From Uliginosibacterium sp. 31-16 (GTDB lineage Bacteria > Pseudomonadota > Gammaproteobacteria > Burkholderiales > Rhodocyclaceae): a stretch of 64,000 nucleotides of DNA. The stretch spans positions 1,364,001 through 1,428,000 of the forward strand of contig NZ_JAVALZ010000001.1 of assembly GCF_030730865.1 (NCBI RefSeq), given 5' to 3'. This document shows positions 1-64,000 of the stretch, in pieces; within the stretch, counting starts at the first letter, position 1, and the number at the start of each line of letters is the position of its first letter. The position numbers were made by a program, and so were the translations under genes. Below the pieces are notes generated by a model. It did no database searches and was not told the DNA's origin. It saw only the letters and a program-made list of their open reading frames with translations.

Positions 1-372
1 ATCGGCCTCGACTTGAGCCAGCTCCTGCATCAGTAACTCGTAGAGGCTGTCTGCCTTCAGCTCGGGGAAATCCATTCGCAAGGACGCCAACCGTTCGACG
101 ATGCCGGGCCTTGCTCGCTCGCGGCCCGTGCCGCCGAAGTCAGCCGAGACCCGTGTGCTGATAGAGCTTTCATGCAGACCGTAGGACTCGACGATGGAAA
201 TCAGTCTGTCGATCAGATCACCACGCTTTTTGCGGAGCACCGCGATGTTGGAACTGACCTCAGGAATCATCATCAGCAGCCGCTGCACCTCGTTGTAGAG
301 AGTGACGCCATACCCGGCGATCAGCAGCAGACCCACAACAGCCAGCCCAAAAACCAACTGCTCAGATGTCAT
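1..372 (-). CDS. LemA-family protein, partial (C-terminus beyond left edge)
   Basis: Only the N-terminal 124 codons are present; the frame is open to the window edge. It begins ATG at 372 with a hydrophobic segment (about residues 7-24) and continues as charged helices. Two blocks resemble LemA proteins: a segment around residues 28-65 with NEVQRLL, RKKRGDLIDRL and VESYGLHE, and a later block with FPELKADSLYELLMQEL. LemA proteins are membrane-anchored four-helix bundles of unclear function. The start lies divergent from the XRE regulator at 509 and next to its candidate operators, so the two genes may share a regulatory region. The family assignment is by recognised motifs and the missing C-terminus limits certainty. 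Confidence 0.7.
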   Translation of the reverse strand, partial: MTSEQLVFGLAVVGLLLIAGYGVTLYNEVQRLLMMIPEVSSNIAVLRKKRGDLIDRLISIVESYGLHESSISTRVSADFGGTGRERARPGIVERLASLRMDFPELKADSLYELLMQELAQVEAD

Positions 373-418
373 CCCGCGTCCTTTCTTGGCGGATAAAAAT
401 CGGCGAAATCCTTTAAAC

Positions 419-473
419 CACACGCATAAGTGTGATTGTCGCGCACTTTAACGAAAATCACACGCATAGTGTG
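419..473. promoter_or_regulatory. Two tandem inverted-repeat boxes, candidate operators of the XRE regulator
   Basis: Two near-identical dyads sit between the divergent lemA-like and XRE genes. CACAC-GCATAA-GTGTG is at 419-434 and CACAC-GCATA-GTGTG at 459-473. Their centres are about 40 bp apart, near four helical turns. The second box ends 35 bp before the chosen ATG at 509. Small XRE regulators commonly bind paired dyads upstream of their own gene, so autoregulation is inferred; binding is not shown. Confidence 0.5.
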
Positions 474-508
474 TGGAGTTGCACCCCGGCGGACCGAAGA
501 CTCCGGGC

Positions 509-763
509 ATGCGCAACCAAACGGATAGTGTTGATCCCTGCCTAGTCGTCGCCCGGAACCTGAAGGCTCTGAGGAAGGCACGCGAACTGACGCAGGAACA
601 GTTGGCCGAGAAGGCCGAACTGCACGTGAACTACGTGGGTGGGATTGAACGAGGCGAGCGGAACGCAACGATCCGCAACATCAAGAAACTCGCCAAGGCA
701 CTGGGTGTGCCTATGAGTGTGCTGGTGGATGAATCAGCCACCGCACCGAGTGCGCAGCCGTAG
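509..763 (+). CDS. XRE-family (Cro/C1-type) transcriptional regulator
   Basis: Encodes 84 residues, nearly all of it one helix-turn-helix domain (about 16-66) with the motifs LRKARELTQEQLAEKAEL and YVGGIERGERNATIRNIKKL. This arrangement is typical of small Xre regulators and closely resembles controller (C) proteins of restriction-modification systems, but no restriction or methylase gene is visible in the window. An in-frame ATG at 473 would add 12 residues but lies at the end of the second operator dyad, so the ATG at 509 is preferred. The gene is single, between the lemA-like gene and a tRNA pair, in DNA of slightly lower GC. That fits accessory DNA, though nothing here proves transfer. 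Confidence 0.85.
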   Translation: MRNQTDSVDPCLVVARNLKALRKARELTQEQLAEKAELHVNYVGGIERGERNATIRNIKKLAKALGVPMSVLVDESATAPSAQP

Positions 764-943
764 TCGTTACTACGTTACAGGCTGCTGCGCCAAGACACCA
801 TCAGCATTCAACTTCGGCAGACACGCAAGCTTCAGTCGCGGGGGTCTGGCCGTCAGCCGCGTTCGCACTTAGCCGTCACGCCGCTTTCACGCGCGCGCGA
901 GAAGCAAAATCGCGTTTTCGGCTGATTACTATTTGCTTACACG

Positions 944-980
944 AACAAAAACGGCTTACGTGAATTTCACGTAAGCCGTT
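944..980 (-). terminator. Intrinsic terminator of the tRNA-Ala/tRNA-Lys unit
   Basis: A perfect 15-bp inverted repeat (AACGGCTTACGTGAA, arms 950-964 and 966-980) with a 1-nt centre lies 8 nt past the 3' end of tRNA-Lys. Read on the minus strand it is followed by a T-rich run (TTTTTGTTCG). The 170 bp between it and the XRE gene shows no other gene. Confidence 0.8.
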
Positions 981-988
981 GATGTATT

Positions 989-1064
<76 letters not shown>

Positions 1065-1073
1065 AAAATCGTG

Positions 1074-1149
1074 TGGTGGAGAGGATGAGGATCGAACTCA
1101 CGACCTCCTGATTGCGAACCAGGCGCTCTCCCAGCTGAGCTACCCCCCC
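1074..1149 (-). tRNA. tRNA-Ala (anticodon CGC)
   Basis: A 76-nt cloverleaf. The acceptor is seven G residues paired with CCTCTCC, the D arm is AGCTCAGCTGGGAGAGC, the anticodon stem CCTGG/TCAGG encloses TTCGCAA, and the T arm is GTGAG-TTCGATC-CTCAT. CCA is encoded. The anticodon CGC reads GCG alanine codons, which are frequent in this GC-rich genome. It is the first gene of a two-tRNA unit. Confidence 0.93.
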
Positions 1150-1231
1150 ACGCGAGGCATGAATTCTAATGACAATCGGACAGGCTTGCCAAGCAGGTTA
1201 TCCTTGCAGGCTGTCATCGGGAGGGCTGGAC

Positions 1232-1957
1232 GTGGGGAGTTGGGATCATCTGGAGGGCGCCGGCAGCCGCACGGAGCTGTGGGCGGGGGTGCGGGCGGAG
1301 TTGCCCTTGCTGCTGGGCGTGGTGCCGTTTGGCCTGGTATACGGGGTTCTGGGCTTGCAGGCCGGCTTGCCGGTGTGGGCGGTCATCGCCATGTCTTCGG
1401 TGATGTTTGGCGGGGCTTCTCAAGTGGTGTTTGCGCAGTTGTGGGGTGCGGCCGTGCCGGCGCCGCTGATCGTGGGGACGGTGGGCGTGGTGAATCTGCG
1501 GCATGCGCTGTACAGCGCGAGTGTGGCGCAACTGCTGCGCGACTTGCCCCTGCGCTGGAAGCTGTTGCTGGCCTATCTGCTGACGGATGAGGCCTACATG
1601 GCGGCGGTGGGGCGCCTGATGAACGGCCCGCAGGGTGCACAGCGACACTGGTTCCTGTTTGGTGCCGGTCTTACGCTGTGGAGCGGCTGGCAACTTGCAA
1701 CGATTGCCGGAGTGCTGGTCGGGGCGGTGATTCCAGCCGGCTGGTCGCTGGATTTTTCGATCGCCCTGACTTTCATCGCGCTGCTGGTGCCGGGCCTGAA
1801 GCGCCGCAGTGAACTGGCGGCGGTGGCGGTGGCCGGCTTTACTGCGCTGGCGGCGCAGGGGCTGCCGTTCAAGCTGTGGATTGTGCTGGCTGCCACTGCG
1901 GGCATGCTGACGGGCATGCTGACACGGCGGCTGGATGCACGACGGGGGCAGGCATGA
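1232..1957 (+). CDS. azlC: AzlC-family branched-chain amino acid exporter subunit
   Basis: Encodes the large membrane subunit of an AzlCD-type permease that exports branched-chain amino acids or analogues across the inner membrane. The 241-residue protein is mostly hydrophobic helices. It carries the family motifs PFGLVYG, MFGGASQ and NLRHALYS near the N-terminus. GTG at 1232 is chosen because GGAGG stands 7 nt before it; an ATG at 1169 in the same frame would add 21 residues lacking family likeness. It overlaps azlD by 4 nt (ATGA), so the two subunits are translationally coupled. The substrate cannot be told from sequence. Confidence 0.85.
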   Translation: MGSWDHLEGAGSRTELWAGVRAELPLLLGVVPFGLVYGVLGLQAGLPVWAVIAMSSVMFGGASQVVFAQLWGAAVPAPLIVGTVGVVNLRHALYSASVAQLLRDLPLRWKLLLAYLLTDEAYMAAVGRLMNGPQGAQRHWFLFGAGLTLWSGWQLATIAGVLVGAVIPAGWSLDFSIALTFIALLVPGLKRRSELAAVAVAGFTALAAQGLPFKLWIVLAATAGMLTGMLTRRLDARRGQA

Positions 1958-2277
1958 GCAATAACCTGATTCTGGGGCTGAGCATGCTGGCGGGTGGTCT
2001 GCTGACTTTTGCGACGCGCGCGGTGTTCCTGCTGGGAGGCGAGCGTCTCAGCCTTGGCCCGCGCTTCCGGGCTTTGCTGGCGTATGTGCCACCGGCCGTG
2101 CTGGCGGCGCTGATTGCGCCGGATGTTTTCGTGCGCGATGGGGCGCTAGCGCTGGGGCTGGACAATCCCCGGCTGTGGGCGGCACTGGTGGCTGTGGGGG
2201 TGGCTTTGTGGACGCGCAGTGTGCTGGCGACCATCGGTCTGGGTCTGCTGGCTTTGTGGTGTTTGCAACTGATCTGA
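1954..2277 (+). CDS. azlD: AzlD-family small permease subunit
   Basis: A 107-residue protein with four probable membrane helices and the AzlD features TFATRAVFLL (about residues 18-27) and YVPPAVLAALIAP. AzlD is the obligate partner of AzlC in amino acid export. The start ATG at 1954 overlaps the azlC stop as ATGA. The 126 bp after the stop holds an A/T-rich stretch that may be the promoter of the binding-protein gene at 2404. Confidence 0.85.
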   Translation: MSNNLILGLSMLAGGLLTFATRAVFLLGGERLSLGPRFRALLAYVPPAVLAALIAPDVFVRDGALALGLDNPRLWAALVAVGVALWTRSVLATIGLGLLALWCLQLI

Positions 2278-2403
2278 CACTGAAAGGCGTTGCTGGGGAT
2301 GTCAGCAATGGCAAAAATCGTTAAATACGTCACACTTCTTAACTTTTGAGGGGTGGCGCCCGGGATGTCCCCGTGACAGCTGCCCCCGTTCAAGGGGAGT
2401 GGT

Positions 2404-3390
2404 GTGGTGCGAAGAATGTTGTGGTTGCAGGGCCTGGCCCTGGTGGCAGGGTGCCTGGGAGCGTCGGTGACGCAGGCGCGGGATCTGGTGGCGGCCGAGG
2501 TACATCCGCCGGGGCACATCATGGTTCAGTCCGAGGAACGTCTGGGTGCGCGTCTCGCTGAACTCAGCAAAGGCGAGCTGCAATTGCAGCTCAAGCACAG
2601 TGGTCAGCTGTGCAATGAGGCGCAGTGCTGGGACAAGGTCAAGGCCGGTACCCTGGACATTGCGCGGATCAACCTTGCCGGTCTGGCCAAGGATCTGCCG
2701 GCGGTCAAGCTGCTGAGCCTGCCCTATCTGTTCCGTTCGCGCGAACACATGTGGCGGGTGCTGGGCGGCGAGTTCGGCAAGCGCCTTGAAGCCGAAGCGG
2801 AAAAGACCGGCGCCGTGGTGCTGACCTATTACGACAGCGGCACGCGTTCTTTCTACACCACCAAGAAACCGATCCACAGCGTGGCCGACTTTGCCGGTCT
2901 GCGGGTGCGGGTGCAGGATTCGCCGGTTTACAAGGATCTGATCACCCAGCTGGGTGCCACCCCGGTGGTGCTGCCGTATGACAAGGTGGTCGATGCCTTC
3001 AAGAGTGGCGAGATCGATGCGGCAGAGAACAACACGCCGTCCTATGTCACCAGCGGCCATTACAAGGTGGCCAAGTACTACAGTCTGGACGAGCATTCTT
3101 CCGTGCCGGAAGTGCTGGTGATTTCAAAGAAGGCCTGGTCCTCGCTGAGCCCGGCGCAGCAACAGGCGCTGCGTGAGGCTTCAGCCGAATCGTCGAGCTT
3201 CATGAAGAAGCTGTGGGCGGAGAGTGAAGTGCAGTCGTTGGCCAAGGCGAAGAAGGAAGGTTCGATCGTGACCGAGAAGTCGCAGATTGCGATGTCCGGC
3301 ATCGAAGGCTTTGCGGTGAAGCTGTATTCGAAGTACATCACCGACAGCAACGATCTGGAAACGGTACTGGCGATTCTGCGTACCAAGTAA
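2404..3390 (+). CDS. TRAP-type transporter substrate-binding protein (DctP family)
   Basis: A 328-residue periplasmic solute-binding protein. A hydrophobic signal segment ends near VTQARDL, followed by the family pattern SEERLGARLAELSKGELQLQL and the region VRVQDSPVYKDLITQLGATP, typical of DctP proteins that capture carboxylates for TRAP transporters. GTG at 2404 or 2407 follows AAGGGGAG; an in-frame ATG lies at 2416. It is an orphan: no DctQ or DctM membrane subunit is adjacent, so it either serves a transporter encoded elsewhere or a sensory role. A strong terminator follows at 3509. Confidence 0.8.
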   Translation: MVRRMLWLQGLALVAGCLGASVTQARDLVAAEVHPPGHIMVQSEERLGARLAELSKGELQLQLKHSGQLCNEAQCWDKVKAGTLDIARINLAGLAKDLPAVKLLSLPYLFRSREHMWRVLGGEFGKRLEAEAEKTGAVVLTYYDSGTRSFYTTKKPIHSVADFAGLRVRVQDSPVYKDLITQLGATPVVLPYDKVVDAFKSGEIDAAENNTPSYVTSGHYKVAKYYSLDEHSSVPEVLVISKKAWSSLSPAQQQALREASAESSSFMKKLWAESEVQSLAKAKKEGSIVTEKSQIAMSGIEGFAVKLYSKYITDSNDLETVLAILRTK

Positions 3391-3396
3391 GTGTTG

Positions 3397-3456
3397 GCTG
3401 GAAAGCCGCGTGCAGCGGCCTTCTCCGGTCTGCATGCCGGAGAAGGCCCGCTGTTC
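3397..3456. repeat. REP-like palindromic repeat copy, with a second hairpin
   Basis: The stretch starting GAAAGCCGCGTGCAGCGGCC shares the core AAGCCGC...GCGGCC-TTCTCC with similar elements after other genes in this window. It is followed by CTTCTCCGG/CCGGAGAAG. It lies directly after the binding-protein stop codon. It is one of the more divergent copies. Confidence 0.45.
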
Positions 3457-3508
3457 GGGCCTGTCCGACAAGGCATGGTGAAGAACCAGTCTGGACGCGG
3501 CTCTTGAG

Positions 3509-3536
3509 AAGGCCCGGCAAATGCCGGGCCTTTTTA
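3509..3536 (+). terminator. Intrinsic terminator after the TRAP binding-protein gene
   Basis: AAGGCCCGGC, loop AAAT, GCCGGGCCTT, then TTTATT. The hairpin ends inside the stop codon of the convergent SCO1 gene. Confidence 0.85.
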
Positions 3537-4118
3537 TTGACTGGCGAGCAATTGCCGCAAATCGGCGGCGACACGGCTGGCCGTCTCGCCATGGCGGGCG
3601 AACAGGCGGGCGCGGCCGTCCGGGCCGAAGATGAAGCAGCCGGCGGTATGGTCTACGCTGTAGCGGCCGCCGGCGATGTCGCCGTGCTTCTCGTAGACCA
3701 CCTTGAATTCCTTGGCCACCGCGGCAATTTCAGCGTCGCTGCCGACCAGACCGAGAAAGCGTGGGTCGAAGGCATTCATGTACATCTTCAGGCGTTCAGG
3801 TGTGTCACGCGCCGGGTCAACAGTGACGAACAGCACCTGTACCTTGTCCGCATCCGGGCCGAGCTGGCGCAGCGCATCCTGCAGCATGACCAGACTGGTC
3901 GGGCATACGTCCGGGCAGTTGGTGTAGCCGAAAAACACCGTCACGACCTTGCCGCGGAAATCGGCCAGCGTGCGTGTCTGGCCGTTGTGATCCGCCAGGC
4001 GCAGTGCCGGGCCGTAGCTGGCGCCGGTCACGTCGGTGGTATTGAAGCTGGGGCCGCGCTCGCAAGCCGTGAGGCTCAGGCAGGCCAGGCAGCCCAGCAG
4101 CAGGTGGCGCCAGTTCAT
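3534..4118 (-). CDS. SCO1/SenC-family copper chaperone lipoprotein
   Basis: A 194-residue exported protein. The signal ends in a lipobox (LTAC, Cys19), followed by a thioredoxin fold with the copper-binding pair C68-PDV-C72 (GYTNCPDVCPTS) and the downstream histidine in YSVDHTAG. SCO proteins deliver copper to, or reduce cysteines of, the CuA site of cytochrome c oxidase on the periplasmic side. It is 2 nt downstream of mpl on the same strand, so probably cotranscribed with it, but there is no functional tie and no oxidase gene nearby. Confidence 0.9.
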   Translation of the reverse strand: MNWRHLLLGCLACLSLTACERGPSFNTTDVTGASYGPALRLADHNGQTRTLADFRGKVVTVFFGYTNCPDVCPTSLVMLQDALRQLGPDADKVQVLFVTVDPARDTPERLKMYMNAFDPRFLGLVGSDAEIAAVAKEFKVVYEKHGDIAGGRYSVDHTAGCFIFGPDGRARLFARHGETASRVAADLRQLLASQ

Positions 4119-4120
4119 TT

Positions 4121-5473
4121 TCAGTCTCCTTGGGCGATGGCATCCAGCAGCTTTTCATGCACACCACCGAAACCACCGTTGCTCATGACCAGAATCTGGT
4201 CGCCGCTGCGTGCTTCGGCGGCAACTGCAGCAACCAGCGCCGCCAGATCATCAAAGGTCTGGGCTTTGGCGCTGATGGGCGCCAGCGCTTCGGCGGCATC
4301 CCAGCCAAGGTTTTTCGCGTAGCAGTACACCTTGTCGGCTTCTGCGAGGCTGGCGGGCAGCTGACTCTTCATGGTGCCAAGTTTCATGGTGTTGGAGCGC
4401 GGCTCCAGCACGGCGAGGATGCGGCGCTTGCCGATGCGTTTGCGCAAGCCGGCAACGGTGGTCGCAATGGCTGTCGGGTGGTGCGCGAAATCGTCATAGA
4501 CGGTGATGCCGCGCCGGTTGCCACGCGCTTCCAGACGGCGTTTGACGCCAGCAAAACGCGACAGGGCGTCGGCAGCAACCGCCGGGGTGACGCCGACGTG
4601 GCGTGCCGCGGCCATCGCTGCCAGCGCGTTCAGGCGGTTGTGCTGGCCCGCCAGCGGCAGAATGCACTGGGCGGCTTCCTGGCCATTCAGGCTGAAGGCG
4701 ACCTGATCGCGGCCGTCGTCTTCACGGACCTGCCACTGGCCGTCGCCGCCGAACCATTCCAGCTCGCTCCAGCAGCCGCGGGCGAGGACGTGCTTGAGGC
4801 TCTCTTCCGCGCCGTTGGCAATGATCCGGCCATGCTGCGGGATGGTGCGCACGAGGTGGTGAAACTGGGTTTCGATGGCGGCCAGATCGGCAAAGATGTC
4901 GGCGTGGTCGAATTCCAGATTGTTGAGGATGATTGTGCGCGGGCGGTAGTGCACGAACTTGCTGCGCTTGTCGCAGAAAGCGGTGTCATATTCGTCGGCT
5001 TCGACCACGAAGAAGGGCGTGTCGGTCAGGCGCGCAGAGATGCCGAAGTTGCTGGCGACCCCGCCGATCAGGAAGCCGGGGTTCAGCCCCGCGTCTTCAA
5101 GAATCCAGGCCAGCAGCGAAGCGGTGGTGGTCTTGCCGTGGGTGCCGGCCACGCCGAGCACCCATTTGCCTTTAAGAATGTTGTCCGCCAGCCACTGCGG
5201 GCCGGAGGTGTAGGGCAGGCCTTTGTCGAGGATCGCTTCCAGCAGCGGGTTGCCGCGCGAGATGGCGTTGCCGACCACGAAGAGATCCGGCTCCATCTTC
5301 AGCTGCTCCGGCGCATAGCCTTCGATCAGGGCGATGCCCTGCTCGGTGAGCTGGGTGCTCATCGGCGGGTAGACATTGGCATCGCAGCCGGTGACGGTGA
5401 AGCCGGCCTGGCGCGCGAGCAGGGCAATGCCGCCCATGAAAGTGCCGCAGATACCGAGAATGTGAATGTGCAT
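4121..5473 (-). CDS. mpl: UDP-N-acetylmuramate:L-alanyl-gamma-D-glutamyl-meso-diaminopimelate ligase
   Basis: Encodes a 450-residue cytoplasmic Mur-type ligase that reattaches recycled murein tripeptide to UDP-MurNAc. The N-terminal motif is HIHILGICGTFMGG, and the ATP loop is VAGTHGKTTTASLLAW. The central region holds NNLEFDHADIF and the C-terminal domain has YDDFAHHPTAI and LEPRSNTMK. These distinguish Mpl from MurC. Length is normal for the family. It is divergent from the gene at 5538, a pairing common in betaproteobacteria. Confidence 0.95.
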   Translation of the reverse strand: MHIHILGICGTFMGGIALLARQAGFTVTGCDANVYPPMSTQLTEQGIALIEGYAPEQLKMEPDLFVVGNAISRGNPLLEAILDKGLPYTSGPQWLADNILKGKWVLGVAGTHGKTTTASLLAWILEDAGLNPGFLIGGVASNFGISARLTDTPFFVVEADEYDTAFCDKRSKFVHYRPRTIILNNLEFDHADIFADLAAIETQFHHLVRTIPQHGRIIANGAEESLKHVLARGCWSELEWFGGDGQWQVREDDGRDQVAFSLNGQEAAQCILPLAGQHNRLNALAAMAAARHVGVTPAVAADALSRFAGVKRRLEARGNRRGITVYDDFAHHPTAIATTVAGLRKRIGKRRILAVLEPRSNTMKLGTMKSQLPASLAEADKVYCYAKNLGWDAAEALAPISAKAQTFDDLAALVAAVAAEARSGDQILVMSNGGFGGVHEKLLDAIAQGD

Positions 5474-5537
5474 GGTGGGGCTGCCAGGGAATGCGTGTGT
5501 ACAATGGCCTTGATTCTACCTCTCGCGAGCCGTCCCC

Positions 5538-6158
5538 ATGCCTGCCCGCCCGAATTCCACGGATAACGTCATTGGCAATCTGCGTCGCAGCATTGCCGCT
5601 CAGGCTGCGCGCCTGATCGCCGAAGAAGGCATCGACGATTACGCCTTCGCCAAGCGCAAGGCCGCCCGCCAGCTGGGCGTGCCGGAGCGCGATCTGCCCA
5701 GCAATGCCGAGGTGGAAGAGGAGCTGGCGGCCTGGCGCCGGCTGTATCGTGATGCGGATGATGATGAACGCCTGAGCCGGATGCGTGCGGCGGCGATCAT
5801 CACCATGCGCATGCTTGCCCCTTTCCGGCCTTACGTCACCGGGGCGGTGGTGGATGGGTTGGGCGACGCGTTTTCCGAACTGGTGCTGGAAGTATTCGCC
5901 GACAGTGCCAAGGATGTGGAAATCTTCCTGCTTGGCAAGGATGTGCCTTATGAACATCGCGAAGTGCGCAGCACCGGCCATGATGCGCCCGAGGCCATTC
6001 TCGAATTCGAATGCGACGACGTGCCCGTGAAGCTCTATATTTATGATCATGTGGCTGAGCGCAGCCCGCGCCGCTCCCATGCCGGCACGATTCAGGAGCG
6101 CATGCGTCTGGAGGCGTTCGAAGCCATGCTGAACAGCACTGCGGATGTCGCCGACTGA
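5538..6158 (+). CDS. Conserved protein with degenerate nucleotidyltransferase-like region
   Basis: A 206-residue soluble protein. The N-terminus (about 15-60) contains AQAARLIAEEGIDDYAFAK and KRKAARQLGVPE, a helical motif of a betaproteobacterial family usually found beside mpl. The central part, ITMRMLAPFRPYVTGAVVDG followed by ELVLEVFADSAKDVEIFLL, matches the place where relatives keep a minimal nucleotidyltransferase GS...DxD motif. Here neither the serine nor the acidic pair is obvious, so catalytic activity is doubtful. It lies divergent from mpl with a 64-bp spacer. The function is unknown and genes like this are sometimes mislabelled as Mur ligases because of their neighbour. Confidence 0.75.
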   Translation: MPARPNSTDNVIGNLRRSIAAQAARLIAEEGIDDYAFAKRKAARQLGVPERDLPSNAEVEEELAAWRRLYRDADDDERLSRMRAAAIITMRMLAPFRPYVTGAVVDGLGDAFSELVLEVFADSAKDVEIFLLGKDVPYEHREVRSTGHDAPEAILEFECDDVPVKLYIYDHVAERSPRRSHAGTIQERMRLEAFEAMLNSTADVAD

Positions 6159-6191
6159 GGTTCACGACGCTCGCCCGAACTGCAGATCAGC

Positions 6192-6779
6192 ATGATGGCA
6201 AACCCCTTTTTCCGCCGGTTGTACCCCAAGGCGCTCGCCGGACTGCTGCTGGTTCTGCTCGGTGCTGCCCTGTACTGGGCGGCCCGTGGACTCATGCCGC
6301 CTTCGTCGAGGCTGGTGGTGCCGCCGACAGCGACGGCCGCCGCACAAGATCTCCTGTCCCTGAGCCTGCAGGATGCGTCCGGCCGTCCGCAGGCGCTCGC
6401 GCAGTGGCGTGGGCGGCCTCTGCTGATCAATTACTGGGCGACCTGGTGCGGGCCGTGCCGTGAAGAAATGCCCTTGCTGGCGACGTTATCCCGTGAGCAG
6501 TCTGCTGTGCAGGTGCTGGGCATCGCGTGGGATAGTGCGGCGAACGTTGCCGAATATGCGCGTCAGCATCCGGAAACGGGCTACCCCTTGCTGCTTGCTG
6601 ACAGTAAGGCGACGAGCTTGCTGCCGGAGCTTGGCAATCCGGCGCGGGGGCTGCCGTTTTCCCTGCTGCTAGGGGCGAACGGCGAGGTGCTCAGCCTGCG
6701 GCTGGGGGCTTTTCGCGCCGGTGAACTGGGCGATTTGCTTGAACGCCATTCTGTGGCGAATGGAAGCAAGATGAAGTGA
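6192..6779 (+). CDS. TlpA-like thiol:disulfide oxidoreductase, membrane-anchored
   Basis: Encodes 195 residues. An N-terminal helix (about 13-33) anchors a periplasmic thioredoxin domain with the active site [11 protein letters not shown] (C86, C89). This type of TlpA/ResA protein keeps periplasmic cysteines reduced for cytochrome c or oxidase assembly. The start ATG at 6192 is followed at once by another ATG. It lies 33 bp after the mpl-linked gene and 41 bp before aroQ, all on the plus strand. The substrate is not clear. Confidence 0.85.
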
Positions 6780-6820
6780 ATAATGGACAACGTGCTGCGA
6801 ATTGCGGCAAACTCCGCCCC

Positions 6821-7333
6821 ATGAAGAAAACCGCAACCAAGAAAACGAAGCCTGCAGAGGAGGCCAGCCGCGCCGAATCCGCGTCGCCTCGTGCGCGCAT
6901 TCTGGTGTTGCAGGGCCCGAACCTGAACATGCTGGGCGTGCGTGAGCCAGGCGTGTATGGCCGTACCAGCCTCGCGGATATTCACTGCGCGATGGAAGAC
7001 CGGGCACGCGCCAGTGGCGCGCAGCTGGAATCCTTTCAGAGCAATCATGAAGGTCAGCTGATCGACCGCATCCAGGCTGCCTACACCGAGGGTGTGGATT
7101 TCATCATCATCAACCCGGGCGGCTTTGGCCACACCAGCGTGGCCTTGCGCGACGCACTGGCTGCGGTGGCGATTCCCTTCGTCGAAGTGCACATCTCCAA
7201 CGTGCATGCCCGTGAGCCCTTCCGGCATCACACCTACCTCTCGGCAATCGCCGTGGGCGTGATCTGCGGGCTGGGGCCTGAAGGCTATCAGTACGCCCTC
7301 GATTTCGCGCTGACCAAACTGCTCGCGCGCTGA
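6821..7333 (+). CDS. aroQ: 3-dehydroquinate dehydratase, type II
   Basis: Catalyses 3-dehydroquinate to 3-dehydroshikimate in the shikimate pathway. The 170-residue protein has a charged Lys-rich N-terminal extension of about 23 residues. The type II fold follows with [47 protein letters not shown] and [19 protein letters not shown] (catalytic His and Arg region). The ATG at 6821 is chosen; an upstream GTG or ATG near 6776 would extend into the preceding gene. A terminator at 7344 separates it from accB, although this aroQ-accB-accC order is common in proteobacteria. Confidence 0.95.
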
Positions 7334-7343
7334 TCCGTATCCC

Positions 7344-7375
7344 TGGCGTGGCATTGTGTGCCGCGCCATTTTTAT
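7344..7375 (+). terminator. Intrinsic terminator between aroQ and accB
   Basis: TGGCGTGGCA, loop TTGTG, TGCCGCGCCA (10 bp with one G-T pair), followed by TTTTTATT. It lies 15 bp before the accB start and may work as an attenuator if aroQ and accB share a transcript. Confidence 0.8.
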
Positions 7376-7390
7376 TCTATGGAGTGAGAC

Positions 7391-7843
7391 ATGGACCTCA
7401 GGAAACTCAAGAAACTCATCGATCTCGTGGAAGAGTCCGGCATCGCCGAACTGGAAGTCACCGAGGGCGAGGAAAAAGTGCGCATCGCCAAGCATTCTGC
7501 CGCTGCGCCAATGAGCTATGTGACCCAGATGCCGGCGTCTGCACCGGCCGCCGCTCCTGCAGCCGCTCCCGTCGCAGCCGCTGCGCCGGCCGCGCCGGCT
7601 CAGCCGGAAGGCCATGTGGTCAAGTCGCCGATGGTCGGCACTTTCTATCGCTCTTCGGCTCCGGGCGCCAAGCCGTTTGCCGAACTGGGCCAGAACGTCG
7701 CTGTGGGCGATCACCTGTGCCTGATCGAAGCCATGAAGCTCATGAACGAGATCGAATCCGACGCCGCTGGCGTCGTGAAGGCCATCCTGGTTGAAAACGG
7801 CCAGCCGGTCGAATTCGGTCAGCCGCTGTTCATCATCGGGTAA
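7391..7843 (+). CDS. accB: Biotin carboxyl carrier protein of acetyl-CoA carboxylase
   Basis: The biotin-bearing subunit of acetyl-CoA carboxylase, first step of fatty acid synthesis. The 150-residue protein has an N-terminal helical region (1-35), an Ala/Pro-rich linker (about 37-71) and a C-terminal biotinyl domain. The domain carries [18 protein letters not shown] and the biotinylation site EAMKLMNE, with the modified lysine at K116. A GGAGTGAGAC leader precedes the ATG. It is paired with accC 83 bp downstream through an unusual tandem-repeat spacer. Confidence 0.97.
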
Positions 7844-7846
7844 TCC

Positions 7847-7919
7847 GTGACAGGTGACAGGTGACAAGTGACAGGTGAGAGCCGTCACGGATCACGTATC
7901 ACGCATCACATATCACGAG
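7847..7919. repeat. Two adjoining 7-bp tandem repeat arrays in the accB-accC spacer
   Basis: Five heptamers of GTGACAR type (7847-7881; the last is GTGAGAG) are followed after CCG by five heptamers of TCACNNA type (7885-7919, the last TCACGAG). GTGA and TCAC are complementary, so the two arrays could pair in register as an mRNA hairpin between the two cistrons. The accC ribosome site (GAGGTT) follows immediately. Confidence 0.85.
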
Positions 7920-7926
7920 GTTATCT

Positions 7927-9273
7927 ATGTTTGACAAGATCCTGATTGCAAACCGTGGCGAGATTGCGCTGCGCGTGCTGCGCGCCTGCCGCGAACTGGG
8001 CATCCGTACGGTTGCCGTGTATTCCGAAGCAGACCGCGAAGCCAAGTATGTGAAGCTGGCTGACGAGTCGGTGTGTATCGGCCCGGCGTCCTCGGCGCAG
8101 TCCTACCTGAACGTGCCGCGCATCATCGCAGCCGCTGAAGTGACTGATGCAGAAGCGATTCACCCCGGCTATGGCTTCCTCTCCGAGAACGCCGACTTTG
8201 CCGAGCGCGTTGAAACTTCCGGTTTTGTCTTCATCGGCCCGCGTCCGGAAACCATCCGCCTGATGGGTGACAAGGTGTCGGCCAAGCAGGCCATGATCGA
8301 AGCCGGCGTGCCCTGCGTACCGGGCTCGGGTGGAGCCCTGCCGGAAGATCCGAAGGAGATCGTCAAGATCGCGCGTACCATCGGTTACCCCGTCATCATC
8401 AAGGCAGCGGGCGGTGGCGGTGGTCGTGGCATGCGTGTGGTACACACGGAAGGTGCGCTGGTGTCCTCGGTGACGACGACGCGTACCGAAGCCGGTGCGG
8501 CTTTCGGTAATCCGACCGTGTATATGGAGAAGTATCTGGAAAATCCGCGACACGTGGAAATCCAGGTCCTCGCCGACCAGCATGGCAATGCCATCTATCT
8601 GGGCGAACGCGATTGCTCGATGCAGCGCCGTCACCAGAAGGTGCTGGAAGAAGCGCCGGCTCCAGGCATCGACCGCAAGATCATCGCCAAGGTGGGCGAG
8701 GCTTGCGTGGCGGCCTGCAAGCGCATGAATTACCGTGGTGCGGGTACTTTCGAGTTCCTGTATGAAAACGGCGAATTCTTCTTCATCGAGATGAATACCC
8801 GCGTGCAGGTTGAACACCCGGTGACCGAGCTGATCACCGGCGTGGATATCGTGCAGGAGCAGATCCGCGTTGCCGCAGGCGAGAAGCTGCGCTACACGCA
8901 GAAGGAAATCCACTTCAAGGGTCACTCCATCGAGTGCCGCATCAACGCGGAAGACCCCTTCAAGTTCACCCCCTCGCCGGGCAAGATCCATCAATGGCAC
9001 ACGCCGGGCGGCCCCGGTATCCGCGTGGATTCGCATGTGTATGCGGGCTATACGATCCCGCCGCATTACGATTCGATGATCGGCAAGGTGATTGCCTACG
9101 GTGATACGCGCGAACAGGCGATCCGTCGTCTGCGCATCGCGCTGTCCGAGATGGTGGTGGACGGTATCAAGACCAACATCCCGCTGCATCAGGAACTGCT
9201 GGTGGATACGCACTTCCTGCAAGGCGGCACCAGCATTCACTACCTCGAAAAGAAACTCGCCGGCAATAACTGA
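7927..9273 (+). CDS. accC: Biotin carboxylase subunit of acetyl-CoA carboxylase
   Basis: ATP-dependent carboxylation of biotin on AccB. The 448-residue ATP-grasp enzyme shows the N-terminal [19 protein letters not shown], the Gly-rich ATP loop [12 protein letters not shown], the metal-site segment [17 protein letters not shown] and the C-terminal [19 protein letters not shown]. Length is typical. prmA follows after 2 bp, so accB-accC-prmA and the zinc-ribbon gene appear to form one operon. Confidence 0.98.
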
Positions 9274-9275
9274 CC

Positions 9276-10169
9276 ATGTGGTATTCCGTTTCCCTCAAGG
9301 CTGCCGCAGAGCAGGCTGAAGCACTCTCCGAAGCCTTGATGGAGGCCGGCGCCCTGTCTGTTTCCATCGAGGACGCCGACGCCGGCACCGAGCGTGAAAC
9401 ACCGCAGTTCGGCGAGCCGGGCAGTGTGAATGAACGCCTGTGGGATCACAGCGTGGTCATCGCCCTGTTCGAGAAAACCGCCAACATTCCAGCGGCGCTT
9501 GCACAGGCGGCTGAAGCGGTCGGGCTTGATGACGTGCCGCCGTTCCACATCGAGGAAATCGCCGAACAGAACTGGGTGCAACTGACCCAGTCACAGTTTG
9601 ATCCGATCCGGATCAACGAGCGCCTGTGGATTGTGCCGTCCTGGCATGACGCGCCGGATGCCGCGGCGATCAATATCGAGATGGATCCCGGCATGGCCTT
9701 CGGTACCGGCTCGCATCCCACCACCCGCCTGTGTCTGCAGTGGCTGTGCGATGCGGTGATGCCCGGCGCCAGCGTGCTGGATTACGGCTGCGGCTCCGGC
9801 ATTCTTGGCATTGCGGCGGCCAAACTCGGTGCGGGCACGATTGTCGGCTGCGACATTGATCAGGCCGCCGTTGACGCCAGTCGGGCCAATGCCGAGCGCA
9901 ATGGTGTGGCGGATGCAACGTGGCAGAATAGTGCCGGACATGTTCAGGGGCAGTACGATATCGTCGTGGCCAACATCCTCACCAATCCGCTCTGTGTGCT
10001 GGCGCCGAATCTGGTTTCGCATGTGAAGCCGGGCGGCCGGCTGGCGCTCTCCGGTGTGCTCGCCATCCAGGCCGAGCAGGTGATCACCGCCTATGCGCCT
10101 TACATTGCCCTGCAGGTTGGCGATGAACATGAGGGCTGGATCAGGCTGGAGGGCCGCAAGGCATGCTGA
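9276..10169 (+). CDS. prmA: Ribosomal protein L11 methyltransferase
   Basis: An S-adenosylmethionine-dependent enzyme that methylates amino groups of ribosomal protein L11. The 297-residue protein has an N-terminal substrate-recognition domain and the methyltransferase core with MDPGMAFGTGSHPTTRLCL, VLDYGCGSGILGIAAAKLGA and DIVVANILTNPL. It lies 2 bp after accC and overlaps the next gene by 7 bp. The accC-prmA order is widely conserved in proteobacteria. Confidence 0.96.
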   Translation: MWYSVSLKAAAEQAEALSEALMEAGALSVSIEDADAGTERETPQFGEPGSVNERLWDHSVVIALFEKTANIPAALAQAAEAVGLDDVPPFHIEEIAEQNWVQLTQSQFDPIRINERLWIVPSWHDAPDAAAINIEMDPGMAFGTGSHPTTRLCLQWLCDAVMPGASVLDYGCGSGILGIAAAKLGAGTIVGCDIDQAAVDASRANAERNGVADATWQNSAGHVQGQYDIVVANILTNPLCVLAPNLVSHVKPGGRLALSGVLAIQAEQVITAYAPYIALQVGDEHEGWIRLEGRKAC

Positions 10170-11554
10170 CCACGCGCTGCCCGCACTGCAGCACGGTGTT
10201 CCGGATTCGCCCGGAACAACTCAGTGTGCGTGGCGGGCGGGTACGTTGTGGCCACTGTCAGCAGCCTTTTTCTGCGCTGGCCCATCTTGAAGAAATGGAA
10301 GACGAGGACATCGTTCTCGCACCCAAGGCAGCGGTGCCTCCGGGCCCGGCCGTTGCGCCCACACCACCAGCCCGGCCTGCGCCGGTGGTGCCGCCGGCCG
10401 CTCCGGCAACCCCAAAGGCCGCGCCGGTACCGGTTCCCGCTCCTGCGCCCAAAACTCCGCCAGCTGCCACTGCATTCCCGGCGATTACGCCGACAGCTCC
10501 GGCCCCGGCGCACCCGTCTCACTCCCCCTGGGGAGCTCTGGATGCCGAGAAAGACGCGCGTCTGCCACCCGCGGTGGCGACGCCTCCGACCCCTGTGCAG
10601 GCGCCGCTGTTTCAGCCCGAGCCAGCCCGGCGTGTAACCGATCCGGCGCTCGACACGGAAGCGCCGGCGTTCATCAGCATGCCCGTCGAGACTGCATCAA
10701 CGCATGTGCCGCGCTCCTTCCCGGCAGTTGAAGAGCCTGCAGTCGGCGACGATTTTTCGATGAACATCGTGCTCGACGGCAATAGTCTGCCCGCGCACTC
10801 TCCTGCCGGAGACATGGATTTCGATTTCTCCGGGCTGGAGGAAGAGGCGGCGGCCCCTCCGCCTGCGCCCCAGCAGTCTGAACTGGGCAAGGCTTTGGGC
10901 GTGCCGGCCTACGACCCGATGCGGGATCAGGATTTTGGCCAGACCGTGATGCTCGAAGAGCCGATCGATCTGGTCGGCATGTCGTCCATCGACAACGGCC
11001 CGGACTCCCTCTTCTTTGAACGCGAGCGGCAGCAATCACGCGTCCCGCGTGAGCGTGTCGAAGACCGCCGCCGCTCCGGCAAATTCTGGTACTGGGCTCT
11101 GGGCGTCAGCGGGGTTTTGCTGCTGGCGCTGCTGCAGCTGGCCTACATTTTCCGCGTCGAACTGGCGCGTGAAGTTCCGACCCTGCGCCCCGATATCGAA
11201 CGCGCCTGCTCCTGGCTGGGGTGCCGCGTACCTTATCCGCAGGATGCCGAGCAGATTTCGCTCGAAGGTCACAGCTTCAACCCCGAAGGCGGCGCCGACG
11301 GCAAGTTTCGTCTGGTCGTTACCCTGCTCAACAAGGCCGACCATCCACAGGCCTGGCCGCACCTCGAACTGACCGTGACCGACCGTTTCGACATCGCCGT
11401 CGCCCGTCGCGTGCTCACGCCTGCCGAGTGGCTGCCCGCGCCGAACGCCACCGATCCGGCATTCGCCGCGCATTCGGAGATCACTGCCAACCTGCCGCTC
11501 AGCATCAATGACGTGCAGGCCGCGGGTTATCGTCTCTACGTCTTCTACCCCTGA
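10163..11554 (+). CDS. Zinc-ribbon, single-span membrane protein with DUF3426 domain
   Basis: A 463-residue protein. It starts with an MJ0042-type zinc ribbon (C6-PH-C9 and C29-GH-C32). A long Pro/Ala-rich disordered region (about 50-170) and an acidic region come next, then one transmembrane helix near residues 310-328 (FWYWALGVSGVLLLALLQLA). The C-terminal DUF3426 domain has CSWLGCRVPYP and ends with VQAAGYRLYVFYP. The topology suggests a cytoplasmic zinc ribbon with a periplasmic domain. It overlaps prmA by 7 bp. No function is established for the family. Confidence 0.85.
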   Translation: MLTTRCPHCSTVFRIRPEQLSVRGGRVRCGHCQQPFSALAHLEEMEDEDIVLAPKAAVPPGPAVAPTPPARPAPVVPPAAPATPKAAPVPVPAPAPKTPPAATAFPAITPTAPAPAHPSHSPWGALDAEKDARLPPAVATPPTPVQAPLFQPEPARRVTDPALDTEAPAFISMPVETASTHVPRSFPAVEEPAVGDDFSMNIVLDGNSLPAHSPAGDMDFDFSGLEEEAAAPPPAPQQSELGKALGVPAYDPMRDQDFGQTVMLEEPIDLVGMSSIDNGPDSLFFERERQQSRVPRERVEDRRRSGKFWYWALGVSGVLLLALLQLAYIFRVELAREVPTLRPDIERACSWLGCRVPYPQDAEQISLEGHSFNPEGGADGKFRLVVTLLNKADHPQAWPHLELTVTDRFDIAVARRVLTPAEWLPAPNATDPAFAAHSEITANLPLSINDVQAAGYRLYVFYP

Positions 11555-11555
11555 T

Positions 11556-11657
11556 GCGGGCTCGCATTCAGGGCGATAGCTGCGTTATCCCTCCTTGCCG
11601 TACTTTTCGTACTGTCTGCATCGGTCTGCCTTGCTCTCGCCCTGAATGCGAGCCCGC
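11556..11657. repeat. Long hyphenated palindrome (21-bp perfect arms) after the zinc-ribbon gene
   Basis: The arms at 11556-11576 and 11637-11657 are perfect inverted copies (GCGGGCTCGCATTCAGGGCG plus A). They enclose a 60-nt loop that contains a small dyad, GTAC-TTTTC-GTAC. It begins 2 bp after the stop codon. The look is that of a dispersed intergenic palindromic element rather than a simple terminator, because no T-run follows either arm. Confidence 0.8.
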
Positions 11658-11736
11658 TGGATTCGCGTAGTGCGGGTAATCTCGCCGGTGCTCAAGGTGC
11701 TCTTTCGCCGCATCTGGTTTTAAAACATAAGGCCTC

Positions 11737-11785
11737 CAAGAGCCGCTTCTGGCGTGCTTCTCCGGGCAGGCATGCTGAAGAATAA
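11737..11785. repeat. REP-like palindromic repeat copy before tpx
   Basis: CCAAGAGCCGC-TTCT-GGCGTGCTTCTCCGG matches the family core (AGCCGC-N-GGCGGGC-TCTTC) with three changes, followed by CATGCTGAAGAA. It lies in the 411-bp gap between the zinc-ribbon gene and tpx. The remainder of that gap (11790-11965) shows no gene on either strand that I can support. Confidence 0.5.
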
Positions 11786-11965
11786 GGTCGGGCGAGGCTG
11801 TGCGACCATGCTCTTCGGAGGCGTCCGTCCCATGCGGCTCAGCAGGTGGCAAAACCCTATTGCGTTCATAGTTGGCGGATGCCATGGGCGCCGCTATCAT
11901 CGGCGAACCCTGCCGCATATTCATTCACAACAGCGGCAATTCACCCCCCGAATCAGGAGAGAAGC

Positions 11966-12463
11966 ATGAGCACAGTTACCCTTGGCGGCAACCCGATTGA
12001 TGTTGCTGGCAATTTCCCGCAAGTTGGTTCGACCGGCGCCGATTTCAGTCTCGTGGCGGCCGATCTGTCGACCGCCACGCTGGCGACGTATGCCGGCCAG
12101 CGCAAGGTGCTGAACATCGTGCCGAGTCTGGATACCGGCACCTGCGCCACCTCCACCCGCAAGTTCAACGAGAAGGCTTCCAGCCTTGCCAACACCGTGG
12201 TGCTGGTCATCTCTGCCGACCTGCCGTTTGCCGCCAAGCGTTTCTGCGAAGTCGAAGGCCTGGCCAACGTGAAGACCCTGTCCACCTTCCGCGACAGCGC
12301 CTTCAAGCAGGCTTATGGCGTGGACATCACCAGCGGCCCGCTCGCCGGGCTCACCGCCCGTGCGGTGGTGGTGCTGAATGCTGACAACAAGGTGCTGCAT
12401 GCCGAGCTGGTATCCGAAATCAAGAACGAGCCGAACTACGACGCGGCGCTGGCCGTGCTCTGA
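11966..12463 (+). CDS. tpx: Thiol peroxidase, Tpx type
   Basis: A 165-residue peroxiredoxin reducing H2O2 and organic peroxides with thioredoxin. It contains the N-terminal [17 protein letters not shown], the peroxidatic cysteine C60 in [18 protein letters not shown] and the resolving cysteine C94 in AKRFCEVEG. The spacing is typical of atypical 2-Cys Tpx. An AGGAGAGAAGC leader supports ATG 11966 over the longer frame starting at 11846. It is a single gene ending in a terminator at 12484. Confidence 0.95.
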
Positions 12464-12483
12464 GCACGCGTTGCGTGAATGAG

Positions 12484-12508
12484 AAACGGCCGCTGATGCG
12501 GCCGTTTT
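12484..12508. terminator. Bidirectional terminator after tpx
   Basis: AAACGGCCGC, loop TGAT, GCGGCCGTTTT. It lies between tpx and the convergent end of the glycosyltransferase operon. It can form on both strands. Confidence 0.8.
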
Positions 12509-12528
12509 CATTTGAAGGGTGCCGCGCC

Positions 12529-12753
12529 CTAGCGGTCGAAGAAGACCAGCAGCGAGCACAGCCCGAGCAGCGGCGGCCAGAATCTGACTGGCACGGAATA
12601 CAGGGACGATTCCTCGTCTTTCAGGAAATGGATGATGACCGCCGCCAGCAGCAGACCGGTGGCACAAATTCGTGGCCCGCCCTGGCTGGCGCCAATGACG
12701 ATGAGGGCGACCAGTGTCGCCAGCCACATACCCTTGCCACGCCACCAGATCAT
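12529..12753 (-). CDS. Small inner-membrane protein of unknown function
   Basis: A 74-residue protein with three hydrophobic segments (about 9-23, 29-44 and 56-71). It has no motif I recognise. The start ATG overlaps the stop of the GT9 gene as ATGA, so it is the last cistron of the LPS-type glycosyltransferase operon. A terminator is just beyond. A structural role in envelope glycan assembly is only an inference from position. Confidence 0.65.
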   Translation of the reverse strand: MIWWRGKGMWLATLVALIVIGASQGGPRICATGLLLAAVIIHFLKDEESSLYSVPVRFWPPLLGLCSLLVFFDR

Positions 12754-13883
12754 GCGAGGGTCTCCCTTGGCGAATGGTTTGCCAGCTGTGCGGCGCAGGC
12801 CGTCTGTACCGTTTCAAATGTGATGCCTTCCATGCAGCGGGGGCGGGGGCACTGGTCGAGCTGTTCGCCGAAACCGCGGGCGCAGCGCTGGATCCAGTCG
12901 CGGTGACGGCGGAAGGTGACGGCCTGATTGCGGCAGGCGATGTCGATGCTGAGCGCCGTGAACGGGCTGTTGCGCCAGTATTCGCCGGCGCCGCTGATCA
13001 GGCTGGAGCCGGGGCCGAACAGCGCCACGGTGGGCACCCCAGCGATGCGTGCGAGGTGAGTGACGCCGGTGTCGGGGCAGACCATCAGGCGCGCACCAGC
13101 GAGCAGCTGGGCAAGCTGTGGCAGATCGAGCTGGCCGGCTGTGCTGGCGTAGCGACCCTGCGGGTCAGCGGCCTGAACGAGGGCGGTTTCCTTTGGCCCA
13201 CCACTCCAGACCGGAGTGACGCCTTGCGTGGCGAGCCAGTCGGCCAGCGCCAGCCAGCGCGCGGCGGGCCAGTATTTGAGAGGTGTCGACGCCCCCAGAT
13301 GGAGCACGGCATAGGGCCGGCTGGGGCGCTCGAAACTTTTGGCGGGTGGCAGTGGCCAGTCGCCGGGGCGATAGGGCGCGGGCGCCGCGCCGTCGATCAG
13401 GCCGGCGCAGAAATCACCGAACGCGGCGGGGCTGTGCGGGAAGGGCCGGGCGTCATCGATCAGCCAGTTTTTCCAGGCCGGCGTGTCGTCGGCAAAGGCC
13501 ACGACCCGGCGGCCGAGGACGCGAGCCAGCGGGCTGTAGCGGTTTTCGGCCGGGATGATGATCAGGTCAAAGGGGGCGGCGGCGCGCAGGGTGGCGATAT
13601 CGCCCTTGCGCGGATTCCAGCTGAGTGTCTGGATGCCGAAAGGATGATTGGCATACAGCGGAGCGAAAGCCGGGGCGCAGGCAAGAAAGCGTTCGGCCTG
13701 TGGATAGCGTGCCGCCAGCTTGGCCAGCAACGGCGTGAGCATGAGGGTGTCGCCGAGCAGCAGGTGCTGCAAGACGAGGATGCGGCGCGGTTCTTCAGAG
13801 GGGCCCCGCTGCGAGGCCCGTGGATCAAGGGCCTGCAGGGCGAGGCTGCGCAGAATGAACAGGCGCGCGGCTGTACGGCTCAT
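12750..13883 (-). CDS. Glycosyltransferase family 9 (heptosyltransferase-like)
   Basis: A 377-residue cytoplasmic enzyme with two Rossmann domains. The N-terminal region RRILVLQHLLLGDTLMLTPLL and the C-terminal LMVCPDTGVTHLARIAGVPTVALFGP are the signatures of ADP-heptose:LPS heptosyltransferases (GT9). It probably adds a heptose or related sugar to the LPS inner core. It overlaps the upstream GT4 gene by 4 nt and the small membrane protein gene by 4 nt. Late in the protein CRNQAVTFRRHRDW and CPRPRCME form a Cys-rich tail shared by some members. The exact acceptor is unknown. Confidence 0.85.
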   Translation of the reverse strand: MSRTAARLFILRSLALQALDPRASQRGPSEEPRRILVLQHLLLGDTLMLTPLLAKLAARYPQAERFLACAPAFAPLYANHPFGIQTLSWNPRKGDIATLRAAAPFDLIIIPAENRYSPLARVLGRRVVAFADDTPAWKNWLIDDARPFPHSPAAFGDFCAGLIDGAAPAPYRPGDWPLPPAKSFERPSRPYAVLHLGASTPLKYWPAARWLALADWLATQGVTPVWSGGPKETALVQAADPQGRYASTAGQLDLPQLAQLLAGARLMVCPDTGVTHLARIAGVPTVALFGPGSSLISGAGEYWRNSPFTALSIDIACRNQAVTFRRHRDWIQRCARGFGEQLDQCPRPRCMEGITFETVQTACAAQLANHSPRETLA

Positions 13884-15010
13884 CCGGCACAGCGCTGGAA
13901 AACGGCTTCCATGCGTGTGAGCATGCGCTCGATGCCGCAGTTTTCCAGTGCAAAGGCACGCGCCGCCGCGCCGATCTTGTTGGCCTCCTGTGGAGTGTCG
14001 AGGAGGTGGCGGATGGCCTGGGCCAGAGACTTGCTGTCCTTGGGTGTCACCAGCACGCCGGTCAGGCCGGGTTTGATGACATCGGCGGAACTGCCGATCG
14101 GTGTGGTGATGACCGGCAGGCCGGTCGCCATCGCCTGCATCACGGCCTGTGAAACGCCTTCATTGGCGAAGGACGGCAGGGCGAACACGTCCAGCGCCTG
14201 CAGCCATGGCACCACATCGCGTTGCTGGCCGGCGAAGCGCACCACGCGGGTCAGGCCCAGCTCGACGGTGAGGCGGTTGAGCTTGTCGCGTTGCGGGCCG
14301 TCGCCGACGATGACCAGCCGGATGCGCGGGTCATTCAGCTCGGCAATGGCCTTGAGCAGGTACTTGTGGCCCTTCCATGAGCGCAGCGTGGCAATGATGC
14401 CGATCCAGGTGGCATTCACGTCCAGCCCGAGCTGGGTACGCGCGGCGACTTTGTCACCGGGTTCGAAGCGTTTGGTGTTGATGCCGGTGAAGACCGACTG
14501 CACGCGCTCCGGGCGCAGGCCCAGACTGTCGATCAGCTCATGGCGCAAACCTTCACCAGTGGTCACGATGTGCTCGGCGGCTTTGCCGTAAAGCCAGCGG
14601 TTGGCAAAGGAGTTGGCGACCGGAGCCGAGATGTGGCGGGTGCGCACCACCGGGACAGCCTTGTAGCGCAGGCTCAGGTTGGCCAATGCGACCAGCCAGC
14701 TGTCGGTAGAGCTGTGGGTATTGATGATGTCGATTTCTTCGCGGTTGGCGAGAATCCAGGCGCGCATGGCCTTGAAGTTCTCCCAGCGTTTTTCCTTGAT
14801 CGGCAGGGCAACGGTCTTGATGCCCCAGTCACGGGCACGCACGAAAATCGTCGATTCCGACGGGCACAGCAGGGTGATGCGATGCCCCCGTTCGATCAGG
14901 CCGCGGGACTCTTCGAGGATGCGGATCTCCTGGCCGCCCCAGCCACAGGAGGATTCGGTGTGCACGATGTGCAGCGAGCGATGCGAAAGCAGCGTGTTGT
15001 AGTGCGCCAT
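13880..15010 (-). CDS. Glycosyltransferase family 4
   Basis: A 376-residue GT-B enzyme of group 1. N-terminal: HTESSCGWGGQEIRILEESR, the acceptor-side Gly-rich loop. C-terminal nucleotide-sugar domain: IVGDGPQRDKLNRL, then the EX7E-type region ALPSFANEGVSQAVMQAMA with GLPVITTPIG. It probably works on LPS core or O-chain, given the GT9 genes on either side. It overlaps the next gene by 4 nt. The 33-bp gap before it is the only gap in the operon. Confidence 0.85.
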   Translation of the reverse strand: MAHYNTLLSHRSLHIVHTESSCGWGGQEIRILEESRGLIERGHRITLLCPSESTIFVRARDWGIKTVALPIKEKRWENFKAMRAWILANREEIDIINTHSSTDSWLVALANLSLRYKAVPVVRTRHISAPVANSFANRWLYGKAAEHIVTTGEGLRHELIDSLGLRPERVQSVFTGINTKRFEPGDKVAARTQLGLDVNATWIGIIATLRSWKGHKYLLKAIAELNDPRIRLVIVGDGPQRDKLNRLTVELGLTRVVRFAGQQRDVVPWLQALDVFALPSFANEGVSQAVMQAMATGLPVITTPIGSSADVIKPGLTGVLVTPKDSKSLAQAIRHLLDTPQEANKIGAAARAFALENCGIERMLTRMEAVFQRCAG

Positions 15011-15043
15011 GATGAGTAGGGCCCTGGGACGATTTGTGCGCGA

Positions 15044-16237
15044 TTATAACTTTGTGGCTACCGGCAGCAGTTGCCGATAAAGCGCTACAAGCTCTGCGGC
15101 CATCGTTTCGTTGCTCATGTGCGCAACACTGGCGCGCGCCGCGGCGCTGATGGCGGCTTGCTGTGCCGGATCATGACTGGCTGCGAGCAGGCGGCTAAGC
15201 GCGGTGGCCATGCCGGGGATGTCCAGCGCGTCGACGCGTTCGCCGTTTTCGCCCAGGCGCACCAGTTCGGCCGCACCGGAGCTGGTCGAGGTCAGGACCG
15301 GCAGGCCGGCTGCCAGGGCTTCGAGGGCGGCGTTGGGCATCGGGTCGTAGAGCGTCGGCAAGGCGAACACATCGGCGGCACCCAGATACGGGGCAACCTC
15401 TTTTTTCGGTCCGAGAAAGCGCACCTGGCTGGCTACGCCGAGCGCGGCGGCCTTGCGCTGCAGGCGGCGAGTCAGCTTGTCCTTGCCGATCACCCACAGC
15501 TGGGCATTCTGCAGCGCCGGCTGGGCTAGTGCTTCGATCAGCTGTGGCACGCCCTTGCGTTCGAAACCCGAACCGACATAAACGATCACGGGGGTGCAGT
15601 CGGGCACGTCAAGCTGCTCACGGATGGCTTCCCGATGCCGGGCGCGCAGGCCGGGATGGAAGTTCTCCAGATCGATACCGTTGTGGATCACGTGCAGCTT
15701 GCTGGCGAGCAAGGGGTAACGATGGGCGATGTCCTGGCGCACCATTTCGGAATTGCAGATCACCGCGCGCAGTTTGGGGTCGCGGAACATGCGGTCTTCC
15801 ATGCGCAGGATGTAGCGATGCCAGGGCGAAATGCGCTGCAGGAAGCGGCCGATCGGCCCGAGCGTGCGCGCCCGCTGCTCCAGCCAGCTGGCATGGATGC
15901 CATCGCCGGCACGGAAGATGTCGCAACCGGGGATGCGCTCGTGGCTCTGCACGAGATCGAACACATGGGTCTTGATCAAGGAACGCACGCTGCGCGAAAA
16001 ACTCATGTCGCGCAGCAGGCGGCTCAGGCGGGGAGCGGCCAGCAACTGCACGCTGAGTCCGGGCCGGGGGTCGCCTTCCCATTTGCGGGTGATCAGGGTG
16101 ACTTGCACCTTGTCACCACCCAGGGCCCGGATCGCGCGTTCGACGAAGCGCTCGGCACCGCCATAAGGGTTGTAGGCCTGGCGCACGATGGCCAGATGCA
16201 GGGGCTGAGTGTGGCTTGCTGCGGTGTTTTCGTTCAT
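15044..16237 (-). CDS. Glycosyltransferase family 4 (WaaG-like)
   Basis: A 397-residue GT-B enzyme. The N-terminus AIVRQAYNPYGGAERFVERA matches LPS glucosyltransferase I-like (WaaG) proteins, as do HSHERIPGCDIFRAGDGIHA-type residues (here SHERIPGCDIFRAGDGIHA) in the middle. The donor domain carries VYVGSGFERKGVPQLIEAL and ALPTLYDPMPNAALEALAAG. WaaG adds the first outer-core glucose; that specific reaction is inferred. It overlaps the upstream GT9 gene by 4 nt. Confidence 0.85.
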   Translation of the reverse strand: MNENTAASHTQPLHLAIVRQAYNPYGGAERFVERAIRALGGDKVQVTLITRKWEGDPRPGLSVQLLAAPRLSRLLRDMSFSRSVRSLIKTHVFDLVQSHERIPGCDIFRAGDGIHASWLEQRARTLGPIGRFLQRISPWHRYILRMEDRMFRDPKLRAVICNSEMVRQDIAHRYPLLASKLHVIHNGIDLENFHPGLRARHREAIREQLDVPDCTPVIVYVGSGFERKGVPQLIEALAQPALQNAQLWVIGKDKLTRRLQRKAAALGVASQVRFLGPKKEVAPYLGAADVFALPTLYDPMPNAALEALAAGLPVLTSTSSGAAELVRLGENGERVDALDIPGMATALSRLLAASHDPAQQAAISAAARASVAHMSNETMAAELVALYRQLLPVATKL

Positions 16238-17340
16238 GCGGCAAGAACCCGGTCAATCGCGCCCAGCACCTGCTGAACGCTGATGGCATACAGGCATTCT
16301 GACACCTTGCCACCACCGCAGCCATCCTGCCCACACGGGCGGCAGCTGTGGTCGCTGGCGACGACCTCGCTCTTCACCATCCAGGGGCCCCATTCCCGGT
16401 CGCCGGAGGGGCCGAACAGGGCCACGCAGGGCGTGCCGACCGCGGCGGCAATGTGCATCGGGGCCGAGTCGACACCGACGAAGAGGCGCGCGCGCGTAGT
16501 CAGGGCCGCCAGCTGGCGCAGGTTGAAGCGGCCAGCCAGATTGATCACGGGCACTCCGGCGGCGGCAATGATCGCGTCGACCATCTGCCGCTCGCGTTCG
16601 TCCGGCGCAGCGGTGATCACGATCTTCTCGCCCCGCGCGACCAGCTGTTGCAGCAGTTGTGCATTGAGTGCAGCAGGCCAGCATTTGAAAAACCAGCGCG
16701 AAGCCGGGTGCAGCTGGATGAAGTCGCCAGCCTGCAATCCGTGTTCGGCGAGGAGCGCGTCGACCTGCGCGCGCGCTTCCTCACCCGGCTCCATGCACAG
16801 CGCGCGCGCGGCCGGGTCGGGCTGGATACCCAGACGACGCAGTGCATCGAGATGTGTGTCTACGGTGTGGCGACGCCCGCCACCGACCGTGCGATACAGA
16901 TGCGTGAAGGAGGCCTTCCACCAGCGGGCGCCCTTGGCGCGTTGTGGTGCGACCGACCAGCGCGGCGCGAGCAGGCGTGTCAGCCAGGCGCCACGCGGAT
17001 GGTCGGTCAGATGAATGATCAGGTCATAACGACGCTGGCGCAGTGTCTGCAGCAAAGCCCATTCCTTGCGCAGCTGGGCCAGCGGGCCGAGCTTCTTCCA
17101 GTCGCGCCCGATACTGTGCAGCTGGCTCAATGCGGGGTGGCCGGCCAGCATCGCTGTCGTGTCGGTGAACACCAGAGCGTCGATCTCGCAACCCGGCGCG
17201 GCGGCTTTCAGGCTTGAGAGTACCGGCCCGCTCAGCAGTACATCGCCGTGGTGACGCAGCTTGATGACCAGCACGCGGCGCAGTTGCGTGGGGTCGATGG
17301 CATCGGGCAGGTAGGTGGCGGGGAGCGGCAGATTCGTCAT
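16234..17340 (-). CDS. Putative LPS heptosyltransferase III-like GT9 (WaaQ family)
   Basis: A 368-residue GT9 enzyme. RRVLVIKLRHHGDVLLSGPV is at the N-terminus, IQLHPASRWFFKCWP in the middle and VGVDSAPMHIAAAVGTPCVA plus LFGPSGDREWGPW in the donor domain. A Cys-rich tail (CRPCGQDGCGGGKVSECL) is typical of WaaQ/RfaQ proteins. The ATG at 17340 is chosen over a longer frame to 17466, which would overlap the promoter region of the divergent hemerythrin. It is the first gene of the operon. Confidence 0.85.
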   Translation of the reverse strand: MTNLPLPATYLPDAIDPTQLRRVLVIKLRHHGDVLLSGPVLSSLKAAAPGCEIDALVFTDTTAMLAGHPALSQLHSIGRDWKKLGPLAQLRKEWALLQTLRQRRYDLIIHLTDHPRGAWLTRLLAPRWSVAPQRAKGARWWKASFTHLYRTVGGGRRHTVDTHLDALRRLGIQPDPAARALCMEPGEEARAQVDALLAEHGLQAGDFIQLHPASRWFFKCWPAALNAQLLQQLVARGEKIVITAAPDERERQMVDAIIAAAGVPVINLAGRFNLRQLAALTTRARLFVGVDSAPMHIAAAVGTPCVALFGPSGDREWGPWMVKSEVVASDHSCRPCGQDGCGGGKVSECLYAISVQQVLGAIDRVLAA

Positions 17341-17480
17341 GGCCGCATTGTAACGGGCAATGTGGCGCCGTGAAGTCCTCCGGCGTGCTGCAATGAGCGC
17401 GACGCCGGGGCCGGAAACTGCTACGCTGGCACAAAGCAGAGGGCGCGCAGACGCTCTGATTTCCACATGGAGAAGACAGC

Positions 17481-17903
17481 ATGAGCCGACTCGAATGGCA
17501 AGACAGTTTGCACGCCCTGCAAGGCGGTCCGATGGACGCCGCGCATCAGGAGTTCGTCACCCTGACCAATGCGCTGGCCGATGCGCCGGATGCCGAGGAA
17601 CTTGTGCGTCTGACCCAGCTTTTCGTGCATTGCAAGGAACACTTTGCGCAGGAAAAAAACTGGATGCAGCTCAGTCAGATGCCTGCCATCGACAATCACC
17701 TGCGGGATCATGAAGGGGTGCTGACCCTGCTCGAAAGTGCGGCCGCCGATTTGCGTGCCGGCGTTCATGGCGCGGGGCGCGAAGTGGCCGAATCGCTGGC
17801 CGCATGGTTTGGCCAGCATGCCGCGACGCTCGACGCCGCACTGGCCTTTCACATGCAGCAGGCCGCGCGGACGGACAAGCCCGGCATTCCCGCCGTCGGT
17901 TAG
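17481..17903 (+). CDS. Bacteriohemerythrin-like di-iron protein
   Basis: A 140-residue single-domain hemerythrin. All seven usual iron ligands can be seen: H22 (MDAAHQEF), H54 and E58 (HFAQE), H73 and H77 (HLRDH), H113 and D118 (HAATLD). Such proteins bind O2 reversibly and may store or sense it. AAGACAGC precedes the ATG and no strong Shine-Dalgarno is seen. Its stop (TAG 17901-17903) overlaps the stop of the convergent phosphatase gene. It is divergent from the LPS operon. Confidence 0.88.
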   Translation: MSRLEWQDSLHALQGGPMDAAHQEFVTLTNALADAPDAEELVRLTQLFVHCKEHFAQEKNWMQLSQMPAIDNHLRDHEGVLTLLESAAADLRAGVHGAGREVAESLAAWFGQHAATLDAALAFHMQQAARTDKPGIPAVG

Positions 17904-18418
17904 ATTTCCAGCGGCAGCAGGCTGCCGTACGCAAAGCCAAGCTGCATCCAGCTCTGCGGCGGCATGCCCTGAAGATGCCCGGCCAGCGCCCGTAGCGGGC
18001 CGGCATGCCCCACGATGACCACTGGGCGCGGCTCTTCAGCCAGAGCCTGTTGAAGTGCGGAGATCGCCCGCTCGGCCATCTGCATCACGCTTTCGCCGCC
18101 GTGGGCGCGAAAATGCAGCGGATCGGCGGCCCAGGCATCGATCAGATGCCGTTCGATTTCATCCCAGGCCCGCAATTCCCAGCTGCCGAAGTCGATTTCC
18201 ATCAGGCGTGCATCGAACACCGGTTCGCCCAATGCCTCGGCCAGCAGCCGGCAGCGCGTGAGCGGGCTGCTCAGCAGCCGGAAGCGGGCGGGCAACTGTG
18301 CCCGCAGGTGCGCCGCTGTCGCTTCGACCGGGGCGGCCAGGGCAACGTCGCTCTGGCCGTAGCAGATGCCAGGGGGCACGGCGACAGCAGGATGGCGGAT
18401 GAGGTAAACCTGACTCAT
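17900..18418 (-). CDS. cobC: Alpha-ribazole phosphatase-type histidine phosphatase
   Basis: A 172-residue member of the phosphoglycerate mutase-like superfamily. The N-terminal QVYLIRHPAV carries the phosphorylated histidine, but the usual RHG is RHP, a common variant in this group. SSPLTRCRLLAEAL, MEIDFGSWELRAWDEI and VIVGHAGPLRALAGHL follow. It dephosphorylates alpha-ribazole phosphate in nucleotide-loop assembly. The start ATG overlaps the cobS stop (ATGA). It is the last gene of the cobalamin operon. The identity is supported by position as well as motifs. Confidence 0.88.
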   Translation of the reverse strand: MSQVYLIRHPAVAVPPGICYGQSDVALAAPVEATAAHLRAQLPARFRLLSSPLTRCRLLAEALGEPVFDARLMEIDFGSWELRAWDEIERHLIDAWAADPLHFRAHGGESVMQMAERAISALQQALAEEPRPVVIVGHAGPLRALAGHLQGMPPQSWMQLGFAYGSLLPLEI

Positions 18419-19185
18419 GCCATGCCGTGCGCGCACAGGGCCAGATAGCTGGTCAGCTCGCACACCTGTTGCGCGGCGCCGAGCGCATCACCGGTATAGC
18501 CCGCGAGGCGCTGGCGGAAATAGAGCGCGCAGATCAGCCCGGCCGCAGCCAGCACGAGGAGCAAGCCCACCGCGCGCAGCGGCGCAAGCAGGCCCAGGGC
18601 GACGGCGCACGCCAGCGGCAACAGGCCCAGCAGACTGCCGGTGACCCATTCGGTCATTCCCAATCCTTCGGCGACGGGTTTGGCGCGCGTGCTGTCGTCC
18701 TCACGGACATAGGCCATGAAAGCCATGATCAACAGCGGTGGCACGCGCGAGGCGGCGTGCACCAGCGGCAGGGCAAGCAGGGCTTGCCAGCCCAGCGCAT
18801 CCAGCGCGGCGAACTTGAGCAACAGCGCGCAGACCAGAGCGACCGCGCCATAGGTGCCAATGCGCGAATCCTTCATGATCGCGAGCACCTTGGCTTTCTC
18901 CCAGCCTCCGCCGAAGCCATCCGCCGAATCGGCCAGTCCGTCCTCGTGAAAGGCGCCTGTCAGCAACAGGCTCACCAGCATGGACAGCAGCACCGCGATC
19001 GGTCCCGTCCAGAACTGCAACGCGACCCACAGGCTGGCCGCCGCAACGCTGCCGACCAGCAATCCCACCAAGGGGAAATAGCGTGTGGCGCGATTCAGCT
19101 CGAAAGATGACCAGCCGACCCAGGCCGGCACCGGCAAACGGGTGAAATACCCAAGAGCGATCAGGAAGCGGTGCAGCTCGCGCAT
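18415..19185 (-). CDS. cobS: Adenosylcobinamide-GDP ribazoletransferase
   Basis: A 256-residue polytopic inner-membrane enzyme that joins adenosylcobinamide-GDP to alpha-ribazole. It shows YFTRLPVPAWVGW near the N-terminus, RYFPLVGLLVGS, and the conserved acidic loop GAFHEDGLADSADGFGGGW, plus KDSRIGTYGAVAL. Hydrophobic helices fill the rest. It overlaps the cobT stop by one base (TGATG) and cobC by four. Confidence 0.96.
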   Translation of the reverse strand: MRELHRFLIALGYFTRLPVPAWVGWSSFELNRATRYFPLVGLLVGSVAAASLWVALQFWTGPIAVLLSMLVSLLLTGAFHEDGLADSADGFGGGWEKAKVLAIMKDSRIGTYGAVALVCALLLKFAALDALGWQALLALPLVHAASRVPPLLIMAFMAYVREDDSTRAKPVAEGLGMTEWVTGSLLGLLPLACAVALGLLAPLRAVGLLLVLAAAGLICALYFRQRLAGYTGDALGAAQQVCELTSYLALCAHGMA

Positions 19186-20240
19186 CAGGCGGCCCCGCTC
19201 ACGCCTGCATCCTCAAACCCCGCCATTTCGTTCATGCAGGCCAGTGCGGCGCGGATCAGCGGAAAGGCGCTGGCCGCCCCGGTGCCTTCGCCCAGGCGCA
19301 TGCCCAGCTGCAGCAGCGGCTCGGCACCGAGGTGTTGGAGTTGCGCAACGTGGCCGGGCTCGGCGCTGCCGTGGGCGAACACGCAGTAATCCAGTACCGA
19401 CGGATTGATCGCGTGTGCCACCAGCAGCGCGCTGGTGACGATGAAACCATCGACCACGATCAGCATGCGTGCTTCCGCTGCGGCCAGATACGCGCCTACC
19501 ATGGTGGCAACCTCGAAACCGCCGAACTCAGCGAGTGCCTCAAGTGGCGACAGCTGGCGCCTGGCCACACGTGCGGCAGCCTGCGCCAGCAGGCCACGCT
19601 TGCGTGCCAGCCCGGCGTCGTCCAGCCCGGCGCCACGACCGATCACCATGTCGAGATCGGTGCCGACGATGAAATGGGTCAGCAGGCTGGCGGTGGAGGT
19701 GTTGCCAATGCCCATCTCGCCGAAACCGATGGCGTTGCAGCCGGCGGCATGCCAGCCGCGGATCAGCCCGGCGCCGCTGGCGATGGCCGCATCGCAGTGA
19801 GCCGGGGTCATCGCAGCCTGCTCCAGGTAGTTGGCAGTGCCGTGCCCCTGCTTGGCGACCACGTATTCCACACCGGGGCGCGACTCGCCCTGCACTTCAC
19901 TGGCCACTCCGCAATCGATCACGGTGATTTCCAGCCCGGCCTGGCGCGCCAGCACATTGATGGCCGCACCGCCGGCGAGGAAGTTCATCACCATCTGTGC
20001 GGTTACTTCTTGCGGGTAAGCGCCCACGCCAGCCTTGGCCGCACCGTGGTCACCGGCGAACACGGCGATGCGCGGCGCGGACAGCTGAGGCGTCAGCGTC
20101 TGCTGGATCAGGCCCACCTGCAGGGCCAGCGCTTCGAGGCGGCCGAGGCTGCCCAGCGGCTTGGTGCGCGTGTCGATGCGCTGCTGCAAGGTCGGAGCAA
20201 GTTCGTGCGAGAGGGGCTGAATGTTGAAGGCAATGGTCAT
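19185..20240 (-). CDS. cobT: Nicotinate-nucleotide-dimethylbenzimidazole phosphoribosyltransferase
   Basis: Activates the lower-ligand base dimethylbenzimidazole to alpha-ribazole phosphate. The 351-residue enzyme has [52 protein letters not shown] and [19 protein letters not shown]. The C-terminal region is [16 protein letters not shown] and [18 protein letters not shown] with the catalytic Glu. ATG 20240 fits the family start better than one 27 nt upstream. A palindromic repeat separates it from cobU, the only sizeable gap within the late operon. Confidence 0.96.
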
Positions 20241-20253
20241 GGTTTGCTCAGTG

Positions 20254-20323
20254 AGTAGGGTGCGCATTGCGCACCGTTTGTTGATTGAAATCGGTCAGGG
20301 GCGTGCGCAATGCGTGCCCTACT
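20254..20323. repeat. MITE-like palindromic repeat between cobU and cobT
   Basis: Imperfect inverted repeat: AGTAGGGTGCGCATTGCGCAC at the left (20254-20274) and GTGCGCAATGCGTGCCCTACT at the right (20303-20323), matching at 19 of 21 positions, with a 28-nt middle. The GTAGGGTGCGCATTGCGCACC word is a widely dispersed intergenic motif in proteobacteria. The right end contains the TAG stop codon of cobU (20319-20321, minus strand). Confidence 0.8.
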
Positions 20324-20828
20324 TGAGCTTCAGCGGCAGGCCCGCCGCTACCAGCGTGACCTCGTCGCAGAGCGCGGCGACGCGCTGGTTCAGACGCCCC
20401 TGCTCATCGCGGAACAGGCGAGCGAGCTTGTTCTCGGGCACGATGCTCCAGCCCACCTCGTTGGAGACCAGCACCAGCTGGCCCTGTGCAGACAGGATGG
20501 CTGAAGACAGGCTCTGCACGCGGCTCTCGAGCGTGTCCGGCTGTGTGCACAGAATGTTCGACAGCCACAGCGTGAGGCAGTCGACCAGCACACAGGCGCC
20601 GGGTCGGGCGAGGCGGGTGACGGCTTCGGGCAGATCGAGAGGCGCTTCGGTCACGCGCCAGTGTGCCGGGCGCTCGGCGCGGTGTTTGGCGACACGCTCG
20701 CGCATTTCTTCGTCGAGGATTTCGGCGGTGACGATCAGCTGGATCTCGCCGGCGTGTGTTTCGGCGATGCCCTGGGCGAAGTGGCTCTTGCCCGAGCGCG
20801 CGCCGCCGATGACGAAGTGGCGGCTCAT
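20319..20828 (-). CDS. cobU: Adenosylcobinamide kinase / adenosylcobinamide-phosphate guanylyltransferase
   Basis: A bifunctional 169-residue enzyme that phosphorylates adenosylcobinamide and attaches GMP. The P-loop FVIGGARSGKSHFAQ is at residues 4-18, then TAEILDEEMRERVAKHRAER, VDCLTLWLSN and VSNEVGWSIVPENKLARLFRDE. It starts with ATG overlapping the btuF stop. The C-terminus LPLKLK-stop lies within the repeat at 20254-20323, so the natural end of the gene may have been trimmed or replaced by repeat insertion. The enzyme is otherwise full length. Confidence 0.96.
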   Translation of the reverse strand: MSRHFVIGGARSGKSHFAQGIAETHAGEIQLIVTAEILDEEMRERVAKHRAERPAHWRVTEAPLDLPEAVTRLARPGACVLVDCLTLWLSNILCTQPDTLESRVQSLSSAILSAQGQLVLVSNEVGWSIVPENKLARLFRDEQGRLNQRVAALCDEVTLVAAGLPLKLK

Positions 20829-21727
20829 TTCGCCTTCCTCGCGTCGTCCAGCGCCGAGCACACCGCCTGCGCGCCATCGAGGATGCGTGGGCCGTGACGG
20901 CTGATGGTGTCACCCGGGATCAGCCACAGCTGTTTGTTTTTCACCGCCGTGAGCGAGCCGAATTTCAGCCAGCCGGCCAGCGAGGCTTCGTCCATTGCCC
21001 GCACAGGACCTTCACCGCTGCCGCCCATGCGCGCCGTGAGGATGACATCCGGGTTGGCGGCGATGACGCTCTCGGTGGAGAGTTGCGGCACCAGCGCACT
21101 TTCCTTGCCGAAAACGTTCACCCCGCCGCACAGGCGGATCACGTCGGAGATGATCTGCTGATCGTTGATCGTCAACAGCGGCTTCTGGGCAACCTGATAG
21201 AACACCCGCAGCTGGGCCCGTCCGGCGTTTTCCTTCTGCAGGGTGGCGTGGCGGGCGCGGAAATTCGTGGCGGCGGCGCTGGCCAGGTGCTCGCTACCCA
21301 TCAACCGGCCGATGCGCTCCAGCACACCGGGAATGTCGGCGATGCCATGTGGTTCGAACCAGACCATCGGGATGCCCAGGGCACGCAGGCGCTCTACCTC
21401 GCGCTGTGCGTTGCCATGAAACCACACCAGTACCAGGTCCGGCTTGAGGGTGGCGATGCGTTCCAGATCGAGCTTCTGGTTGCTGCCGATGCGTGGCACT
21501 TTCAGCGCCTGCGGCGGGAAATCGCTGTACTCCACCGCGCCGACCAGCTTGTCGCCACCACCGGCCTCGTAAAGCATTTCGGTGAGGCTGGGCGCCAGCG
21601 AAATTACCCGCTGGGCCGGGGCTTTCAGGGTGAGGGTGTGACCGGCATCGTCCTTTACCGTGATCGGGGCCGCGTGGGCGAGGCCCAGCGTGGCACACAG
21701 CGCGAAGCCCAGAAAGATATGTTTCAT
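20825..21727 (-). CDS. btuF: Periplasmic cobalamin-binding protein of BtuCD-F transporter
   Basis: A 300-residue exported class III binding protein. The signal peptide ends at LAHAAPI. Motifs are RVISLAPSLTEMLYEAGGG, LVGAVEYSDFPPQALKVPRIG and PDLVLVWFHGN, typical of BtuF. It hands corrinoids to BtuC-BtuD. It overlaps btuD and cobU by 4 nt each, so uptake and salvage are translated from one message. Confidence 0.93.
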   Translation of the reverse strand: MKHIFLGFALCATLGLAHAAPITVKDDAGHTLTLKAPAQRVISLAPSLTEMLYEAGGGDKLVGAVEYSDFPPQALKVPRIGSNQKLDLERIATLKPDLVLVWFHGNAQREVERLRALGIPMVWFEPHGIADIPGVLERIGRLMGSEHLASAAATNFRARHATLQKENAGRAQLRVFYQVAQKPLLTINDQQIISDVIRLCGGVNVFGKESALVPQLSTESVIAANPDVILTARMGGSGEGPVRAMDEASLAGWLKFGSLTAVKNKQLWLIPGDTISRHGPRILDGAQAVCSALDDARKAK

Positions 21728-22566
21728 GTCGGATTCTCCAGATCAACGCGGAACCAGCGCGCATCATTTTCCTCGCGCAGGCTCACCGGCACGCCGTAGG
21801 CGGCAGACAGCGCGTCGGCGCGCAGCACTTCGTCACGCGTGCCATGTACCGCACCGCCCTTGCCATCGAGCAGCAGGGCGTGGGTCGCCAGCGTCCAGGC
21901 CAGGTTCAGGTCATGCACAGCGGCCAGTACCGTGCCGCCATCTGCCGCCCACGCCTTGAGGCGTGCCTGCAGCAAGGCCTGGTGAGACCAGTCCAGATGC
22001 GAGCTGGGTTCGTCGAGCAGCAACAGCGGCGCGCCCTGGGCGCAGGCGGTGGCGAGTGCCACGCGCTGGCGCTCGCCGCCCGAGAGCATGCGCACATCGG
22101 TATCGGCCAGATGGCCGACGTCGAACTCGGTGAGCCAGCGGCGTGCGTGGCCTTCTACTTCGTTCGCGGAGTGTTCCGGGTGCAGCGCGAACAAGGCGCA
22201 GGCCACCGTTTCCCAGGCACTTACCGGGAAGGGATCGAGCCAGAATTGCGGGCACCAGGCACGTTGTTTCGCAAGCGCTTCGCCGGGCCAGTCGGTCAGT
22301 TGCCTGCCCTGCATCAGGATGCAGCCTGCATTTGGCGAAAGGAGTCCGGCCAAGGCTACCAGCAAGGTGGACTTGCCTGCGCCATTGGGCCCCAGCAGCA
22401 CCCAGCGCTCGCCCGGGTTCATCGACAGGGAAAGCTCGCCGATCAGCATGCGGCCGTCGGGTTTGCCACCGGCATTCAGGTGCAGGTTTTCCAGGCGCAA
22501 AGAAGCGCCCACGCCTTTATTCGGGGCGGCGTCAAACTTGGGATGAGCTGATGTTTGACTTGTCAT
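21724..22566 (-). CDS. btuD: Cobalamin ABC transporter ATP-binding protein
   Basis: A 280-residue ATPase. It contains Walker A VLLGPNGAGKSTLLVALAGL, the ABC signature MLSGGERQRVALATA, Walker B LLLLDEPSSHLDW and the switch His in AAVHDLNLAWTLA. A 30-residue N-terminal leader precedes the domain. The ATG at 22566 is preferred over a much longer frame (to 22977) that reads through btuC out of phase. It overlaps btuC by 4 nt. Confidence 0.95.
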   Translation of the reverse strand: MTSQTSAHPKFDAAPNKGVGASLRLENLHLNAGGKPDGRMLIGELSLSMNPGERWVLLGPNGAGKSTLLVALAGLLSPNAGCILMQGRQLTDWPGEALAKQRAWCPQFWLDPFPVSAWETVACALFALHPEHSANEVEGHARRWLTEFDVGHLADTDVRMLSGGERQRVALATACAQGAPLLLLDEPSSHLDWSHQALLQARLKAWAADGGTVLAAVHDLNLAWTLATHALLLDGKGGAVHGTRDEVLRADALSAAYGVPVSLREENDARWFRVDLENPT

Positions 22567-23537
22567 GCCCGTCTCCGCAAGAGCAGCATCAGGAACAGCG
22601 GCACGCCCACCGCAGCGGAGATCACGCCGACCGGCAATTGCGCAGGGGCGATCACGGTGCGCGCCACGGTGTCGGCCAGCACCAGAAACACGCCGCCGAA
22701 CACGGCCGAGAAGGGCAGCAGTACGCGCGCCGCACGCAGCCCGGTGAGACGCACGATGTGTGGCGCGACGAGGCCCACGAAGCCGATGCTGCCGGCTGTA
22801 GCGACCGCCGCCCCGGTGGCGAGGCAGGCCGCGAAGATCGCGGTGCGGCGGCGCTTGGCCACCGGCACACCCAGCGTCCACGCCCAGGCATCGCCACGCG
22901 CGATCCAGTCCAGCTCTTGCGCACGCGGCCAGGCCAGCAGTAGCGCCAGCCCGGTGGCGGCCCACACCGGCCACCACAAAGCTGCACCATTCAGGTCGCC
23001 GAGCAGCCAGAAAACGATGTTGCGCAACTGCTGGTCATTGGCCATCGCCAGCATGAAGGACACTGCCGCGCTGCAGGCCGCGCCGATCATCACTCCCACC
23101 AGCAGCACGATCACCGTGCCGGGCGAGGCACTGGGGGCGAGGCCCCGGCCCATGCTGCGCCAGGCTAGCGCGAACACCAATGTCATGGCTCCGAGGGCGC
23201 CGGCGACCGCGCCGAGCTCGGGCGCCAGCAGCAGGCCGGCCGGCGCCAGCATCAGCATCAGCAGCGCGCCGACCGAGGCCCCGCTGGTCACGCCCAGCAC
23301 ATGCGGGTCGCCGAGCGGATTGCGGGTAACCAGCTGGATCAAGGCGCCGGCCAGTGCCAGCGCCGCACCCGTGCCGAAAGCGGCGAGCACGCGCGGCAGG
23401 CGGATCAGCCAGAAGATCTCTTCGGTTGGCCAGCCCCAGCCCGCCGAGCCCGACAGCAAGCCTAGCGCGAACGCCGCCGGCACCGCGAGCGCGGCGAGCA
23501 GCAGGGCGAGGGTGAGGGGTGGAGGCTTGAGGGTCAT
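22563..23537 (-). CDS. btuC: Cobalamin ABC transporter permease
   Basis: A 324-residue FecCD-type permease with about ten membrane helices. Family motifs are RLPRVLAAFGTGAALALAGA, NPLGDPHVLGVTSGAS and the C-terminal GSIGFVGLVAPHIVRLTG, which includes the coupling-helix region. The ATG at 23537 is used; a GTG/ATG at 23561 in frame would run into the ACP-like gene. It follows that gene by 10 bp. Confidence 0.95.
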   Translation of the reverse strand: MTLKPPPLTLALLLAALAVPAAFALGLLSGSAGWGWPTEEIFWLIRLPRVLAAFGTGAALALAGALIQLVTRNPLGDPHVLGVTSGASVGALLMLMLAPAGLLLAPELGAVAGALGAMTLVFALAWRSMGRGLAPSASPGTVIVLLVGVMIGAACSAAVSFMLAMANDQQLRNIVFWLLGDLNGAALWWPVWAATGLALLLAWPRAQELDWIARGDAWAWTLGVPVAKRRRTAIFAACLATGAAVATAGSIGFVGLVAPHIVRLTGLRAARVLLPFSAVFGGVFLVLADTVARTVIAPAQLPVGVISAAVGVPLFLMLLLRRRA

Positions 23538-23547
23538 GGTATTCGCC

Positions 23548-24216
23548 TCAATCGAGACCAAGGTCTTTTACGAAATCATGGTCTGCTTGGATCTTCTCAA
23601 GTGGAATAGCCACATAAACGGAGGTGGTCTTTAGTACGCGCTGCAAAATATCGTTGGGAAGAAGATCTTTGTTTTCCGGGATGGCGATGTGTGGCAACAG
23701 GTCGCGTACGGCATTCAGGTTTTCGGGTAACTGGTTGGCGACACGACGGCATATCAGAGCAGCACCAATCCATCCAAGCAGCAAAACAGGTAGCATCGCT
23801 CCAACCGGGAAGTCCGTCAGGAGTATGCTCGCTGCAAGCAGTACGGGAGTGGAGACAGCTATTTTTTTGATGAATGCCGAGGTCTGCAAACGCGGCAAAC
23901 TGCGAAGGCATATCGTGGCTCGGAGTTCACGCCAGTGTTCACGCAAGTCTCCGTGCAGAAGGTCTTTCAGCGGAGTATCAGGCTGTATTTGCCGACGCAT
24001 TGCTCCAAGATGTTTTATCCAGTGCGCACGTAATCGATAAAACTGGGCCTGCGAAAGACAATGAGCCTGTTCTTTACGTCCGATCGCTCCGAGGCGTTTT
24101 GCCACGTAGTCTGCCAGCATGCGTGGGGTGGTGAGTTGCCATGCATCCTGATCAGGGATGTCGATGCCGAACTCTTCTTCCGTCGTCATCACCAATTCCA
24201 CGGCATCCAGACCCAT
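23548..24216 (-). CDS. ACP-like membrane protein, apparently circularly permuted and lacking the prosthetic-group serine
   Basis: A 222-residue protein of unknown function. Residues 1-42 ([20 protein letters not shown] then PDQDAWQLTTPRMLADYV) read as helix 2 to the end of an acyl carrier protein. The last 34 residues (DILQRVLK... to DHDFVKDLGLD) read as helix 1 and loop 1 of an ACP, stopping at the aspartate before the phosphopantetheine serine. In the N-terminal half a glycine (G2) stands where that serine belongs. Between lie a second helical stretch (FYRLRAHWIKHLG, IQPDTPLKDLL) and two membrane helices (about 130-165). GGAGATTTGTA precedes the ATG, which overlaps the cobQ stop by 1 nt (TAATG). 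Co-translation with cobQ and btuC is evident; its role in B12 metabolism is not. Confidence 0.75.
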   Translation of the reverse strand: MGLDAVELVMTTEEEFGIDIPDQDAWQLTTPRMLADYVAKRLGAIGRKEQAHCLSQAQFYRLRAHWIKHLGAMRRQIQPDTPLKDLLHGDLREHWRELRATICLRSLPRLQTSAFIKKIAVSTPVLLAASILLTDFPVGAMLPVLLLGWIGAALICRRVANQLPENLNAVRDLLPHIAIPENKDLLPNDILQRVLKTTSVYVAIPLEKIQADHDFVKDLGLD

Positions 24217-25802
24217 TACAAATCTCCTTTCAGAATCGCCATGAGCTTTTCCGTATCCATGAACTCGGCAATGGTATCCGCCAGCCGTTCGATGCTCGCA
24301 TCACGCAGCGCGGTGATATCTGGCGATTTTGCTTCACTCAGACCGGCCCAGGCGAGCAGGGCGTCGCAGGCTTCGGGCGAATCGAAGAGGCCGTGCAGGT
24401 AAGTGCCGAGGATCTGGCCGTCTGCCGAGATGGCACCATCCGGCCCGCCGGAGAGTTGCACGGCGGGGCGGGCCAGTGCCGGACCGTGCGTGACGCCGGC
24501 ATGGATTTCGTAGCCACGTACTTCAATTTTGGCGTCATTCCGGCCCTTCGGCAGGCTCAGGACAGGCCGGCCTTCGTCCGGGCCGGAATCCAGATCGGAC
24601 GTGGCGGCGACGCTTCCACTGGATCCCGGCCTGCGCCGGGATGACGGCAATGGAAGGTTCAGCGTTCCGTGCTCATTGCGCAGCTGCTTCGCAGAGGCAA
24701 GCGTGGTGCGCATCTCCAGATAGCCTAGCCCGAAAGCCACGCCCGGCGCGCCTTCCAGACCATCCGGATCGGCAATCTCGGTGCCGAGCATCTGGAAACC
24801 GCCGCAGATGCCGATGACTTTTCCGCCGTAGCGCAGGTGCTTGGCAATCGCTGCATCCCAGCCCTGGGCGCGCAGGAATTCGAGATCGGCGCGAACGGCC
24901 TTGGAGCCGGGTAGTACGATCAGGTCAGCCACAGGAATGGCTTCATCCGGGCCGATGAAGCGGAAGTCGATCTGCGGATGCAGGCGCAGGGCGTCGAAGT
25001 CGGTGTGGTTCGAAATGCGCGGCGTGACCGGCACGATCACGCGCAGACGCTGGCCTTCGCCAGCGGGCGAGACAACATCGCGGGCAATCGCATCTTCGGC
25101 TTCGAGCTGCAGGCCGTGCAGATAGGGCAGCACGCCCAGCACCGGTTTGCCGGTGCGCGCTTCCAGCCAGTCCAGCCCGTTCTGCAGCAATGCAATGTCG
25201 CCACGGAAGCGGTTGATCACGAAGCCCTTCACGCGCGCCTGCTCGGTTTCGGAAAGTAGTTCCAGCGTGCCGACCAGATGGGCGAAAACGCCGCCACGGT
25301 CGATGTCGGCGACGATGATCACCGGGCAATCCACGGCCTCGGCGAAGCCCATGTTGGCGATGTCGTTGGCGCGCAGATTGATCTCGGCGGGCGAGCCGGC
25401 GCCTTCGACAATCACCGCCTCATACTGGCCGCACAGGCGTGCGAAGGAGTCGAGCACGGCAGCCTTCGCGGTGGCCTTGTAGGCGTGGTAATCCAACGCA
25501 TCCATGTTGCCGATGGCATGGCCCTGGATGATCACCTGCGCGCCGACGTCGGTATTGGGCTTGAGCAGCACCGGGTTCATGTCGGTGGTGGGGGCGATGC
25601 GGCAGGCCATGGCCTGTGCGGCCTGCGCGCGACCGATTTCACCGCCGTCGGCGGTGACGGCGGAGTTCAAGGCCATGTTCTGCGGCTTGAAGGGCGCCAC
25701 ACGCATCCCGCCGCGTACCAGCCAGCGGCAGAGCGCCGCGACCACGGTGCTCTTGCCGGCATCCGAGGTGCAGCCCTGCACCATCAGGGTTCTGGCCTTC
25801 AT
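24216..25802 (-). CDS. cobQ: Cobyric acid synthase (adenosylcobyrinate amidotransferase)
   Basis: Amidates side chains b, d, e and g of adenosylcobyrinic a,c-diamide using glutamine. The 528-residue protein has an N-terminal dethiobiotin synthetase-like ATPase ([40 protein letters not shown]). Its C-terminal class I amidotransferase domain carries the catalytic Cys in [15 protein letters not shown], then [11 protein letters not shown] and TYLHGLFDS. It is about 40 residues longer than usual because a 114-bp repeat element (24533-24646) reads in frame within the amidotransferase domain, just before the GYEIH motif. ATG 25802 overlaps the cobC stop. All catalytic residues remain. Confidence 0.96.
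24533..24646. repeat. 114-bp palindrome-ended repeat element inside cobQ
   Basis: Ends are CGTCATTCCGGC (24533-24544) and GCCGGGATGACG (24635-24646), inverted copies with one mismatch. Inside are TTCGGCAGGCTCAGGACAGG and CTGGATCCCGGCCTGCGCCG, both words familiar from dispersed proteobacterial intergenic repeats. The length, 114 bp, is exactly 38 codons, so cobQ stays open. It adds residues that include SSRRRPGSS and LSLPKGRND. Confidence 0.85.
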
Positions 25803-26791
25803 GCCATCACCTCGGCGAGCACGGCTTCGAACTTTTCCCATTCTTCCTCTGCGCCCGGCAGGCCGATGCGCAGGCCGCCGTCATGTTCGCGCGTGAGGAC
25901 TGCGCGTTTGGCGAAGGCGATGAACAGCTCATGTGCCAGCGGTGTCGGCACCCAGCGGAACAGCGCGCAGCCGGAGGGTGAGGGCAGACCGTGGGCGGCG
26001 AGCAAGGCCGCGAGGCGGGCGCTGGCTGCGTGCAGGCTGTTCGCGGTGGTCTCGCGCCAGGCGCGGTCGGCCAGCGCACGTTGCGCCACCCAGCGTGCCG
26101 GGCCGCTGACGGTCCACGGGCCGAGGCGCTCATTGAGCTGATCGAGCACATGGTCTTTCGCGGCGATGAAGCCACAGCGGATGCCCGCGAGCCCCCAGAA
26201 CTTGCCGAGTGAGCGCAGGACGACCAGCCCCGGCTGATTGGCATCGCCCAGCACGCTGAGCTCGGGGCTTGCATCGATGAAGGCTTCATCCACCACCAGC
26301 AGGCCGCCCCGGGTGGCGAGGCGAGAATGCCATGCGCGTAGCGTGGCGGGCGGCACGAGTCGGCCGGTGGGATTGTTCGGATTGGTGAGCAGCAGTACGT
26401 CGAGCCGCTCGACGGCCTGTTCGGCGTCCTCGTAAGCAACGCTCTCGACCGGATGCCCGGCGCCGACCCAGGCCTTCAGATGTTCGGCGTAGCACGGTGA
26501 CAGAATTCCGACCCGGCGCGGGCTGAACAGTTGTGGCAGGATCTGGATCGCGGCCTGCGAGCCGGCCAGCGGCAGCACGCGATGGCCGCCGAAACAGGCG
26601 AGGCTGGCCATGGCCAGACCGTCGTCGTCTTCGGGCAGGCGGCGCCACACTTCGGCAGGTAGCGACGGCACCGGCCAGCCCCGCGGATTGATGCCGGTGG
26701 ACAGATCCAGCCAGCGCTGCAGCGGAATGCGGAAATCATGCGCGGCGGCACGCAGGCGGCCGCCGTGCTGGAGGCTAGAAGAGGTGGACAA
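25799..26791 (-). CDS. cobC: Threonine-phosphate decarboxylase-type PLP enzyme of cobalamin synthesis
   Basis: Makes the (R)-1-amino-2-propanol phosphate linker from L-threonine phosphate (called CobD in Salmonella, CobC in Pseudomonas). The 330-residue fold-type I aminotransferase has [47 protein letters not shown] and the PLP-lysine region [18 protein letters not shown]. It overlaps the end of cbiB by 17 nt and the cobQ start by 4 nt. A second, unrelated gene at 17900 carries the same symbol in the phosphatase nomenclature. Confidence 0.93.
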
Positions 26792-27683
26792 GCGTGTCTC
26801 CCAAACCCATCACCGCGATCCAGACCAGCAGGCTGCGCGAAATCAGCGTCAGTGCGCGCGGAATGTCGCGCCCCTCGGCAGGGCGGCCTTCGCCGAGCAG
26901 CGGACGCTCTTCGACGATGCCTTCATAGATGGCGGCACCACCGAGTTGCAGGCCGAGGCTGCCTGCACCCGCAGCCATTACCGGGCCGGCATTGGGGCTG
27001 CTCCAGCCGGCGGCCTGCGCACGCCAGCTGCGCAGGGCGCGGCGCCATTCGCCGAGCAGGGCGTAAGTGAGTGCGGTGAGCCGGGCCGGGATGAAGTTCA
27101 GCACATCATCGACGCGTGCCGCGATGCGGCCGAATTCGTTGAAGCGCGCATTGCGGTAGCCCCACATCGCGTCCAGGGTGTTGGCGAGCCGGTACAGGAT
27201 CACACCTGGCGCGCCGGCCACGGCACACCAGAACAGCGCGCCGAAGATTGCGTCGTTGCCGTTTTCCAGCAAGGATTCGGTGGTGGCGCGGGCGATCTGC
27301 TCCTCGTTCATCCGGGTGGTTTCTCGGCTGACGAGGTAGCCGGTGCGACGGCGGGCTTCTTCCATGTCGCCATGCTGCAGGGCTTGCGCCACGTCATGCC
27401 CGTGTTCGGTCAGCGCCCGCGCGCCAAGGGCGAAATAGAGGGCGATGCCATCCACAATCCAGCCGTGCTGGAGACCCGCCAGCAGTAAGGCTCCCAGAGC
27501 AAGGGGGGCTACGAGGAGCGTCCAGCCTAGCGCTCCACGCAGGATGCGTGCAGAGCCTTTGTTGATGCGCCTCTCCAGCCATGCTGCGCTGCGCCCGAAG
27601 CCCACCAGCGGATGCCAGCGCGGCACTTCGCCGAGAAGACGGTCGAGCAGTACACCGAGGAGAATTGCCAGCGTGATCGTCAT
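26775..27683 (-). CDS. cbiB: Adenosylcobinamide-phosphate synthase (membrane)
   Basis: Condenses adenosylcobyric acid with aminopropanol phosphate. The 302-residue inner-membrane protein carries the family motifs [19 protein letters not shown] near the start, [20 protein letters not shown] and [16 protein letters not shown] in the middle, and [19 protein letters not shown]. Also known as CobD in Pseudomonas nomenclature. The start overlaps the cobB stop by 4 nt. Confidence 0.95.
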
Positions 27684-28963
27684 GCGGTGAACAGCGCGGC
27701 GACCGCGTCCGGGTTGGATGGGAAGTAAAAGTGGATATAGCTCGCCGTGGTGCGCCCCACGCGATACACCGCTTCGGTCGTCGGCCCGCCATTCGGATTC
27801 GTGCCGGTGGCGATCGGTGTGAGCGGTGTTTCGCTGCGCGAGTAGTGGAAGCTGTGGCCGCGCAGGCTGCCTTCGGGCAGGTCGACAGCCTGCAGGCCCA
27901 GAGCGGCGAGTTTCTTCTGCATCAGTGCCGCGCCTTCGAGCAGACCGAAGCCGGCGTGCATGGCGCCGTCGGCGGTCACCAGGGTTTCAAACAGGCTCAT
28001 CATGCCGCCGCATTCCGCGAGCAGCGGTTTTTCCGCTGAACTGTGGGCGAGCAGGGCCAGCTGCATGTCGCTGTTGGCAGCGATCTTCGCAGCATGCAAT
28101 TCGGGATAGCCGCCCGGCAGCCAGACGGCATCGCAGGCGGGCAGAGTCTCGTCGCGCAGTGGCGAGAAGAACGTCAGCTCTGCACCCAGCGCTCGCAATG
28201 TGTCAAGGTTGGCCGGATAGCTGAAGCAGAAGGCTTCGTCGTGGGCGACAGCGATGCGCTGGCCTTTCAATCGGGAGTGGGGAGTGGGAAGTGGGGCGTC
28301 GGAAACCCCTTCCCATTCGAGAATGAGTGAAGGGTCAAAGCGTAGCGCCGCGGCTGCTTTGTCCAGCTTGGCGTCCAGATCAGCCAGTTCGGCGGCCGGC
28401 AGCAGGCCCAGATGGCGTTCGGGCAGGGTGATCGCCGCTTCGCGCGGCAGCCAGCCGAGGCCGGGAATGTGCGGTGGCAGGGATTCAAACAGCATGTCGG
28501 CATGGCGTTCGCTGCCGACACGGTTGGCAATCACGCCGGCGAACTCCAGATCGGGCTGAAAGCTTGCCAGTCCGTGTGCCAGCGCGCCGAAAGTCTGGGC
28601 CATGGCGCTGCCGTCGATGACGGCGACAATCGGCAAGCCGAAGGCGCGGGTCAGATCGGCGCTGGAGGGTTTGCCGTCGAAGAGGCCCATCACGCCTTCG
28701 ACGAGGATCAGGTCTGCATCCTGTGCAGCTTGGGCGAGCAGCGCGCGGCAGTGCTCGAGGCCGCCCATGAACAGATCAAGCTGATAGCAGGGGGCGCCGC
28801 TGGCGCGTTCGTGAATCATCGGGTCGAGGAAGTCCGGCCCGGTCTTGAACACGCGGACGCGCTCGCCACGTGCACGTGCCTGGCGGGCCAGCGCAGCGGT
28901 GACGGTGGTCTTGCCCTGGCCGGAGGCGGGCGCGGCGATGAGGAAGGCGCGACAAGTGCTCAT
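27680..28963 (-). CDS. cobB: Cobyrinic acid a,c-diamide synthase
   Basis: Uses glutamine and ATP to amidate the a and c carboxylates of the corrin ring. The 427-residue protein has the P-loop [50 protein letters not shown], and a C-terminal amidotransferase domain with the catalytic Cys in [16 protein letters not shown] and the region GHSFHYSR. Three 7-bp tandem repeats (GGGAGTG, 28273-28293) lie in frame between the two domains. It starts 6 bp after the cobO stop. Confidence 0.95.
28273..28296. repeat. Short tandem heptamer repeat within cobB
   Basis: GGGAGTG GGGAGTG GGAAGTG GGG, three 7-bp units, in frame within cobB. It encodes a Pro/Thr/Leu-rich inter-domain linker. It resembles the heptamer arrays in the accB-accC spacer in unit length but not in sequence. 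Confidence 0.6.
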
Positions 28964-28969
28964 GCGTTG

Positions 28970-29584
28970 TTACCACTCGACGCCGGGCATGGCTTTCACG
29001 CCGGCGTGATAGGCATGCTTGGTCAGATCCATGGTGGTCACCGTGTCAGCGATTTCGATCAGACCTTCGGGGGCGGCACGGCCGGTGATGATCACATGTT
29101 GCATGGCGGGGCGGCTGTCGAGTTCATGTGTGACTTCATCCAGCGGCAGCCAGCCGTATTTCAGTGTGTAGGTGAATTCGTCGAGAATCAGCAGATCGAT
29201 GGCCGGGTCGCGCAGATAGACCAGCGCCTGTTCCCAGGCCACGCGCGCGGTAGCTGTGTCCTTGGCGTTGTCCTGGGTGTCCCAGGTGAAGCCGTCGCCC
29301 ATCACATGCCATGTCACGCGCGGGTGATCGCGGAAGAAGGCTTCCTCGCCGGTGTCCGAGCGATTCTTGATGAACTGGACCACCGCGCAGTTCATGCCGT
29401 GGCCTAGGGCGCGGGCCAGCACGCCGAAAGCCGCGCTGCTCTTGCCCTTGCCGTTGCCGGTGTTGATCAGCAGCAGGCCGCGTTCTTCGCTGGCCTCGGC
29501 GATGTGAGCGTCAATGATGGCTTTCTTGCGTTCCATGCGCGCTTTGTGGCGGGCTTCTTTGTCTGGATTGTTTTCTTTTGTCAT
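28970..29584 (-). CDS. cobO: Corrinoid adenosyltransferase (CobA/CobO/BtuR type)
   Basis: Transfers the 5'-deoxyadenosyl group from ATP to the cobalt of corrinoids. The 204-residue protein has a Lys/Arg-rich N-terminal helix (RHKARMERKKAII), the P-loop INTGNGKGKSSAAFGVLARA, and LLILDEFTYTLKYGWLPLDE and VIITGRAAPEGLIEIADTVT. It stands between btuB and cobB on the same strand, 53 bp after btuB. Confidence 0.96.
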   Translation of the reverse strand: MTKENNPDKEARHKARMERKKAIIDAHIAEASEERGLLLINTGNGKGKSSAAFGVLARALGHGMNCAVVQFIKNRSDTGEEAFFRDHPRVTWHVMGDGFTWDTQDNAKDTATARVAWEQALVYLRDPAIDLLILDEFTYTLKYGWLPLDEVTHELDSRPAMQHVIITGRAAPEGLIEIADTVTTMDLTKHAYHAGVKAMPGVEW

Positions 29585-29637
29585 GTCGGGGTGTTCCGCT
29601 AGGTCGCAGCCGGCGGGGCGCCGGCTGCGGGCCGATC

Positions 29638-31458
29638 TTACTTCGGTTGGTAGCGCACGGTCACGAAAGCGCCGATGCCAGGCTGGTTGTAGCCATCGAT
29701 CGTTTCATAGCGTTTGTCGAGGGCATTCTCGATGCGGGTCTGGACGCGCCACTCCTTGTCGATGCTGTATTCGGCGCGTAGATCCAGTGTGGCATAGCCG
29801 CCCAGCTTTACCGTGTTGGCGGCATCGTTGTAGCGTTTGCCGACCGCATTCAGACTGGTACCGAAGGACCACGCGCCAAACGGCTGGTCGATGTCGAAAC
29901 GGGCTGACTGACGGGCACGCCGCACGAGCAGCTTGCTGTTGCTACCTGACACGTCCTTCGGGTCGAGGAAGGTCACGCTGGCGGCGAGTTTTGTATCGCC
30001 AAATCGTTGATTGGCGCCAAGCTCCAGACCTTTGATGCGTGCGGCAGAAACGTTGTCGGGCGCCCAGCGGTAAGGGTCGGCGGGAGTCGGGGCGGGTGCC
30101 CAGGCGATGAGGTTCTTCACGTCAGTACGGAAGGCGCTGATCTGCCAATTGAAGTCGCCACGCTTGCCACTGGCACCGATCTCGCTGCTGCGGGATTTTT
30201 CTGGCTGCAGATCGGGGCTTTCTGCGCCCGGCCAGTACAGGTCATTGAAGGTGGGTGCCTTGAACGCCGTGCCATAACTTGCACGCAGGCGCAGGGCAGG
30301 CGAAAAGGTGTAGCCCGCAGCTGCACTGCCTGTGTTGTGATGCCCGTATTGTTCGTTCTTGTCGTGGCGTGCGGCAAATTGCAGATCGAAGGCCCCCAGA
30401 TCTGCCAGGTATTGCGCGAAGGCAGCCTGGTTGGTGCGTTTGCTGCGCTCATACGGGGTTGAGCTGAGTATCTCGTCATACTGATAGTCGAGGCCGGCGA
30501 CGAGCTGGTGACCTTTGCTCAAGGTAACATCGTTCTGCCATGCGGCCTGAGACCGGCGGGTATCAAAGCGGGAGTAAAACTTCTCGTTCGTGAAGTTGCG
30601 GCTGGCGTCCAGACTTTGTGCCAGACGGACGCTGCTGCTGTAGTTGTCGTTCGGGACGAAACGCAGGTTGCCGCCATAAACATCTTGTTGAACGTCGCTT
30701 GAATTGGGGCTGCCATCGTTCTCGTTGCGGCCTTCCGTATGCAAAGCCTGCAGGTCGAAACTCAGCTTTTCACCGATGCGGCCGCCACCGCGCACACTGC
30801 CCGAGTTGCGGGAGTAACCGTCCCGGTCGCCCTCGGTGTAGTTGTTGCGGGCATTGATGCCACTGGTTGTGAAACCGGAGGTGGCGAGGTTCAGCCAGGC
30901 GTCCGGCGAGCCAAACCCGCCAGCCGCCGCGCCTTCGAAGGTATGGCGGGTGCCGCCGGACAGACTGATGCTGAGAGGCTGGGGGCCTTTTTTCGTAAAG
31001 ATCTGCACTACGCCACCAATTGCTTCCGATCCGTACAGGCTGGCACGCGGGCCACGCACGAGCTCGATGCGTTCGATCAGCTCGACCGGGATGTCCTGCA
31101 GCGAGGCGCTGCCGCTGGTGGCTGAACCGACCTTTACGCCATCAATCAGCACCAGAGTGTGACCATCGCTGGTGCCGCGCAGGAATAATGAAGTTGCCTT
31201 GCCGGGACCGCCGTTATTGACCAGTTGCACGCCCGGCAGGCCACGCAACAGGTCGGAGACGGACTGGACTTGTTGTTGTTCGATCTCCTTGCGCGTGATG
31301 ACGGTGACCGAAGACAAGGTTTCGTCAGCGGTGCGCGCCACGCGATTGGCGGTGACGACAACCGGCTCAAGCTCGGTTTCCTGCGCTTGCGCGAAGACTG
31401 ATGGGGACAGAACCAGCGCAATAGCCGCTGGCAGGACTTTGTTGCGATTGAATTTCAA
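29638..31458 (-). CDS. btuB: TonB-dependent cobalamin outer-membrane receptor
   Basis: A 606-residue receptor that imports corrinoids across the outer membrane. The start is inferred to be TTG at 31458, 7 nt after AAGGAG, as the following residues form a signal peptide (KFNRNKVLPAAIALVLSPS, cleaved near VFAQA). After a TonB-box-like ELEPVVVTANR come the plug domain (SVSDLLRGLPGVQLVNNGG, VELIERIELVRGPRASLYGS, EAIGGVVQIFTKKG) and a 22-strand-type barrel ending in aromatic-rich GAFVTVRYQPK. The longer frame up to 31773 runs through the riboswitch. It is the first gene of the cobalamin operon. Confidence 0.92.
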   Translation of the reverse strand: MKFNRNKVLPAAIALVLSPSVFAQAQETELEPVVVTANRVARTADETLSSVTVITRKEIEQQQVQSVSDLLRGLPGVQLVNNGGPGKATSLFLRGTSDGHTLVLIDGVKVGSATSGSASLQDIPVELIERIELVRGPRASLYGSEAIGGVVQIFTKKGPQPLSISLSGGTRHTFEGAAAGGFGSPDAWLNLATSGFTTSGINARNNYTEGDRDGYSRNSGSVRGGGRIGEKLSFDLQALHTEGRNENDGSPNSSDVQQDVYGGNLRFVPNDNYSSSVRLAQSLDASRNFTNEKFYSRFDTRRSQAAWQNDVTLSKGHQLVAGLDYQYDEILSSTPYERSKRTNQAAFAQYLADLGAFDLQFAARHDKNEQYGHHNTGSAAAGYTFSPALRLRASYGTAFKAPTFNDLYWPGAESPDLQPEKSRSSEIGASGKRGDFNWQISAFRTDVKNLIAWAPAPTPADPYRWAPDNVSAARIKGLELGANQRFGDTKLAASVTFLDPKDVSGSNSKLLVRRARQSARFDIDQPFGAWSFGTSLNAVGKRYNDAANTVKLGGYATLDLRAEYSIDKEWRVQTRIENALDKRYETIDGYNQPGIGAFVTVRYQPK

Positions 31459-31582
31459 GACGAAGCTCCTTCCGTGCCGCCCGCACGGGTGATAGATAAG
31501 GGCGGGGTGTCGGGAAGGAGAAAAGGCGGATCGCGAACAGGCGTTCCGGTCATCGCCCTCCGCAATGCACCTCGTTGGGCTT

Positions 31583-31742
31583 CGGGCCGGTCTCCGGACT
31601 CGCGAGTGAAGAAAGACTCTTCCAACGCAGCGCCTTCCCGTGCGAAAGCACAGTGGCTGCCTGCTGCGTCTTGACTCGCTTACCGTTGCGGGGGCAGTGC
31701 CGGCTTGGCCGGCTTCATGTGAAGGGCGCACCGGCTTCCCGT
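31583..31742 (-). promoter_or_regulatory. Cobalamin riboswitch controlling btuB and the B12 operon
   Basis: On the minus strand the canonical elements appear in order: GGGAAGCCGGTG, GCCGGCACTGCCCCCGCAAC followed by GGTAAGC, the B12-box region GCAGCCACTGTGC, GGGAAGG, and the closing AGTCCGGAGACCGGCC. Adenosylcobalamin binding normally lowers expression of the downstream genes. It ends 125 nt before the btuB TTG, leaving room for an expression platform. The gap 31459-31868 holds nothing else apparent. Confidence 0.95.
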
Positions 31743-31868
31743 TTAATCTGCGTGAAAGGCTTCGCGCAGACACCTGAAGCAGGGCGGATTCTACCGTACG
31801 GCATCTGACGCGTCGATCAAGGCGGCTTGCCTTGACCTGCTTCCGGCCCCGGCACTACCATCCCTGTC

Positions 31869-32072
31869 ATGGATGCCGAACTGACCAATCTGGAAAGCCG
31901 ACTTGCTTCGCTGCTTGAGGCATATCAGGGCTTGCGCAGCGAAAACCGCGAGCTGACTGCTCGCGTTGCAACCTTGCAGGTTGAGAATCACCGCTTGGCC
32001 GAAAAGGTTGGTCTGGTGACTGACCGGATTGAGCGTTTGCTGGCCCGCCTGCCCGTCGAGGATGAAGCCTGA
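31869..32072 (+). CDS. ZapB-like small coiled-coil protein
   Basis: A 67-residue, fully helical protein with heptads of Leu (LESRLASLLEAY, LRSENRELTARVATLQVEN). It resembles the short ZapB-type coiled-coil proteins that sit before zapA in betaproteobacteria and cooperate with ZapA at the FtsZ ring. The last base overlaps the zapA start (TGATG), so they are coupled. Confidence 0.8.
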   Translation: MDAELTNLESRLASLLEAYQGLRSENRELTARVATLQVENHRLAEKVGLVTDRIERLLARLPVEDEA

Positions 32073-32374
32073 TGGCAAACGAAACCATTGCCATCCAGAT
32101 CATGGGTCGGGACTATCAGGTCTCGGTCAAGCCCGAAGAAAAGGAAACCTTGCAAGCGGCCGTCGTGATGGTTAACGACAAGCTGCAACAGTTGCTCGGC
32201 AAGAACTCCTCGGGCAGCGAATCCACTGCGGTGATGTGCGCGCTGATGATTGCGCATGAGGCGGTGGTGGCGCAGCGTACGTCTGTTCTGGACATGCCTG
32301 CGTACCAGCGTAGAATTGTTGCCATGGTCGAAAGAATCGATCAGGCTTCAGCTGTACAGGAGAAGCTTTTTTAG
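32072..32374 (+). CDS. zapA: Cell division protein ZapA
   Basis: A 100-residue FtsZ-associated protein promoting Z-ring bundling. It shows the N-terminal globular part (IAIQIMGRDYQVSVKPEEKE, LQAAVVMVNDKLQQL) and a C-terminal helix for dimer coiled coil. The zapA-6S RNA order is conserved in beta- and gammaproteobacteria and supports both calls. Confidence 0.93.
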   Translation: MANETIAIQIMGRDYQVSVKPEEKETLQAAVVMVNDKLQQLLGKNSSGSESTAVMCALMIAHEAVVAQRTSVLDMPAYQRRIVAMVERIDQASAVQEKLF

Positions 32375-32472
32375 ACCGGCTGTGAAGTCAGGGGATGTCC
32401 TCACAGAAGTTTGTGGATTCCTGACCCATAAAGATATCAAGGGTTGCATGCAACATGCGCGGCCCAGCAGGC

Positions 32473-32653
32473 TTTCCCCTGCGGTGTTCGTTGGAGCCTT
32501 AAACTCCTTGAACCAATGTCTACGTGACATGGTTGTCGGCCCACCAAGCCGCTGTTGTGAGCGCCCCTTAGCCGGGTGCACCTGAAGCGGCCGGGTAGAT
32601 GACCCCCTGAACCCAGGTTCAGGAATACGGCTCGACGGCACATGTGGGGGAAC
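32473..32653 (+). ncRNA. ssrS: 6S RNA, regulator of RNA polymerase holoenzyme
   Basis: The terminal stem is TTCCCCTGCGGTGT (from 32474) with CACATGTGGGGGAA (to 32652), allowing wobble and one bulge. Inside are 6S hallmarks: GTTCGTTGGAGCCTTAAACT followed by CCTTGAACCAA, matching the GCCUUAAA...UUGAACC arrangement of known 6S. It lies just after zapA, where ssrS normally is, and is followed 8 nt later by a terminator. Ends are approximate. 6S RNA mimics an open promoter and sequesters sigma-70 polymerase in stationary phase. Confidence 0.9.
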
Positions 32654-32660
32654 CTATACG

Positions 32661-32690
32661 GGGCGCGGAACATTTGTTCCGCGCCCTTTT
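32661..32690 (+). terminator. Intrinsic terminator of 6S RNA
   Basis: GGGCGCGGAAC, loop ATTT, GTTCCGCGCCC and TTTT. A perfect 11-bp stem. Confidence 0.92.
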
Positions 32691-32865
32691 CGTTGACGCA
32701 CGGATTTGTTGCAGACGTGTTGCGGGAAAACCACGATAAAAAAGTTTTTAGGGAAAAAGCAAAACTGATAGCCCCATTAGTTCAAATGATGTGTAAGAAT
32801 GTTTTCACCACGGAGTCAGCTCCGCGCCGACAAGCGCCAGGGCACACCATGGGGAGTGAGGAGAC

Positions 32866-33101
32866 CGGCGTTCCATCAGAGAACGCCATATAAGTGACCG
32901 CACCTGCTGCAGTTTGGGTAGCGATCAGCGCAGCAGCACCGGCAGCCGGGCCCGTTGGGGGCCCGGTTTGCGAAACAGTTTATGACCGTAGCCAGTGGCT
33001 GCGGTTGCGGGCGAGAGACCGCAAGAAGGGGGAGGGAAATCCGAGACGGATTTCCTCAATTTGGGACGGGAAGTCACTGAAGTGGCTTCCCGTTTTTTTT
33101 T
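32866..33101 (+). ncRNA. Candidate structured non-coding RNA (six hairpins including terminator)
   Basis: In the gap after 6S RNA several short-loop hairpins follow one another: GGCGTTC/GAACGCC (32867-32887), CCGGGCCC/GGGCCCGG (32946-32966), CCGTAGCC/GGCTGCGG with a 3-nt loop (32986-33004), TTGCGG/CCGCAA (33005-33024), and GGAAATCCG/CGGATTTCC with loop AGA (33035-33055). The series ends in a perfect terminator (ACGGGAAG/CTTCCCGT, 33066-33093) followed by eight Ts. An A/T-rich tract at 32727-32815 upstream could hold a promoter. No coding frame here has convincing character, and no RNA family is recognised. Confidence 0.4.
33066..33101 (+). terminator. Strong intrinsic terminator before the YpfJ-type gene
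   Basis: ACGGGAAGTCAC, loop TGAA, GTGGCTTCCCGT with an internal T-G pair, then a run of T residues. Confidence 0.92.
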
Positions 33102-33170
33102 CGCCCCGTTTTTGCCTGCATCCCCGTGTGCCAGAATGCAATGAACACCTGATCCTCAAGAGAGGCAAAC

Positions 33171-34013
33171 ATGCGTTTCGAAGACGGCGGAGAAAGCAGC
33201 AATGTCGAGGATCGGCGTGGTGGTCGGATTGGAGGTCGCTCGATCGGGATAGGCACTGTGGTGCTGGCAATTGCCGCCTGGTATTTCGGTATCGATCCGA
33301 GCTTTCTGTTGAACGGCACCGAGGTGTCCTCTGTGTCGCAACAGGATGCCCGTCCGGTAAATGCCTCTCCCCACGAAGAAGCGCTCAAGCACTTTGTTTC
33401 GCAGGTGCTGGCCGATACTGAAAAGACCTGGGGCATCTTGTTCCGCAATGCCGGCAAACAGTATGTCGAACCGCGGCTGGTACTTTTTCGGGGCGCTACC
33501 GAAACTGCGTGTGGCACCGGACAGGCCGCGATGGGACCGTTCTATTGCCCCGCTGACGAGAAGGTTTATATCGATCTCGGTTTCTACGACGATTTGCAGC
33601 AGCGTTTCAAGGCTCCTGGCGATGCGGCGCAGGCTTACGTGATTGCCCACGAGGTTGGGCATCATGTTCAGAAGCTGCTTGGCGTTTCCGAAAAAGTGCA
33701 ACAGGCACGTTCGCGTCTGCCCGAGGCGCAGGCCAATGCACTGTCAGTAAAGCTCGAGTTGCAGGCAGACTGCCTTGCCGGAATCTGGGTGCATTACGCG
33801 AATCAGGAACGGCAAGTGCTCGAGGCCGGAGATATTGAGGAAGTGCTTGGCGCAGCAACGGCAATCGGCGATGACACGCTGCAGAAAAAGGCGCGTGGCT
33901 ATGTCACTCCTGACAGTTTTACTCATGGATCATCGGTTCAGCGGATGCAGTGGTTCAGGCGTGGATTCGATAGCGGCAGCCTCAAGCAGTGCGACACTTT
34001 TCAACGCAGTTAG
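33171..34013 (+). CDS. YpfJ/KPN_02809-family neutral zinc metallopeptidase-like protein
   Basis: A 280-residue protein. After a short Arg/Gly-rich N-terminus comes one membrane helix (about 24-41), then a periplasmic metallopeptidase domain. Key features are ACGTGQAAMGPFYCPADEKV, YIDLGFYDDL and the zinc-binding AYVIAHEVGHHVQKLLG (HExxH). A later segment, LQADCLAGIWVHYA, supplies the third zinc ligand, an Asp/Glu. The family is conserved but its substrates are unknown. AGAGAGGCAAAC precedes the ATG. The gene is preceded by a strong terminator and is probably monocistronic. Confidence 0.9.
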   Translation: MRFEDGGESSNVEDRRGGRIGGRSIGIGTVVLAIAAWYFGIDPSFLLNGTEVSSVSQQDARPVNASPHEEALKHFVSQVLADTEKTWGILFRNAGKQYVEPRLVLFRGATETACGTGQAAMGPFYCPADEKVYIDLGFYDDLQQRFKAPGDAAQAYVIAHEVGHHVQKLLGVSEKVQQARSRLPEAQANALSVKLELQADCLAGIWVHYANQERQVLEAGDIEEVLGAATAIGDDTLQKKARGYVTPDSFTHGSSVQRMQWFRRGFDSGSLKQCDTFQRS

Positions 34014-34160
34014 TCCGCAGAACCAGGCGGGTGGCGGGTTTACCCACGATGGGGAATGCCCGGGTTTCTCGAAAACCCTGATAAATATCAGCGCTTTCCT
34101 TGCATAGCATGAAGTACAGGCAACAAGGTTCCTGCTTCATTTTGCCAAGGAGGAGTGATC

Positions 34161-34361
34161 ATGAGACTGATGGAAGCTGCGTATCCTGGTATCGAGCACC
34201 AGAAATACCGTGATGATGAAGTGTGCGAACAGGAAGGCCTGCATGACGAAATTGCTCCGCCTGACAGACTGACACACCTGCTTGGTGATCGTGTAACAGG
34301 CCCGCGGGGACGGAGTGAGGATTTTGATATGCAGATGCTGCTGAAGGGCGGCCTGATGTAG
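34161..34361 (+). CDS. Small acidic protein with very strong ribosome-binding site
   Basis: A 66-residue ORF beginning ATG at 34161, with AAGGAGG standing exactly 7 nt before it, as good a Shine-Dalgarno as any in the window. The product is acidic in the middle (YRDDEVCEQEGLHDEIAPP) and has no recognised domain, signal or membrane segment. An intrinsic terminator follows 24 bp after the stop. The isolated, terminator-bounded position and leader favour a real gene; lack of homology knowledge keeps confidence modest. Confidence 0.45.
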   Translation: MRLMEAAYPGIEHQKYRDDEVCEQEGLHDEIAPPDRLTHLLGDRVTGPRGRSEDFDMQMLLKGGLM

Positions 34362-34385
34362 TAGAAAACAAATCTGGCCCATAGC

Positions 34386-34414
34386 GAAGCCCGCGCAAGC
34401 GGGCTTCTGTTTTC
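34386..34414 (+). terminator. Intrinsic terminator after the 66-residue ORF
   Basis: GAAGCCCGC, loop GCAA, GCGGGCTTC, then TGTTTTC. Confidence 0.8.
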
Positions 34415-34423
34415 TGGCTGCCG

Positions 34424-34458
34424 CAAAAAACAGAAAGGCCAGCTGCGGGCTGGCCTTG
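34424..34458 (-). terminator. Intrinsic terminator of tRNA-Gly
   Basis: AAGGCCAGC/GCTGGCCTT with a 5-nt loop (34435-34457); on the minus strand it is followed by TCTGTTTTTT. It begins 4 nt past the tRNA 3' end. Confidence 0.85.
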
Positions 34459-34461
34459 AAG

Positions 34462-34535
34462 TGGAGCGGGCGATGAGAATCGAACTCACGGCTCTAGCTT
34501 GGGAAGCTAGGGTATTACCATTATACGACGCCCGC
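34462..34535 (-). tRNA. tRNA-Gly (anticodon CCC)
   Basis: A 74-nt cloverleaf. Acceptor GCGGGCG/CGCCCGC, anticodon stem CTAGC/GCTAG around TTCCCAA (anticodon CCC, reads GGG), T arm GTGAG-TTCGATT-CTCAT, discriminator T and encoded CCA. It is divergent from thiS. Confidence 0.95.
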
Positions 34536-34667
34536 TCAAGCTGCCTTCTTGCAAGGCAGGCCGCGATTGTAGGGCCGGGCACGGCCCTGCGCAAGCCTTG
34601 GCTTTCGGGCACATGTTAAACTCGGCGCCGCTTCGGGCCTGCCTTCATGGCCCGCGAAAGAGCCCTC

Positions 34668-34871
34668 ATGCTGCATATCACCCTCAATGGCGAAGCCCGC
34701 CAGATGCCCCCTGCCAGCACCGTGCTGAACCTGCTTGAAGAGCTCGGGCTCGTGGGCAAGCGGCTTGCTGTTGAACGTAACGGCGAGATTGTGCCAAAGG
34801 GCTTGCATGCCACAACCGTGCTGGCTGATGGTGATGCGCTCGAAATCGTCGTTGCCGTTGGCGGCGGTTGA
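34668..34871 (+). CDS. thiS: Thiamine biosynthesis sulfur carrier protein ThiS
   Basis: A 67-residue ubiquitin-like protein ending in Gly-Gly-Gly; the terminal Gly is adenylated and turned into a thiocarboxylate that gives sulfur to the thiazole ring. It shows [37 protein letters not shown] and [17 protein letters not shown] 34668 gives the normal family length. thiG follows after 24 bp. No TPP riboswitch motif is seen upstream, unlike thiC. Confidence 0.95.
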
Positions 34872-34895
34872 TTCACTCTTCTCAGGACTGCAAAA

Positions 34896-35681
34896 ATGAC
34901 CGATCCGCTGCTGATTGCCGGCCGTGAATACCATTCCCGTTTGCTGGTAGGTACCGGCAAGTACAAGGATTTTGACGAAACCCGCCGGGCGATTGATGCC
35001 TCCGGTGCGCAGATCGTTACCGTTGCGGTGCGGCGCGTGAATCTTGGCCAGAACGCCAACGAGCCGAATCTGCTCGATGCGCTGCCGATGAAGGAGTTCA
35101 CCTACCTGCCGAACACCGCAGGCTGCTACACCGCCGATGAGGCGATCCGTACCCTGCGTCTGGCGCGTGAGCTGCTCGATGGTCACGATCTCGTGAAGCT
35201 CGAAGTGCTGGGCGACCAGACCACGCTCTTCCCGAACATGCCCGAAACCCTGAAAGCCGCCGAAGTGCTGGTGAAAGACGGTTTCAAGGTCATGGTCTAC
35301 TGCTCGGATGATCCCATTCAGGCGAAGATGCTCGAAGACATCGGCTGTGTCGCGGTGATGCCTCTGGCGTCGCTGATCGGCTCCGGCATGGGCATCCTGA
35401 ATCCGTGGAACCTCAAGCTGATCATCGAGCAATCGAAGGTGCCGGTGATCGTTGATGCGGGTGTCGGCACAGCCTCGGACGCTGCGATTGCCATGGAGCT
35501 GGGTTGTGACGGAGTGCTGATGAACACCGCGATCGCCAAGGCCAATGATCCGGTGCTGATGGCTGGCGCGATGCAGAAGGCGGTCGAAGCCGGTCGCGAA
35601 GCTTTTCGCGCCGGGCGCATGCCACGCAAACTTTACTCGGCTACGCCGAGTTCGCCGACCACCGGTTTGATTGGTAGCTGA
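34896..35681 (+). CDS. thiG: Thiazole synthase
   Basis: Forms the thiamine thiazole from deoxyxylulose phosphate, dehydroglycine and ThiS thiocarboxylate. The 261-residue TIM barrel shows [76 protein letters not shown] and [20 protein letters not shown]. It follows thiS and precedes trmB by 8 bp, an order widely conserved in betaproteobacteria. Confidence 0.97.
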
Positions 35682-35689
35682 GTCACTGC

Positions 35690-36415
35690 ATGAACGAATC
35701 TGATAACAAGCCCGGGCAGGAAACTGCGGGCGAGCCTACCGGCCGTTTCTCGCGCCAGCCCATCCGTTCCTTCGTGCTGCGCCAGGGCCGTATGTCCGAC
35801 GCGCAGAGGCGCTACATGGACGAACTCTTGCCGCGCTTTGCGATTCCCTACAAGCAAGCGCCGCTGGATTACGCTGCCACCTTCGGGCGCAAGGCGCCGG
35901 TTGTGCTGGAGATCGGCTGCGGCATGGGCGACACCACCGCGAAGATCGCCGCCACTCTGCCGGATACCGATTTCATCGGCATCGAGGTGCACGGCCCCGG
36001 CGTGGGCAATCTGTGCAAGCTCATCGACGAGCAGGGCCTGACCAATTTGCGCGTGATGCAGCACGACGCGACCGAAGTGGTGCGCGACATGCTGGCGCCC
36101 GATTCGCTCGCCGGCATCCATGTTTATTTCCCCGATCCCTGGCCGAAGAAGCGTCACCACAAGCGGCGTATCCTGCAGCCCGCCTTCGTGCGCCAGCTCG
36201 CCGAGCGCCTGACTCCCGGCGGCTATCTGCACTGTGCGACGGACTGGGAAGAGTATGCCCAGTTCATGCTCGAAACCCTTTCGGCCGAGCCGCTGCTGCA
36301 GAATACTGCGGCCGACTACGCCCCCAAACCTGATTACCGTCCGCTGACCAAATTTGAGGCGCGCGGTCTGCGCCTGGGGCATGGCGTATGGGATCTGGTC
36401 TTCAAGCGGGTGTGA
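35690..36415 (+). CDS. trmB: tRNA (guanine-N7-)-methyltransferase
   Basis: Makes m7G46 in tRNA. The 241-residue Rossmann methyltransferase shows [53 protein letters not shown], the hallmark [20 protein letters not shown] and [18 protein letters not shown]. It is transcribed with thiS-thiG and lies 1 bp before ruvC. Confidence 0.97.
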
Positions 36416-36416
36416 G

Positions 36417-36986
36417 GTGAGCGCACCGCTCGCACTTCCCTTCACCCGCATCCTCGGCATCGACCCGGGTCTGCGCATCACGGGTTTTGGGGTCATTGAA
36501 CGCCAAGGCAGTCAGCTGCATTACATCGCCAGTGGCTGCATCAAGTCGCCGGATGGCTCCTTGCCCGAGCGCCTGAAGGTGATTCTGGCCGGGGTGCAGG
36601 AAGTCGTCGACACGTATCACCCGGCCGAGGCGGCGGTCGAAATTGTCTTCGTGAACGTCAACCCGCAATCCACGCTGCTGCTCGGGCAGGCGCGCGGCGC
36701 GGCGATCTGCGGCTTGGTGAGCCGTGATCTGCCGGTGGCTGAATACACGGCGCTGCAAGTGAAGCAAGCGGTGGTCGGCTACGGCAAGGCCAACAAGGAG
36801 CAGGTGCAGCACATGGTCAAGCGCCTGCTGCAGCTCGAAGGCGACCCGCAGGCCGATGCGGCCGATGCACTGGCGGTGGCGATTTCCCATGCGCACGGCG
36901 GCAGCATGGCGGGGGGGCTGGCGACGGCGGTCAAGAGCGCGCGCAAGCGCGGTGCCCGCCTTACAAGCCTGCCGGTGCGCAAGTAG
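36417..36986 (+). CDS. ruvC: Crossover junction endodeoxyribonuclease RuvC
   Basis: Resolves Holliday junctions in recombination repair. The 189-residue protein has the catalytic acidic residues in [15 protein letters not shown] (Asp16), [19 protein letters not shown] (Glu), and [16 protein letters not shown] (two Asp). GTG at 36417, 1 nt after the trmB stop, is chosen because it gives the conserved N-terminus; an ATG at 36354 would lie within trmB. A C-terminal basic tail ([16 protein letters not shown]) is slightly longer than in E. coli. ruvAB are not adjacent; the next genes are unrelated. Confidence 0.95.
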
Positions 36987-36990
36987 CTGC

Positions 36991-37104
36991 CTGAAGAGCC
37001 GCATCGGGCAAGCCCCTTCGGCATGCCATGCCGAAGACCTTTGCTGGTCCTTCCTGAGCGGGCTGGCCGGCTGAAGAAGTCCGCCATAGGCGGGTCTCCG
37101 GCCT
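36991..37104. repeat. REP-like repeat pair between ruvC and the racemase gene
   Basis: CTGAAGAGCCGCATCGGGCA begins 4 nt after the ruvC stop and carries the family core. After CTTCGGCATGCCATGCCGAAG, itself a hairpin, a second partial copy in inverted arrangement follows (CCGGCTGAAGAAGTCCGCC and GGCGGGTCTCCGGCC). The whole 119-bp gap between the genes is repeat. Confidence 0.7.
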
Positions 37105-37105
37105 G

Positions 37106-37801
37106 TCAGTGATCAGCCAGCGCCCAGCGTGCAATGTATCCGGCGTGGATCAGCCCGGTGTCGAAGAGTGGCAGTGCACAGTCACCGGCCTGCAGCAGCA
37201 TGGGGATTTCGGTACAGCCCAGCACGATGCCCTCCGCCCCGCGTGCGGCCAGGGCGGCCACGATGGCTTGATACGCGGTGCGTGATTCGGCGCGAATGAT
37301 GCCCTGACACAATTCCTCGTAGATCACCCGGTGCACGATCTCGCGCCCGGCTTCGTCTGGTACGATGGCTTCAATGCCGTGCAGCAGCAGGTGATCCTGA
37401 TAGAAGCGGTCTTCCATCGTGAAACGCGTGCCGAGCAGACCGACCTTGCGCAAGCCGGCCGCGCGGATCGGGCCAGCCGCCGCATCGGCGATGTGCAGCA
37501 GCGGGATGCCGGCGAGCTGCTCGATCTCGGCCGCATGCCGGTGCATGGTGTTGGTACAGATCGCGATGCAGTCCGCCCCGGCGGCCTTGAGCGCGGCGCC
37601 GGTCTGGCCGAGCAGGCGGGTGGAGGCATCCCATTCGCCGGCCTTCTGCAGTGCGGCGACTTCGTCGAAATCAAAACTGTAGAGCACGATCCGTGCGGAA
37701 TGCAGGCCACCGAGCTGGGCACGGACGGCTTCATTGATGATGCGGTAATACGGGACGGTGGATTCCCAGCTCAATCCACCCAGCAAGCCGATGGTTTTCA
37801 T
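37106..37801 (-). CDS. Aspartate/glutamate racemase family protein
   Basis: A 231-residue two-domain racemase. It begins KTIGLLGGLSWESTVPYYRI and carries the two catalytic cysteines in CIAICTNTMHRHA and IVLGCTEIPMLL. Such enzymes (YgeA-like) interconvert L- and D-Asp/Glu or homoserine-type amino acids. It lies 8 bp after phzF-like gene and may act on amino acids together with the regulator divergently encoded at 39207. Substrate not determined. Confidence 0.92.
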   Translation of the reverse strand: MKTIGLLGGLSWESTVPYYRIINEAVRAQLGGLHSARIVLYSFDFDEVAALQKAGEWDASTRLLGQTGAALKAAGADCIAICTNTMHRHAAEIEQLAGIPLLHIADAAAGPIRAAGLRKVGLLGTRFTMEDRFYQDHLLLHGIEAIVPDEAGREIVHRVIYEELCQGIIRAESRTAYQAIVAALAARGAEGIVLGCTEIPMLLQAGDCALPLFDTGLIHAGYIARWALADH

Positions 37802-37809
37802 GACGCGAC

Positions 37810-38601
37810 TCAGTATTCAATGAACAGGGTGGCTTGCGAAAAGCTCAGTGCCCGGCCTGCCAGCAGCACGCGTGCGCCCTGCAGGCTGCAGTGCAGCACC
37901 CCACCGCGGGCCGAAAGCTGGTGAGCCTGCAAGGTAGTGCGGCCCAGCCGCTTTGCCCAGAATGGCGTCAGCAGGCAGTGCGCCGAGCCGGTGACCGGAT
38001 CTTCCGGTACGCCCATTTTGGGCGCGAAGTAACGGCTGACGAAATCCACCTCGCGACCGGGCGCCGTGACGATGACGGCGCGCTTGTCGAGGGCGGCGAT
38101 CAGGCCGATATCCGGCTGCAGGGCGCGGATCGCGTCTTCGTCGGCGAACACGGCGAGATACACGTCTGCCGCCAGCAGCTCCACAGGCGCAGCGCCCAGC
38201 GCCGTCGACAGCGCTGCCGAGGGGGCGCACGCAAGCGCTTCGCGGGCCGGAAAGTCCATGACCAGCATCTCGCCGTCACGCCGCACCGTGAGCGTGCCGC
38301 TGCGGGTGAAAAACGCGATCTGCTGGCCGGTGTAACCCAGCTGCGAAAACAGTACATGGGCACTGGCCAGTGTGGCGTGTCCGCACAGATCGACCTCGGC
38401 CCGCGGCGTAAACCAGCGCAGGCGGAAGCCCTCCTCTTCGGCCACGAAAAAGGCGGTTTCCGACAGATTGTTCTCTGCTGCAATCGCCTGCAGCAGAGCG
38501 TCTTCCGGCCAGTGAGCGAGCGGGCAGACCGCAGCCGGGTTGCCGCTGAACGGCCGGCTGGCGAAAGCATCTACCACGAACTGCTGAATCCCGTTTTTCA
38601 T
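37810..38601 (-). CDS. PhzF-family isomerase
   Basis: A 263-residue protein with the diaminopimelate-epimerase-like double fold. Motifs: QQFVVDAFASRPFSGNPAAV, the catalytic Glu in ENNLSETAFFV, VDLCGHATLASAHVLF and MGVPEDPVTGSAHCLLTPFW. PhzF relatives catalyse isomerisations in secondary metabolism; most have no known substrate. The start overlaps the stop of the upstream gene by 4 nt. Confidence 0.92.
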   Translation of the reverse strand: MKNGIQQFVVDAFASRPFSGNPAAVCPLAHWPEDALLQAIAAENNLSETAFFVAEEEGFRLRWFTPRAEVDLCGHATLASAHVLFSQLGYTGQQIAFFTRSGTLTVRRDGEMLVMDFPAREALACAPSAALSTALGAAPVELLAADVYLAVFADEDAIRALQPDIGLIAALDKRAVIVTAPGREVDFVSRYFAPKMGVPEDPVTGSAHCLLTPFWAKRLGRTTLQAHQLSARGGVLHCSLQGARVLLAGRALSFSQATLFIEY

Positions 38602-39068
38602 TGCAGCACCGTTCTTTCCCCCGTTCTGCCATCCCGGTCATGGATCAGCGCGAAGGAATTCATGCCGACCTGTGCGAAGCGGCTGCCCAGCCCCGTGACC
38701 AGTTCGCTGCGCTCAATCAGGCGCAAGCTGTAGGCATCGTAACAGTAGGCCGCATCGTCACCGAGTACCCACAGGCGACGGCCGCTGGCATCCAGTGCCA
38801 CATCCAGCACCTGGTGGCGCTGGGGCGCGCGCAGCATGCCGAGCTCGCCCACCGTGTTGCGCAGATGCAGGACACGGACGGCGCCATCGGCTTGAGCCAC
38901 AAACAGCACCTGACGGGCGGCATCAATGGTTTGCTGCGGAGCATCTGCATTGCGGATCGACTCGCCCACCAGGGCCAGCAGACACGGAACGCCAATACAG
39001 GCCAGCACCAGGGCCGTGCGGCTGGCCCAGCGCTGGAAGCGGGATGATTCAATGAATTCTCCGGACAT
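38598..39068 (-). CDS. Membrane-anchored protein of unknown function
   Basis: A 156-residue protein. A short cytoplasmic head is followed by one membrane helix (about 17-36, ALVLACIGVPCLLALVGES). The periplasmic part repeats short segments (QVLFVAQADGAVRVLHLRNT, HQVLDVALDASGRRLWVLGD, SRFAQVGMNSFALIHDRDGR), which look like strands of a WD/NHL-type blade, too few for a full propeller. It is first in the three-gene operon with phzF and the racemase. A longer frame to 40307 is an antisense artefact over mocR. Confidence 0.7.
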   Translation of the reverse strand: MSGEFIESSRFQRWASRTALVLACIGVPCLLALVGESIRNADAPQQTIDAARQVLFVAQADGAVRVLHLRNTVGELGMLRAPQRHQVLDVALDASGRRLWVLGDDAAYCYDAYSLRLIERSELVTGLGSRFAQVGMNSFALIHDRDGRTGERTVLQ

Positions 39069-39096
39069 GCTCGCTCTCCCTTTGTGCTGTTGTGCG

Positions 39097-39136
39097 ACTG
39101 GACAATACCGGACACTTTTCTGATATAACCGATACA
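39097..39136. promoter_or_regulatory. Candidate MocR operator with direct repeats
   Basis: ACTGGACA (39097), ACCGGACAC (39107) and ACCGATACAC (39128) form direct repeats in the intergenic region between the divergent operons. The last two are exactly 21 bp apart, two helical turns, with TGATATAAC between them looking like a -10 region. MocR regulators typically bind direct repeats of this sort. Regulation is inferred. Confidence 0.4.
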
Positions 39137-39206
39137 CATTGGCAGGCAATCCTTCGCTCTGTACCGGTCGGGGCGCCGGGCCAGCCTTGTTCAGAAAGGG
39201 AGTCAC

Positions 39207-40634
39207 ATGTTGCAGATCAGTCTTTCCGCCCAGAACGGGATTCCCCTTGTGGACCAGATTGTCACGGCTGTCCGGGGGCAGATCGATGACCGCGTACTGC
39301 GCCCCGGCGCGCGCCTGGCGGCGATCCGCCAGTTCGCCGAGGCGCATGGCATCAGCCGCTTCACGGTAGTCGAGGCGTATGACCGGCTGGTTGCGCAGGG
39401 CTATCTGCAGTCGCGGCGCGGCTCCGGTTTTTATGTAGCCAACCGCAGCCTGCCCGAGGTGGCGCCGACGGCGGCACCTGCGTCGATGGAGCGGGGGGCT
39501 GTAGATGCGGCCTGGCTGATGCGGCAGGCACTGGATGCGGGCGCCGAGGGCCTGCGGGCGAGCGCTGGCTGGCTGCCGCGCAGCTGGCTGGACGAGGAAG
39601 GCGTGCGTCGCCAGCTGCGCGCCATGCTGCGCAATCCCGACACCAACCTCAGCGATTATGGTCGTCCGCAAGGCTACCTGCCGCTGCGCCAGCATCTGCC
39701 CTTCAAGCTCGGCGAGCTGGGCATTGCTGCCCAGCCCGGACAGATCGTGCTGACCCATGGCGCCACGCAGGGGCTGGACATGGCGATCCACCACTTCGTG
39801 CGCCGCGGAGACACGGTGCTGGTCGATGACCCTGGCTATTTCTCGCTCTTCGGCTGTCTGCGCCTGCACGGCGCACGCCTTATCGGCGTGCCCTGGACGC
39901 CGGAGGGGCCGGACGCGGCCATGCTTGAAAAGCTCGCCGCCGAACACAAGCCGAAGGTCTATTTCACCCAGTCGGTGCTGCACAACCCGACCGGTGCCTG
40001 TCTTTCGCCGGCGAATGCCTATCGCATCCTGCAGTGCGCGGAGCGACATGATTTCCACATCGTCGAAGATGACACCTACTGCGATTTTCATCCCGGCGTC
40101 ACGACCCGGCTGGCTGCGCTGGACCACCTGCATCGGGTGGTCTACATCAGCTCGTTTTCCAAGACGCTGTCCGGCAACCTGCGCGTGGGTTTCGTGGCGG
40201 CACGGCCGGACATTGCCGAGGCGCTGACCGACATCAAGGTGCTGACCAGTCTGGCGACACCCGAAGCGGCGGAAGACATGGTCCACCGCATGCTCACCGA
40301 AGGGCACTATCGCAAGTACGTGGAGCGCCTGCGCACGCGGCTGGGCGAGGGCTGTGCGCGGGCCCTGCGCATGCTGGACCGGGTGGGGCTCACGCCTTTC
40401 ATCGCACCGCAGGGTGGGATCTTCATCTGGGCGCGGATTCCGGGGGTGGACGATGCGGTCGACCTGGCAGCCGCGGCCGCGCGCGAAGGCATCATCCTCG
40501 CGCCGGGTACCCTGTTTCGCCCGCAGTCACAGGCCTCGCCCTGGTTACGCCTGAACGTGGCCTACGCGGCGGATGTGCGGCTGGAGCGTTTCCTGAAAAA
40601 GACCCTGGCGGCGGTGTCGACTACCGAGGGCTGA
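39207..40634 (+). CDS. MocR-type GntR/aminotransferase fusion regulator
   Basis: A 475-residue regulator. The N-terminal winged helix (about 5-75) shows NGIPLVDQIVTAVRGQIDDR and LRPGARLAAIRQFAEAHGIS, ending in VAQGYLQSRRGSGFYVA. The fold-type I aminotransferase domain has FTQSVLHNPTGACLSP, and the PLP lysine is in VYISSFSKTLSGNLRVGFVA. Such regulators sense PLP or an amino acid. Divergent orientation to the racemase/PhzF operon makes that operon the likely target. Confidence 0.93.
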   Translation: MLQISLSAQNGIPLVDQIVTAVRGQIDDRVLRPGARLAAIRQFAEAHGISRFTVVEAYDRLVAQGYLQSRRGSGFYVANRSLPEVAPTAAPASMERGAVDAAWLMRQALDAGAEGLRASAGWLPRSWLDEEGVRRQLRAMLRNPDTNLSDYGRPQGYLPLRQHLPFKLGELGIAAQPGQIVLTHGATQGLDMAIHHFVRRGDTVLVDDPGYFSLFGCLRLHGARLIGVPWTPEGPDAAMLEKLAAEHKPKVYFTQSVLHNPTGACLSPANAYRILQCAERHDFHIVEDDTYCDFHPGVTTRLAALDHLHRVVYISSFSKTLSGNLRVGFVAARPDIAEALTDIKVLTSLATPEAAEDMVHRMLTEGHYRKYVERLRTRLGEGCARALRMLDRVGLTPFIAPQGGIFIWARIPGVDDAVDLAAAAAREGIILAPGTLFRPQSQASPWLRLNVAYAADVRLERFLKKTLAAVSTTEG

Positions 40635-40637
40635 GCG

Positions 40638-40757
40638 TGGAGAGCCGCGTCTGGCGGGCCTCTTCAGGCAGACCGGCTGGAAAGGCTTGTGTGGCGCGGG
40701 TCTTGCGGCATGCATGCCGGCAGCCATTTCCAGGAGCGGGTCTCCGGCAATCGTGCT
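40638..40757. repeat. REP-like repeat cluster between mocR and the carbonic anhydrase gene
   Basis: GGAGAGCCGCGTCTGGCGGG followed by CCTCTTCAGG matches the core closely. CGGCATGCATGCCG forms a hairpin nearby (GCGGCATGCATGCCGGC), and CAGGAGCGGGTCTCCGG is a partial second copy. It begins 3 nt after the mocR stop. Confidence 0.7.
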
Positions 40758-40778
40758 GAAACGTTTGCCGCAGGCGGC

Positions 40779-42218
40779 TCAGCGTGATTCCTTGATCACG
40801 CGTCCGGCAGGGTTCTGCACGGGGCGGGCGTTGTTGGCGTAGAAGCGCGCGAATACGCCGATCTGTTCTGCCGAGAGCTGGACCGGCTGCTTGAGCACCA
40901 GCCACAGCACGCCCTCGGTGCACGGCGGCGTGGTCAGCGAGCCCATGTAGGCGAAGTAATCGCGGCGCGCGGGCAGCAGGTCGGCAATCTGGAGCGGTGT
41001 TTTCGGGGTGTATTCCGCGTTCTGTTCAAGCGGCAGGTTGTTCCACAGGGTCTGGATGAAGGGGTTGGCGCTGCCGCCTTCAAGCAGCACGGAAACCACC
41101 GCCAGCTTGCCGTTCAGATCCTTGTGCACAAGGTGCGCCACCATGTCGAAGGCGCGCCCTTCGATGCGTTCTTCCGAGGGGCGGTGGAAGTGGAACTGCA
41201 CCAGTTCGAACTCGCGCCCCATCACTGCAAGGCGGGAGCCCTGACCGTAATTCACCTGAATCGTGTGGCCGTTGTCGATGATGCGGAAATACGAAGGCTT
41301 GTAATCGAACTGGATCGCCTCCTGGTCGACCTTGATGCCCTCGCGGATGTCGATGGGCGATTGCCGCGTGCCGGTGCGGCAGGTGCTGTTCTCCGGGCTC
41401 AGCGAGCCCCAGAATTCCGGGCCGGTCTCTCCTTCGTAGCTCCAGTGGGCATGCGGATTGTGCGCCGGTGGGAGTGGCGCGGCGACGCTTGCCGGCTCGG
41501 GGCTGCGGGCTTTCGGCGCCTTCGGTGCGACCGGCTTCGGGCTGTACGCCGGTGGCGGGCTGCTGCGATAGGTCGTCATGGGGGCGGTGCTGGTGCGTGG
41601 CGCGACCCCGGCGGCCGGGCTGACTGGCTGCGCCGCTTCGGCCGGGATCTTTTCAGCAGTTTTCGGGGCTGGTGTGTCGGATGCCGGGGCGACATCCTTG
41701 ACCAGTTTCAGGTCTGCACGGGCCATTGGTTCACGCGTGCTGCCCGGGCGATTCTGGACGGACTTGGCCGCTTCTGCGGCGCGACGCTCGGCTTCGCGCG
41801 CCAGTTCGTTCAGATTCAGGTTTTTGGTCTTGGCCTTGACCGGCTGCGGGCAGACCGTGTTGAAAAAGCGCTCATCCACCGTGCCGGGGCGGACTGGCGT
41901 GGCGACTTTTGCATTAACGGCCTCTTCGTGCAGCGCTTCATCATCGGCCGACAGATAGACCCGTTTGACGATGGTGAATGAGCGGGTGTGGCAGTCGTAG
42001 CGGTTCAGGGCGCGCACCGTCTTGTAGCCGGCCTTGGCGGCTTGCGCATCGCTCAGCACGATGCGTCCCCAGGCGACCTTGCTGCCATCATCGGAGTCCA
42101 TCACGCTGCCCCGGTCGATCTCTACCGTGCGCAGCTTGTCGCTGGCCACGGACACCCAGTCGGCGCCCATGGCAGGCAGGGCGAGAGATAAAGACAGACA
42201 GGCAAACAGTTTGCGCAT
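40779..42218 (-). CDS. Alpha-carbonic anhydrase fused to an N-terminal periplasmic domain
   Basis: A 479-residue exported protein. After a signal peptide (1-18, cut near AMGAD) comes a domain of about 110 residues (ADWVSVASDKLRTVEIDRGS, NRYDCHTRSFTIVKRVYLS) like the small periplasmic surface-adhesin-E-type proteins. A long Pro/Ala linker (about 150-250) follows, then an alpha-CA domain (257-479). The domain has HWSYEGETGPEFWGSLSPEN, RQSPIDIREG, zinc ligands H343, H345 (QFHFHRPSEE) and H362 (AHLVHKD), and GSLTTPPCTEGVLWLVLKQP. It hydrates CO2 in the periplasm. Usual alpha-CAs have about 250 residues, so the N-terminal half is additional. Confidence 0.9.
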   Translation of the reverse strand: MRKLFACLSLSLALPAMGADWVSVASDKLRTVEIDRGSVMDSDDGSKVAWGRIVLSDAQAAKAGYKTVRALNRYDCHTRSFTIVKRVYLSADDEALHEEAVNAKVATPVRPGTVDERFFNTVCPQPVKAKTKNLNLNELAREAERRAAEAAKSVQNRPGSTREPMARADLKLVKDVAPASDTPAPKTAEKIPAEAAQPVSPAAGVAPRTSTAPMTTYRSSPPPAYSPKPVAPKAPKARSPEPASVAAPLPPAHNPHAHWSYEGETGPEFWGSLSPENSTCRTGTRQSPIDIREGIKVDQEAIQFDYKPSYFRIIDNGHTIQVNYGQGSRLAVMGREFELVQFHFHRPSEERIEGRAFDMVAHLVHKDLNGKLAVVSVLLEGGSANPFIQTLWNNLPLEQNAEYTPKTPLQIADLLPARRDYFAYMGSLTTPPCTEGVLWLVLKQPVQLSAEQIGVFARFYANNARPVQNPAGRVIKESR

Positions 42219-42317
42219 GGCGGCACCCGGGGCATTCGACGACCAATCGGGTTTAGCGGCAAAAACCGGGGCAATCTTGAGGCCGGCGCCCTGTGAAAGT
42301 GGCCGGAACCTGACCGT

Positions 42318-42851
42318 TCAGGGCAGCACGAAGAAGCGGTACAGCTTGGGCAGGCCCTCGCGCAGGATGATCCGGTCGCGCACCAGTGCCGGCTCGCGCA
42401 CATACACCTGCACCTTGGCCGAGGGTTGGGCGAGCAGGGTGTTTGCGTCGCACAGGATGGCGTCGCCGCTCTGCTGGCGGTAGCTGCAGTACTGCAGCCA
42501 GTCCGGCCCGCTTGGGGCATTTGCCGGCGCCGCCTTGGCGGACGCGCGGCGCGTGCTTGCCGGAGCGGGAGCACTGGCAGGCAGTGCTTCCGTGGTGTCT
42601 GCCGGCCGTGCCGGTTTGGCGCTCACCTTGCCCGGCTTGCTGGCCGGCGCGGGTGCCGGGCGTGGCTTTGGCACAGGCTTGGGGGCCGCCTGTGGCAGCG
42701 GCGGATAAGGCAGCTCGTCCACTACCGGCGCCGGGGCAGGCGCTGGTGCGGGAGGTGGGGCCGGGGCCGGCTCGGGCTTTTCCTCAAGCAGGCTGCAGGC
42801 GGTGATGGCCTGCAGAGCCAGAGCGAAAAAGCAGAGGCGGGTCTTGTACAT
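42318..42851 (-). CDS. Proline/alanine-rich lipoprotein of unknown function
   Basis: A 177-residue protein with a lipoprotein signal ending AITACSLLEE (Cys19). A Pro/Ala-rich repetitive region (about 24-115) follows, and a short C-terminal domain contains DWLQYCSYRQQSGDAILCDA and EPALVRDRIILREGLP. The two cysteines in that domain may form a disulfide. It is probably anchored to an envelope membrane with the C-terminal domain extended from it. It lies 99 bp upstream of the carbonic anhydrase gene on the same strand, and divergent from thiC. Confidence 0.75.
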   Translation of the reverse strand: MYKTRLCFFALALQAITACSLLEEKPEPAPAPPPAPAPAPAPVVDELPYPPLPQAAPKPVPKPRPAPAPASKPGKVSAKPARPADTTEALPASAPAPASTRRASAKAAPANAPSGPDWLQYCSYRQQSGDAILCDANTLLAQPSAKVQVYVREPALVRDRIILREGLPKLYRFFVLP

Positions 42852-42979
42852 GCTGAATCCGGGGAAACAAGGAATGGACGAATTAACGACCGTCTGCTGC
42901 GGGGGCTTAGCGTTGGGCGACGAAGGGCAGGCGGTTGCCTCGGCGCGAGGTTTTCAGTATGGTGCAGCGATTCGCTGGG

Positions 42980-45087
<2,108 letters not shown>

Positions 45088-45110
45088 TCGGCGCTTTCCG
45101 CAACACCTGC

Positions 45111-45139
45111 AACGGGCCGCTTTTGCGGCCCGTTTGCGT
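45111..45139 (+). terminator. Intrinsic terminator after thiC
   Basis: AACGGGCCGC, loop TTTT, GCGGCCCGTT, then TGCGTT. The T-run is short. Confidence 0.7.
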
Positions 45140-45169
45140 TGGGGCAGCTGATCCGTAAGGAGACTCATC

Positions 45170-45394
45170 ATGCGCAAGCCCGAGATCAAGGTTGCCGACC
45201 TCATCGCCGAAGCCCTCTACCAGCCCGAGCCGCCCGCACTGCCGGGCGATGTGGGTGACGACAGCGTCTTCGCCACCGAAACCCATCCCGAAGGCCTGCG
45301 CTACGGCGAGCAGCCTCATCCGCCCGGCACCGTCCAGCATGGCGCCATTCTCAAGAAATCCGGATCAGGGAATGGCGATATTTCGATAGGCTGA
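45170..45394 (+). CDS. Small protein of unknown function
   Basis: A 74-residue protein with a good ribosome site (TAAGGAGACTCATC before ATG). The sequence begins RKPEIKVADLIAEALYQPEP and is Pro/Gly-rich in the second half, without a signal or membrane helix. The stop TGA is formed by the first bases of a REP-like repeat (CTGAAGAGCC), so the original end may have been altered. No homology recognised. Confidence 0.55.
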   Translation: MRKPEIKVADLIAEALYQPEPPALPGDVGDDSVFATETHPEGLRYGEQPHPPGTVQHGAILKKSGSGNGDISIG

Positions 45395-45455
45395 AGAGCC
45401 GCTTGTGGCGGGCTTCTTCAGCCTGCCTGCCGGCGCCGGCAGGCGCTGTGCTGCT
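45391..45455. repeat. REP-like repeat after the 74-residue ORF (best copy)
   Basis: CTGAAGAGCCGC-TTGT-GGCGGGCTTCTTCAG is the most regular member. The two halves pair as CTGAAGA and GCC/GC against GC-GGGC and TCTTCAG. GCCTGCCTGCCGGCGCCGGC with AGGC is a second hairpin directly after. The copy supplies the stop codon of the preceding ORF. Confidence 0.75.
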
Positions 45456-45625
45456 CTTGCCGCAAGGTGGCTGGAGATCATTGCTGGATGCGGCTTTGCG
45501 CGAGGCCTCCGGGTGAATGCCGGTTTTGGCCTGGCGACGAAGCGGGCGATTGGCGCGATTGGCGCGCGGTGCGGAACCTCCGCCGGATCAATTTGCCGAA
45601 AGCGGATCGTGACCGGAGAACTCTC

Positions 45626-46756
45626 ATGCGCCTGCCTCTTGCCCTGACCCTGCTCGCCTGCCTCGGCAGCGCCCACGCTCAGACCCCCACCGCTTTGCGC
45701 TGCGATGCCAGCGTCGCGCCCAGCGCAGGGCGCGTACAGCTCACCGAAATCGCCCGCGGGCTGGAGAACCCCTGGGCACTGACCTTCCTGCCGGATGGGC
45801 GAATGCTCGTCAGCGAGCGCCCCGGCCGCCTGCGCATCGTGACCGCCGACGGCAAGCTCTCCGCTCCGCTCGCCGGGGCGCCGGCGGTGATGGCACGCGG
45901 GCAGGGCGGCCTGCTGGATGTGGCGCTGGACCCCGAGTTTGCCCGCAACCGCATCGTCTACCTCGGCTACGCCGAAGCGGGCGAAGGCGGTGCCGGCACC
46001 GCGATTGCGCGTGCCCGGCTCGATGACGCCGGGCTGGCTCTGCGCGAGCTGCGCGTGATCTATCGCCAGACGCCGAAAGTCTCCGGCAACGGCCACTTCG
46101 GCGTGCGCTTTGCCTTCGGCGCCGACGGCAAGCTGTACGCCGCGTTCGGCGAGCGGCAGAAGTTCGAACCCGCGCAAGACCCGCAGCAGAGCCTCGGCAA
46201 GGTCTTGCGCCTGAACCCGGATGGCAGCGTGCCGGCCGACAACCCCTTCGCCGGCCGCGCCGGCTGGCTGCCCGAGCTGTACTCACTGGGCCACCGCAAC
46301 CCGCAAGGCCTCACCCGCGAGCCGGGCAGCGACCGGCTGTGGCTGGTCGAGCATGGCGCGCGTGGTGGCGACGAGATCAATCTGCTCAGCGCCGGCAGCA
46401 ATTACGGCTGGCCGGTGATCAGCTACGGCGTGCACTACACCGGCTTCAAGATTGGCGAAGGCCAGAGCAAGCCCGGCATGGCCCAGCCGCAATGCTACTG
46501 GGACCCCTCCATCGCTCCCGGCAACCTCGTCTTCCACACGGGCGACAAAGCCGCCGGCTGGCGCGGCAACCTGTTCGTCGCCGCCCTCAAGGATCAGGCC
46601 GTGCACCGTCTCACGCTGGACGGCAGCCGCATCACCGGCGCCGAGCGCATCCCTGTCGGCAAACGCGTGCGCGACATCCGCGTCGGGCCGGACGGCGGCC
46701 TCTACCTCACTACCGACGAGACCGACGGGCAGATCCTGCGCCTCAGCCTGCAGTGA
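45626..46756 (+). CDS. PQQ-dependent soluble aldose sugar dehydrogenase (YliI-like)
   Basis: A 376-residue periplasmic six-bladed propeller enzyme. The signal peptide ends LGSAHAQTP. Motifs include GLENPWALTFLPDGRMLVSE, GGLLDVALDPEFARNRIVYL, SGNGHFGVRFAFGADGKLYA, YSLGHRNPQGLTREPGSDRL and SNYGWPVISYGVHY. Enzymes of this family oxidise sugars using bound PQQ, passing electrons to the respiratory chain. CCGGAGAACTCTC precedes ATG 45626; the longer frame from 45467 is not supported. PQQ synthesis genes are not in the window. Confidence 0.92.
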   Translation: MRLPLALTLLACLGSAHAQTPTALRCDASVAPSAGRVQLTEIARGLENPWALTFLPDGRMLVSERPGRLRIVTADGKLSAPLAGAPAVMARGQGGLLDVALDPEFARNRIVYLGYAEAGEGGAGTAIARARLDDAGLALRELRVIYRQTPKVSGNGHFGVRFAFGADGKLYAAFGERQKFEPAQDPQQSLGKVLRLNPDGSVPADNPFAGRAGWLPELYSLGHRNPQGLTREPGSDRLWLVEHGARGGDEINLLSAGSNYGWPVISYGVHYTGFKIGEGQSKPGMAQPQCYWDPSIAPGNLVFHTGDKAAGWRGNLFVAALKDQAVHRLTLDGSRITGAERIPVGKRVRDIRVGPDGGLYLTTDETDGQILRLSLQ

Positions 46757-46780
46757 AATGGCAGGGTTGTGTGTGATAGC

Positions 46781-46822
46781 CTGAAAAGCCGCATGGGGCG
46801 GGCGTCTTCAGCAGGCCTGCCT
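46781..46822. repeat. REP-like repeat after the sugar dehydrogenase gene
   Basis: CCTGAAAAGCCGC-ATG-GGGCGGGCGTCTTCAG keeps the hairpin arms. Another CTGAAGAAGCAGTCTGCATG fragment is at 46861. Apart from repeats and the terminator at 46969, the 259-bp gap to the chemoreceptor gene shows nothing. Confidence 0.7.
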
Positions 46823-46968
46823 GTAAACGCGCGCTATCTTTGGCTTAGCGGGATGGCTTGCTGAAGAAGCAGTCTGCATGCGCCTTTGTGGGCAGCATCA
46901 ATGATCGGCTGTGCTGCCGGCCGCAGGCAGTGTTTGCCTTGTTCAGGGGCGATTTTCCGGCAAAGCAG

Positions 46969-46995
46969 ACGGGCCGCGATTGCGGCCCGTTTTTC
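46969..46995 (+). terminator. Intrinsic terminator before the convergent chemoreceptor gene
   Basis: ACGGGCCGC, loop GATT, GCGGCCCGT, followed by TTTTCC. It points in the plus direction and would stop transcripts from the sugar dehydrogenase gene. Confidence 0.75.
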
Positions 46996-47015
46996 CTGGT
47001 GCGATGAATGCCCGT

Positions 47016-48638
47016 TCAGAGTTTGTAGGTCTGGACGATCTGCTGCATCGAGGCCGCCAGCGTATCAAGCTCATGGGCGGCGGCGGCGCTCATGGCAGCG
47101 CCTTCGTTGCCGACTTCCGCCATCTGCGCGATGCGCTCGACCTGCTGGGCAATGCTGTGGCTGGCGGCGCTCTGTTCGCGGATGGCGTCGGTGATCTCGC
47201 GCACCATCTCCACCGCCTGACTGCTCGTCTCGCTGATGCGGGCGATGGCCTGACTGGCGCCCTCGGCGCGGCTCACGCCGATACTGACGCGATCGACGGC
47301 AATGGCCATGCTGTTAACCGCGTCCTTGGCGCCATTGCGCACGCCGTCGATCATGGTGGTGATTTCGCGAGTGGAGTTGGCGGTGCGTTCGGCGAGCTTG
47401 CGCACCTCATCGGCCACCACCGCGAAGCCGCGGCCCTGTTCGCCGGCGCGGGCGGCTTCGATCGCGGCGTTGAGCGCCAGCAGGTTGGTCTGGTCGGCCA
47501 CTTCGCGGATTACCGCCACGACCGAGGAGATCTTGTCGCTCTCGGCCTCGACGATGCGGATGCGCGAGCTGGTTTCGTTCACGGTGCTGGCGATTTCGTG
47601 GATGTCCTGCACGGTCTGGCCGATGATCTGGCCGCCTTCCTGCGCATGCCGGCCGGAGTCCTGCGAGAGCTGGTTGGCCTCCGAGGCGCGGTCGCCGATG
47701 TGGCCGATGCTGACGGTCAGCTCTTCGATGGCGGCAGCCATGGCCGAGGCGGATTCGCTCTGCTGGCCGGAAGACATGGACACCTGTTGCGCGGTGCCGG
47801 CCATGTGGCGGGACTTGCCGGCGACATCCCTGGCGTTTTCGCCGAGGTGCTGCAGATTGCTCTGCATCGAGCCGATCAGGCGGTTCAGGCTGGCGCCCAT
47901 CCGGCTCAGTTCATCCTGGCCGGCTTCCGGCGCGCGGATGCGGAAATCGCGCTCGCCTTCGATGCGGGTAATCGCACCCTGCACACCGGCGAGGGTGCTG
48001 CGGATGCTGCGCACCAGCAGCAGGCCGAAACAGGCAATCAGGCCCACGCCGATGATGATGACGGCCCACGAGATGCTGCGATGACGGCTTGCAGCGGCTT
48101 CCGCTGCGGTGCGATCCGCTTCGATGTCCTTGAACAGCTGCTCGTAGTGGGCGTTGAGGCTGCGCGCTGCATCGGCCGAGGTCTTCACGACGGCATTGAT
48201 CAGCTTCTTGGCCTCAGGATCATTCGGGATGTTCTGGCGATTCTGCGCAACGACGGGCGCCAGCGAGGCTTCGAAAACCTTGAGGCTCTCCTTGTCGGCC
48301 TCCAGCATCTCCCGATCCTTCGGGTCGGAGACGAGCTTCTCGTAATTGCCCACCTCTTCCCACAGCACGGCCATGCTCTTGGTCATGGCCTTCTCGATCT
48401 TGTCCATCTCCTCGGTGGTTTCGGCCCTCGCGTGGTTATAGACATGCACACGTACGCGCAGCGACTGTCCGATGATCCGGTGCAGGGAATTCACCTGCGG
48501 CACGGTGACCGACTGGGCCTTGCGCAGCGAATCTGTCAGCGAACCCGTGGCCAGCATGCCGACCAGGCCGACGGTCAGCGCGGTGATCGCTGAGAAGATG
48601 ACGATCAGGAGCAGGCGGAAGGCGATGGTGGTTTTCAT
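47016..48638 (-). CDS. Methyl-accepting chemotaxis protein
   Basis: A 540-residue transducer. It has TM1 (about 5-28), a four-helix periplasmic sensor (about 30-190), TM2 (about 190-212), a HAMP region ([20 protein letters not shown] and [19 protein letters not shown]) and a signalling domain. The domain tip holds [20 protein letters not shown] and [18 protein letters not shown], the CheA/CheW contact. There is no C-terminal methylation-tether pentapeptide. ATG 48638 places TM1 correctly at the N-terminus. No ligand can be proposed. No che genes are nearby. Confidence 0.95.
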
Positions 48639-48777
48639 GATCTGTTTGCGGGGAATGCGGGCGAGCTTCTGTTTGCGGCAATCTGCGCCACATCTTAAGT
48701 GTGTACGACGAAAAAAATTATGGTTTACCCGTATCAAGATGTCGGTTCAAGCTGCAAACCAGAGACGGCACTGCAGC

Positions 48778-49245
48778 TCAACTGGCGTGGGGCAAGGGGA
48801 TCAGGGCAATGGGGGCGCTGGCAGTGGCGACAGGTTTGCCGTCGGTGCTGCTGAGGGTGGCGCGGGTGTGGATGAGCAGGCGCCCGGCGCGTTCGACTTC
48901 GGCGTCGACGGTGAAATCGCCGGCCAGGGCGGGGCGCAGGTAGTTGGTGGTCTGGGTGACGGTGGCGAGCGTGTGGCCGGTGTCGGTGCGGGTGAAGGCG
49001 GCGAAGATCATGCCAAAGTCGAGCATGGCAGCGAGGATGCCGCCTTGTACAACGCCGTTGCCCTGGGTGAATCCGGTGTCGATGTGGAAGCTGGCGCGGA
49101 CGTGGTCGGGCCGGCAGGCTTCGATCTGCATGCGGAAGCTCACCGCAAGCGGGTTGGTGGTGACGGCGAGCGGGGCGAGGCCGGGGGCGAGGAGCAGGTG
49201 GTGGATGAGGGCACGTTCGGGGTGGTCGGCGAGGCTGGCGGACAT
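48778..49245 (-). CDS. PaaI-type hotdog-fold thioesterase
   Basis: A 155-residue acyl-CoA thioesterase. It contains GNGVVQGGILAAMLDFGMIF, where the hotdog helix motif normally holds HGG...A; GG and D are kept here. TVTQTTNYLRPALAGDFTVD and EVERAGRLLIHTRATLSSTD are typical strands. The ATG at 49245 is preferred to the longer frame. The preceding genes on the same strand are unrelated. The substrate is unknown. Confidence 0.85.
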   Translation of the reverse strand: MSASLADHPERALIHHLLLAPGLAPLAVTTNPLAVSFRMQIEACRPDHVRASFHIDTGFTQGNGVVQGGILAAMLDFGMIFAAFTRTDTGHTLATVTQTTNYLRPALAGDFTVDAEVERAGRLLIHTRATLSSTDGKPVATASAPIALIPLPHAS

Positions 49246-49423
49246 GGTGGCTCCGGCGTGAGCGTGGGCATGTCGGGAGTGTAGGCGTCCGCCCCGGCCG
49301 GGACGGACACGTCTGCCTGAGGGTCTGCCGCCTGGTGCTGCCAGAAGGAGGCCGGAACGGGGCGCTCGCGCCAGCGCCGGCGCGCTTGCCGAGGCTGGGG
49401 GCGCAGAGGGATGACAATGCCCA

Positions 49424-49714
49424 TCAGCGTGGGGCCGGTGGCGGGCTGCCGTTGCCGCCGGGACGCCCGCCCTTGGGTGCGGCGGCGAGAGTCCCGTTGC
49501 TGGTCTGGCAGATGCCGGTGAAGGTTTCGCCCTTGCGTCCGGTGAAGCTGACTTCGCTGCCCTCGGTCTTGCCCTTGCAGGCTGCGACCGCCTCGGGTGG
49601 TGGGCCCGGGGGCTGAGCGCTGCCGCCCGAGCTGCTGCTGGATGTGGCGGCGCCGGTGGCGAGGCTGATGAGCAGGAGCAGCAGGCCGCTGCCGTACACG
49701 AGAGGTCTGGACAT
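49424..49714 (-). CDS. Small exported protein with Cys pair
   Basis: A 96-residue protein. A signal or anchor helix (about 6-22, YGSGLLLLLISLATGAAT) is followed by a Ser-rich stretch and a small domain EAVAACKGKTEGSEVSFTGR...FTGICQTSNGTLAA with two cysteines. Relatives with the same EAxxACxGKxxGxxV pattern are common small exported proteins of unknown function. The tail is Gly/Pro-rich. GTGGAGCGTGTTC precedes the ATG. Confidence 0.7.
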   Translation of the reverse strand: MSRPLVYGSGLLLLLISLATGAATSSSSSGGSAQPPGPPPEAVAACKGKTEGSEVSFTGRKGETFTGICQTSNGTLAAAPKGGRPGGNGSPPPAPR

Positions 49715-49828
49715 GAACACGCTCCACGAAGTGGCTGGTCAGGCCAGTATTGGCGGGCGTACGCCACCCTGCCAAGCGACTTCGCAGCGATTCACGGTTT
49801 TTTGCATGGTCTTGCAAGTGAGGCGCCG

Positions 49829-49882
49829 GGAGAGCCGCATGCAGCCTGGATGAGCGGGCTGCATGCCCGGAGAACAAGGCTG
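49829..49882. repeat. REP-like repeat copy between exported-protein and cupin genes
   Basis: GGGAGAGCCGC-ATGCAGCCTGGATGAGCGGGCTGCATGCCCGG-AGAA. GCATGCAGCC pairs with GGGCTGCATGC to form a hairpin. It shares the AGAGCCGCATG start with the other copies but is a divergent member. Confidence 0.5.
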
Positions 49883-49926
49883 CGTGCGCCTGTTCAGGGC
49901 ACACGCGGAAGCCGGGTGCGGGAGGC

Positions 49927-50310
49927 TCAGCCCTTCACGAACATCGTGACCAGCGGCTGGTTGCCGACCTGGCGGCTCCAGTGACCGTGGATCGAGGGGT
50001 CGAAGGTGGCGCCTTCGGGCAGCACGTCGGCCGAGTAGAAATGCTCGCCAGCCAGAAACACGCGCGAGCTGCCGTCGGCCAGACCGATCTCCATGCCACC
50101 ACCGAGGATGAACACCCATTGCGGGGCACCGGTGCAGTGCATCTGGCTGCGGAAGCCGACCGGGCTCTGGCGGAACTGCACGCCGCTGGCGGCTTGCACT
50201 TGAGACAGGCGCGAGGCTGGCGTGCCTTCGGTCAGCGGGATTTCCTCGTCGCGAAAACGCGCACGGCCGTCGGTATCGGTGTACAGGATGACTTGGGTGA
50301 AGGTGGTCAT
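49927..50310 (-). CDS. Cupin-domain protein
   Basis: A 127-residue single-domain beta-barrel. It contains FRSQMHCTGAPQWVFILGGG and then MEIGLADGSSRVFLAGEHFY, matching the first and second cupin motifs, but some metal-binding histidines are replaced. The rest of the barrel includes HGHWSRQVGNQPLVTMFVKG. Function is unknown. A GGAAAACC leader precedes the ATG. A neighbour gene at 50334 is 23 bp upstream on the same strand. Confidence 0.8.
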   Translation of the reverse strand: MTTFTQVILYTDTDGRARFRDEEIPLTEGTPASRLSQVQAASGVQFRQSPVGFRSQMHCTGAPQWVFILGGGMEIGLADGSSRVFLAGEHFYSADVLPEGATFDPSIHGHWSRQVGNQPLVTMFVKG

Positions 50311-50333
50311 GGTTTTCCTTGAGTGAAAAAGAT

Positions 50334-50858
50334 TCAGCGCCCGGGGAAGTCCAGCAGCGAATCGAGAAAGGTTTTGTCTGCGCCGCGCAGGCGGGTGAAA
50401 TCGGCATCGATGCGGAGCGGCTTGAGGGGCTGCTCCAGAGCGGAGAGGATGCGCTGCGCCAGCGCACCGAGCAGGAGGGCGATCGGGATCAGGACGAAAT
50501 ACCCGGAGAGAGTGAATGCCCGGGATAGCTGCGGGGCGATGAAAAATGCGGCAACCAGCGCCAGGCTGAGCCAGCGCAAGGTGAGGCGGGCGCTGCGTGC
50601 GCGCCGGTAACGGCGGGAGTGCGTGGCACACAGCGGAATATCCAGTTTCACCTTGCGGTAGTGCAGCGTCAGCAGGCTGCCCCAGTGCAGCTTGCGCACG
50701 GCGGCTTCACCATCCGTCACGGCATTGCATTTCACGCAGCGCGGGGGCAATGCGCTGTTGCGCCGCAGGACCAGGGTCTTGCCGTCGCGCCAGTACTGCC
50801 TCTCCAGGAATAGATCCAGCTCCGCTTTGGGCGGGGCGTAGGGATTGATGGCGTTCAC
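50334..50858 (-). CDS. Zinc-ribbon membrane protein of unknown function
   Basis: A 174-residue protein starting at GTG 50858, which overlaps the comM stop (GTGA). The N-terminal INPYAPPKAEL box is seen in many small membrane proteins. A CVKCN pair (about residue 37) and a later LCATHSRRYRRAR could form a metal ribbon. Two membrane helices (about 92-106 and 112-130) follow, then a cytoplasmic tail. Translational coupling to comM is positional only. Function is not known. Confidence 0.7.
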   Translation of the reverse strand: MNAINPYAPPKAELDLFLERQYWRDGKTLVLRRNSALPPRCVKCNAVTDGEAAVRKLHWGSLLTLHYRKVKLDIPLCATHSRRYRRARSARLTLRWLSLALVAAFFIAPQLSRAFTLSGYFVLIPIALLLGALAQRILSALEQPLKPLRIDADFTRLRGADKTFLDSLLDFPGR

Positions 50859-52360
50859 TTGCGCGACTCGCCGGGCAGACCGCGCCGGTATTGCACGGCT
50901 TCGGCCACATGCGCAGCGCTGATCACCTCGGCGGAAGCCAGATCGGCAACGCTGCGGGCGATCTTCAGGGTGCGGTGGTACGCCCGGGCAGACAGCCCCA
51001 TGCGTTCGATGGCTTGCCGCAGCAGGGCCTTGGCCTTGTCGTCGGCCGGGCAATGCAGGTCGATCTCGCCGGCATCCAGATGGGCGTTGGCCTTGCCCTG
51101 GCGTGCGTGCTGGCGGGCATGTGCGGCGATCACGCGTTCGCGTACGCTGGCCGTAGATTCGCCAGTGGGGGCGTTCTGCAATTCGTCAGCCGAGAGGCTG
51201 CCGACTTCCATGCTGAGATCGATGCGATCCAGCAGCGGGCCAGAGAGCTTGCCGCGATAGCGCGCGACCTGGTCCGGCGTGCACCGGCAGGCGCGTGTGG
51301 GGTGACCAAGATAGCCGCAGGGGCAGGGATTCATGGCCGCGACGAACTGGAAGCGGGCCGGGAAATCCACGCTCTGGGCCGCACGCGAAACGGTGATGTG
51401 GCCGGTTTCCAGCGGTTCGCGCAGCGCTTCGAGGACGCGCCGGTCAAACTCCGGCAACTCGTCGAGAAACAGCACGCCGTGGTGGGCGAGGCTGATTTCG
51501 CCTGGGCGCGGGTACATGCCTCCACCCACCAGTGCCGGCGCTGACGCAGAGTGATGGGGCGAGCGATACGGGCGGGTGCGGAAGCGTGCCGGATCGAAGC
51601 GGCTTTCGAGTGACTGGATCGCGGCGGATTCCAGTGCGTCGGCTTCGCTTAACGGGGGCAGGAGTCCCGGCAGGCGACTGGCGAGCATGGATTTGCCTGT
51701 GCCGGGCGGGCCGTAGAGCAACAGCGAGTGCAGGCCGCTGGCGGCGACTTCAAGCATGCGCCGGGCCTGCACCTGACCCTTCACGTCAGCCAGATCGGGG
51801 TAGTTCGGTTCGCCGGTAAGTGGTGCGCCTGTGAAGGCTTCGAGCGCAGCATGACCGTTGAAGTGGGCGGCGACCTCCAGCAGATTGCGCGCAGGCAGGA
51901 TGGTGATACCTTGTACCAACGCCGCTTCAGAGGCGTTTTCGGCGGGCAGGATCAGGGTGCGGCCGGCTTGTGCGGCACGCCAGGCCATCGCCAGCGCACC
52001 GCGTACCGGGCGGAGTTCCCCGGAGAGCGAGAGTTCGCCGGCCAGTTCGTATCGGTCCAGCGTGGCGGATTTGATCTGGTCGGAAGCCGCGAGAATGCCT
52101 ATGGCAATCGGCAGATCGAAACGCCCGCTCTCCTTGGGCAGATCGGCCGGAGCCAGATTGACGGTTACCCGCTTGTTCGGGAACTCGAACTGGCAGGTCA
52201 GCAGCGCGGCACGCACGCGGTCGCGAGCCTCCTTGACCTCGGTGTCCGGCAGGCCGACCAGCGAAATCGCCGGCAGACCATTGGCCAGATGCACCTCGAC
52301 GGTGACTTCCGGCGCGTCCATGCCGCACAGGGCGCGGCTTTTCAGGAGAGCAAGGGACAT
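50855..52360 (-). CDS. comM: ComM/YifB family Mg-chelatase-like AAA+ ATPase
   Basis: A 501-residue branch-migration helicase homologue that promotes integration of DNA in natural transformation. The N-terminal Lon-protease-like fold (VTVEVHLANGLPAISLVGLP) is followed by the AAA+ core: Walker A LLYGPPGTGKSMLASRLPGL, GGGMYPRPGEISLAHHGVLF with the Walker B FLDELPEF, and the cysteine-bearing insert NPCPCGYLGHPTRACRCTP typical of YifB. Length is normal. ubiK lies 51 bp upstream. Confidence 0.95.
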   Translation of the reverse strand: MSLALLKSRALCGMDAPEVTVEVHLANGLPAISLVGLPDTEVKEARDRVRAALLTCQFEFPNKRVTVNLAPADLPKESGRFDLPIAIGILAASDQIKSATLDRYELAGELSLSGELRPVRGALAMAWRAAQAGRTLILPAENASEAALVQGITILPARNLLEVAAHFNGHAALEAFTGAPLTGEPNYPDLADVKGQVQARRMLEVAASGLHSLLLYGPPGTGKSMLASRLPGLLPPLSEADALESAAIQSLESRFDPARFRTRPYRSPHHSASAPALVGGGMYPRPGEISLAHHGVLFLDELPEFDRRVLEALREPLETGHITVSRAAQSVDFPARFQFVAAMNPCPCGYLGHPTRACRCTPDQVARYRGKLSGPLLDRIDLSMEVGSLSADELQNAPTGESTASVRERVIAAHARQHARQGKANAHLDAGEIDLHCPADDKAKALLRQAIERMGLSARAYHRTLKIARSVADLASAEVISAAHVAEAVQYRRGLPGESRK

Positions 52361-52411
52361 TCCGTTTCCAGATCAATCCTGCGCTTGTCGACTTTGGCCT
52401 TTTGATCGGGC

Positions 52412-52675
52412 TCAGGGCTCCGGATCTTCCTTGCGGGCGCTTTCCAGTTCGGCGATGCGCTTTTCCAGTGCTTCGATTTTTTCGCAAGCGCTCTGAAGCA
52501 GTGCTTTCTGCACTTCGAATTCTTCGCGGGTCACCAGATCAAGCCGCCCCATGGCACTGCTGAACAGGGCCTTGGCGTTCTTCTCGAAGTCCTTGGCCGG
52601 GCCGCTCTGCAGCAGTTCGGAGAACTTGTTCCCCATTTCTTCGAAGATCTGCGCGGGTTTGCCGGGATCGATCAT
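52412..52675 (-). CDS. ubiK: Ubiquinone biosynthesis accessory factor UbiK
   Basis: An 87-residue protein of the BMFP (YqiC) family. A first part (IFEEMGNKFSELLQSGPAKD) is amphipathic, then a coiled coil (LVTREEFEVQKALLQSACEK and IEALEKRIAELE) promotes trimer formation. UbiK helps organise late ubiquinone synthesis. ATG 52675 is chosen as AAGGAG stands 7 nt before it; the earlier ATG at 52681 would be too close. Confidence 0.9.
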   Translation of the reverse strand: MIDPGKPAQIFEEMGNKFSELLQSGPAKDFEKNAKALFSSAMGRLDLVTREEFEVQKALLQSACEKIEALEKRIAELESARKEDPEP

Positions 52676-52751
52676 TTCCATGCTCCTTGAATGAGGGCGC
52701 GCGAGGTGCGCGGGGTCGTGGCGAGTATAGCCCAGCACATCAGCAGGGCCA

Positions 52752-52781
52752 TGCACCAGAGTGATGCACCAGCGTGATGCG
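52752..52781 (+). promoter_or_regulatory. Two overlapping NtrC-like boxes upstream of torF-glnK-amtB
   Basis: TGCACCA-GAG-TGATGCA (52752-52768) differs in one base from the canonical NtrC dyad TGCACCA-N3-TGGTGCA. A second, TGCACCA-GCG-TGATGCG (52765-52781), overlaps it by 4 bp and has two differences. They lie about 110 bp upstream of the sigma-54 element, the usual distance for enhancer binding. Confidence 0.65.
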
Positions 52782-52876
52782 GCGTGGGCAGACTGCGCGA
52801 AAGCCGTGCCTCACCCTTTCGGGCAGGCCCTTTGAAAACTCCTTGAAAGCCTTGCTGTGACTGGGCTTCGCGAAAG

Positions 52877-52892
52877 TGGCACGAAACCGGCT
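52877..52892 (+). promoter_or_regulatory. Sigma-54 (-24/-12) promoter for torF-glnK-amtB
   Basis: TGGCACGAAACCGGCT has GG and GC 10 nt apart, the required -24/-12 spacing, and matches the -24 box TGGCAC perfectly. The -12 half is CGGCT against TTGCT. Transcription would start near 52903, 38 nt before the ATG. Confidence 0.7.
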
Positions 52893-52940
52893 AACAGGTT
52901 TCTCGCAGCGTTACTTTCACCCTCTTTCAGGAGCCTTACC

Positions 52941-53723
52941 ATGCGTTTGTCGATCATCGCCGCATCCCTGCTGTCTGCCCTGTCTGCCCTGCCTGCTCTG
53001 GCTGCCGATGAAGCCCCTGCTTCGCCGCACACCTTCACGGGCAACATGACGGTGGCCTCCGAGTACATCTATCGTGGCATTGCCCAGACTAACCGCAAGC
53101 CGGCCATTCAGGGCGGGGTGGATTACAGCCACAGCAGCGGCGTGTATGTCGGCGCCTGGGCCTCGAATATCAGCTGGCTGTCGGATGCACAGGTTGCCGG
53201 TGTCAGCGCGCCGGTCGAAATCGACACCTATGGTGGCTACAAGCATGCGTTCGGTGACGTGACCCTCGACGTGGGTGTACTGAAGTACAACTACCCGGGC
53301 ACCTATCCCGCCGGCTTCGTGAATCCGGATACGCTGGAAGGCTATCTGGGTGTCAGCTACAAGTTTGCCAGCTTCAAGTATTCGCGTTCTTTCTCCAATC
53401 TGTTTGGCGCCCAATCGGTGCAGGAAGACGGCAGCACGAAGAAGACGGACGGCAGCCAGTACTTCGACCTGTCCGCCAACCCGGAACTGGGCGCCGGTTT
53501 CACGCTGAACCTGCACGCAGGTCGTCAGCAGGTCGCCAACTTCCCGAATGCTTCGTACAACGATTACAAGGCTGGCGTGACGTATGACCTGAAGGGCTGG
53601 GCGGTGGGTGTGGCTTACGTCACCACCACGGCCAAGGCCAGTACAGGTGATTTTTATCGCAGTGCGCTGAATCGCGATCTGGGTGCCGACCGCATCGTAG
53701 TGTCGCTGGGCAAGACGTTCTAA
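52941..53723 (+). CDS. TorF-family putative outer-membrane porin
   Basis: A 260-residue beta-barrel protein. Signal peptide SLLSALSALPALAA then TGNMTVASEYIYRGIAQTNR, GGVDYSHSSGVYVGAWASNI and a C-terminal strand with aromatic end (RIVVSLGKTF). This family (TIGR02001, TorF) is thought to form a porin and often precedes glnK-amtB in betaproteobacteria. CAGGAGCCTTACC precedes the ATG. With glnK and amtB downstream and a sigma-54 promoter upstream it is likely nitrogen-regulated; its cargo is unknown. Confidence 0.88.
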   Translation: MRLSIIAASLLSALSALPALAADEAPASPHTFTGNMTVASEYIYRGIAQTNRKPAIQGGVDYSHSSGVYVGAWASNISWLSDAQVAGVSAPVEIDTYGGYKHAFGDVTLDVGVLKYNYPGTYPAGFVNPDTLEGYLGVSYKFASFKYSRSFSNLFGAQSVQEDGSTKKTDGSQYFDLSANPELGAGFTLNLHAGRQQVANFPNASYNDYKAGVTYDLKGWAVGVAYVTTTAKASTGDFYRSALNRDLGADRIVVSLGKTF

Positions 53724-53774
53724 TCATCTCACCCGGGGGTGACGCGCAAGCGTCGCGCCGGAATCAAGGAGTAA

Positions 53775-54116
<342 letters not shown>

Positions 54117-54134
54117 TCCAAAGGGAGTAGAGAC

Positions 54135-55628
54135 ATGAAAAAGTTTCTCGCCATTGCATTGACGGCGCTTGCCGTCATGCTCTCCGGCGCTGCGTCGGCT
54201 GAAGAAGCCGCCAGTGCGCCCGTTGTTGCCGAAGCGTCGGCCCCCGCTGCGGCCACACCGGCTGTGGCACCTGCTGCCGATGCTTCTGCGCCAGCCGCTG
54301 CAGCCACTCCGGCGCCGGTGCCGAATAAGGGTGACAACGCCTGGTTGCTGGTTTCCGCAGCCTTCGTGATCCTGATGTCGATCCCCGGTCTGGCCTTGTT
54401 CTACGGTGGTCTGGTGCGCACCAAGAATGCCTTGTCGGTGTTGATCCAGGTCTTCGTGGTGTTCGCGCTGATTACAGTGCTGTGGGTGGTGTACGGTTAC
54501 TCGCTGGCCTTCACCGAGGGCAATGCTTTCATCGGCAGCTTCAGCAAGATTCTGCTCTCCGGTGTGACGCCTGACAGTGTTGCGGCCACCTTCTCGAAGA
54601 ACACCGTGGTCTCCGAACTGATCTACGTGGCTTTCCAGGGCGCTTTCGCAGCGATCACTGTCGGCCTGATCCTCGGCGCCTTTGCCGAGCGCATCAAGTT
54701 CAGCGCCGTGCTGGCTTTCTCGGTGATCTGGTTCACCTTCTCCTACCTGCCGATCTGTCACATGGTGTGGTACTGGGCGGGTCCGGATGCCTACACCTCG
54801 GCTGACGCAGCAACGGCTGCCGGTGCGACTGCAGGCCAGCTCTTCCAGTGGGGCGCTCTGGACTTCGCGGGTGGCACGGTGGTGCACATCAATGCGGCGG
54901 TGGCCGGTATTGTTGGCGCCTTCCTGGTGGGCAAGCGGATCGGTTTCGGCAAGGAATCAATGGCACCGCACAGCCTGACCATGACCATGATCGGCGCTTC
55001 GCTGCTGTGGGTGGGCTGGTTCGGGTTCAACGCCGGTTCGGCGCTGGAAGCCAATGGTTACGCGGGTCTGGCTTTCGTGAATACCTGGCTGGCAACGGCT
55101 GCGGCAACGATGTCCTGGCTGGTGGCTGAATGGCTGATCAAGGGCAAACCCTCGATGCTGGGTGCTGCTTCCGGTGCGGTGGCGGGTCTGGTGGCGGTGA
55201 CGCCGGCAGCCGGCTTCGTCGGTGTGGGCGGTGCACTGATCATCGGTCTGGCTGCGGGCGTGGTTTGCCTGTGGGGTGTGAATGGTCTGAAGCGCCTGAT
55301 TGGTGCGGATGATGCACTCGACGTGTTTGGTGTGCATGGTGTGGGCGGCATCCTCGGCGCCTTGCTGACCGGCGTGTTTGCAGCTCCGTCGCTGGGCGGC
55401 ATGGGCATCTTCGATTACGTTGCCAACGCGGCTTCGGCTGACTACTCCATCACCGGTCAGGTCTGGATTCAGGCCAAGGCTATCGGCATGACGATCATCT
55501 GGTCTGGCGTGGTGTCCTTCGTGGCCTACAAGCTGGTCGACATGTTCATCGGTCTGCGTGTGCCGGAAGACGAAGAGCGCGAAGGTCTGGACGTTACCAG
55601 CCACGGCGAATCGGCTTACCACTATTGA
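54135..55628 (+). CDS. amtB: Ammonium transporter AmtB
   Basis: A 497-residue transporter. A signal peptide (about 1-22) and an Ala/Pro-rich extension (about 22-68) precede eleven membrane helices. Recognisable motifs: PGLALFYGGLVRTKNALSVL, FSYLPICHMVWYWAG, FAGGTVVHINAAVAGIVGAF and GVHGVGGILGALLTGVFA (pore histidine region). It conducts NH4+/NH3 and is controlled by GlnK. The extension is longer than in E. coli. Confidence 0.97.
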   Translation: MKKFLAIALTALAVMLSGAASAEEAASAPVVAEASAPAAATPAVAPAADASAPAAAATPAPVPNKGDNAWLLVSAAFVILMSIPGLALFYGGLVRTKNALSVLIQVFVVFALITVLWVVYGYSLAFTEGNAFIGSFSKILLSGVTPDSVAATFSKNTVVSELIYVAFQGAFAAITVGLILGAFAERIKFSAVLAFSVIWFTFSYLPICHMVWYWAGPDAYTSADAATAAGATAGQLFQWGALDFAGGTVVHINAAVAGIVGAFLVGKRIGFGKESMAPHSLTMTMIGASLLWVGWFGFNAGSALEANGYAGLAFVNTWLATAAATMSWLVAEWLIKGKPSMLGAASGAVAGLVAVTPAAGFVGVGGALIIGLAAGVVCLWGVNGLKRLIGADDALDVFGVHGVGGILGALLTGVFAAPSLGGMGIFDYVANAASADYSITGQVWIQAKAIGMTIIWSGVVSFVAYKLVDMFIGLRVPEDEEREGLDVTSHGESAYHY

Positions 55629-55659
55629 TTTGATCCGGGTCCGCCAAAAGCGGAATTTC

Positions 55660-55690
55660 ACGGGCGCCTGCGGGCGCCCGTTTTTCTTTT
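55660..55690 (+). terminator. Intrinsic terminator after amtB
   Basis: ACGGGCGCC, loop TGCG, GGCGCCCGT, then TTTTCTTTTT. It ends the nitrogen operon. Confidence 0.88.
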
Positions 55691-55718
55691 TCCGGCCGGA
55701 GATCTTTCGGGCGCCTGC

Positions 55719-55790
55719 CCGAAAGCCGCTTGTGGCAAGCCTCTTCCGGGGGCTCTGCCGGAGAGACCCGTCTGGCAACGGTTTGCAGGC
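55719..55790. repeat. REP-like repeat after amtB
   Basis: CGAAAGCCGC-TTGT-GGCAAGCCTCTTCCGG carries the core, followed by GGGGGCTCTGCCGGAGAGAC and CCGTCTGGCAACGG. It starts just past the terminator. The remaining 160 bp before the lyase gene holds no apparent gene. Confidence 0.6.
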
Positions 55791-55950
55791 ATTGGCCCTG
55801 CAATGCCAGGCGCACAGCCCCTTTGCAAGGGAGTGGTGGACGTCTATCAACACGATAGTCTGGCGCCTTCTCAAGCTCGCTGCCGCGCCAGCCGTAAGTT
55901 ATTCGACGTATCATCGCCGTTCTCGCTCCGCCGCTTCAGGAATGCACACC

Positions 55951-57597
55951 ATGGACAAGATGCTCGCCTACATCCGTCAGTACGCCGATACCATTCTCGA
56001 CAAGTATCGGGACCCCTATCACGGTACGCCGCTGTTTTTTGACGGCATGAACACCTTCACGGGTGAGCCGGTGAAATGGCGCAACATGGAAGGTCGCGAC
56101 TGGGAGCCGTCGAACATCGCGTCGCAGCAGAACCTGTTCCGCACGCTGACGGCGCTGTCGGCCCTGACCGGCGAGCCCAGATACAAGCAGGCCGCCAAGG
56201 ATGCGATCCGCTGGCACTTCGATCATGCCGACGAGAGTGGCTTGCTGACCTGGGGCGGGCACTGTTTCCTGGATCTGAAAACGCTCGACACCGTTGGCCC
56301 CGAGGGCAAGAGCAAGGTGCACGAAATCAAGCACCACTATCCGTTTTACGAACTGATGTTCGAAGTCGATGCGCGTGCTGCTGCCCGCCTGATCAAGGCC
56401 GAGTGGAACTGTCACATCGACAACTGGGAAACCCTGGAGCTGACGCGCCACGGTAGCTACGGCCGGCCGCTGGTCGAAGAGGGCTTCTGGGACAAGCCGA
56501 TGCACCCGGACCTCGAACTGATGCGCGAGGCCAAGGGCCTGTCCTTCGTGAATATCGGCAACGACCTGATCTATTCTGCCGGCCTGCTCGGCCAGATCGT
56601 GCCGGGTGAAGAGAAGGCGCTCGAGTGGGCCGAGTTCATGGCCTGGCAGTACGTGCGTACGCGCTACCCTTCCACGGGTCTGGGCTGTTACCAGTTCAAT
56701 CGTCCGGTCAAGCGCGAGGAGCCGCCAGAAGACGAAAATCACCCGCAATTCACCTACTCCTTCTACGGTGATCGCGCCCAGCGTCAGTTCGGCCCGGAAT
56801 ACGGCGATGTGGCCAAGGAAGCATGGGTGCTGTTCAAGATGGACCCGGACGCCATGAATGGCCCGGAAGGCATCTATGGTGACAGTACGCTGGCCCAGCT
56901 GACCCTCGCGCGCCAGCTCGGTCCCAAGGGCGAGAAGCTCAAGCAGTGGGCGGTTGATGGGCTGGATGCCTGGCTCAAGTATGCCTACGTGCCGGAAACC
57001 AACCAGATCAAACCGATGTTTGCCGACGGCAAGGATCTGACCGGCCACGAATTCAAGCGGCGTGGCTTCTACGGCCGCAAGGGCTGGGTCTTCGAGCGCA
57101 AGCCGATCAATACCATCGTGTTCCTGTCCACCGTCACCGCCTGGGTCATCTCGGGGCGTGATTCCCTGTGGCAGCACGTGGTGGCGATGGCGAAGAACTT
57201 CGGTCTGGGCGAATGGAATCCGGCCGATCCGAAGGCACCGAAGGGGCCGCTGGTGGCGACCAAGGCTGACGCCATCCTGCTCTTCGCAGTGCTTGAAGTC
57301 GCGCGTGCCACGGGAGCCTCAGCCTATCTGGAGCTGGCCAAGAGCATCGGTGAACGGATCATGGAAAAACATGCTCATCGTGGCATGTTCGTGCCGAGCG
57401 AGAAGCACATCCACTGCCGTTTTGACGATACCGATGCGCTGGCGCTGCTGACACTGATCGCCACCGAGCGCGGTTGTCCTGAAGTGGTGCCGGGCTTCCG
57501 TTCGCAGGGCGGCTATATCCATGGCGACACCTTGCTGGCCGATGGGCGCAAGAACATCATGGACATCAAGGACATTTATCCGCTGACGGTTGACTGA
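55951..57597 (+). CDS. Probable (alpha/alpha)-barrel pectate lyase-like enzyme (PL2-type)
   Basis: A 548-residue protein rich in Trp, His and Tyr. It contains DPYHGTPLFFDGMNTFTGEP, NIASQQNLFRTLTALSALTG, LLTWGGHCFLDLKTLDTVGP, VHEIKHHYPFYELMFEVDA and NCHIDNWETLELTRHGSYGR. These resemble the family 2 pectate lyase pattern, which has SN-ASQQN, WGGH and HELK-YP-YELM motifs. The Asp/His metal site of PL2 is not certain. No signal peptide is visible, so it may act inside the cell on oligogalacturonides. It starts at ATG 55951 or 55942. It is single, between a repeat and a terminator. Confidence 0.6.
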   Translation: MDKMLAYIRQYADTILDKYRDPYHGTPLFFDGMNTFTGEPVKWRNMEGRDWEPSNIASQQNLFRTLTALSALTGEPRYKQAAKDAIRWHFDHADESGLLTWGGHCFLDLKTLDTVGPEGKSKVHEIKHHYPFYELMFEVDARAAARLIKAEWNCHIDNWETLELTRHGSYGRPLVEEGFWDKPMHPDLELMREAKGLSFVNIGNDLIYSAGLLGQIVPGEEKALEWAEFMAWQYVRTRYPSTGLGCYQFNRPVKREEPPEDENHPQFTYSFYGDRAQRQFGPEYGDVAKEAWVLFKMDPDAMNGPEGIYGDSTLAQLTLARQLGPKGEKLKQWAVDGLDAWLKYAYVPETNQIKPMFADGKDLTGHEFKRRGFYGRKGWVFERKPINTIVFLSTVTAWVISGRDSLWQHVVAMAKNFGLGEWNPADPKAPKGPLVATKADAILLFAVLEVARATGASAYLELAKSIGERIMEKHAHRGMFVPSEKHIHCRFDDTDALALLTLIATERGCPEVVPGFRSQGGYIHGDTLLADGRKNIMDIKDIYPLTVD

Positions 57598-57620
57598 TGC
57601 ACGCTGCGTGAGCGGTGAGA

Positions 57621-57650
57621 AAGGCGCGGAGTGATTTCCGCGCCTTTTGT
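57621..57650 (+). terminator. Intrinsic terminator after the lyase-like gene
   Basis: AAGGCGCGGA, loop GTGATT, TCCGCGCCTT, then TTG. Confidence 0.85.
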
Positions 57651-57780
57651 TTGTGCGTTTGCGGAACACGACTTTACTTGACCGACATCAGCCAATGCTG
57701 CGCTGCAGCAGCAAAATCCGGCCTTGTGAGGGGGAGGCGAGCTTTCTATGCTTCACTGCATGCAGTTGCGGAGAAGTGCC

Positions 57781-57981
57781 ATGAAGCGTACGCCGATGTT
57801 CCTGATGCTCTTGCTGGCGACAGCGCTGTCTGACAGTCAGACCAGCGGCGCCGTGCGCAGCACGAAACCGCTGCCGGGGACCGACGCGGCCGGGCTTGCG
57901 CTGCAGGGAGCGGACAGCGACAGCTCCGCTCTTGACGAGGCGCATCGCGCCGCTGTCCGGCGGATCAAACCGGCGGCCTGA
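57781..57981 (+). CDS. Small exported peptide, possible
   Basis: A 66-residue ORF with a hydrophobic signal-like N-terminus (MKRTPMFLMLLLATALS) and a hydrophilic tail (VRSTKPLPGTDAAGLALQGA and LDEAHRAAVRRIKPAA). CGGAGAAGTGCC precedes the ATG, a reasonable ribosome site. An ATG at 57748 in frame is less likely. No homology known; codon usage is ordinary. It is 132 bp before thiD. Confidence 0.4.
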   Translation: MKRTPMFLMLLLATALSDSQTSGAVRSTKPLPGTDAAGLALQGADSDSSALDEAHRAAVRRIKPAA

Positions 57982-58113
57982 AGACCCGCGCCGGTACTGC
58001 TTCTTGCGGCAGCCTGCCGGTGCAGCAAGGCTGTGTATGGTGGTGCAGACAGGCACTGCGAAGCGCCGCCGCATCTGCGACAATGGCGCCTCCGGTTTTT
58101 CCGCGTATCCGCC

Positions 58114-58947
58114 ATGACCCGCAGCATTCCCAATGTCGTTTCCATCGCCGGCGTAGACCCCTCGGGCGGGGCTGGCATTCTTGCCGACATCAAATCCTTC
58201 TCGGCGCTTGGCGCCTATGGTTGTGGCGTGGTCGCTGCACTCACCGCACAGAATACGCAGGCGGTCACGGGTGTGCATGTGCCGCCGACCGATTTTCTCC
58301 GTCAGCAGATTGATACCCTGTTTGCCGACGTGCGCATCGATGCGGTCAAACTCGGCATGCTGGGTGCCGCCGATATCGTTGCCACGGTGGCCGAGCGCCT
58401 GCATCACTGGCAGGCCGCAAACGTGGTGTGTGATCCGGTGATGGTCGCCAAGAGCGGCGACCACCTGCTCGCTAAAAGTGCGGTCAGCATGCTGATCGAA
58501 GCCTTGCTGCCGAAGACCTTCATGCTGACGCCGAACCTGCCGGAGGCAGGGGTGCTGCTTGAATGCCGTGCCCCGGAGTCGGTGAAGGAAATGTATCGCG
58601 CGGCCGAGCGTCTGCGCGAGATGCTGCCTGTGTCGAGCGAGCGCTGGGTGCTCCTCAAGGGCGGCCATCTGCCGGGTGACGAGCTGGTCGACCTGCTTTT
58701 CGACGGTGACCACATGATCGAAATGTCCGCACCGCGCATCGCAACGAAGAACACGCATGGCACCGGCTGCTCTCTGTCTTCGGCGATAGCGGCCCTATTG
58801 CCGCAGCATGCCGGAGGATTCCGCCCTGTCGAGAATGCCGTACGCGGCGCGCGCGACTGGCTGCGCGGGGCGATTGCAGCCTCCGGCCAGCTCAGCGTGG
58901 GCCAGGGGCATGGACCGGTGCAGCATTTTCATGCGCTGTGGACATGA
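58114..58947 (+). CDS. thiD: Hydroxymethylpyrimidine/phosphomethylpyrimidine kinase
   Basis: Phosphorylates HMP and HMP-P in thiamine synthesis, after ThiC. The 277-residue ribokinase-like enzyme has VVSIAGVDPSGGAGILADIK, GVVAALTAQNTQAVTGVHVP, VCDPVMVAKSGDHLL, LTPNLPEAGVLL, LLKGGHLPGDELVDLLFDGD and the anion-hole motif THGTGCSLSSAIAALLPQ. ATG 58114 gives the normal start. It overlaps the pseudouridine synthase gene by 4 nt. Confidence 0.97.
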   Translation: MTRSIPNVVSIAGVDPSGGAGILADIKSFSALGAYGCGVVAALTAQNTQAVTGVHVPPTDFLRQQIDTLFADVRIDAVKLGMLGAADIVATVAERLHHWQAANVVCDPVMVAKSGDHLLAKSAVSMLIEALLPKTFMLTPNLPEAGVLLECRAPESVKEMYRAAERLREMLPVSSERWVLLKGGHLPGDELVDLLFDGDHMIEMSAPRIATKNTHGTGCSLSSAIAALLPQHAGGFRPVENAVRGARDWLRGAIAASGQLSVGQGHGPVQHFHALWT

Positions 58948-59636
58948 CGTCCGCAGTGTCTGACGCCCCGCTGGCGCCGCGTGTGCTGTTCAGCCACCCG
59001 GATTTTCTCGTGACCCTCAAACCGGCGGGGGTGAGTTTTCATACCGAGGGCGAGGTGCCCGGCTATGTTGCGCTGGTGAAGGCACTCACCGGCGAACCTG
59101 GCCTGCATCCGGTGCATCGGCTGGATCGCATCACCTCGGGGCTGGTCATTTTTGCCCGGCACGCCGATGCGGCACGTGAATTCGGGCGCATGTTCGAAGA
59201 TGGCGAAGTGGCCAAGTGCTACCTTGCACTTTCTGATCACAAACCGGCGAAAAAGCAGGGCTGGGTGAAAGGCGCCATGCTCAAGGCGCGCGCCGGTTGC
59301 TGGCGCCTGGCTCGTGAAGGTGAGCTGCGCTGCGCCACCCAGTTCTTCAGCTTCTCGGCAGCAGATGGTTTGCGCCTCTTCGTGCTGCGCCCGCTGACCG
59401 GCCGTACCCATCAACTGCGCGTGGCGCTGAAGAGCCTGGGCGCCCCGATCCTGGGCGATGCGCGTTATGGCGGCAGCCCGGCCGACCGCGGTTATCTGCA
59501 TGCCTACGCGTTGCGCTTCACCTGGCAGGACGTATGCTACGACTTCGTCGAGCGTCCCGCCGAGGGGGCGCTCTTTGCGCTGACCAGCGATCAGCTCACC
59601 GGCAAACCCTGGTCACTGCCCTGGCCGGAGGCATGA
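58944..59636 (+). CDS. RluA/RsuA-like RNA pseudouridine synthase (TruC/RluE-like)
   Basis: A 230-residue enzyme. The catalytic Asp lies in HPVHRLDRITSGLVIFARHA; LFVLRPLTGRTHQLRVALKS and GAPILGDARYGGSPADR are the other conserved segments. An S4 domain is lacking. It modifies uridine in rRNA or tRNA; the target is not determined. The start ATG at 58944 overlaps the thiD stop (ATGA), with an alternative GTG at 58938. Confidence 0.9.
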   Translation: MTSAVSDAPLAPRVLFSHPDFLVTLKPAGVSFHTEGEVPGYVALVKALTGEPGLHPVHRLDRITSGLVIFARHADAAREFGRMFEDGEVAKCYLALSDHKPAKKQGWVKGAMLKARAGCWRLAREGELRCATQFFSFSAADGLRLFVLRPLTGRTHQLRVALKSLGAPILGDARYGGSPADRGYLHAYALRFTWQDVCYDFVERPAEGALFALTSDQLTGKPWSLPWPEA

Positions 59637-59677
59637 TCTGGCGCCCATCCATTGCACAGAACGTTTCAGGAGACTCC

Positions 59678-60322
59678 ATGTCCGAACCGCAACAACTCAG
59701 CCCTGTTGAAGCCCGCGTCCTCGGCGTGCTGGTTGAGAAGCAGGCCACCGTGCCGGATACCTACCCGCTGTCGCTGAATGCGCTGATCACCGGCTGCAAC
59801 CAGAAGACCGCGCGCGATCCGGTCATGGAGATCAGCGAATCCGCTGCGCTGGAGGCGCTGGACAGCTTGCGCAGCTACAGCCTGATCGTCGAATCCTCGG
59901 GCGGCCGGGTGACCAAGTACGGTCATAACCTGCCGAAGGTGTTTCAGCTGCCGACTCCCGCCGTCGCCATCGTTACCACCCTGATCCTGCGCGGGCCGCA
60001 GACCGTGGCGGAGCTGCGCGCGAATTGCGAACGGCTGTACCGCTTTGCCGATGCGTCATCGCTGGAAGCCTTCCTTGAAGAGCTTGCCACCCGTGTGGCC
60101 GCGCCGCTGACGGTGCTGCTGCCGCGTGCACCAGGCGCGCGCGAGAGTCGCTGGGCGCATCTGCTGTGTGGCATGCCGGACATCTCCGCGCTGCCCGCCG
60201 CCACTTCACGCGCCAGCGATTCAGGCCTGGCGGCCGATGTCGTCAGCCTGCGCGAAGAGGTCATGCAGCTGCGTGCCGAGGTGGCGGAACTGCGGGCGGA
60301 GCTGAAGGCTCTGCTGGAGTGA
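59678..60322 (+). CDS. YceH-family (DUF480) winged-helix protein
   Basis: A 214-residue protein. The family start LSPVEARVLGVLVEKQATVP leads into two winged helices. YPLSLNALITGCNQKTARDP, ITKYGHNL-like residues (VTKYGHNLPKVFQ) and ILRGPQTVAELRANCERLYR are all typical. A C-terminal coiled coil (about 180-214, LREEVMQLRAEVAELRAELK) is present. Function is unknown, probably regulatory. TTCAGGAGACTCC precedes the ATG. The stop overlaps the following GTG start. Confidence 0.93.
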   Translation: MSEPQQLSPVEARVLGVLVEKQATVPDTYPLSLNALITGCNQKTARDPVMEISESAALEALDSLRSYSLIVESSGGRVTKYGHNLPKVFQLPTPAVAIVTTLILRGPQTVAELRANCERLYRFADASSLEAFLEELATRVAAPLTVLLPRAPGARESRWAHLLCGMPDISALPAATSRASDSGLAADVVSLREEVMQLRAEVAELRAELKALLE

Positions 60323-61053
60323 GCGCCCTGCGCAGCCATCTGTGGCATGCCAGCGGCGGGCTGGTCTACCACTGGCGTGCGCTGCGTTATCGACGCCGTC
60401 TGTGGCAGCCCTTCGCGGCGCAGGTGGCGCGCTGGCTCGCTGACTGGCAGCCCGCGCAGGAGGAACTGGTCATCGTCGGGCCAAGTGCCGGCTATACGCT
60501 GGATGCGGGCTTCCTTGCGCGCTTTGCACGCGTGACGATTCTTGAGCCGGACCCCATCGCCAGGAGCCTCTTGCGGCGGCGCTTTGCAGGTATCCACTTT
60601 GAAAAAGGGCGCGTGGATTGCTTCTCCGGCATGGATGGCCCAAGAGCCTTGTCACAAGCCTATCCGCGGGCAGCCATCCTTTTCGCCAATTCCATCGGCC
60701 AGCAGCTTGAGCGCCTCGACCCGGGCTGGCCGGCAGCGCTGCAGGCTGCCCTGCAAGGGCATTCCTGGGCGAGTTATCACGATGTGACTGCGACTGCGCA
60801 GGCGCCACGGCAGAACGCGGCGGCGCAGTGCTTTGCGTCAGGTGCAAGTCTGGAAGAGGTGCTGGCCGGCTTCTGGCCGGGTGGCGAACTGGTCTTGCAT
60901 GACCATGGCAGCTTTGGAGTGCTGCCGGCGCAGGCGTACGCGATCTGGTCCATCACGCCGCAGCAGCATCATCTGGTGGAGTGGAGCTCCATCACCGTGG
61001 TCGGGCCTTCGAGCATCATGCCGGGGAATTCGGGCATTTCCGGCAGATCGTAG
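60319..61053 (+). CDS. Rossmann-like (methyltransferase-type) protein of unknown function
   Basis: A 244-residue protein starting at GTG 60319, which overlaps the yceH stop (GTGA). Residues about 45-75 (ELVIVGPSAGYTLDAGFLAR then FARVTILEPDPIARSLLRRR) look like the first strands of an S-adenosylmethionine-binding Rossmann fold, with a Gly-poor loop. The rest (AAILFANSIGQQLERLDPGW, SWASYHDVTATAQ) is unfamiliar. The last 28 codons overlap the convergent gene at 60969. Activity is not established. Confidence 0.65.
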   Translation: MSALRSHLWHASGGLVYHWRALRYRRRLWQPFAAQVARWLADWQPAQEELVIVGPSAGYTLDAGFLARFARVTILEPDPIARSLLRRRFAGIHFEKGRVDCFSGMDGPRALSQAYPRAAILFANSIGQQLERLDPGWPAALQAALQGHSWASYHDVTATAQAPRQNAAAQCFASGASLEEVLAGFWPGGELVLHDHGSFGVLPAQAYAIWSITPQQHHLVEWSSITVVGPSSIMPGNSGISGRS

Positions 61054-61262
61054 TCGGATTCAACCAGACGCAGCGTGCTCAGCTGGCGCATGATGTCCTT
61101 CGGGTCGCCGAGCTGTGCGAGCAACTCACTCAGTTCGCCAAAGGGCGTCTTGCCATCCACCATGATCAGGGCACGGCGCAGGCGCGGATTCAGGCCCAGC
61201 GTGCGCTCGCTGATTTCGGCCCGGCCCTTGGCGGTTTTACTGTAAATGGCGACGTCGAACAT
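60969..61262 (-). CDS. Small winged-helix-like protein of unknown function
   Basis: A 97-residue protein. Its start MFDVAIYSKTAKGRAEISER with LGLNPRLRRALIMVDGKTPF is an N-terminal module seen in many betaproteobacterial proteins, thought to be a PatZ-like winged helix. FGELSELLAQLGDPKDIMRQ is the second helical half. The C-terminus overlaps the convergent gene by 85 bp. A perfect Crp-type box lies 158 bp upstream. It probably has a regulatory role, but this is a guess. Confidence 0.75.
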   Translation of the reverse strand: MFDVAIYSKTAKGRAEISERTLGLNPRLRRALIMVDGKTPFGELSELLAQLGDPKDIMRQLSTLRLVESDYDLPEMPEFPGMMLEGPTTVMELHSTR

Positions 61263-61419
61263 GGTGTGGGTTTCGTGACAACTGTGTGAATGCTAGCTGT
61301 CTCAGGGCCCACGGAATACTGTCTGAAGAGGCGATATCGAGCATTTGCGACCGGTGGTTGCCCAAGCCGGACCGGCGAAAAATTGTTCGCTAAATCAACA
61401 ATTTGTCGAATTTGATTAA

Positions 61420-61435
61420 TGTGAAATAAGTCACA
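61420..61435. promoter_or_regulatory. Perfect CRP-consensus dyad in an A/T-rich region
   Basis: TGTGA-AATAAG-TCACA is a perfect palindromic Crp site. It sits in a locally A/T-rich stretch (about 61378-61452) that also has an AATCAA...TTGATT inverted repeat (61392-61417). The next gene downstream on the minus strand is the 97-residue gene. Which Crp/Fnr regulator is involved is unknown. Confidence 0.6.
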
Positions 61436-61442
61436 CAAAAGC

Positions 61443-61474
61443 AAAAATAATTGGGCACCCCGGCAAGGCGCCCA
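61443..61474 (-). terminator. Intrinsic terminator of the ccm operon
   Basis: TGGGCACC (61452-61459) pairs with GGCGCCCA (61467-61474) with one G-T pair; on the minus strand it is followed by ATTATTTTTGCTTTTG. Confidence 0.75.
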
Positions 61475-61481
61475 CCATCGT

Positions 61482-62684
61482 TCAGCGCGGAATTTCTTCG
61501 CTGATGACGAGTTTTATCCCTTGTGCATCCGGCGCGACCGGGGGCGAAAAACCCTGCAAATCGCCAGGCCCGGGAGTGGCATTGCCAGACTTCGAGATCC
61601 GCGCGCCGATGATGATTTTTTCCGGCAGGGCCGCGCCGGCCATCATCAGCGTGGCCTGGCGGAAATCGAAATCCAGCGGCAGATCGCTCACCTTGAAGCG
61701 CAGTGCGGCGAGTGGCGGCCCACCCGCGGCGGGGCGGGCAAACACGAAGAGGCTGGTTTCAGGGCTGATGCCCGCTGCCATCTCTTTTCCCGCGAGGGTG
61801 ATTTTCCCGCTCGCGCTGAGCGAGCCTGCGGCGGGTTGTGCCGGGCTGGCGATCGGCAGGCCAGCGCGTTTGCGCGCCTCGCCAATCATGGTCTGGGCAG
61901 ATTGCGCCATGTCGCTTTGCGGATCGACATGGGCGGCCATCTTTTCCCACAGGCTGACCGCCTGTTTGTAATCGCCCGCGTCGAAGGCAATCGTGCCGGC
62001 CAGGGCCAGCGCCTTGACGTTGGCGGGGTCCAGCTGCAATGCACGTGCGACCAGTTTGGCCGGCTCGCCGGTGAGTGAGCCTCCGGCGCTACCCAAGGCA
62101 TCGGCCCAGTCGGCGAAGGTCTGCGCATTAGCCGGCTGCTTCTGCGCCAGCTTGGCAAAGGTGTCACTGGCGTCCTTGAAGCGCTCCAGCACCATGTAGG
62201 AGCGCCCCAGCATGTGCAGGCCCTCCAGGTCATCGGGATTGGCCGCCACCTTGGCGGCGAGCTTGTCGACCATGGCTTCGATCTGCAGCGGGCTGATGCC
62301 CTGCGGTGCAACGCGCAGTGCCGGGTCCAGTGCGGCCGGATTGCCCAGCGCCAGATACAGCCCCACGGCGAGCAGGGTGCTTGCCAGCCCGGTGGCAATT
62401 GCCCAGCCGCGGCGCGGCACGGCGAGTGCCTGTTCAGCGGGAGCGACATCCGCTTCTGCCAAGGCGCGGCGAGCCAGTTCGTCGAGGCCTTCGGCGTGGG
62501 CGGCAGCGTCGATCTGGCCGGCAGCCAGTTCGGCGTCCAGGGTGGCGCGCTGCTCGCGCAGGATGCGTAGCGCAGGCGCTTCGGCGGGGATTTCGAGCGC
62601 TGCGGGCCGGCGCCACAAGGGCCACAGCAGCACGGCGAGTACGGCGAGCAGGAGCAGGCCGGCGGCAATCAGGAAGGGGCTCAT
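61482..62684 (-). CDS. ccmI: Cytochrome c biogenesis protein CcmI (TPR)
   Basis: A 400-residue membrane protein that presents apocytochrome c to the heme lyase. There are two membrane helices (about 3-22 and 90-115) and a cytoplasmic Arg/Asp-rich loop (EIPAEAPALRILREQRATLD). Periplasmic TPR repeats follow (NPDDLEGLHMLGRSYMVLER, DPANVKALALAGTIAFDAG), and a C-terminal beta domain (ITLAGKEMAAGISPETSLFV, KVSDLPLDFDFRQA) ends in KLVISEEIPR. It is the last gene of the ccm operon. Confidence 0.93.
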   Translation of the reverse strand: MSPFLIAAGLLLLAVLAVLLWPLWRRPAALEIPAEAPALRILREQRATLDAELAAGQIDAAAHAEGLDELARRALAEADVAPAEQALAVPRRGWAIATGLASTLLAVGLYLALGNPAALDPALRVAPQGISPLQIEAMVDKLAAKVAANPDDLEGLHMLGRSYMVLERFKDASDTFAKLAQKQPANAQTFADWADALGSAGGSLTGEPAKLVARALQLDPANVKALALAGTIAFDAGDYKQAVSLWEKMAAHVDPQSDMAQSAQTMIGEARKRAGLPIASPAQPAAGSLSASGKITLAGKEMAAGISPETSLFVFARPAAGGPPLAALRFKVSDLPLDFDFRQATLMMAGAALPEKIIIGARISKSGNATPGPGDLQGFSPPVAPDAQGIKLVISEEIPR

Positions 62685-62685
62685 G

Positions 62686-63135
62686 TCAGCTTTCTTTCTT
62701 GTCGAGCAGGGCACGGGCGCGCGCCAGTGCGGCGGCATCCGGCACCGCCTCGGCGGGCTCGCTGCGGCGTTGGCGCAGGCGCCAGAAGAAGGCGGCCAGT
62801 GCGCCGAGGACGAGCAGCAGCGGGCCGAGCCACAGAATCAGCGTGCCGGTTTTCAGCGGCGGGTCGTAGAGCACGAAATCACCATAGCGCTCGACCATGA
62901 AGTCGCGCACCTCGGCCTCGCTCTTGCCGGCGGCAAGCATCTCGTGCACCTGGCGCTTCAGGTCCATGGCGAGATCGGCCTGCGATTCGGCAATCGACTG
63001 GTTCTGGCAGACGAGGCAGCGCAACTGTTCCTCAAGCCGCGTGGCGCGGGCGTCTACGGTCGCTTCGGGCGTCGCGGCGAAGGCCGAGACACTGAAAAAT
63101 ACGATGCATATTGCCCGGATCAAGCGCTGTGCCAT
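62686..63135 (-). CDS. ccmH: Cytochrome c-type biogenesis protein CcmH (CcmL)
   Basis: A 149-residue periplasm-facing thiol protein that reduces apocytochrome heme-binding cysteines. The signal peptide ends VSAFAATPE, and the active site is LRCLVCQNQSIAESQA (C40, C43). RYGDFVLYDPPLKTGTLILW continues into the C-terminal membrane helix. ATG 63135 is chosen for the signal peptide; a GTG at 63162 is possible. ccmI begins 1 bp after its stop. Confidence 0.95.
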   Translation of the reverse strand: MAQRLIRAICIVFFSVSAFAATPEATVDARATRLEEQLRCLVCQNQSIAESQADLAMDLKRQVHEMLAAGKSEAEVRDFMVERYGDFVLYDPPLKTGTLILWLGPLLLVLGALAAFFWRLRQRRSEPAEAVPDAAALARARALLDKKES

Positions 63136-63154
63136 CCGGGGCCTGGAGAGAGAT

Positions 63155-63685
63155 TCACGCACCCTGCAACTCCTTGATCCGTGGCAGCAATTCCTTCTCC
63201 AGCACCTCCGGCGTGAGCGGGCCGATGTGCTTGTGGCGGATGCGTCCCTTGCCGTCGATGAGGAAGGTTTCCGGCACGCCATACACGCCGTAGTCGATGC
63301 CCACGCGACCGTCGGCATCGACGATGGAGAGCGTATACGGGTCGCCAAACTGGCCCAGCCAGCCCAGCGCGTCGTCACGCTTGTCCTTGTAGTTCAGGCC
63401 GATGATGGGCAACACGCCGCGTTTGGCGAAGTCGATCAGCACCGGATGCTCCTCGCGGCAGGCTACGCACCAGCTCGCCCACACATTCAGCAGCCAGACC
63501 TTGCCCTGCATGTCGGCGAGCTTGAGCTGCGCCTCGGGCTGCTGCAGTTGCGGCAGATTGAAAGCCGGCGCCGGCTTGTCGATCAGCGGCGAGGGAATCT
63601 CGCGTGGATTGAGAGTCAGGCCGATGGCGAGGAAGGCGACGAGGCCGATGAAGATCGCGAGAGGGATGAGGGCTTTGGCTTTCAT
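63155..63685 (-). CDS. ccmG: Thiol:disulfide interchange protein CcmG/DsbE
   Basis: A 176-residue membrane-anchored thioredoxin that reduces CcmH/apocytochrome c. It has an N-terminal anchor (about 6-24), the active site WASWCVACREEHPV (C73, C76) and the YGVYGVPETFLIDGKGRIRH loop. It would normally follow ccmF, but here its ATG overlaps the stop of an unrelated gene (ATGA). ccmH starts 19 bp after its stop. Confidence 0.94.
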   Translation of the reverse strand: MKAKALIPLAIFIGLVAFLAIGLTLNPREIPSPLIDKPAPAFNLPQLQQPEAQLKLADMQGKVWLLNVWASWCVACREEHPVLIDFAKRGVLPIIGLNYKDKRDDALGWLGQFGDPYTLSIVDADGRVGIDYGVYGVPETFLIDGKGRIRHKHIGPLTPEVLEKELLPRIKELQGA

Positions 63686-64000
63686 GCGGATTCTTCTGCG
63701 CTGATGAAATGGCACAGTTGTGCGGTGACAGAGATAAGACCGCGGGCCAAGTAAATGAAAGTGGTTCCTTGCGTTGGGGACGGGGCCCACGAAACGATAT
63801 TTCCAGCTCTGGCATTTGACTTCAACTCTGCGAAATCAGCGATTTGTGAGTGCTGTGACACACCTTCAAAGCGGATGTTGGCGGGGCAGCGTTGGCGTGA
63901 GTTGTTTCCGTTTGGGTAATAGTCCAGAGAAATGGAAATCGTGTCCGTTGCCACGTTTATTTCCATTCCTTTGAGTACGGCGTCGTGCAGTTCGATAGAG
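63682..64000 (-). CDS. Unknown protein, partial, coupled to ccmG
   Basis: The frame is open from the right edge through to a TGA at 63682-63684. It would encode at least 105 residues, beginning at the edge with SIELHDAVLKGMEINVATDT, continuing with IRFEGVSQHSQIADFAELKS and AGNIVSWAPSPTQGTTFIYL, and ending in CHFISAEESA. The alternating hydrophobic pattern and LHDAVLKGMEI start suggest a small all-beta protein like those seen with polymorphic toxin/immunity or DUF loci. The local GC is clearly lower than in the ccm genes. Its stop overlaps the ccmG start by 4 nt. The N-terminus and family are beyond view. Confidence 0.6.
   Translation of the reverse strand, partial: SIELHDAVLKGMEINVATDTISISLDYYPNGNNSRQRCPANIRFEGVSQHSQIADFAELKSNARAGNIVSWAPSPTQGTTFIYLARGLISVTAQLCHFISAEESA

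Follow-up and report, generated by a model that had tools for sequence, protein, structure and literature searches.

The outer domain of a 222-residue protein encoded by Uliginosibacterium sp. 31-16 is an acyl carrier protein (ACP) that is circularly permuted exactly at the prosthetic-group serine, with glycine replacing that serine. The gene (23548-24216, minus strand, defined by its open reading frame and sequence) lies in what we call the window, that is, the whole 64,000-nucleotide stretch of DNA analysed here, and represents a conserved family that is scattered widely but thinly and has a low prevalence. We hold the anatomy and the conserved permutation, taken alone, with high confidence. 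Most likely, we infer, the protein mimics ACP without bearing a prosthetic group and docks ACP-binding enzymes close to the membrane; the explanation as a whole, function included, is tentative and we put its probability at roughly 0.4.

Read from its start, the chain begins with the second half of the outer ACP, residues 2-44 (24085-24213, minus strand, as for all features of the gene), which correspond to ACP helices II-III-IV and place Gly2 at the position of the phosphopantetheine-bearing serine. There follows the first part of an inner, degenerate and basic ACP-like domain (residues 47-112, 23881-24078), in which Cys53, Phe59, Arg63, Trp95 and Pro108 are conserved, and then a membrane hairpin of two hydrophobic helices (residues 114-159, 23740-23877), recognized by hydropathy and in the AlphaFold model. 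The end of the inner domain (residues 160-180, 23677-23739; P..LNAVRDLLP) resembles ACP helices III/IV, whereas residues 183-222 (23551-23670) represent ACP helix I and loop I, the first half of the outer ACP. The protein terminates in DHDFVKDLGLD, the last residue being the Asp that precedes the serine position.

In its native order, the window protein matches the Pfam PP-binding model with 37.0 bits over half a domain, residues 3-38 aligning with profile positions 32-67 of 67; as this half domain passes the Pfam cut-off of 20.8 bits, automatic annotation is likely to misname the gene. The NCBIfam ACP model (TIGR00517) gives 46 bits and does not reach its cut-off of 70.45, and neither in Pfam nor in NCBIfam was there a model spanning the whole protein. 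Alignment of the family profile with the solved ACP of Aquifex (2ehs) accounts for both ends: profile positions 3-42 match ACP residues 36-75 (58.3 bits) and profile positions 196-227 match residues 3-34 (32.9 bits), so that Ser 35 is the sole residue left over between the two matches, and it is there that Gly2 falls. Rotated sequences, in which the C half precedes the N half as in ACP, were scored against a profile of ACP derived from 17 acpP genes in the fetched loci. Over 83 members, the rotated order scored 66.1 bits on average, against 51.8 for the natural order, 41.7 for the middle part followed by the N half, 37.0 for the N half alone and 36.5 for a shuffled C half followed by the N half, and it was the highest of all arrangements in 83/83 members, well outside what chance would give. 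The possibility that the middle part is the first half belonging to the N half was ruled out, since that combination scored below the C half plus N half in every member. With the Pfam model, the rotated window sequence reached 50.5 bits over profile positions 12-67, compared with 38.6 bits when the halves were joined in their natural order and 36.5 bits for the middle part plus N half; four rotated relatives scored from 34.2 to 51.7 bits.

Compared with AcpP and with the models that describe it (TIGR00517, PF00550), the family retains homology in both halves, the core, several surface residues of helix II and the acidic recognition helix. It differs in that the uninterrupted helix order I-II-III-IV has become II-III-IV ... 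I, in that the serine of the Asp-Ser-Leu motif is replaced by glycine in 83/83 aligned members, and in that a further domain, usually with hydrophobic helices, is inserted. Judged from the sequence, this anatomy would exclude ordinary phosphopantetheinylation. The initial annotation had described an ACP-like chain that breaks at the prosthetic serine, with Gly in its place and two membrane helices between the halves; these observations are confirmed here, and the interpretation attached to them is partly supported. That annotation had noted neither the resemblance of the middle region to a second, degenerate ACP nor the wide distribution of the family and its movement between loci.

The position of the break is shared by the relatives. 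Most of these were fetched with a scan whose start pattern prescribes the first ten residues; conservation there is thus partly built in, and the start provides no independent test within the pattern-fetched set; the stop, by contrast, is independent. Among the 80 complete ORFs (81 ORFs in 80 loci, less L073, which has an incomplete reading frame and is left out of all counts following the hydropathy scan of 84 members described below), the stop lies exactly at the residue preceding the serine position in 74, one residue later in three and one residue earlier in three, and 50 of the 80 have no alternative in-frame start upstream before a stop. Searches with proteins, profiles or the inner domain, none of which use the start pattern, yielded 25 distinct complete family genes, search centres excluded, at least seven of which are also among the 80 by position or sequence. 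Both ends at the site and Gly at position 2 were found in 22 of these 25; the remaining three (L136, L137 and L145) are divergent sister forms with neither the MGLD nor the DLGxD end. One of these searches used the 63 positions of the inner domain only (alignment A6, comprising every second of 78 inner segments, that is, 39/78) and covered 337 genomes from the phylum of a Lentisphaerae bin (G597) and 321 genomes of the window's class. It returned four and three matches, respectively, including L155 and L156, which were new to the set; all seven begin with MGLD and all six complete genes finish at the site. The window protein displays all three marks of the family, namely, the Met-Gly start, the stop at the site and an inner motif of the CxSQxxFYxxR type, the Cys of which is conserved in 81/83 and the Arg in 83/83 members. 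In the sister forms L136 and L137, aligned by eye, NTDPEDIEDLL or a similar sequence (Asp-Pro-Glu-Asp) occupies the place of Asp-Ser-Leu-Asp of ACP, and the chain stops a few residues earlier than in the main group, so that the break is displaced and the serine is again missing. Loss of the serine is accordingly common to the main group and these sister forms, whereas the N-terminal glycine is not. An alternative modification site at position 5 was considered and rejected, because serine occurs there in 29/83 members but the position is variable and is occupied by Ala in the window protein.

The first whole-genome searches detected full-length relatives in the order, class and genus of the window genome. 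Within the class, 18/274 genomes had matches at E <= 1e-10, of which the window genome and two others carry the family (one of the genes being cut by a contig end); the other 15 comprise 12 ordinary ACPs with serine and three further matches (L016, L022 and L023). Matches were found in 9/249 genomes of the Flavobacteriaceae (the family of G595) and in 8/246 genomes of the phylum to which the planctomycete G596 belongs; an ordinary ACP accounts for one of these eight, and both counts include the genome that served as search centre. At least one copy of the gene is present in 4/8 Uliginosibacterium genomes. Scanning 84,980 species genomes produced 268 pattern matches, 195 of which were relatives and 80 of which were kept; a contig scan with the single window protein retrieved no relative. 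Going by record titles, the relatives belong to Pseudomonadota, Desulfobulbaceae, Geobacteraceae, ‘Epsilonproteobacteria’, Planctomycetota, Verrucomicrobia/Lentisphaerae/Kiritimatiellales, Acidobacteria, Bacteroidota, Melainabacteria, Armatimonadetes, Archangium, Riflebacteria and Sumerlaeaceae, which by our own grouping of these titles amounts to about a dozen phyla. Many are metagenome bins, and named strains of Chitinilyticum, Uliginosibacterium, Duganella, Plasticicumulans, Desulfogranum, Aquimarina and Winogradskyella are also represented. Some genomes carry more than one copy: there is a tandem pair of family genes in one (L035, 7254-7937 and 8001-8690) and two copies each in Desulfogranum (L054/L087), U. 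gangwonense (L034/L062) and G573 (L026/L030). Among 16 flavobacterial genes, 49 pairs with more than 75% DNA identity gave a median dN/dS of 0.129 (197 codons, ungapped comparison, pairs with a nonzero value only), which points to purifying selection in these close relatives.

The outer domain is acidic and the inner domain mostly basic. By AcpP numbering, Glu is found at position 47 in 83/83, Phe at position 50 in 83/83 and Asp at position 56 in 76/83 members, and all three positions lie beyond the start pattern that fetched most of the sequences; position 48 and other positions of the recognition helix vary among members. In AcpP, E41, E47 and neighbouring residues contact partner enzymes. 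The outer N half has a mean charge of -6.1 and is negative in 83/83 members, the outer C half has a mean charge of -3.5 and is negative in 77/83, and the inner part has a mean charge of +5.7, being positive in 72/83 and negative in six. A simple hydropathy scan places the hydrophobic segments of the window protein at residues 115-133 and 138-156, in agreement with helices at 114-132 and 138-159 in its AlphaFold2 model, which bears out the membrane hairpin proposed from the sequence. Across 84 members, the same scan finds a pair of membrane segments in 36, a single one in 25 and none in 23, so that membrane placement is not general; to judge from the 23 sequences with no hydrophobic segment, the family can do without the membrane part.

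The AlphaFold2 model of the window protein (81 sequences) has a mean pLDDT of 92.9 and a pTM of 0.77, with pLDDT values of 93 for the first ten residues and 92 for the last two; that of a soluble 182-residue relative, L094 (61 sequences), has a pLDDT of 88.3 and a pTM of 0.75. Foldseek aligns structures in sequence order and hence cannot reveal a permutation. With the window model, it matched ACPs over 36-43 columns (0.4-1.5 Å, 38-53% identity), which judging by sequence correspond to the N half. A few ACPs were aligned over 53-57 columns (2.6-2.9 Å, 22-23% identity), and all ACP E-values were above 1. The L094 model was aligned with whole ACPs over 75-108 columns, with TM-scores of at most 0.71 by target length, 7-19% identity and E-values of at least 0.4; by our own reading of a table that does not give the query range, these alignments probably belong to the middle region. 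A single profile comparison of the middle region without its membrane part against ACP gave a probability of 87% (E 4e-6), and 75% when the stretch following the hairpin was also removed, whereas by sequence alone the middle piece scores 0.7 bits on average and 12.9 bits at best with the ACP profile. Given that it has almost no score with the ACP sequence profile, the middle region is at most a remote relative of ACP. The picture of an outer ACP wrapped around a second, degenerate and basic ACP-like domain that mostly bears one or two hydrophobic helices is therefore supported, although more weakly than the permutation itself.

In flavobacteria, the gene appears to be mobile. The copies of Winogradskyella flava (L107, 1434-2024) and Hanstruepera marina (L108, 8001-8591) are 99.2% identical with a dN of 0, and the similarity reaches only 29 bases upstream and 34 bases downstream of the gene; this near-identity with no amino acid change, ending close to the gene, argues for recent transfer between genera. 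The sequence that follows the stop codon is repeated elsewhere in the locus at 9/16 flavobacterial loci and at 0/64 other loci, the window included, and the 3' flank of the window copy is not repeated within 10 kb on either side, nor was an attC-like repeat seen there. The repeat elements, of about 125-190 bases, are located between genes and number 12 copies in 7.5 kb at L098 (1-7549) and eight copies in 16.6 kb at L079 (1-16591), the gene's own copy counted in both cases. The L108 locus is likewise a flavobacterial cassette-like array. Folding of five such elements as DNA gave z values of -4.65, -3.73, -3.13, -2.58 and 0.10, the last indicating that one of the five is without structure. The left and right flanks of the gene pair exactly over 9-12 bases at 6/16 flavobacterial loci; however, because the motif is shared, flanks mispaired between loci still pair over a mean of 6.9 bases, so that flank pairing is by itself not locus-specific. 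Other taxa show no excess. The repeats, up to 12 per locus and some of them hairpin-folding, suggest that some flavobacterial copies have the layout of integron gene cassettes, unlike the window copy, and the arrays are possibly integrons with unusual attC sites; a guessed palindrome had no match in the window. For Bacteroidetes proper, the IntegronFinder 2.0 paper (PMC9024848) reports one complete integron, that of Salinibacter.

Phages and plasmids seem to carry the gene only rarely. A search of phages with the L033 protein gave no match, a pattern-based scan of IMG/VR found one contig that encodes a relative, and matches in PHROGs were to ordinary ACP and to unnamed families. Among the plasmid matches inspected, a Persicobacter record was the only family member, the Neisseria match being acpP and the annotated Acinetobacter matches being named acyl carrier protein. 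In the Persicobacter plasmid (CP012863.1, L006 from position 3001), the frame is broken, with the MGLDTVAL start and the ITYDLGID end in different frames. The 2-4 Mb Neisseria gonorrhoeae and Acinetobacter records of the plasmid collection look like misfiled chromosomes.

Tandem ACP proteins occur in polyketide and polyunsaturated fatty acid synthases, and the arrangement of half an ACP, an ACP-like unit and another half ACP is that of a tandem array cut at the serines of its two flanking units, which we consider the likely origin of the family. The permuted protein differs from such arrays in being the product of a stand-alone gene, in having no serine in any unit and in the strong divergence of its inner unit. 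DUF1493 (PF07377) matches two of five rotated sequences weakly, with 12.9 and 15.4 bits (cut-off 21); we take it to be an ACP-like family with PED at the serine position, as in the sister forms L136 and L137, and, unlike the permuted family, not permuted. Among the titles and abstracts retrieved from the open-access literature, we found neither a permuted or serine-less ACP family nor a link between ACP and integrons; the family may nonetheless have been described elsewhere, for instance in subscription journals or preprints.

The proposed mechanism starts from the missing serine: a protein that cannot take up phosphopantetheine in the normal way would be a mimic of ACP and not a carrier. The N- and C-terminal segments would fold back and close, on the cytosolic side, into a single four-helix bundle of the ACP type. 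The retained acidic recognition helix II would dock an enzyme of lipid metabolism that binds ACP and is widely conserved, and the hairpin would keep this enzyme near the membrane. The mimic could then modulate or block the docked enzyme or compete with holo-ACP. It would work as a single gene with no dedicated partner gene, which would explain its occurrence at unrelated loci. An ACP mimic is the simplest reading of a kept acidic, ACP-shaped surface without cofactor, its connection to a basic inner domain and in many members to the membrane, and the lack of any regular neighbour; against it, the conserved acidic residues could instead dock the protein's own basic inner domain.

Two rival readings concern the gene's integrity and its location. 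A broken ACP gene would explain the missing serine and the partial Pfam match in natural order, and the initial annotation had allowed that this copy might simply be damaged; the chance of this is negligible, and damage is ruled out by stops that lie no more than one residue from a common site in 80/80 complete ORFs and by the purifying selection on close relatives. The location suggests a partner in B12 synthesis or uptake. The start codon shares one base with the stop of cobQ (cobyric acid synthase, 24216-25841, minus strand) in TAATG, behind a ribosome-binding site AAGGAGA within the end of cobQ (24223-24229, minus strand), and 10 bases separate its stop from the ATG (23537) of the next gene downstream, a btuC-like permease gene (22563-23537, minus strand), all as read from the sequence; the translational coupling to cobQ and the place directly before btuC that had been claimed thus hold. 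The NCBIfam annotations of the neighbours comprise cob(I)yrinic acid a,c-diamide adenosyltransferase, cobB, cbiB, a CobD-type decarboxylase and cobQ, as well as btuC-like and btuF-like genes (the BtuC and BtuF models scoring under their cut-offs), cobinamide kinase/guanylyltransferase, cobT and cobS. The cobQ gene itself contains an in-frame 120-base repeat element (24528-24647; its product ending in NDAK) with whole or partial matches at 23 places in the genome, its own copy counted; akin inserts are present in cobQ of G571 and G575 and none were seen in G573, G574 and G576. All 8/8 Uliginosibacterium genomes searched have btuC, and the permuted gene precedes it in only two, from two species: cobQ and btuC overlap by ATGA in three of the others, are separated by a short spacer with no gene seen in it in two, and a different gene lies upstream of btuC in one. 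Within at most 8 kb on each side of the relatives (less on short contigs; btuD left out), homologues of the window's B12 genes occur at 1/80 loci, that of U. aquaticum, a member of the same genus, so that a recurrent cob/btu neighbourhood, which had been suggested as a check, is lacking. On the same counts we reject a B12-specific role, and we regard any partnership with corrinoid synthesis or uptake, as initially proposed, as highly improbable; the place among B12 genes appears accidental. Nor does another partner emerge: the largest cluster among 868 neighbouring ORFs (longest-ORF rule) covers 6/80 loci at scattered positions, and a conserved partner gene was accordingly rejected.

Three further readings take the family as functional in another manner. 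In one, the free amine of the N-terminal glycine, which after removal of Met (Met is removed before an N-terminal Gly) would lie at the place of the serine oxygen, accepts an acyl or phosphopantetheinyl group as an amide or phosphoramidate, making the protein an unusual carrier or a lipidated protein. The chain ends precisely at the serine site, and Gly2 is present in 83/83 aligned members and in 22/22 complete genes with both ends that were found without the start pattern; yet L136 and L137, the sister forms, lack a Met-Gly start and have Pro in the serine region, which argues against an essential reaction of the N-terminal amine, and we know of no enzyme for such a reaction. For the main group this is the bolder of the possibilities, and a rather unlikely one. 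Unlikely, too, is a growth-modulating or defence cassette in which a serine-less ACP has the purpose of inhibiting the synthesis of phospholipids or fatty acids when the cell is stressed or infected. In E. coli, apo-ACP that stays unmodified is toxic and acts as an inhibitor of glycerol-3-phosphate acyltransferase, and both the integron-like setting of nine flavobacterial loci and the transfer between genera would suit such a cassette; however, that setting is confined to flavobacteria among the loci compared, and there is no clear enrichment of defence genes nearby. Among 146 of 152 adjacent proteins (four judged spurious and the two of L073 having been dropped), the commonest PADLOC model, of the best 25 of 66 models, accounts for 3/146 and the commonest Pfam domain, of the best 25 of 176 families, is a methyltransferase in 4/146. 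Finally, complementary half domains that share one cut point might complete each other between molecules, the C-terminal half of one closing with the N-terminal half of the next into a polymer on the membrane. Such an exchange between chains is compatible with the measurements, but the single-chain models are confident over both ends, and closure within one chain needs no special assumption given that the insert links the C-terminus of a native ACP to its N-terminus; we consider head-to-tail assembly improbable.

Besides the ACP mimic as set out above, a broader and speculative idea, to which we give a rather low probability, is that the break point is itself functional, the free Gly amine and the C-terminal carboxylate occupying the place of the serine-phosphopantetheine. 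The protein would then either carry or transfer a group on its N-terminus or act as an obligate cofactor-free mimic that controls lipid enzymes, in both cases as a mobile module of one gene. ACPs are among the most studied of small proteins, and their function is bound to one serine. The family described here provides a natural and well-supported example of circular permutation in a fold that is very common, and the retention of the ACP surface in chains cut at that serine, in about a dozen phyla, points to selection for a cofactor-free ACP shape. It constitutes a natural probe for enzymes that recognize ACP by shape alone and may expose an additional level at which the synthesis of fatty acids and phospholipids is controlled.
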